DNA of 20,797 nucleotides from a virus. The notes under the pieces are model-generated. The model was not told where the DNA came from. It worked only from the letters and a program-made list of their open reading frames with translations, and did no database searches. The position numbers and the translations under genes were made by a program. Location: positions 1 through 20,797 of IMG/VR virus record IMGVR_UViG_3300045020_000028; one strand, written 5' to 3'. Numbering within the stretch: the first letter of the stretch is position 1; each line of letters starts with the position of its first letter. Below, one piece after another: positions 1-20,797 of the stretch.

Positions 1-1565
1 TCGACGATAGCCTGCCCAGTCCCCGTCCCTGGCATTACATGAACATTCGGAGAAATTTGATCTTTGACGGCATTAAGATTATCGACAAGTTGTCCATTTA
101 ATGTATTCAGGCGAAGCACATAATCAGGATTCTTCCCACGCGTGTTCATCTCATTAGAGAACGTAATCGGATTTCCGCTTGCCATTCCTTCTGTCAATTC
201 CATAGGAATAGGAAGCGATCCAGCCTCGATATGACGTGCTGCCGCGGTTGGATTCAGATTGCCTGCCTTCTCAGCATCCGCAATCTTATGGATAATCGCA
301 TTCGGCACGCCCTCCGCCGCGGCCTGCTGCGCAAACGAAGTCCCGGCTGCGCCAACGCTGCCGCGCCCCGGCGTCCCTGCTGCCGCCAGCGGCGCATTGG
401 TCAGCGCGGGTTCTTCCGGCGCCTTGAGCCCGGTCACAGTACCTACAGCGTTGCCAAAGTCGCTGGCCGTCTCGCCGACCGCGCGCGCCGCGTTCCCAAC
501 CGCGCCAGCCGCGCCGCGCGCCGCGCCGGCCACAGCACCCGGGATTTGAGAGGCGAGATGCGCCGCACCAGGCACGACCGCTTCGATTGCCTGCCCAGCG
601 AGCGGCACGCCAGCCCTTATCGCGCCCGGCGCGGCCATTGCGAGCGAGCCGGCCATATTCGCAACATCCTGCGCCGGCAACCCTGCAGCGCCAGCCACCG
701 CAGATGCGCCGCGGTTCACCAGGCCGCCAATAGCTTGCTGCGCGCGCTGCGTTACTTCGTTCTGATATTCGGGCGTGTTCGTCACGCCGAAGGCATTACC
801 TACCGGGTGCACTGCGCCGCTAAACTGCGCGGCCTGCGCGGTTGCTTCCTCAGGCGTCATACCAGACGCGCGCGCGAGCGCATAGGTGCCCTGCTGAGCC
901 AGTGCGCCGGGCGCACTGAGTACGGTATCGGCTAGACCCGCCGCGGAGCGCCCCAGACCCGCGAGAAAGCCTCCTGCCACAGGTTGCTGCCCCGATTGCT
1001 GTGCCGCGGGCGCTGTGGCTGCCGCTTGCGGCGCATTCATCGCCGACTGGAGTGTGCTCAGCAGATCGGTTGTCGGCCCGCTGTAACCGCTCGGCTGTTC
1101 GCCGGAATTCGATTGCCCGGGGGTCGTTGGCGCTGGCGGAACTCCCTGCATTGCCTTGCTGACATAGGCGCTTGGATCGGCCGTCTTGAAGCCGCCATAG
1201 GCCTTGAGCGCACCCTCATAGGTGCCTCCGTTTTGCTGCTTGAGCTGCTGAATGTAGTAGTCCGCGGCCGCGCGCGACTGCTGCGGGTCGAACGGATCGA
1301 AGGCGATGCCTTGCTTGCGCAGCATTGCGACGGTCGAAGGCTCGAACTGGTACGGGCCCATGGCCTGCGTTTTGGGATTTACCGCGTAGGGATTACCGCT
1401 GCTCTCTTCGCTACGCAGATTGTCTAGCAACTGCGGCGGCGTGCCATAGCTCTTCGTCGGGTCGAACGAGTCCGGCACGCTTCCCGGCGATGCCGCCGAG
1501 GGCGCCGCGCTCGCGGGAACTGCCGTGCCCGTCGCCTGTGCGAGCGTGGTGAGCAGATCGTCCAT
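1..1565 (-). CDS. DNA-ejection protein with N-terminal lytic transglycosylase domain (P22 gp16 position), 3' end missing
   Basis: This is the last gene of the ejection module, open for 521 codons up to the window edge, so the C-terminus is missing. Residues about 45-125 look like a lytic transglycosylase (SLT) domain: RSEESSGNPYAVN gives the E-S-x-x-N-P signature with E54 as the likely catalytic Glu, followed by AMGPYQFEPSTV at 68-79. Such domains cut peptidoglycan locally so that phage DNA can cross the wall. Residues about 130-400 are rich in Ala, Gly and Gln with hydrophobic stretches, as expected of a protein ejected into the envelope. From about residue 440 the sequence changes to an AT-richer, Asn-rich segment (PIPMELTEGMASG, TFSNEMNTRGKNP) that I recall from other large phage ejection proteins. 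The ATG overlaps the upstream stop (TAATG). The transglycosylase call is good; the gp16 equivalence rests on gene order. Confidence 0.8.
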   Translation of the reverse strand, partial: MDDLLTTLAQATGTAVPASAAPSAASPGSVPDSFDPTKSYGTPPQLLDNLRSEESSGNPYAVNPKTQAMGPYQFEPSTVAMLRKQGIAFDPFDPQQSRAAADYYIQQLKQQNGGTYEGALKAYGGFKTADPSAYVSKAMQGVPPAPTTPGQSNSGEQPSGYSGPTTDLLSTLQSAMNAPQAAATAPAAQQSGQQPVAGGFLAGLGRSAAGLADTVLSAPGALAQQGTYALARASGMTPEEATAQAAQFSGAVHPVGNAFGVTNTPEYQNEVTQRAQQAIGGLVNRGASAVAGAAGLPAQDVANMAGSLAMAAPGAIRAGVPLAGQAIEAVVPGAAHLASQIPGAVAGAARGAAGAVGNAARAVGETASDFGNAVGTVTGLKAPEEPALTNAPLAAAGTPGRGSVGAAGTSFAQQAAAEGVPNAIIHKIADAEKAGNLNPTAAARHIEAGSLPIPMELTEGMASGNPITFSNEMNTRGKNPDYVLRLNTLNGQLVDNLNAVKDQISPNVHVMPGTGTGQAIV

Positions 1566-3079
1566 TACTGGGCGCTCCCGCCGTTACTCAGTTGGTTAAG
1601 CACCGCGGCCTTTTGCATGAGCGCCTTGAACTGCGGCGAGTCCTTGCCGCCCAGGCTGCTCACGATGCCGCTAAGCGTCTGCTGGTCGCCGCTTTTCGCA
1701 GCGTTGTACATCTCGAAGATGCGCGGATCGAAGTTCGCGCCCCACTGCTCGTCGAATTGACGCTTGGCGAAAACGCCCATCGAGGGATTGGCCGCAATCG
1801 CGCGCTCAAGCCCAGGCTGATAGGCCTGCACGCCAGAGGTGATCGCGTCATTCAGCCGCGTGATCTGCTTGATGGCGGCCGGCGTGTAGGCGAGCGAACC
1901 ATTTGCCTTCACCTGCGCCTCGAGGCCAGCATTCGTTTGCGGGCCCATCGTCTGAGCTGCCTGCAATGCGGAGCGCTCGAGTCCCTTGCCCACGAGGTCA
2001 TAGGCGGTCGCCGCGTCGGAATTGGCGTTCACGCCATAGGCGCTCAACAGGTTGCGCGCGCGCTCGCCCAATGGCCCGGTCGCGGCCACGTTGTCGATGT
2101 TCTGGAGCACGATCTGATTGTTCGTGTGCTGAAGCGCCGCAGCGGAATACTGCTGGCGCGCGGCGTCGCGCTCGCCCTGAAGAACTGGAAGTGCCTGCGC
2201 ATCGCCTGGCTGGGGCACATAGACGCCCTGTGTGGGCGGATTCGTGATGCTGACAATCTGGCCCTGGCCGTTGCGACTCACGAGGGTTGGGCCATTCGTA
2301 GTAGGATTCACGCCGAGCGTTTGGCGCTCCGTGAGCGGAATGCCTTGCGCGGTCTCGGGCCCCACCGCGCCCATTCCAACGGGCGAAAGCGGGTTGGTCT
2401 GCACGGCCTGCACGCCACCGCCGGGGCCCGTCACGGTGCCAATCTGCGGCGCGGTCGCCGCGCGCGTGGCTTCCGGAGGCGCATACTGCTGCGCGGCCGT
2501 GATGAGCGCCTGTTTTTGCTGCTGCGGATTCATCGCCTGCAGGTGCGGCACGAAGGGAGCCTGCACCTTCACGAATGCATCCATCTGCGGGCTCATGCTG
2601 CTCAACTGGGCTAGACCGCTCGATGCGGCGCCGACCGGATCGGCAGAGGCGGCGGCCGATTGCAGAACATTGGAAACGAGATTGCGCTCTTGCCCGGTGA
2701 GCGCGAGCGCAGCTCCCTGCACGCCGATCTGGTCGTCCTGTGTCTTTACGATCTTCTGCACCACGTCCTGCCCAGTCATCGGCAGGCTCTTATTGGCGAA
2801 TGCCGTGAGTGCGGTCGTATTGAACGACCCGTCAGGATTCTTGATCGAATTGCCGTCCGGGTCTTTGCCAGTCTGCATCGTCTTTTGCAGCAACAGACGC
2901 TCATTCATTTGCTGCTGGGCGCTCTGGACGTTGCTCTGGCCGATATCCAACTGCTGCTGGCCCTGCTGCAGCGCTTGCTGCTGCTGAGCAATGCCAAGCA
3001 CGCCAGAAAGCGTCTGGAGACCTTGGGAAGGGTTCGGCGGCGTGATCTGATCGGCGACAGGAGATCCGAAGTCGGGCAT
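1565..3079 (-). CDS. Ejection (internal virion) protein, P22 gp20-like by position
   Basis: The product has 504 residues, close to the 471 of P22 gp20, and lies between the gp7-like and gp16-like genes as in P22. Residues about 30-60 are very Gln-rich (AQQQQALQQGQQQLD), the body is rich in Ala, Gln and Asn, and the C-terminal half is predicted helical. There is no signal peptide or catalytic motif. This composition is typical of proteins carried in the virion and injected with the DNA to build a channel across the periplasm. ATG 3079 follows the previous stop by 3 bases, and the stop overlaps the next start (TAATG). Sequence similarity to P22 gp20 itself is not obvious by eye, so the role is inferred from order, size and composition. 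Confidence 0.65.
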   Translation of the reverse strand: MPDFGSPVADQITPPNPSQGLQTLSGVLGIAQQQQALQQGQQQLDIGQSNVQSAQQQMNERLLLQKTMQTGKDPDGNSIKNPDGSFNTTALTAFANKSLPMTGQDVVQKIVKTQDDQIGVQGAALALTGQERNLVSNVLQSAAASADPVGAASSGLAQLSSMSPQMDAFVKVQAPFVPHLQAMNPQQQKQALITAAQQYAPPEATRAATAPQIGTVTGPGGGVQAVQTNPLSPVGMGAVGPETAQGIPLTERQTLGVNPTTNGPTLVSRNGQGQIVSITNPPTQGVYVPQPGDAQALPVLQGERDAARQQYSAAALQHTNNQIVLQNIDNVAATGPLGERARNLLSAYGVNANSDAATAYDLVGKGLERSALQAAQTMGPQTNAGLEAQVKANGSLAYTPAAIKQITRLNDAITSGVQAYQPGLERAIAANPSMGVFAKRQFDEQWGANFDPRIFEMYNAAKSGDQQTLSGIVSSLGGKDSPQFKALMQKAAVLNQLSNGGSAQ

Positions 3080-3082
3080 CTT

Positions 3083-3874
3083 TTAGCTCCCTGCGGGTGT
3101 CCAACCGGATATGCCGATCGGATTGCTATAGCCGTTGCCGCCATTCGCCGCGCTCAAGATGCTGCTGAGTGCGTAGCTGTTGCCAGCATTGCTCACGCTG
3201 CTGCCCAGTGCGTTCGCGGCGCCCACCGTGCCAGCCGCTTCCGACGCGCCCGCGCCCGCCGTAGCCTGTGCCACGCCCGTGGCGAGCTGTGCGCCGGTAT
3301 TGCCGAGGTTGCCGGCGGCGTTCTGGCCAAGTCCCGCGATCGTGGACAGGCGGCTGAAAATGTTGTTCTGCTGCGTTTGCTGGGCGTTCAGATTCGTCGT
3401 GTATTGGCTTTGCGCCTGATTGAAATAGTTGTTGTAGTACTGCTCGGCATTTCCAGTGGCGTAGTTCGTCAACGCTTGCAGCGTCGGGCCAGAGAGCGCA
3501 CCCACATTCGGCGCGAGCGCATTCTGGGTCTGCTCGAGTCCCTGCGTTTGCGAGAACTGGTAGCCGGGTGAACTGGTGATGCTCGCGGGGTTGAAGGAAA
3601 ACGGTCCAGTCGTTTGCGTGAGATAGCCGTTCGGCAAACCACCCGCGCCGGCGCCGCTCGTGAGGCCGAGAAGCTGCTGTAGCGATGTCGTCGCGCCCTG
3701 GCCCGCAGTGATAAACGGCTGCTCCTGCTGCGTGACCGTGTTGAATTCCTGCTGTTGGATATTGGCAGCCTGCTGCTGAGCGCTCGCCTGCGTATTGGCA
3801 GCAGACATCGAGCCGAGTGCACTAATTCCACCTCCAACGACAGCCCCTCCGGCTATTGCTGCTGCTACGCACAT
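3083..3874 (-). CDS. Ejection protein / DNA transfer protein, P22 gp7-like by position
   Basis: The product has 263 residues (P22 gp7 has 229). The N-terminus is hydrophobic with a glycine-zipper pattern (AAIAGGAVVGGGISALGSM, residues 4-22), followed by a Gln-rich helix (QASAQQQAANIQQQEF). Residues about 53-115 contain FITAGQGATTSLQQLLG and SSPGYQFSQTQGLEQ, a pattern I recall from phage DNA-transfer proteins. The C-terminal third is low-complexity Ala/Gly/Asn. The start is supported by a near-perfect Shine-Dalgarno sequence, GGAGGTGA, ending three bases before the ATG, and the reading frame overlaps the end of the GNAT-like gene by 10 bases. The role in DNA ejection is inferred from this sequence type and the two larger ejection genes that follow. 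Confidence 0.65.
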   Translation of the reverse strand: MCVAAAIAGGAVVGGGISALGSMSAANTQASAQQQAANIQQQEFNTVTQQEQPFITAGQGATTSLQQLLGLTSGAGAGGLPNGYLTQTTGPFSFNPASITSSPGYQFSQTQGLEQTQNALAPNVGALSGPTLQALTNYATGNAEQYYNNYFNQAQSQYTTNLNAQQTQQNNIFSRLSTIAGLGQNAAGNLGNTGAQLATGVAQATAGAGASEAAGTVGAANALGSSVSNAGNSYALSSILSAANGGNGYSNPIGISGWTPAGS

Positions 3875-4368
3875 GGCTCACCTCCCGGAAGGTCCTTGAT
3901 CTTCAGTTCCATCATCACGTCATCGGCGATATAGCCGCGACGCTTCAGGATTTCATACAGAAGCCCATCCTTCGTGACCGGCCAGCCGATGATGCTAACA
4001 TCGCGCTCGCGCAGTACGCTCTCGATTTCCGACATGAGGCGCGGCATCGACCTGCGATGATCCGGCTGCACATAGAACGTGTCGACGTTCGCGCACAGTT
4101 CGGTTTTCAGATGCAGGCTTTTGTAGAGGATCACGAGCGCGTAGCCGCGCAAGCAACACTCATCGTCGCGCAGTGTCATCGCGATCAGCGATTGATGCTC
4201 GGCGAGGAAAAGATACTGGTCGATATCGGGATCGATCTGCAGACCACGCTGGCCATGATAAGCGCACGTATCTTTCTTGATTTTCGAGCACTCGTCCCAG
4301 CTCTCTTGCCCAAGCGGCAGGCTCTTCGCGGCGAGCTCGCGCGTGAATGGTTCGATGGCGATTTTCAT
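3865..4368 (-). CDS. GNAT-like acetyltransferase-fold protein
   Basis: The product has 167 residues with a GNAT-like layout: a strand and turn VDTFYVQPDHRRS at 95-107, a helix PRLMSEIESVLRERD, a strand VSIIGWPV at 124-131, and the characteristic end LLYEILKRRGYIADDVMMEL at 136-155. In active GNAT enzymes the turn after the HRR stretch binds acetyl-CoA through an R/Q-x-x-G-x-G/A signature. Here it reads HRRSMPR and lacks the glycines, so catalysis is uncertain. Cysteines are frequent in the middle. The ATG overlaps the previous stop (ATGA). It lies between tail and ejection genes, so it may act on a virion or host protein, but the substrate cannot be read from the sequence. Confidence 0.6.
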   Translation of the reverse strand: MKIAIEPFTRELAAKSLPLGQESWDECSKIKKDTCAYHGQRGLQIDPDIDQYLFLAEHQSLIAMTLRDDECCLRGYALVILYKSLHLKTELCANVDTFYVQPDHRRSMPRLMSEIESVLRERDVSIIGWPVTKDGLLYEILKRRGYIADDVMMELKIKDLPGGEPCA

Positions 4369-4703
4369 GTCACGACGATTCCGGAGACTGTAAGCGTCAC
4401 AGCGCCTGTCGCGCCAGCGAAGGCATGAAGTTGGGAATTTGCAGGAAGGACCGCGCCCGCCAGTTCTGGCGAGACGTAGGACTCGCCGGGGGCTATGGGT
4501 CGGGCTGAAATCATGGTCGTCGACGCTCCGAGTGCACTTGCTGGCGTGATACCGGCAGTGATGGTGGTTGCACTCGCGGAGGTGTTCGTGAACACCGCTC
4601 GGCCAATCTGGGCCGACGTAGACGTAGCTGGAGAATACAACGAAGCATCCGCATTGCCAAGCTGGACGGGCGCGACAAGTTGGACCGGCGTAATCGTTGT
4701 CAT
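4365..4703 (-). CDS. Small beta-rich virion-type protein, function unknown
   Basis: The product has 112 residues, Thr/Ser/Ala-rich with alternating hydrophobic residues throughout (SAQIGRAVFTNTSASATTI, GAVTLTVSGIVVT), which suggests a single beta-sandwich domain. It has no cysteine, no charged clusters and no catalytic motif. This is the composition of small phage surface or tail-decoration proteins, and it sits among tail genes. The start is preceded by GGAA eight bases upstream, and the stop overlaps the GNAT-like start. I do not recognise a specific family with certainty. Confidence 0.6.
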   Translation of the reverse strand: MTTITPVQLVAPVQLGNADASLYSPATSTSAQIGRAVFTNTSASATTITAGITPASALGASTTMISARPIAPGESYVSPELAGAVLPANSQLHAFAGATGAVTLTVSGIVVT

Positions 4704-4712
4704 GGCAAATTC

Positions 4713-5519
4713 CTAGTCTGGAAGAAAAACGATTGTAGGCGCACTGGAGTAAGTGATTTGCACCTCGTCGAGACGGCGCAGCGGCACAAGGCCGCCACCG
4801 GTTGTGCTCACCGTCGAGCTGCTCGCGCCCTTCACGAACACGTTTTGCGTGCCCACCGGGATCGCAGCGTTAAACGTGAGGGTCGTGCCGCTCAGCGAAT
4901 AGGTATTGGCTCCTTGTTCACCGGCATCGAATGCCGCCCATAGATCGGCCGCAGAGGAATAGACCTGTGAGAGCGTGAGCGATGTCGTTGTGCCGGGTGT
5001 AAAGTCGACGCCCGCGACAAAACCTGGCTGGCCGCCCGAGCCCTTTTCGTCGGTGAATGTCGTGATCGCGCTCGAGCTCGCCGAAGTAATGCCGGTTGCG
5101 ATTGTGACGCCTTGGCGGATGATTGAGACGGACGAAACTGCGCCGCCGGTGACCGAAAGCAGCCCGTTTGACAACGCCTGAAAGGTGAAAGGCGACGCGC
5201 CAACCGTGACGCTTTGCGCCGGGGCGGCCTGCGGAGTTGGATCCACAAGAGCCGGCATCGCGAGCTTCATCGACAGATTGTCGATCTGGCGATAGGCCTG
5301 CGGGATATCGCTCGTCTGCGCATACAGGTTGGCTGAGTCCAGCAAGTCGTATGGCGAAGCGGGCGTCGTGCCGCTCTGCCCATTGCCGAGCACCGCCAGC
5401 GACAGGTTGTACGCCCACAGATACCAGTTCACGTCCATGTACTGGGGCTTCTGCGCTACCTCCTGCTGTTGGAGTAGCGGAGCGCTCTGTGGCGGAATCA
5501 GTTCGGGCAGCCCGCTCAT
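4713..5519 (-). CDS. Tail-associated structural protein, function unknown
   Basis: The product has 268 residues when started at the ATG that overlaps the gp10-like stop (ATGA). A longer reading exists, but its first 35 residues are Arg-rich out-of-frame text from the upstream gene. Residues about 20-75 include YMDVNWYLWAYNLSLAVLG and a helical segment. From about residue 100 to the end the protein is Ser/Thr/Gly-rich and beta-patterned (SVSIIRQGVTIATGITSAS, GTTLTFNAAIPVGTQNVF), like a receptor-binding or decoration domain. An N-terminal anchor plus a beta-rich distal part, placed directly after the tail-hub gene, suits a tail attachment or fibre-like component. That role is inference. Confidence 0.6.
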   Translation of the reverse strand: MSGLPELIPPQSAPLLQQQEVAQKPQYMDVNWYLWAYNLSLAVLGNGQSGTTPASPYDLLDSANLYAQTSDIPQAYRQIDNLSMKLAMPALVDPTPQAAPAQSVTVGASPFTFQALSNGLLSVTGGAVSSVSIIRQGVTIATGITSASSSAITTFTDEKGSGGQPGFVAGVDFTPGTTTSLTLSQVYSSAADLWAAFDAGEQGANTYSLSGTTLTFNAAIPVGTQNVFVKGASSSTVSTTGGGLVPLRRLDEVQITYSSAPTIVFLPD

Positions 5520-7147
5520 GCTGTGCTGAACGCCTTGAGGGTGGCGCCCACCAGATCGCGGTTCACCGGGTCGATCACTTCGATGTCGAACACGTTGTCT
5601 CGCCCCCATCCGAGGCGGCGCCACATCGTACGCGTGCGGTATTCGCCGATCTGGCCCATCGGTGCGGGCACGCGATTACCGAACGTGTGGCCGCCATCGC
5701 GCGAGATCGAAAGCGTGCATACCGGGTTTGATCCCATGCCGCTCGCGTTGCCCTGTCCGACATTGAAATCGAGCTGCAGACTCTGCATGAACACGCGCCC
5801 GCGCTGTCCCTTATCCCACACGTGCGGCGCGCGACGCTTGGCGAGCAGCGGCCAACCAGCGTCGGTGTAAGCGGTGCGCGTGAGCCAGTAAATCGCGCCA
5901 TTCTCATAGTCGCCCACCATGCGCATGCCGGCGAAATTCATGAAGCAGTTCGAGCGATGCCGGTGAAACTGCTTTGCATACGGGTCATACGAGAGGCGCT
6001 TATGCAGCAGGCCCGATTGACTGTCATAGACCCACGTCACATCGGCGGTCGGGAACGTGAGCACGTAGAACTCATGCGTGTCCTCCTGATACGTGTAGCC
6101 GATCGCGTCGTCAGTCACAGAATAATTGGCCACTTCGTTGCCGAATGCCGGATTTGAGACGACCGTATCCTGAAAGCCCTGCGTGAGAATGATGACGTTC
6201 TCGCCGCGCTCGGAGCGGCCGAACCATATCAGCCCTTCCTGTCCGGGTATCCCAAAGCGCGAGACCGAGTGTTTGGCTTTGCAGCCCGCCTGAATCAGCG
6301 TGCCAGTGAGGCGCTGAAACGCAAAAGTCGCGCCCACGCCGCCCGGTGCGCCGCCCGCGTTGTACCAGATTTCCGTGGTCTTGTCGCCAATGAGCCAGAG
6401 CAGCTCCTTGTTCTCCATCACCGCGACGAGATTGTCTGCGGCCGCGTCCTTGAGCGCGAAGAACAGGGCATTGAACGTGAGGCCATAGGCTTGGCCCGGC
6501 GTGTAGAACTCCTGGGTGCCGGGCTTGTTGAAAATCCACCAGCCGTCGATGTAGGCGACCGTATCAGCACCCACGAAATTCGGATCGGTGATCTGCGCAA
6601 AGGCCTGCGTCGAGATCGTGTAGTAGTAGCCATAGGGCCCGTCGACGATGACCGCAGTATTGCCGCCGGTGTTGTTGTCGCGAATATGGACCGGGCCGCT
6701 ACTGGTCTGGAGCGTGCCGACCTGCTTGAGCGATAGCGTCGCGAAGGCGTTTCCTGTCTGCGTCGCGGTCACCAGATAGCAGGCATTGCCAATCACTGCG
6801 AGTGCGGTGCTATCGACCGTACTGCCGTTTGTCGTATCCGAGGTCGTTGGAAGTTCCCAAAACCCACGAACCTCAAGCGCAGGCCCGCTATAGGGCATTG
6901 GCCAAACGGTCATCGTCGAGCTGAAGCCAGGCGCACCAGCGCCCACCACTGGTGCGACTGCCAGTTGCATGAGTCCTGGCGTGCCGAGCAGACCGAGCAC
7001 TTCTTTCGAATTGCCCGGATCGACTTCGGCATACCAGTTGATCGTCATCTGATCGTCCTGGATGGAGTTCGGCGCGGCGTCATAGCCGCCTACAATCCCG
7101 AACTCCCCAAATAGCGACAGCGGTCCCGGGTTCTCACCAGATGGCAT
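5516..7147 (-). CDS. Tail hub / packaged-DNA stabilisation protein, P22 gp10-like
   Basis: The product has 543 residues; P22 gp10 has 472. The family plugs the portal-gp4 channel after packaging and forms the hub that carries the tailspikes. Recognisable text includes NSIQDDQMTINWYAEVDPG near residue 30, LLGTPGL near residue 55, and the central NKELLWLIGDKTTEIWYNAG, which is typical of this family. The rest is beta-rich, consistent with a propeller-like hub, and ends near RTRTMWRRLGWGRDNVFDIEV. A strong Shine-Dalgarno sequence (GGAGG at 7154-7158) lies six bases before the ATG. The gene comes immediately after the gp4-like adaptor, as in P22. Confidence 0.85.
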   Translation of the reverse strand: MPSGENPGPLSLFGEFGIVGGYDAAPNSIQDDQMTINWYAEVDPGNSKEVLGLLGTPGLMQLAVAPVVGAGAPGFSSTMTVWPMPYSGPALEVRGFWELPTTSDTTNGSTVDSTALAVIGNACYLVTATQTGNAFATLSLKQVGTLQTSSGPVHIRDNNTGGNTAVIVDGPYGYYYTISTQAFAQITDPNFVGADTVAYIDGWWIFNKPGTQEFYTPGQAYGLTFNALFFALKDAAADNLVAVMENKELLWLIGDKTTEIWYNAGGAPGGVGATFAFQRLTGTLIQAGCKAKHSVSRFGIPGQEGLIWFGRSERGENVIILTQGFQDTVVSNPAFGNEVANYSVTDDAIGYTYQEDTHEFYVLTFPTADVTWVYDSQSGLLHKRLSYDPYAKQFHRHRSNCFMNFAGMRMVGDYENGAIYWLTRTAYTDAGWPLLAKRRAPHVWDKGQRGRVFMQSLQLDFNVGQGNASGMGSNPVCTLSISRDGGHTFGNRVPAPMGQIGEYRTRTMWRRLGWGRDNVFDIEVIDPVNRDLVGATLKAFSTA

Positions 7148-7148
7148 T

Positions 7149-7165
7149 TAGATCCTCCATATCTA
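7149..7165 (-). promoter_or_regulatory. Strong ribosome binding site in a possible small hairpin loop
   Basis: Upstream of the tail-hub gene the minus strand has TAGAT, then ATGGAGG, then ATCTA. The GGAGG Shine-Dalgarno sequence lies in the 7-base loop of a 5-bp stem that ends one base before the ATG. The 109-bp gap (7148-7256) is AT-richer than its surroundings and holds no ORF. I found no convincing -35/-10 promoter pair in it. The ribosome binding site is clear; the hairpin is weak and may be chance. Confidence 0.4.
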
Positions 7166-7256
7166 GGTCACATCGGAGTAATGCCTCCCCGACAAGACGC
7201 CCTTAATCGTTACAACGCTCTATCGCAAAAATACTGGATGGAATCAATTATCTAAA

Positions 7257-8249
7257 TCAGCGGTACCCGCCATGGGTCACCCATCCGCCATCCGGTCTGT
7301 TCCCACGCACGAGCTCACGGTCATAACTAGACACATGCGCCGGCTTCGCATTGAGCGCCTTCACGAATGCACGCGCCTCGCGGTCATTGAGAATGATCGC
7401 CTGGTTGAGCGGGAAGCCGTACTCCGCGCAAATTTCCTTGGCCAGCATCCACTTGAGCATGCGGCTGTAGCCCTGCGGCATTACCAGCACTTGCGTGAGG
7501 GTGAGGTTTTGCAGGATCGTGTCGGTGAACAGGTGACACTCGACGCTGTTTCCCGGTGTCTGATAGACGTTCAGTAGCCCATAGGGGAATGTGTTGTTGT
7601 ACCAGCCGACTGTAGGCCACGGACCGGGCTGCGCCTTGTAGAGAAACTGCGTGTACTGAGTTTCCGTCTCGTACACATCGAGCGTGAAGTCAAGCGCATT
7701 GAAGCGCGTGAACCCATGCGTGATGCGAAGTGGGCGCGGAATCGGCAAGTCACCCGGCACCGTGAAGGTGATGCTGTCGAGACCCGTCGAATTGCCAATC
7801 GCATTGGCCGACATGGTGACCGTATTCGCGCCCACTGCGATCACGGTCGTATTGACCGGAATTAACCCCTGCGTATCGCTCAGGATCGAACCCGAGCCCA
7901 TCTGGTAGGCGGCTGTCGCCCCCGCGACGAGCTGCGGCGGCACGTTCGTCACGTCCGTAATGACATTCGAGCCGGCGGTGAGTGTGCCAGTGAACGGCGT
8001 GAGGCCGAGCAGCGTGCATACCGGATTGCCCACCTTATAGAGCATCTGGTTCGCGTTCCACGAGAGGATGTTCTCCTGCGAACCGAAGATGAAATCCTTG
8101 TCCGTCGAAAGCGAATCGAGCAGATCGTTGAGCGTGTCGAGGCAATCGGTCTCATCCGGAACCTGAATCTGTTCGCCCGACTGGTACGAGTTAATGCGCC
8201 GCAGCGCCGCCTGAATGATGTTCAGGGCTGTGGTTGTGCCAATGGTCAT
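7257..8249 (-). CDS. Head-to-tail adaptor, P22 gp4-like, with an internal beta-rich insertion
   Basis: The product has 330 residues from the ATG that overlaps the preceding stop (ATGA); P22 gp4 has only 166. The N-terminus (TTALNIIQAALRRINSYQSG, then TDCLDTLNDLLDSLSTDKDF) and the C-terminal helices (MPQGYSRMLKWMLAKEICAE at 258-276, EARAFVKALNA at 291-301) match the adaptor family, which binds under the portal ring and closes the head. Residues about 84-167 form a Thr/Val/Gly-rich segment (GTLTAGSNVITDVTN, NTTVIAVGANTVTMSANAIG) that resembles a beta-sandwich decoration module inserted in the adaptor. A further non-canonical beta segment follows before the C-terminal helices. Assignment is helped by the gp10-like gene immediately downstream. 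Confidence 0.75.
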   Translation of the reverse strand: MTIGTTTALNIIQAALRRINSYQSGEQIQVPDETDCLDTLNDLLDSLSTDKDFIFGSQENILSWNANQMLYKVGNPVCTLLGLTPFTGTLTAGSNVITDVTNVPPQLVAGATAAYQMGSGSILSDTQGLIPVNTTVIAVGANTVTMSANAIGNSTGLDSITFTVPGDLPIPRPLRITHGFTRFNALDFTLDVYETETQYTQFLYKAQPGPWPTVGWYNNTFPYGLLNVYQTPGNSVECHLFTDTILQNLTLTQVLVMPQGYSRMLKWMLAKEICAEYGFPLNQAIILNDREARAFVKALNAKPAHVSSYDRELVRGNRPDGGWVTHGGYR

Positions 8250-8578
8250 GAAAATGCCCCTGCGGTGAACTGGCTGGAAACGGCCATCGTCGGCGCATTC
8301 ACGGTGAGCGCAATTGGCGGCGTGTAATGCTCGTTCAGAGGTATCGAAGTCGCAACTGTGACCGGCTGGCCGGCGGCCGGCGACTGGACCGTAACGATGC
8401 CTTCGGGCGCGCCCTTCTGCCAGACGATGGCAACCGGCCATGGCGAGAAATAGCCAACCGTGGGCGGCGGATTGTCGATCGTCGGCACGCTGCCATCATT
8501 CGGGATGATGTCGGCCTCGATGAGCTTCGTGATCGCCGCGCGATAGTTCAGGCCGACAAGATTTGGCATCGTTGCCAT
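8246..8578 (-). CDS. PASTA-like domain protein of the tail module
   Basis: The product has 110 residues from ATG 8578. Residues 4-25 (MPNLVGLNYRAAITKLIEAD) and 62-84 (VTVQSPAAGQPVTVATSIP) have the layout of a PASTA domain: P-x-L-V-G, an amphipathic helix, then V-x-x-Q-x-P-A-A-G and a final strand. In bacteria PASTA domains bind peptidoglycan fragments or beta-lactams. The middle (31-58) is a Pro-rich loop longer than usual. The start is preceded by a weak ribosome binding site, and a terminator hairpin ends only 13 bases upstream. A longer frame exists but its first 47 residues are Arg-rich and cross the terminator. The virion role is unknown; wall contact is an inference from the domain. Confidence 0.6.
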   Translation of the reverse strand: MATMPNLVGLNYRAAITKLIEADIIPNDGSVPTIDNPPPTVGYFSPWPVAIVWQKGAPEGIVTVQSPAAGQPVTVATSIPLNEHYTPPIALTVNAPTMAVSSQFTAGAFS

Positions 8579-8590
8579 GAGTGCTCGCAA

Positions 8591-8621
8591 TAAAAAACGG
8601 GCCGCCAGAAATATCGGCCCG
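8591..8621 (-). terminator. Rho-independent terminator between head and tail genes
   Basis: Read on the minus strand, a 7-bp perfect GC stem CGGGCCG / CGGCCCG (8615-8621 with 8598-8604) encloses a 10-base loop and is followed at once by six T residues (8592-8597). This is the classic intrinsic terminator form. It lies 45 bases after the stop of the 135-aa gene and just before the PASTA-like gene, so it would end or attenuate transcription of the head block. I found no matching stem plus T-tract for plus-strand transcription. Confidence 0.78.
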
Positions 8622-8666
8622 AAAGTCCGTGACGAGCGGACCACCCTTGGAGACAACCTTTTTCGC

Positions 8667-9074
8667 TTACCAGTCCATCTGATTACCCGATGCCGGTTTG
8701 ACCCAGTTCGGTTGGACACGCAGGACCGATACGATGTAGTTGCCGGCCGGTGGCGTAAGCGAGCCAGCCGTGGGGTTCACCCACTGAAGTGATAACTGGT
8801 CGGCAGCAGAAACCCATGCGGTCGTGAGCGCCACGCCAGTAGTCGCGCTGGGCTCGATGACTTCGACAACGTCAGTCGTCAGCAGACCGATGCCGGTGCT
8901 CGCGAAATTCTGCACCGGTGCACTATCCGCGGCGACTGCAGCGGGCGTGATCGAGATCGTGAAAACGCCGATTTTCTGGACGTTACCGATCGGGCTTTGC
9001 GTGGTATCCGGTTGCGTGGATACATTCGGCCCCGGATTCGAGCCGTCGACGTTTGTCGTTGCAGGAAAAGTCAT
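8667..9074 (-). CDS. Small beta-rich head-module protein, function unknown
   Basis: The product has 135 residues and is the first gene after the coat protein. The N-terminus is disordered and rich in Asn, Thr and Pro (TTNVDGSNPGPNVSTQPD). Residues about 33-133 alternate hydrophobic and polar residues (VQKIGVFTISITPAAVAAD, GIGLLTTDVVEVIEPSATT, GNYIVSVLRVQPNW), suggesting a beta-sandwich. GGAG lies five bases before the ATG, so expression should be good. Position next to coat and the beta-rich build suggest a capsid decoration or head-fibre role, but I do not recognise the family and other virion roles are equally possible. Confidence 0.65.
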   Translation of the reverse strand: MTFPATTNVDGSNPGPNVSTQPDTTQSPIGNVQKIGVFTISITPAAVAADSAPVQNFASTGIGLLTTDVVEVIEPSATTGVALTTAWVSAADQLSLQWVNPTAGSLTPPAGNYIVSVLRVQPNWVKPASGNQMDW

Positions 9075-9083
9075 GATGGCTCC

Positions 9084-10460
9084 TTAACCCGAGACGCGAA
9101 CGCCAAGCGAACGGTAGAGGCTCGAGAAGCCATAAGCCACGTCCATACGCGTCGGTTCTGCGTCGTTGTTGATGGTGTACTGGGTCGCGATACGAATCGA
9201 CATGCCCAGGTCTTCGTCAAACGCGCGACTTGCTTCGACGGCGGTGCGCGGCAGCGGAAGATCGACCATGGCCATGGCGAACGCGTCGCGATGGAAGTAC
9301 ATGTTTTCCGTCGATGAGGTGCCCAGCGCCGCACCGCCGTTAAGCGTCACAGCTTGGCCGTTGAGCGTCTGGCCGGACGTGATCTGGCAGTTCTGGAACT
9401 GGCCGCCGGTGATGACGCACTCGCCGATCGTCAGATCGACCAGACCGCCCGCTGAGGCGGTGTAGAGCCCCGTCGACGCGTTGAATGTGCCGTTCGTGAG
9501 CGTGGCCGATGCGAATGCCGGCCCGCCGGGAGCCGCCAAACCAGTCATCTGCGCATAGCCGCCCGGGGGCAGCACGACGAACTGCTTGAGCGCGGTACCG
9601 TAGCGGCCGCGGTTCTGCGGGTTCACCGGATAGAGATTGGCGATTTGCAGCGTATCGCCCACCTTGGCGGCGGCCGAGCTCGCGGTGAGGCCCGAGAGCG
9701 TGAGCACGCCCGTTTGCGCCCAGCCGGAGGTCAGATAGGCACTCCCCGGCGTCGCGTTCACCACCGGCGTGCCCAGGAGCGAGCCCGTCGTGTAGTTCGC
9801 GATATTCGGATCCTCGAACCAGTCGGCGCCAGCAGTCTTGAGAGCGATCATGCCTGTCTCGAAGTACTCGCTGATGTTCGCCTGCGGGTTGTAGAGCCCC
9901 GAGAGCGCGGGCGTGAGGAACGCGTTTGCGATCGGGTGCATGACCGAGGTCGGGATCAAACCCTTGGGCATGCCCTCCGAAACGAGGCTCGCGCGCGCGT
10001 TCGTGAAAGCTTGAAGCGCTTGCTGCGCGGTCTGGCCGGAGCCGGGCGGCGTGCCAGGCGTGCCTTGGCGGTTCGCCGTGTTCTGCATGGCGAAGTACGC
10101 ACCATCCGAGTCGATGCGGTTACCCACCGCGACGCAGGCCGGGTGGATGAAGCGCTCTTCGAATTCGTCGATGTCCAGCAGCATGTTGATGGTGTTGAAC
10201 TGGATATCGACGTGGAACTGGTACAGGATGTTGACCGGTACGTAGTTCTCCGTGCTCGGCTCGACGTTCAGCGCGGGACCGAACGTACCCAGGTAGCGCG
10301 GGGGCAGGCGAACGTTACAGGTTGCGCCGATCTTGCGACCCTTTTGCCCGAATTCCTTATCGTATTGACGGTTGAATTTGTCCGTCAGCACGCACATATT
10401 CGCCAGAACCGGGAGTGCCCGGTTGGTGATCTGGCTGATTGTCAGCAGTTGGTTTGCCAC
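9084..10460 (-). CDS. Major coat protein, P22 gp5-like
   Basis: The product has 458 residues; P22 coat has 430. The N-terminus (LTISQITNRALPVLANM, LTDKFNRQYDKEFGQKGRKI, then CNVRLPPRYL) is recognisably that of the P22 coat family, which uses the HK97 fold with an added I-domain. Further family-like text is QFHVDIQFNTINMLLDIDEF and, near residue 265, GDTLQIANLYPVNPQNRGRY. The start codon is GTG, preceded at six bases by GGAG; no in-frame ATG lies nearby. The gene follows the scaffold gene, as in P22. The 57-bp leader contains a notable hairpin. About 415 copies per T=7 head would be needed, so the GTG start on such a highly expressed gene is slightly unexpected. Confidence 0.88.
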   Translation of the reverse strand: MANQLLTISQITNRALPVLANMCVLTDKFNRQYDKEFGQKGRKIGATCNVRLPPRYLGTFGPALNVEPSTENYVPVNILYQFHVDIQFNTINMLLDIDEFEERFIHPACVAVGNRIDSDGAYFAMQNTANRQGTPGTPPGSGQTAQQALQAFTNARASLVSEGMPKGLIPTSVMHPIANAFLTPALSGLYNPQANISEYFETGMIALKTAGADWFEDPNIANYTTGSLLGTPVVNATPGSAYLTSGWAQTGVLTLSGLTASSAAAKVGDTLQIANLYPVNPQNRGRYGTALKQFVVLPPGGYAQMTGLAAPGGPAFASATLTNGTFNASTGLYTASAGGLVDLTIGECVITGGQFQNCQITSGQTLNGQAVTLNGGAALGTSSTENMYFHRDAFAMAMVDLPLPRTAVEASRAFDEDLGMSIRIATQYTINNDAEPTRMDVAYGFSSLYRSLGVRVSG

Positions 10461-10508
10461 GGAAGGCTCCTAAGCGCATTTTGCAAATGCGCAGCGAGAG
10501 GGCCTTCC
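10461..10508 (-). promoter_or_regulatory. Nested inverted repeats in the scaffold-coat intergenic leader
   Basis: An inner perfect 8-bp stem GCGCATTT / AAATGCGC (10474-10481, 10485-10492) with a 3-base loop lies inside an outer 7-bp repeat GGAAGGC / GCCTTCC (10461-10467, 10502-10508). The outer stem covers the spacer between the Shine-Dalgarno sequence and the GTG start of the coat gene, and the last base of the Shine-Dalgarno sequence. No T-tract follows on the minus strand, so it is not a standard terminator. It could tune coat translation or mark an RNA-processing site that sets the scaffold-to-coat ratio. The pairing is visible; the function is inference. Confidence 0.5.
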
Positions 10509-10517
10509 GGGATCGGG

Positions 10518-11531
10518 CTAGTGCCGCTTGCGCGCGCTGAGATTGACCTTCTTGCGCTTGGCAAAGTCCTCGATCGATTCGCGGATATTCATGTCCTTCG
10601 AATCTTTCGGGTTGCCAGCGCTGCCAGTGCCATCCAACGGCGTGATCACCGGGGCCGCCTTGCTGCGCGGCTTGCTCAGATCGATGTCTGTGTCTTTGCT
10701 CGGTGCGGGCTTGGCGCCCTTTCCGTCGGATGCTGCTGAACTCGACTGGGAGTCGTTTTGGGCTTGACTCTGCCCGAATGGCGTGAGTGTACTCTCAATT
10801 TTCCCGATTTTCACCAGTTGCTGGTGCGGCGAGAGTTTGGCGAGCGAATCGAGCAGGTCCGGATTCTTCGCCAAGTGATAGCTCAGCTCGGCGACCATTT
10901 CCGATTCTTCGAGATACGTAGCGATTGCCGCCGGCAGTGGCGTATCCACCGCGCCAACGACTTCCTCGAAATCGGCCTTGACCTCGATCGCGTGCAAAAT
11001 GCGGCTCTTGGCCGTTTCTAGCCGCTCTTCGAGCCGACGCCGCTCGGCCGCTGCCGCATCCTCCTTAGCTTTCTCGGCAAGCCGCTTATCGACATGAAAC
11101 TGGATCATGGCATCGACGTATGCGGCCTCGTTCGGGAAGTCCGCGCGCTGCGGCTCGGTGATTTCCTGCTTGGGAGCCGGCGGCGCGAGCTTGGCTTTCA
11201 TCTCGGCGAGCTCGCGCTCAAGCTTCTCCGCGCGCTGGATCGCGAGTTGCTTCTCGCTGAACTGCGCGGCGGCGAATTCCTCGGCCTCCTTGCGCATACG
11301 GTGCTGCTTGCCGACCGCGCGCTGCATGCGCCGCGTCAAGATTTCTTTGTCCGCTGCCGTGAGGCCGTTTTCGTCTTCTTCGGCTTCATCTTCTTCGTGC
11401 GATGCCGTAGTTTGGCTTTGCGGCGTCTCATCGCCTTCTTTCTTCGGTGGTTCTGGTTGCTCAAGCGTCACTCCTGCGTCGGCCAGAATGCCAGCGGTAT
11501 CAGTGCTATCGAGGACTGTGATTGCCATCAT
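10518..11531 (-). CDS. Scaffolding protein, P22 gp8-like
   Basis: The product has 337 residues; P22 scaffold has 303. It is highly charged, with no Cys or Trp. Residues about 40-55 form an acidic stretch (EEDEAEEDEN), 60-190 are strongly helical and coiled-coil-like with many Glu, Lys, Arg and Ala, and 255-320 are a Ser/Ala/Lys-rich disordered linker. It ends in a basic tail (FAKRKKVNLSARKRH). In P22 a basic C-terminal helix-turn-helix binds coat protein during procapsid assembly, and this tail fits that role. The gene lies between portal and coat, as in P22. Two adjacent ATG codons are possible starts; I chose the first, which overlaps the previous stop. Sequence identity to P22 is low, so the call rests on order and composition. 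Confidence 0.75.
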   Translation of the reverse strand: MMAITVLDSTDTAGILADAGVTLEQPEPPKKEGDETPQSQTTASHEEDEAEEDENGLTAADKEILTRRMQRAVGKQHRMRKEAEEFAAAQFSEKQLAIQRAEKLERELAEMKAKLAPPAPKQEITEPQRADFPNEAAYVDAMIQFHVDKRLAEKAKEDAAAAERRRLEERLETAKSRILHAIEVKADFEEVVGAVDTPLPAAIATYLEESEMVAELSYHLAKNPDLLDSLAKLSPHQQLVKIGKIESTLTPFGQSQAQNDSQSSSAASDGKGAKPAPSKDTDIDLSKPRSKAAPVITPLDGTGSAGNPKDSKDMNIRESIEDFAKRKKVNLSARKRH

Positions 11532-11860
11532 TGCTCTCCGGGGAGGTTAAGTTTTTCGGTCCACGCGGCTTTTCCTTCAAAAGACCGGCCCGCGCTGAAT
11601 GCACGCAAGGCCTCGGCCATGCAGAACCATGCAAACTCCTGAGCGTTGACCGGCGTTTCGCTTCGCGTGAAGCCGCCGACTTCATTGCTATCGAAGCAGA
11701 CATTTCGTTGCACGCCGTCGATGTATGTATCGAATCGCGCCACGAATGAATCTGTCATGATCCGGTATTCACAGAGCACACGCATACCGCCCCAGAACCA
11801 CCCAATTCGATTCTCCGGATGGTCAAACCCGGGTGGAATCTTCAGTCCGCCAATTTCCAT
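11528..11860 (-). CDS. Hypothetical protein between portal and scaffold genes
   Basis: The product has 110 residues. It has aromatic-rich text (ENRIGWFWGGMRVLCEYRI), a segment TYIDGVQRNVCFDSNEVGG, and a helix AQEFAWFCMAEALRAFSAGR. It appears to be a small soluble alpha/beta protein with three cysteines. The ATG lies two bases after the portal stop with GGAG eight bases upstream, and the stop overlaps the scaffold start (ATGA). P22 has no gene here, and the codon use is a little AT-richer than in the portal or coat genes, so it may be an added (moron-like) gene. No function can be assigned. Confidence 0.6.
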   Translation of the reverse strand: MEIGGLKIPPGFDHPENRIGWFWGGMRVLCEYRIMTDSFVARFDTYIDGVQRNVCFDSNEVGGFTRSETPVNAQEFAWFCMAEALRAFSAGRSFEGKAAWTEKLNLPGEQ

Positions 11861-11862
11861 TT

Positions 11863-14070
11863 TTATTCTCCGGAGGTGGTCTGCTGCTGTTGCGCTGCGG
11901 CCCGATCAGCCGCGGCATTCTGGTTATCGTTCGCCTGCGATTGAGCGGCCTGCGTGGCGTCGTGCTCAAGCTGGCGGCCGAGCATACGCGCGTCGTGATC
12001 GCGCCCGGCGGTGGCGTCGATGATCTTGCCGCCAGCCTTGATCTCTTCGACCTTGAGCGCGGTGTCAGCGCGCACGAGTGTGTCGTGTGCTTTCACCACG
12101 CCGGCCATATGCGATTTCTGAAGGCCAAATTTCACCTCGGTCTGCGCGGCTTGCAGCGCCTGCTTGAGCTGCGCATTTTCGTTGGCGAGTGACTGGACAA
12201 TGCTCTTGGCGCGGCTGGAAAGGCCATCCATAACCTTCTTGAGCCCTTCCGGATTCTGCGCCATAAGACGATCGGCCAACTCCTGCATGTAGGGATGGTC
12301 GATCGAGCGGAACACCAGATCGGGCGCGGTTTTGGAGACAATCTCGGCGAGCGGCGGGATCTTGATCATCTCGATCAGGTTCTCCGCGCCTTCTTCGCGC
12401 TTCGTGTCATAGCCCGGGCCAGTGTCCATCACTACGTCGTAGCGGCCTATCGACAGGTCGTTCTTGATTTTCTGGATGCCCTCATCGTCCTCAGGCTGGT
12501 TGACCTGCACCATTTGCGGCGTCGAGTCCTCGCCGATGATGCGCTGCATGCGGCCTTTCTCCGAGTAGTAGACCGGGATCCACTCGGTCATTACGCGCCA
12601 GCACTGCGCGATGGCCTGTGTGAGATGGTCGTAATACTGGAAGTGAGACTGATCCGAAAGCCATTGGCGACGCTCGATCGCGCGGCCCGAGACGACGACG
12701 CCTTCATGGTCCTGACCGGGCTCGTTGGGCATGCCGGCCACGGCCACGAGGTTCGAGCGCATACCTTGCACGAACTCGGCAAAGCCGGCCTCGATCTGCG
12801 CGGGCTCCTGACGCGCGGGCGGCGGAATCATTATCGGCAGCGAGCCCGTCTCGATTACTTGGGGCTTGTAGGTGAGCGCCGAATAGGTCTTCTGATTCGC
12901 GTCATCCCACTCCGGATGGCCGTCAAGTTGCCCTTCCGCGGCGATCCATGGCGCTTTGGGGGCAAGGCCAAGCCGCTTGATTTTCGCGACCTCCCCGTAG
13001 TTCACCATGCGCTGCGGGTCCATCATTGCATCGACCATGCCGCGACGGCGCACCTTGCCATCGATATCGATCGCATTGCCGTCCACGCGAAACACCGGGA
13101 TATAGCTGCCCGGGATCTCCTGCCGCTCGACAACCACGAGCCCATTGAGCCGGAACCACTCCACCTGACGCTTGATTGAGTCGCGCTCGCCATCGATCCA
13201 GAAACCCAGTGCCGCGAGGCGCTCTTTCACATCATCGATATCGAACTCGCCTTTCTCGTTTCTCGGCAGCTCGGAGCGGTAGCGCGTGAACTCCTGGTCA
13301 TTCTTGCCGCGGATCAGGTAGAGCATTTCAGGCTTCTCGCGGATGCGGAAATATTCGGCGAGTCTGATTTCCTCCTTATCCTCCCAATCGAGGCGCGATT
13401 CCTGCCGGTCGATGTCGTTCCACTGGACGTTCTTCGCGTTTGGGTAGCGGCGTTTGTATTCCTGCCGCTTCATCTTGACCGAAATCAGGCACCAGTTCTG
13501 GTCCGCGCCGCTCGGCATGATCGCGCCGGGGTCCATATGCACACTGAAGATATTGCGGATGGGCAGGATACGTAGATCCTTCCGGAAAGAGCGCGGGCTT
13601 TCGTACTCAGCTACGAGGCGGAAATACCCTTCGCCAGCGTCCACGGCGCGCTCGGCCGCCAGATCGTAGGCAATATCGGCCTCGGAACGCGTTTCAACGT
13701 GGCGCCCAAGACCGTTAATGATCTCCGCGAGCTCCATGTCAGCACCATCGCCCACCGGGTGACATTTGCCGCGCGGGCGCTGCTGCTTGATATTGTTCAC
13801 TACGCGGCGCACGAAAGCGTCGGTGAGATTAATGGTCAGCTCGGGCGAGTCTTCGGAGGCGCTCGTGATGACATCGTGGTCCCACTGGTCGCCATCGCGA
13901 AAGAGCATTGCCGCCTTCGCGCGCTTGCGGTTATCCGAGTAGGCGTCGGCGGCGATCTGGAGCCGGTCTTTCGCTTCTTCCCAGATCTCCGCATCGGTAA
14001 TGGCCGAAAATTCGCGATCTTCCTCGGTGCGCTGGACGGGTTGGTTTCCACCGGTTGCGTCATCGCTCAT
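11863..14070 (-). CDS. Portal protein, P22 gp1-like
   Basis: The product has 735 residues, near the 725 of the P22 portal. The portal is a dodecameric ring at one capsid vertex through which DNA is packaged and ejected. Family text includes FRDGDQWDHDV and LTINLTDAFVRRVVNNIKQQ near the N-terminus, then the HMDPGAIMPSGAD loop near 205, and further on the IPGSYIPVFRVDG and NYGEVAKIKRLGLAPKAPWI segments. The C-terminal 130 residues are helical and coiled-coil-like (LANENAQLKQALQAAQTEV) with a Gln-rich end (AAAQQQQTTSGE), matching the long barrel of the P22 portal. The start that overlaps the previous stop (ATGA) is preferred over an upstream ATG that would add 23 residues of out-of-frame text. 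Confidence 0.88.
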   Translation of the reverse strand: MSDDATGGNQPVQRTEEDREFSAITDAEIWEEAKDRLQIAADAYSDNRKRAKAAMLFRDGDQWDHDVITSASEDSPELTINLTDAFVRRVVNNIKQQRPRGKCHPVGDGADMELAEIINGLGRHVETRSEADIAYDLAAERAVDAGEGYFRLVAEYESPRSFRKDLRILPIRNIFSVHMDPGAIMPSGADQNWCLISVKMKRQEYKRRYPNAKNVQWNDIDRQESRLDWEDKEEIRLAEYFRIREKPEMLYLIRGKNDQEFTRYRSELPRNEKGEFDIDDVKERLAALGFWIDGERDSIKRQVEWFRLNGLVVVERQEIPGSYIPVFRVDGNAIDIDGKVRRRGMVDAMMDPQRMVNYGEVAKIKRLGLAPKAPWIAAEGQLDGHPEWDDANQKTYSALTYKPQVIETGSLPIMIPPPARQEPAQIEAGFAEFVQGMRSNLVAVAGMPNEPGQDHEGVVVSGRAIERRQWLSDQSHFQYYDHLTQAIAQCWRVMTEWIPVYYSEKGRMQRIIGEDSTPQMVQVNQPEDDEGIQKIKNDLSIGRYDVVMDTGPGYDTKREEGAENLIEMIKIPPLAEIVSKTAPDLVFRSIDHPYMQELADRLMAQNPEGLKKVMDGLSSRAKSIVQSLANENAQLKQALQAAQTEVKFGLQKSHMAGVVKAHDTLVRADTALKVEEIKAGGKIIDATAGRDHDARMLGRQLEHDATQAAQSQANDNQNAAADRAAAQQQQTTSGE

Positions 14071-14414
14071 AGCTCGCTCCTGAATGCTTCCGCCCATTCG
14101 GTGTATCGAGAAGACGGAACGCGCATCAATTCTCCCCATGGCGCAGTTATATTCATCATGTGATCCTGTGCCAATCTGTGGATCATTTGAAGTCTGGGAT
14201 TACCGCGTCGTTTCGCTGAACGTTCCAAATCCTCGATGCTGCGTTCCCATCCCGTTAAATTACTGTCAAACATTCCGCCGGCTGGAATCAAATCAGGAGC
14301 ATCGAGAGATGCATCGTAAACAATCTGGATGCCACTTTTCACCATTAGTTCTTTATTCGAAAAGAATTCGTCGATGTAGTAATCACTGCACTCCACGAAG
14401 CTAGATTTCATCAT
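14067..14414 (-). CDS. Hypothetical protein between terminase and portal genes, AT-rich
   Basis: The product has 115 residues from the ATG that overlaps the terminase stop (ATGA); an ATG four codons upstream would add MDAD. Visible text: SFVECSDYYIDEFFSNKELM, IQIVYDASLDAPDLIPAGGM, GWERSIEDLERSAKRRGNPR, and AQDHMMNITAPWGELMRVPS. It is acidic and probably alpha-helical in the second half. Codon use is much AT-richer than in the flanking terminase and portal genes. That suggests recent acquisition at this junction, as for moron genes. I do not recognise the family, and no catalytic motif is evident. Confidence 0.6.
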   Translation of the reverse strand: MMKSSFVECSDYYIDEFFSNKELMVKSGIQIVYDASLDAPDLIPAGGMFDSNLTGWERSIEDLERSAKRRGNPRLQMIHRLAQDHMMNITAPWGELMRVPSSRYTEWAEAFRSEL

Positions 14415-16672
14415 GTCCGCATCCATCCTGTGCCGCCGCTGCGGCGAATGATTCGTTGCTGCGGCTCCGGCTTCGCTTCTTCGCGCTTTGCGAGCTGCGG
14501 GAACAGGTCAGCAAAACCCCAGATCATGGCGTCGGCACGGTTCGGGCTGTTCTCGCCCATGTAGCCATTGGTCGTGAAAGCGCAAAGCTCGTCCTCGAGT
14601 TCCTGAAAGACGCCCGCCATGCGAACCTTGCCAGTCTCGACGAGCGCGGAGATCGGCTCCGCCCGCACAACCTTGCCCCGCGAGGCTCGCACCGGCCGAA
14701 ATGGCGTGTTCGGGCGCGCCGCCTTAACGACGAATCCGACCATGGCGCCGCCAAAGTTCACTTCGGCCACGATACGATCGGCTTCCCATCGTTCAAAAGC
14801 ATCGCATGCCACTCGTCCCCAGACGCCAGGGCCAGCTTTACAAGTGAGGTCTTCGAGCACATAGCCATTTCCATCAATCCCCAGTCCGCATACAACGATG
14901 CCAATTTCATCATTATCGACATTGTCTGTATCGTCGGCACCGCTCGGATCAACAGCCACGACGATGCGCAGCATGTCGGGTAGTTCCTGATCGATATTTC
15001 GCCACTTCTCGATCCAGTCATCGCGGAATAGAGCATTCGGAGCTGCATCGCGAAACTCCCCATAGAGAAAGCGCTTGCGCAGGCGCTCGGGCAGTCCTTC
15101 GAGCGTTTTCAGGTATTGCTCGGATAGGTTCGCGCGGTTGTCGCCCGGGTTGATGCGGAAAAAGTCATAGTCCCGCTGGTCGAGCGCGTGGCGCGTCTCC
15201 GGATCCTGCAGGAGCTTGAACATCTTGTAGGTCCAGTGACCCTTGTCCGGCGGGTTCTCGTCGTAGTACATCTTCAGGCGCAGCGGCTGGCCGGTCGCGC
15301 GATCCATCACCTTTTGCGCGAGACGCGTGACGGCCATATTGCGACTGTTGTAGGGGATCTGGCTGCACTCGTTGAGGAAGATATCCGCATACTCGTTGCC
15401 GAGAATCTTTTCGACGCGCGCCGCATCATCAAGGCCGCCGAACCAAAGCTCGGAATTGCCGGGAAACGTGGCGAACATGGTGTCTGATTTGTTCAGCGCA
15501 TATTCGACGCCCGGAAAGCACAAAGCCATGACCTTCGGGAATGTGTCCATCACGATCGACTGCTTCACGTGCCCGGCACGAAAGCGCAACACCACGCCGC
15601 GCGAGCCTGGAGCCTTCAGGCGTCGCTGAATCTGCTTGCGGATGATCTGGAACGTCTTGCCGCTATTGTGATGAAGAATGCCATTGGCGAAATATTGCTC
15701 GGTCACGGGAACATGGAGGGTGTAGTATTCCTGCTCGGCGACTTCCGATATACTCAAGACCTTATCCAGCGTATAACCGCCAATGGCAGGAGTGTCATAT
15801 GAAAGACCGAAGAATCGGGAAAATCGGTAAGCAGAACCATCTGCTAGTGATCGAATGGATCGTCGCAGGATGCACGGCACTCGACATTGCGGATGTTCTC
15901 GGCGTGAATCCTGAAACAATCCGCAAGTTTGCAAGGAAGCGTGGTCTTCAGATTCAGCGAGTCGATATGAGCGGAGAGAATCATCCTTGCTGGGCCGGAG
16001 GAATGGTATCCGATCGGTCAGGCTACCTCCTTCGCCGCGTCGCCGTTGATGGCCCTTATGGCTATCTGATCCGAGCCCTGCAAAAACGAGGCGTCGCCGG
16101 CTCAGACCCGAATGGATATGCCCCTGAGCATCGGATAGTGATGCATGACCAACTCGGCAGGCCTCTGCTGCCTGGAGAAGTGGTAGATCATATCGACGGA
16201 GACAAGCGAAACAATGACCCATCCAATCTTCGAGTTTTCCCATCCAACGCCGAACACCTACGCGAAACGCTGAAGGGGCGCGTTCCGAACTGGACTCAAG
16301 AAGGTCGCGCGAAAATGACCGGACGGCCAGTTGATCCGAACAGCGCAAATCAGAGGCGACTTGCCAAGTTGAGCCAGTCCAAAAACGATGATCCGGCGTC
16401 ACCGTCACCGAACGACCTGAACTCAGATCAATCTTGAGCATGGCTGCACGCCCCTTTAAAAAAGGGGCATCTGCCATCTGCTCGCCTCGGCTTGTCATCA
16501 CCCGAACAGGAAGGCCAATAGCGGCCAACTCCGCGATAGTCAGGCGTTGCCCGTCTAGCATGGTATCGCCTGACACGCAGCGCGATCCGCCAGCAAGCAT
16601 CACGTGCGTGGCCGGCCCGTTCAAGACCTCCTGAGCCTCTTCCTGCTTGGCGGTAAGCTTGAATTCAGCCAT
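14411..16672 (-). CDS. Terminase large subunit (packaging ATPase-nuclease) precursor, interrupted by an intein
   Basis: The precursor has 753 residues: 31 of N-extein, 305 of intein and 417 of C-extein. The joined product would be 448 residues, normal for this family. Splicing rebuilds the Walker A P-loop GGSRSGKT (G28-R31 joined to S337-T340). Walker B is YADIFLNE at 428-435, with E435 as the catalytic Glu. The C-terminal RNase H-like nuclease shows AVDPSG (D575), VAEVNFGG (E637) and NRADAMIWGF (D714). The protein pumps DNA through the portal and cuts concatemers at the capsid. Unspliced precursor cannot have a working ATP site. The ATG lies inside the end of the small terminase gene (8-base overlap). 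Confidence 0.92.
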   Translation of the reverse strand: MAEFKLTAKQEEAQEVLNGPATHVMLAGGSRCVSGDTMLDGQRLTIAELAAIGLPVRVMTSRGEQMADAPFLKGRAAMLKIDLSSGRSVTVTPDHRFWTGSTWQVASDLRCSDQLAVRSFSRDLLESSSERAPSAFRVGVRRWMGKLEDWMGHCFACLRRYDLPLLQAAEACRVGHASLSDAQGHIHSGLSRRRLVFAGLGSDSHKGHQRRRGEGGSLTDRIPFLRPSKDDSLRSYRLAESEDHASLQTCGLFQDSRREHPQCRVPCILRRSIRSLADGSAYRFSRFFGLSYDTPAIGGYTLDKVLSISEVAEQEYYTLHVPVTEQYFANGILHHNSGKTFQIIRKQIQRRLKAPGSRGVVLRFRAGHVKQSIVMDTFPKVMALCFPGVEYALNKSDTMFATFPGNSELWFGGLDDAARVEKILGNEYADIFLNECSQIPYNSRNMAVTRLAQKVMDRATGQPLRLKMYYDENPPDKGHWTYKMFKLLQDPETRHALDQRDYDFFRINPGDNRANLSEQYLKTLEGLPERLRKRFLYGEFRDAAPNALFRDDWIEKWRNIDQELPDMLRIVVAVDPSGADDTDNVDNDEIGIVVCGLGIDGNGYVLEDLTCKAGPGVWGRVACDAFERWEADRIVAEVNFGGAMVGFVVKAARPNTPFRPVRASRGKVVRAEPISALVETGKVRMAGVFQELEDELCAFTTNGYMGENSPNRADAMIWGFADLFPQLAKREEAKPEPQQRIIRRSGGTGWMRT
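15788..15792 (+). promoter_or_regulatory. Ribosome binding site of the antisense HNH gene
   Basis: AGGAG lies six bases before the HNH ATG (15799), at ideal spacing. On the other strand the same bases fall in the codons for T294-A296 of the terminase precursor, just before intein block F. A possible -10 box TATACT sits at 15749-15754, but no matching -35 element is visible, so I do not call a promoter. The site supports real translation of the plus-strand gene and fixes its start. Confidence 0.7.
15799..16437 (+). CDS. HNH homing endonuclease, nested antisense within the terminase intein
   Basis: The product has 212 residues and is complete. Residues 11-52 form a helix-turn-helix (LDIADVLGVNPETIRKFARK). 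Residues 59-81 (GENHPCWAGGMVSDRSGY) and 110-155 (EHRIVMHDQLGRPLLPGE, VVDHIDGDKRNNDPSNL, SNAEHL) form a classic phage HNH domain. H131 (with D130), N139 or N143, and H153 are the likely metal and catalytic residues. The tail past 160 is polar and probably disordered. Start and frame are supported by AGGAG at six bases and by an intact domain without stops. The gene lies wholly inside the intein: its start abuts block F codons and its end overlaps block B codons. It probably cuts intein-free terminase genes to spread the element. That role is inference; the HNH assignment is strong. Confidence 0.9.
   Translation: MKDRRIGKIGKQNHLLVIEWIVAGCTALDIADVLGVNPETIRKFARKRGLQIQRVDMSGENHPCWAGGMVSDRSGYLLRRVAVDGPYGYLIRALQKRGVAGSDPNGYAPEHRIVMHDQLGRPLLPGEVVDHIDGDKRNNDPSNLRVFPSNAEHLRETLKGRVPNWTQEGRAKMTGRPVDPNSANQRRLAKLSQSKNDDPASPSPNDLNSDQS
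16450..16468. repeat. Perfect 8-bp inverted repeat just after the HNH stop
   Basis: GCCCCTTT, loop AAA, AAAGGGGC forms a perfect stem beginning 12 bases past the HNH stop codon. On the minus strand it encodes intein residues A69-R75 (APFLKG region) between blocks A and B. No T-tract follows on either strand, so it is not a standard terminator. Similar hairpins near free-standing phage endonuclease genes can block ribosome access or protect RNA ends; here this is only a possibility. Confidence 0.5.
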
Positions 16673-17063
16673 GCACGTCCGAACCTTTCAGCACAAGCGC
16701 CACAGGCGCATCCGGATCGCCCGCGTGTGTGACCTTGCTGCCGTATTTTTTCGGATTCATGCAGGCAAGCACCCATTTGCGCGCATCGATCTGCACGCGC
16801 GTCTTTTGCGGGTCGCCTTTGCCGTCGGCGATGTCGATGATCTCGTCGAAATAGTGGTCTGCGCGCAGGCTCATCGCCTCGTTGTATTGTGCCTGGAGCT
16901 TCTCATCGTCTGCCAGCCAGCGCTGCACGGAGCGACGATCGGGCATATCCGCCGCACGGCAGATCTGGCGCAAGCTCTTGCCCTCGGCCATCTGTTCGCA
17001 GATGCGATTGAAGACGGCCTGTGAGAAGGCTATGGGGCGCTTGGTCGGTTGCTTTGTGGCCAT
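16665..17063 (-). CDS. Terminase small subunit
   Basis: The product has 132 residues from ATG 17063, close to the 140 of phage Sf6 gp1. It recognises the phage DNA packaging site and feeds DNA to the large subunit. Residues 14-52 form a helix-turn-helix (SLRQICRAADMPDRRSVQRW). Residues 55-80 (KLQAQYNEAMSLRADHYFDE, then IIDIAD) form the oligomerisation helices, and QIDARKWVLACMNPKKYG at 91-108 is a family hallmark. The end is a short hydrophobic tail. A longer frame adds 37 Arg/Pro/Thr-rich residues that overlap the upstream gene and is rejected. The large-subunit ATG lies inside its last codons, as expected for coupled translation. Confidence 0.88.
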   Translation of the reverse strand: MATKQPTKRPIAFSQAVFNRICEQMAEGKSLRQICRAADMPDRRSVQRWLADDEKLQAQYNEAMSLRADHYFDEIIDIADGKGDPQKTRVQIDARKWVLACMNPKKYGSKVTHAGDPDAPVALVLKGSDVHG

Positions 17064-17064
17064 C

Positions 17065-17253
17065 TCACTGCCCGCAGCATGGTTGCGTTTTGGAGCCGCA
17101 GGAGATGCAATAACGCATCTCGTCGTGGTCGATGTTATAGGCGTTCTTGGCGATGGTGCGCCCTTGCGAATCAATTGGGAAATCCGCTGGAAGTCGATAA
17201 GAACAGATTTCCTCGATAACAGCAGATAGGACTAGATAAGCTACATCAAGCAT
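17065..17253 (-). CDS. Small Cys-rich protein, function unknown
   Basis: The product has 62 residues. The first half is a hydrophobic helix (MLDVAYLVLSAVIEEICSYR). The second half is polar and ends in a Cys cluster, YCISCGSKTQPCCGQ, which could bind one zinc ion through C-x2-C and C-C. The ATG lies two bases after the upstream stop with a purine-rich ribosome binding site, and the next gene (small terminase) starts immediately after its stop. It is AT-richer than its neighbours. The frame is supported by its tight fit between genes, but no family is recognised. Confidence 0.55.
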   Translation of the reverse strand: MLDVAYLVLSAVIEEICSYRLPADFPIDSQGRTIAKNAYNIDHDEMRYCISCGSKTQPCCGQ

Positions 17254-17255
17254 TT

Positions 17256-17570
17256 CTATCTCGCCAATGGATGATGACTCTCCCGGGCATACCAGTCGGA
17301 CACGAAGTCCTGACATTCGCCCGGGTTCGTGAAGCGTAGCGCGCGCTCGGGTCGCTCTGTGCTCCACTCTTCCGGGTAGAGCGTGATTACGTAGGCGTCG
17401 CCATAGTTGCGCACGTTGAGCAGCGCGCCCTTTTGCCAGTCGGTCGGCGGCTGATTGGGCGCGCGCGGCACCTCGACCATTTCGGCGTATTCGACCGCTT
17501 CCATGGCCTCGCACTCGATATCGGACGCGCCGACCTTCTTCGGGCGCTTGCGGCCTTTGGGCCAACTCAT
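17256..17570 (-). CDS. Hypothetical protein of the small-ORF cluster
   Basis: The product has 104 residues from the ATG that overlaps the preceding stop (ATGA). A longer reading adds Arg-rich out-of-frame residues and is rejected. The N-terminus is basic (MSWPKGRKRPKKVG), followed by an acidic stretch (ECEAMEAVEYAEMVE). Residues about 45-95 have alternating strands with aromatic residues (LLNVRNYGDAYVITLYPEEW, ALRFTNPGECQDFVSDWYAR). This looks like a compact alpha/beta fold, perhaps nucleic-acid binding given the basic start. No known family is recognised. Confidence 0.6.
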   Translation of the reverse strand: MSWPKGRKRPKKVGASDIECEAMEAVEYAEMVEVPRAPNQPPTDWQKGALLNVRNYGDAYVITLYPEEWSTERPERALRFTNPGECQDFVSDWYARESHHPLAR

Positions 17571-17734
17571 TGCGCCTTTTCCCTGATCGAGCGCGCAAGC
17601 GAAAACAGGGTATCGCGCTCGCGACGAGTGCCTGCCTCGATGGACATTACGTCTGCGATCCACGCGTCCTGCGTGGCGCGCACCGCCGCAATCCGCGTGC
17701 GCTTGTTCAACTTGCGTTTCTGTTTGCCGGTCAT
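17567..17734 (-). CDS. Small basic protein, function unknown
   Basis: The product has 55 residues from the ATG that overlaps the previous stop (TGATG). It starts with a highly basic stretch (TGKQKRKLNKRTRIAAVRAT) and continues as an amphipathic helix (TRRERDTLFSLARSIREKAQ). An upstream ATG would run through the whole small ORF before it and is unlikely. It may bind nucleic acid, but nothing beyond charge supports that. Confidence 0.5.
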   Translation of the reverse strand: MTGKQKRKLNKRTRIAAVRATQDAWIADVMSIEAGTRRERDTLFSLARSIREKAQ

Positions 17735-17817
17735 CAAATCCATCCTTTGCGCTTGGCGATAAATCCTGAGAGAACGATCAGAGCGCAAACGAGCGCCTCA
17801 AGAGCCAGTTTCTTCAT
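17734..17817 (-). CDS. Tiny membrane-segment ORF
   Basis: The product would have 27 residues: a short basic start (MKK), one hydrophobic helix (LALEALVCALIVLSGFIA) and a basic end (KRKGWI). The start overlaps the co-chaperonin stop (ATGA) and the stop overlaps the next start (TGATG), which fills the gap exactly and is the main support. Positive charge on both sides makes the topology unclear. Small single-span proteins are common in phage operons, but this could also be only a coupling reading frame. Confidence 0.4.
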   Translation of the reverse strand: MKKLALEALVCALIVLSGFIAKRKGWI

Positions 17818-18242
17818 GCCGGTTCGACCACACCAGATACATCCGCCTCGCGGCAAAGGATGTGCATTTTATTGCCCCAGTAGATCTGCTGGAAGCTGTA
17901 TCCCACAATCCGCCCGTCGATGCGCACGCAACCGAGCTCGACCATGTCGCCAACCTTCACGCATGTGGGCTGGAACACCGAACTGCGCCACATCTTCGTG
18001 CGCTTGTTCTTTTCGACGTGATCGTAGCAAAGTGGGAATACGCCGGGCCCTACCGCCTTAACGATTCCTCGAACTGGTTTGATATTCTCGATCACTGTCA
18101 ATATCTGCGAGTGCTCCACTCCTAATGGCTCTACTAGGATGAAGTCATGCATCATCTTGATCTTCTCGTCAGGTGCGATATAGGTCGTCGAGGCATAGCT
18201 CAACTCGGCGCCCATATCGTTTGTTTTGAGTTGAACGCCCAT
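17814..18242 (-). CDS. Phage GroES-like co-chaperonin
   Basis: The product has 142 residues, against about 97 for bacterial GroES. Residues 29-67 (MMHDFILVEPL, then KPVRGIVKAVGPG) match the first GroES strands and the conserved R-G-x-V-x-A-V-G-x-G turn. VKVGDMVELG at 96-104 matches the V-K-x-G-D-x-V core, and KMHILCREADVSGVVE at 125-140 matches the terminal ILREEDILAVVE strand. Residues 41-56 (GVEHSQILTVIENIK) fit the mobile loop that docks GroEL, with ILT in place of the usual IVL. There is an insertion of about 25 residues at 69-94 and an N-terminal extension of about 28 residues. It probably caps host GroEL to fold virion proteins, as T4 gp31 does for its coat protein. Confidence 0.75.
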   Translation of the reverse strand: MGVQLKTNDMGAELSYASTTYIAPDEKIKMMHDFILVEPLGVEHSQILTVIENIKPVRGIVKAVGPGVFPLCYDHVEKNKRTKMWRSSVFQPTCVKVGDMVELGCVRIDGRIVGYSFQQIYWGNKMHILCREADVSGVVEPA

Positions 18243-18703
18243 CAGTGCCTCTTGCGTGCATAGCTTGGCTCTTTGGCCGTCTTGCCTGCGCCCTCGCGGC
18301 CCTTGTCTGTCGATGGCTTGCCCACCGACGCCGTCTTGCCGCTGCCGCCCTGCGCCTGTGACTTCATGCCGTCGGGCGCGTGATGCACGCCCAGATGCGT
18401 GATTTGCAGCTCCAGGTGCCGACGCTCGCTGTCGCCTTCGGTCTTTTCCGCCCGCGCGCCGACGACTCGCGCCTTGGCACGCAAATGCACGTCGCCGCCC
18501 ACTTCGGGCATGCTTTCGATACCGGCCTTCTTGAGGTCCTCGTGATCGAGGTGAATCTTCAGGCCATAGGGATAGGGCGGCTCGTCCATGCTCCCGGCCA
18601 TTGCCTTATTGCCCGAGGTCTTCTTCTCGCGCTTCATGTGCGCCATACCGGCTTCGGACATGGTTTCGTCGCCAACCGGCTTGCCGTGCTTGTCGCGTGG
18701 CAT
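18242..18703 (-). CDS. Putative capsid accessory (staple-like) protein
   Basis: The product has 153 residues. A compact core at 43-108 (PPYPYGLKIHLDHEDLKKAG, EVGGDVHLRAKARVVGARAE, RHLELQITHLGVHH) looks like a beta-barrel. I recall similar small proteins, labelled capsid staple or head accessory proteins, in other podovirus genomes, but I cannot check this. The ends are disordered and charged: a Met/Lys-rich N-terminus and a Gly/Lys/Ser-rich C-terminus ending YARKRH. That ending matches the last five residues of the scaffold protein. The ATG overlaps the previous stop (TAATG) and its stop overlaps the co-chaperonin start (TGATG). Confidence 0.6.
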   Translation of the reverse strand: MPRDKHGKPVGDETMSEAGMAHMKREKKTSGNKAMAGSMDEPPYPYGLKIHLDHEDLKKAGIESMPEVGGDVHLRAKARVVGARAEKTEGDSERRHLELQITHLGVHHAPDGMKSQAQGGSGKTASVGKPSTDKGREGAGKTAKEPSYARKRH

Positions 18704-18858
18704 TATTTGCGCTCCTTGCAGTCATTGCAAGCATCTGGCGATGGCCGCACTGCGCCGCTCTGTTTGCCTTGACTTGTGCCGTTCGAATTGAAGTGGCCCG
18801 CCGGCAGGCGCTGGTTGGACTGCGGCTGGACCGGCCGCTGATTGCTCTGCTTAGCCAT
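18703..18858 (-). CDS. Small Gln/Pro-rich protein, function unknown
   Basis: The product has 51 residues from ATG 18858, which has a good AAAGGAG ribosome binding site five bases upstream. A longer reading (83 residues) starts inside the previous gene and lacks such a site. The text is low-complexity and polar (MAKQSNQRPVQPQSNQRLPA), and ends with CNDCKERK, a C-x2-C pair. It is probably disordered. It overlaps its neighbours at both ends, which supports the frame. Confidence 0.5.
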   Translation of the reverse strand: MAKQSNQRPVQPQSNQRLPAGHFNSNGTSQGKQSGAVRPSPDACNDCKERK

Positions 18859-19003
18859 GACGCTTCTCCTTTCTATCGCGCTCCTTGGCTTCGCTATAGC
18901 CAATCGCGAGGCGCTGCTTGAGTGGATATTTCTGTTCGCGCTTCGACGATACAAAGCGCCCGATGAAATCGCTGAGCTTCTCGCCCTTTTTGCGTTCTGG
19001 CAT
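18851..19003 (-). CDS. Small basic helical protein, function unknown
   Basis: The product has 50 residues: MPERKKGEKLSDFIGRFVSS followed by KREQKYPLKQRLAIGYSEAK and a basic end KEKRHG. The QRLAIGYSEAK segment resembles the Q-A-x-A-I-A-x-S-E-A motif of small phage proteins often found beside head genes, whose function is unknown. It was missed by longer-ORF criteria but fits exactly between the 143-aa gene (2-base gap) and the next start. Confidence 0.55.
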   Translation of the reverse strand: MPERKKGEKLSDFIGRFVSSKREQKYPLKQRLAIGYSEAKERDRKEKRHG

Positions 19004-19005
19004 GG

Positions 19006-19437
19006 TCAGTTGTTCCCGATTGGGCTCGCCGAGAACCCGTAGTTAAAGCTCACACGAATCGAGCCGCCCGTGAGCGCCACGTTGTTCGCGCACATGATCG
19101 TGTCACCCGGCACCGCGGTCGCGAAGAAAGCGCCTGGAGCGCTGGTTTCGCGGATGACGGTCGGAACCGTTGGCGCCGCCGCTGTGGCTGGGATGTAGGA
19201 CCGCAGCAATGCAATCGTCTGACAACCGAGAAGCGTCGAGAGCGTCGTGTTGAGCATCCCGGCGCTCGCCAGCGTGCTGATTGCATCCACCGTGATCTGG
19301 ATCCCATTGATGTGGCAATAAAACCCCGCTGGCACCGCCAGAACGGTCTGAGCCGTCGATCCGGAGGCCGTATTGAGCGTAATGGCGGCGTATTGCGTGC
19401 CGAAATATTGATCCAGTCTGGTCAATGGGCCTGTCAT
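19006..19437 (-). CDS. Beta-rich protein, possibly a virion component
   Basis: The product has 143 residues, rich in Ala, Thr, Gly and Ser with few charges. Text such as TAQTVLAVPAGFYCHINGIQ, GDTIMCANNVALTGGSIRVS and FNYGFSASPIGNN suggests a beta-sandwich like those of phage surface proteins. An N-terminal MTGPLTRLDQYFGTQYAAIT resembles linkers that attach such domains. A weak ribosome binding site (GGGAA) precedes the ATG, after a 47-base gap with no clear promoter. It is not next to the other structural genes, so the virion role is only inferred from composition. Confidence 0.55.
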   Translation of the reverse strand: MTGPLTRLDQYFGTQYAAITLNTASGSTAQTVLAVPAGFYCHINGIQITVDAISTLASAGMLNTTLSTLLGCQTIALLRSYIPATAAAPTVPTVIRETSAPGAFFATAVPGDTIMCANNVALTGGSIRVSFNYGFSASPIGNN

Positions 19438-19484
19438 GATCGTTCCCGGCTTATGGTTTGCCCGAAGTCATACACCATAGCAAC

Positions 19485-19613
19485 CTATTTTGCAAGATTT
19501 CCCCAGTTAAGCGCGATTGCGCCGAACGTGACGATCAGCCCGAGAACCGGGTTCGCGAACGTCATGCACACAAGCGTGGCGATGAGCGCCAGCCAGAAGA
19601 TTCCCTTGATCAT
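19485..19613 (-). CDS. Small two-segment membrane protein
   Basis: The product has 42 residues: MIKGIFWLALIATLVCMTFA, then NPVLGLIVTFGAIALNW and a short end GNLAK. Two hydrophobic stretches separated by N-P suggest a helical hairpin in the inner membrane. The ATG overlaps the resolvase stop (ATGA), so it is probably translated with it. Holins and other small phage membrane proteins look like this, but at 42 residues without a lysin gene nearby I would not call it a holin. Confidence 0.5.
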   Translation of the reverse strand: MIKGIFWLALIATLVCMTFANPVLGLIVTFGAIALNWGNLAK

Positions 19614-20101
19614 GTCATTGTCCTTTGCGCATAGCGCGCGATAAGCATGGCTTCAGCCCGGTTGTGATCCTTCACGCGCGCGAGATGCTCCAATCCAAAG
19701 AAGCTGCGCGCGAGCGCAAGTGCCGCGTTCTTGTCGGCCTGCAGCCCGAAGAAAGCTTTCCAGGTACGCGGCGAAACAATGGCGAGATCATGCCCGCGAG
19801 CCGCCAGCACCCCCTCCACCACGCCGCGCGTATGCACGAGCGCTTCTTGAGACTGCATGGAGTTGTTCTTGCCGCCGAGCATGCGCACATCCTCCAAAAC
19901 GACCAGCATGGGCTCGCGAGGGTCATGTTGATCCCTGAGTATTACCGAGAGCCCGCGACCGTCACAGACGCGCTTGACGCTAGCCGCAGGGCCAATGTTC
20001 GGTCGAGGCATCGTCGGCAGATCGAAAACGGCACGCAAACCGTGATGGTCGATGAAGGCGACGGCGCCAGTGAGGCCAGGGTCGATCCCGCAGATGATCA
20101 T
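19610..20101 (-). CDS. RuvC-like Holliday junction resolvase
   Basis: The product has 163 residues, near the 173 of E. coli RuvC. The RNase H-like fold shows GIDPGLTGAVAFID at 5-18 with D7, VVLEDVRML at 67-75 with E70, and KDHNRAEAMLIARY at 144-157 with D145 and E150 in the usual third and fourth acidic positions (the last is usually Asp). These bind two metal ions that cut four-way DNA junctions. In phages such enzymes resolve branched replication or recombination intermediates before packaging. The gene is coupled to the downstream membrane ORF by an ATGA overlap. The call is firm at fold level; the exact substrate is not shown. Confidence 0.82.
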   Translation of the reverse strand: MIICGIDPGLTGAVAFIDHHGLRAVFDLPTMPRPNIGPAASVKRVCDGRGLSVILRDQHDPREPMLVVLEDVRMLGGKNNSMQSQEALVHTRGVVEGVLAARGHDLAIVSPRTWKAFFGLQADKNAALALARSFFGLEHLARVKDHNRAEAMLIARYAQRTMT

Positions 20102-20104
20102 GGC

Positions 20105-20269
20105 TCAGTAGCCTCGGTGTGGGTTTTTCCGTGCTTCAGCTTCGGCTTGCTCACGCTGCACGCGGTAGCGTGCTTCGCGGGCCGTCTCATTGCGCGCCTC
20201 AGGGCGCTTCGCAGCTTGCTGCTGGATCGCTTGCGCCTGATCACGCAGCGGGTTATCGGTTTGCTTCAT
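20105..20269 (-). CDS. Small charged helical protein, function unknown
   Basis: The product has 54 residues: MKQTDNPLRDQAQAIQQQAA followed by KRPEARNETAREARYRVQRE and QAEAEARKNPHRGY. It is Gln, Ala, Arg and Glu-rich and likely one long helix. The ATG overlaps the XRE gene stop (ATGA), with GGGAGG just upstream, and the resolvase ATG begins three bases after its stop. The frame is supported by this fit; no function can be given. Confidence 0.55.
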   Translation of the reverse strand: MKQTDNPLRDQAQAIQQQAAKRPEARNETAREARYRVQREQAEAEARKNPHRGY

Positions 20270-20604
20270 GCGTCCTCCCACGGAAATTTGCCGAACTGAG
20301 GCGAAAGCCCGGCAAGGTAGTCAAGCGAAACGTCTAACGCTTGGGCAAGCGCAAGGAAGCGCGCGAGTGAAGGCGAGTTGTGGTTGATCTCCAGCCCCGC
20401 CACCGAGCAGCGCGTAGCGCCAATGGCCTGTGCCAATTCGGTTTGTGTCATGCCGTTCTCAACGCGAGCGCGCTGGATCCGAGCGCCCAGTGTGGTCAGG
20501 TCCGTTGACTTGCCCCATACGCGCCGGGAACCATGCGGTTTCGCGCCGGTCGCCCTTTTCGGGACGGAAAGCTCGCTCTTGCGCGTGGTGGGGACGGTGC
20601 TCAC
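20266..20604 (-). CDS. XRE-family helix-turn-helix regulator
   Basis: The product has 112 residues and a GTG start overlapping the previous stop (GTGA). Residues 39-100 form a Cro/C1-type domain: LGARIQRARVENGMTQTELA, then QAIGATRCSVAGLEIN as the recognition region, and LARFLALAQALDVSLDYLAG. The first 38 residues are basic and likely disordered, and could add DNA contacts. There is no peptidase or dimerisation domain after the HTH, so it is not a full LexA-like repressor. It is the only regulator visible and lies upstream of the late genes in the same direction, so it may act on their expression or on lysogeny. The target is unknown. Confidence 0.8.
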   Translation of the reverse strand: MSTVPTTRKSELSVPKRATGAKPHGSRRVWGKSTDLTTLGARIQRARVENGMTQTELAQAIGATRCSVAGLEINHNSPSLARFLALAQALDVSLDYLAGLSPQFGKFPWEDA

Positions 20605-20797
20605 GGCATGCCCCAGACAGGTTCCCAGCCGCCCGTGCGCAGGTTCAGGGACTGGCCGCCTCCGGTGCGCACGTCGCGAAACTGCAGGCTCCCAGCGTCA
20701 AACCACAGCTTCGTTGCGCCTTCCCACGTGTGGTGACGCTGCTTGGCGCAAATGAGCATCGTGTCGGCCATCGCTTCGATCTGTTCGCGCTTTTCGG
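20601..20797 (-). CDS. Hypothetical protein, 5' end missing
   Basis: The last 64 codons of a gene run off the right edge. Visible text is KREQIEAMADTMLICAKQRH, then HTWEGATKLWFDAGSLQFRD, VRTGGGQSLNLRTGGWEP and VWGMP. The segment is helical at first, then strand-rich with several Trp residues. Its TGA overlaps the GTG start of the XRE gene, so the two are translationally coupled. The fragment is too short for me to assign a family. Confidence 0.5.
   Translation of the reverse strand, partial: EKREQIEAMADTMLICAKQRHHTWEGATKLWFDAGSLQFRDVRTGGGQSLNLRTGGWEPVWGMP

Follow-up and report, generated by a model that had tools for sequence, protein, structure and literature searches.

Anatomy of the Terminase Locus

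The DNA analyzed here (the window) spans 20,797 bases of viral sequence, positions 1–20,797 of IMG/VR record IMGVR_UViG_3300045020_000028. Its minus strand carries the precursor gene of a terminase large subunit (TerL) that contains an intein at TerL residues 32–336, splitting the Walker A motif as GGSR|SGKT, and a complete HNH endonuclease gene lies wholly inside the intein on the plus strand (Table 1). These reading frames and their coordinates are as given in a preliminary description made from the sequence alone. All window genes with a PHROGs-assigned function are on the minus strand, and the HNH gene opposes them. The minus-strand genes between 3083 and 20101 encode a DNA ejection protein, a head closure protein, the major head protein, a scaffold protein, the portal, the small terminase and a RuvC-like resolvase.

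Table 1. Features of the intein-bearing terminase gene and of the HNH gene nested in it
Feature	Position	Strand	Evidence
TerL precursor, 753 aa, intein-bearing	14411..16672	-	Open frame; Pfam Terminase_3 and Terminase_6C; phrog_979, E = 2.3e-64
N-extein, ending ...MLAGGSR (first half of Walker A)	16580..16672	-	Fits GGSRSGKT, uninterrupted in 80 intein-free homologues
Intein, 305 aa, Cys1 to Asn305	15665..16579	-	Pfam Intein_splicing, E = 2.3e-10; edges from empty sites and relatives
Hint splicing domain, N-terminal part, intein aa 1-90, block B T61..H64	16310..16579	-	AlphaFold pLDDT 86-98; intein-type substitution pattern
Intein linker, most of the HNH gene read antisense	15788..16309	-	pLDDT ~30 (aa 126-235); 0 stops where 6.3 are expected; frame kept open, largely disordered by prediction
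Hint splicing domain, C-terminal part, intein aa 265-305, ...YFANGILHHN	15665..15787	-	pLDDT 88-97; conserved in 15 relatives
C-extein, starting SGKT; remainder of ATPase and nuclease domain	14411..15664	-	89% identical to intein-free L003
Shine-Dalgarno-like AGGAG, 6 nt before the HNH ATG	15788..15792	+	Sequence
HNH endonuclease gene, 212 aa, ATG start, antisense inside intein	15799..16437	+	Pfam HNH_3, E = 1.5e-10; conserved in relatives; HNH codon position 3 fastest; AlphaFold mean pLDDT 87
N-terminal helix-turn-helix of HNH protein, aa 11-47	15829..15939	+	Helices 11-22, 27-34 and 38-47 (AlphaFold); Pfam HTH models match family members
HNH catalytic core EHR..DHIDG..NN..NLR..NAEHL, aa 106-157	16114..16269	+	Pfam HNH_3

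The two strands gave significant Pfam matches independently of each other, with HNH_3 on the plus strand and Intein_splicing and terminase families on the minus strand. The intein shows the features of the class 1 type, namely Cys or Ser at position 1, a block B T-x-x-H motif, a C-terminal His-Asn and Cys, Ser or Thr at +1. The splicing blocks had been described as fully kept, and C32 (Cys1), T92/H95 (block B T61/H64), H335, N336 and Ser337 (+1) are indeed present and conserved across the family. AlphaFold predicted the Hint fold of the window intein with confidence, and its closest structures are those of DnaB and RecA mini-inteins (PDB 6frg, 4o1r, 2in8). These mini-inteins have a short linker, whereas the linker of the window intein is about 170 aa long and is the antisense of the HNH gene. 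The earlier claim that the intein has no endonuclease in its own frame also stood in profile searches of the linker: Intein_splicing was the sole Pfam match in 15 inteins.

Two other architectures were considered and rejected. A fused endonuclease is not consistent with Intein_splicing as the only Pfam match in the 15 inteins and with a linker predicted to be disordered. A group I intron was rejected because no ribozyme core, and no group I or group II intron or other Rfam match, was found around the HNH gene in 14300–16800 up to E = 1.

The Nested HNH Gene and Its Product

The preliminary description had assigned the HNH gene its own ribosome binding site, and a Shine-Dalgarno-like core precedes the HNH start codon in 52 of the 69 relatives examined as well. 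No sigma-70-like promoter for the HNH gene was detected in a scan of the region, and terminator matches were at chance level. Pfam matched HNH_3 in 31 of 32 family members, and residues H111, R112, H131, N139, N143, N150 and H153 are invariant in the HNH proteins of the 32 members.

The best PDB match of the HNH protein was the homing endonuclease I-HmuI (1u3e), with a profile E-value of 0.0089 and a fold probability of 0.96, though the E-value of the fold match was weak (0.2). The protein shares the HNH_3 core with I-HmuI, its best solved relative, and with phage HNH_3 enzymes. Unlike I-HmuI, it has its helix-turn-helix at the N-terminus, its gene is antisense in an intein, and one clade (clade II, below) adds a C-terminal domain that is co-encoded with Hint. 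Longer HNH proteins (~300 aa or more) with an apparent second N-terminal helix-turn-helix were observed in the group inserted at AGFG sites (L187–L199, L227). In one of these, a prophage of Escherichia coli MEI003 (L227), the annotated HNH start lies 13 bases past the intein, inside the C-extein.

Distribution of the Composite

A search with the HNH protein recovered the same architecture at 59% identity (L001). Scanning with an alignment of HNH proteins matched 179 stretches, from which 80 loci were kept; the family is larger than these 80. All 80 overlap an open antisense frame, and the P-loop junction was found by pattern or by inspection in every locus except the contig fragment L201. A search with the intein returned further full-size inteins, inserted in terminases at this same position, and every one of them has a complete HNH gene antisense to it and in the same phase. 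The sole intein at the terminase P-loop site without an HNH gene was a mini-intein (L108, with two copies). This mini-intein is 155 aa long (L108–L110, 4001–4465, on contigs of up to 96 kb) and contains no recognizable HNH remnants.

The composites collected numbered 106, of which 75 differing by more than 10% (<90% identical) were retained. Inteins with an HNH gene on the reverse complement are therefore represented by at least 75 distinct composites, and the plus-strand frame in the relatives is open rather than filled with stops. The insertion lies at G-x-x-[GRA]|[STC][GT]K[ST] in all 75, one of them reading GETG|TGKT. All 75 also use one antisense phase, in which HNH codon position 1 is opposite intein position 1, HNH position 3 opposite intein position 2, and HNH position 2 opposite intein position 3. 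Cys1 and a Ser, Thr or Cys at +1 are present in 75/75, and the His-Asn end in 74/75.

Besides public viral contigs, the composite is carried by cultured phages, namely Pectobacterium phage Taid with its relatives and Pseudoalteromonas phage PHS3. The MEI003 prophage was the sole carrier among 5426 E. coli genomes. One relative (L224) resides in a non-terminase P-loop ATPase (GGETG|TGKTALATN), helicase/RecA-like by eye, from which the composite appears to have left terminases at least once. In genome contigs, the search for HNH protein relatives found none, and the search with the intein alignment gave two weak archaeal matches, both without an antisense HNH gene. A search of plasmids yielded nothing beyond distant partial matches. 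No clearly degenerate or frameshifted HNH gene was seen, which departs from the usual homing cycle, in a set of which most loci came from the HNH search and which is thereby biased against broken copies.

Two loci have a different intein content. The terminase at L133 (3–2231) apparently contains a second intein besides the P-loop composite, located near the C-terminal part (CLVAGT...VHN|CDAM), and no antisense HNH gene was noticed there. A P-loop intein (..NHN|SGKS) at L145 (2933–7228) belongs to a frame of 1432 aa that includes a long in-frame insert, and may be an ordinary fused-endonuclease counterpart.

The public annotation of several composites differs from the reading given here. In E. 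coli MEI003 (NZ_CP071263.1; L227, 1397–3802), RefSeq records an incomplete pseudogene beside an annotated antisense HNH gene, and the full 801-aa frame is open. The GenBank terminase of PHS3 (L118, 1029–3155) starts at 2204, omitting the intein and the N-extein, and the open frame starts near 3155; its HNH gene is annotated. The terminase of Taid is recorded as a 754-aa 'hypothetical protein', and its HNH gene is unannotated.

Empty Sites and Movement of the Composite

When terminases related to that of the window were compared at the insertion site, 80 of 80 homologues from viral contigs were found to read through it without an insert (GGSR|SGKT or close). Since these homologues are insert-free and the closest of them (L003) shares 89% identity in the C-extein, the insert is exact and was either recently gained here or often lost in the lineage of the window. 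The joined exteins of the MEI003 terminase match an intein-free terminase of E. coli at 92.4% identity. Related terminase DNA is present in 781 other E. coli genomes, and the two terminases read were both intein-free.

The composites of Taid and PHS3 share 49% identity in HNH and 55% in Hint, whereas their terminase C-exteins have no significant similarity. The same pattern of similar elements in dissimilar exteins was observed when L129 was compared with L131 and L132. Because intein-free terminases 89–92% identical to occupied ones exist and similar composites occur in unrelated terminases, the composite moves as a whole between unrelated genes that share little beyond the Walker A motif. 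The distances of HNH correlate with those of Hint (0.83) and of the exteins (0.72), and since all three correlate, vertical descent within terminase families may account for much of the history. The insertion site yielded no extra DNA motif: third codon positions are no more conserved at occupied than at empty sites.

The distribution also bears on whether the HNH protein could be a packaging factor that works with the terminase and not a homing enzyme, the intein merely hosting it. HNH proteins are linked to terminase function in some cos phages, in which they are encoded beside the terminase genes, and the site occupied here is a P-loop ATPase that is nearly always a terminase. A packaging role is nevertheless unlikely. 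The gene is sporadic, with one E. coli genome carrying it against 781 others with related terminase DNA, and the insert is absent from all 80 close homologues. The HNH protein most resembles I-HmuI, the gene is tied to the insertion site and not to the neighborhood, and one copy is found in an ATPase that is not a terminase (L224).

Constraint on the Two Reading Frames

The divergence at the three codon positions switches along the element from intein-type to HNH-type and back to intein-type in all three clades. Over the first ~90 and the last ~45 intein residues, substitutions obey the intein frame, with position 3 fastest. Between the Hint halves they follow the HNH frame: intein position 2 (HNH position 3) is fastest and intein position 3 (HNH position 2) slowest. 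By this pattern, the linker between the Hint halves is a passenger whose frame is simply kept open.

Clade II, which comprises Taid, PHS3 and most loci at GPVG and AGFG sites, differs in that its HNH proteins have an extra C-terminal domain encoded opposite the N-terminal part of Hint and reaching intein residue ~10–15. Over intein residues 15–75 of this clade all three codon positions are slow, with position 3 at ~0.24–0.35 compared with 0.6–0.7 elsewhere. Because all three positions are slow there, both proteins are likely to be constrained in clade II; the pattern is as expected if the C-terminal domain of HNH and the N-terminal part of Hint share their bases and are both conserved.

It could be argued that the intein frame is the only gene and that the HNH-like frame is a decaying relic held open by the overlap. 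Homing endonucleases often decay once fixed, as described by the homing cycle, and overlap alone could keep frames open for a while. This explanation is very improbable, since the substitutions between the Hint halves follow the HNH frame and not that of the intein, the residues of the HNH core do not vary among 32 members, and Shine-Dalgarno-like sites are kept in 52 of 69. Just as little credence is given to a functional composite whose antisense gene is mainly regulatory, its transcript damping late terminase expression and homing being secondary or lost. Expression of HNH would unavoidably mean antisense transcription over a late gene, but regulation needs neither a conserved HNH active site nor insertion at the P-loops of unrelated terminases.

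Stop codons were counted in the intein frame under a null model in which synonymous codons were permuted within each HNH gene. For the window alone, the absence of stops under the HNH gene (Table 1) corresponds to P ~0.0004. Across the 75 composites, 0 stops were found against 506.1 expected, and 74 of the 75 genes were individually significant (P < 0.05), a comparison partly conditioned on its outcome as the composites were chosen for an open overlapping frame. A less conditioned set, the 13 distinct full-size relatives from the intein search alone, likewise had 0 stops, and all of its members have an intact antisense HNH gene. The controls (5 free-standing HNH genes and 12 window ORFs) were near expectation and all contained stops; the lowest values were 10 stops against 15.0 in the window C-extein (P 0.008) and 6 against 9.7 in the phiH HNH gene (P 0.03). 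An antisense ORF arising by chance was rejected on the basis of the 0 stops against 506.1 expected and the undepleted controls. A free-standing HNH gene that interrupts a split or dead terminase, with the intein-like frame as a by-product, would suit the RefSeq label of an incomplete pseudogene in MEI003 and the truncated terminase annotated in PHS3, but it is the least credible reading and was rejected, as the frame is open through the whole insert in all members, the Hint domain and splice residues are conserved, and the stops number 0 vs 506.

Comparison With Known Elements

Mobile inteins carry a homing endonuclease fused within their own polypeptide, usually of the LAGLIDADG type and rarely HNH. 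P-loop inteins with LAGLIDADG domains are present in mycobacteriophage TerL, in which the TerL1-a site lies between the Lys and Thr of the P-loop; an antisense arrangement is not mentioned (PMC5050341). The window intein resembles the fused-endonuclease mobile inteins in its Hint domain with Cys1, block B T..H, C-terminal His-Asn and +1 nucleophile, and the mycobacteriophage TerL inteins in its insertion in the TerL Walker A motif, its sporadic spread and its intein-free alleles (PMC5050341). In contrast to fused-endonuclease inteins, its endonuclease is a separate protein of the opposite strand and its linker is the antisense of HNH. The insertion also lies elsewhere in the P-loop, at GGSR|SGKT, than that of TerL1-a (PMC5050341).

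The closest known case is found in nuclear group I introns such as Dir.S956-2 and Dsq.L2066, in which His-Cys homing endonuclease genes lie antisense (PMC9548176). There, as here, a splicing element hosts the gene of a homing endonuclease on its other strand (PMC9548176). In the introns, however, the host is a ribozyme in eukaryotic rDNA and the gene lies in a peripheral RNA loop with no second protein frame (PMC9548176), whereas here both strands encode protein through the same bases, in phages. No intein with an antisense endonuclease was found in the open-licence full-text literature, which omits most subscription papers. The composite appears to behave like a mobile intein in its movement between alleles and species, yet it lacks the fused endonuclease that defines one.

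Proposed Mechanism and Origin

The anatomy, the conservation, the selection on both frames, the empty sites and the transfer as a unit were observed here, and we conclude that the locus is very probably a mobile intein that occupies the Walker A motif of a phage terminase and has its homing endonuclease encoded antisense rather than fused. The pairing proposed from the window alone, in which a splicing-type intein houses a complete HNH gene in antisense orientation, is supported by the selection on both frames and by movement as one unit.

The minus strand would give a TerL precursor composed of the N-extein, a Hint domain split by the long disordered linker (the HNH gene reversed) and the C-extein. 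Judging from its intact catalytic residues, Hint would excise itself and join GGSR to SGKT. The plus strand would give the helix-turn-helix HNH protein from its own start site. The most likely role of this protein is to cut or nick terminase genes with an intein-free P-loop in co-infecting phages, after which repair would copy the whole composite into the cut allele. The splicing, cutting and copying steps are modeled on what is established for inteins and homing endonucleases. As the P-loop represents the most conserved codons of the ATPase, targeting it would provide a wide target range and make imprecise loss lethal. Antisense placement would allow the nuclease to be expressed apart from the late terminase. 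Because both frames share the same bases, a frameshift in HNH would also break TerL; this mutual damage may explain the lack of frameshifted HNH genes, though the searches disfavored broken copies.

That all three clades share the nested orientation and phase suggests one old origin of the composite. The L108 mini-intein groups inside the clade of the window with weak support, and from this position it has probably lost its HNH gene. The composite may have been assembled by entry of a free-standing HNH gene into an already existing mini-intein, as had been proposed from the window alone, or the pair may have formed otherwise. On balance, we lean slightly toward a broader view in which the family is a distinct and ancient class of homing element, with a splicing domain and an endonuclease entangled on opposite strands, a single origin, and spread through the Walker A codons of P-loop ATPases. 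Under this broader view, ~60 codons in one clade specify both the N-terminal part of Hint and the C-terminal domain of HNH, each of them folded, nuclease timing is set apart from the late terminase, and decay by frameshift is blocked.

The composite accounts for a recurrent annotation error, by which terminases are called truncated or pseudogenes (PHS3, MEI003) and HNH genes are missed (Taid). With the composite present in cultured phages and in a prophage of E. coli, where related terminases are numerous, splicing, cleavage and homing are open to direct tests. The elements form a large and widespread family in which, unlike in usual mobile inteins, the two proteins are separated by strand and not by sequence. 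Here nature has placed the genes of two unrelated folded proteins on opposite strands of one DNA segment, in one clade across the splicing domain itself, and the dozens of divergent sequences open the evolution of dual coding to study.
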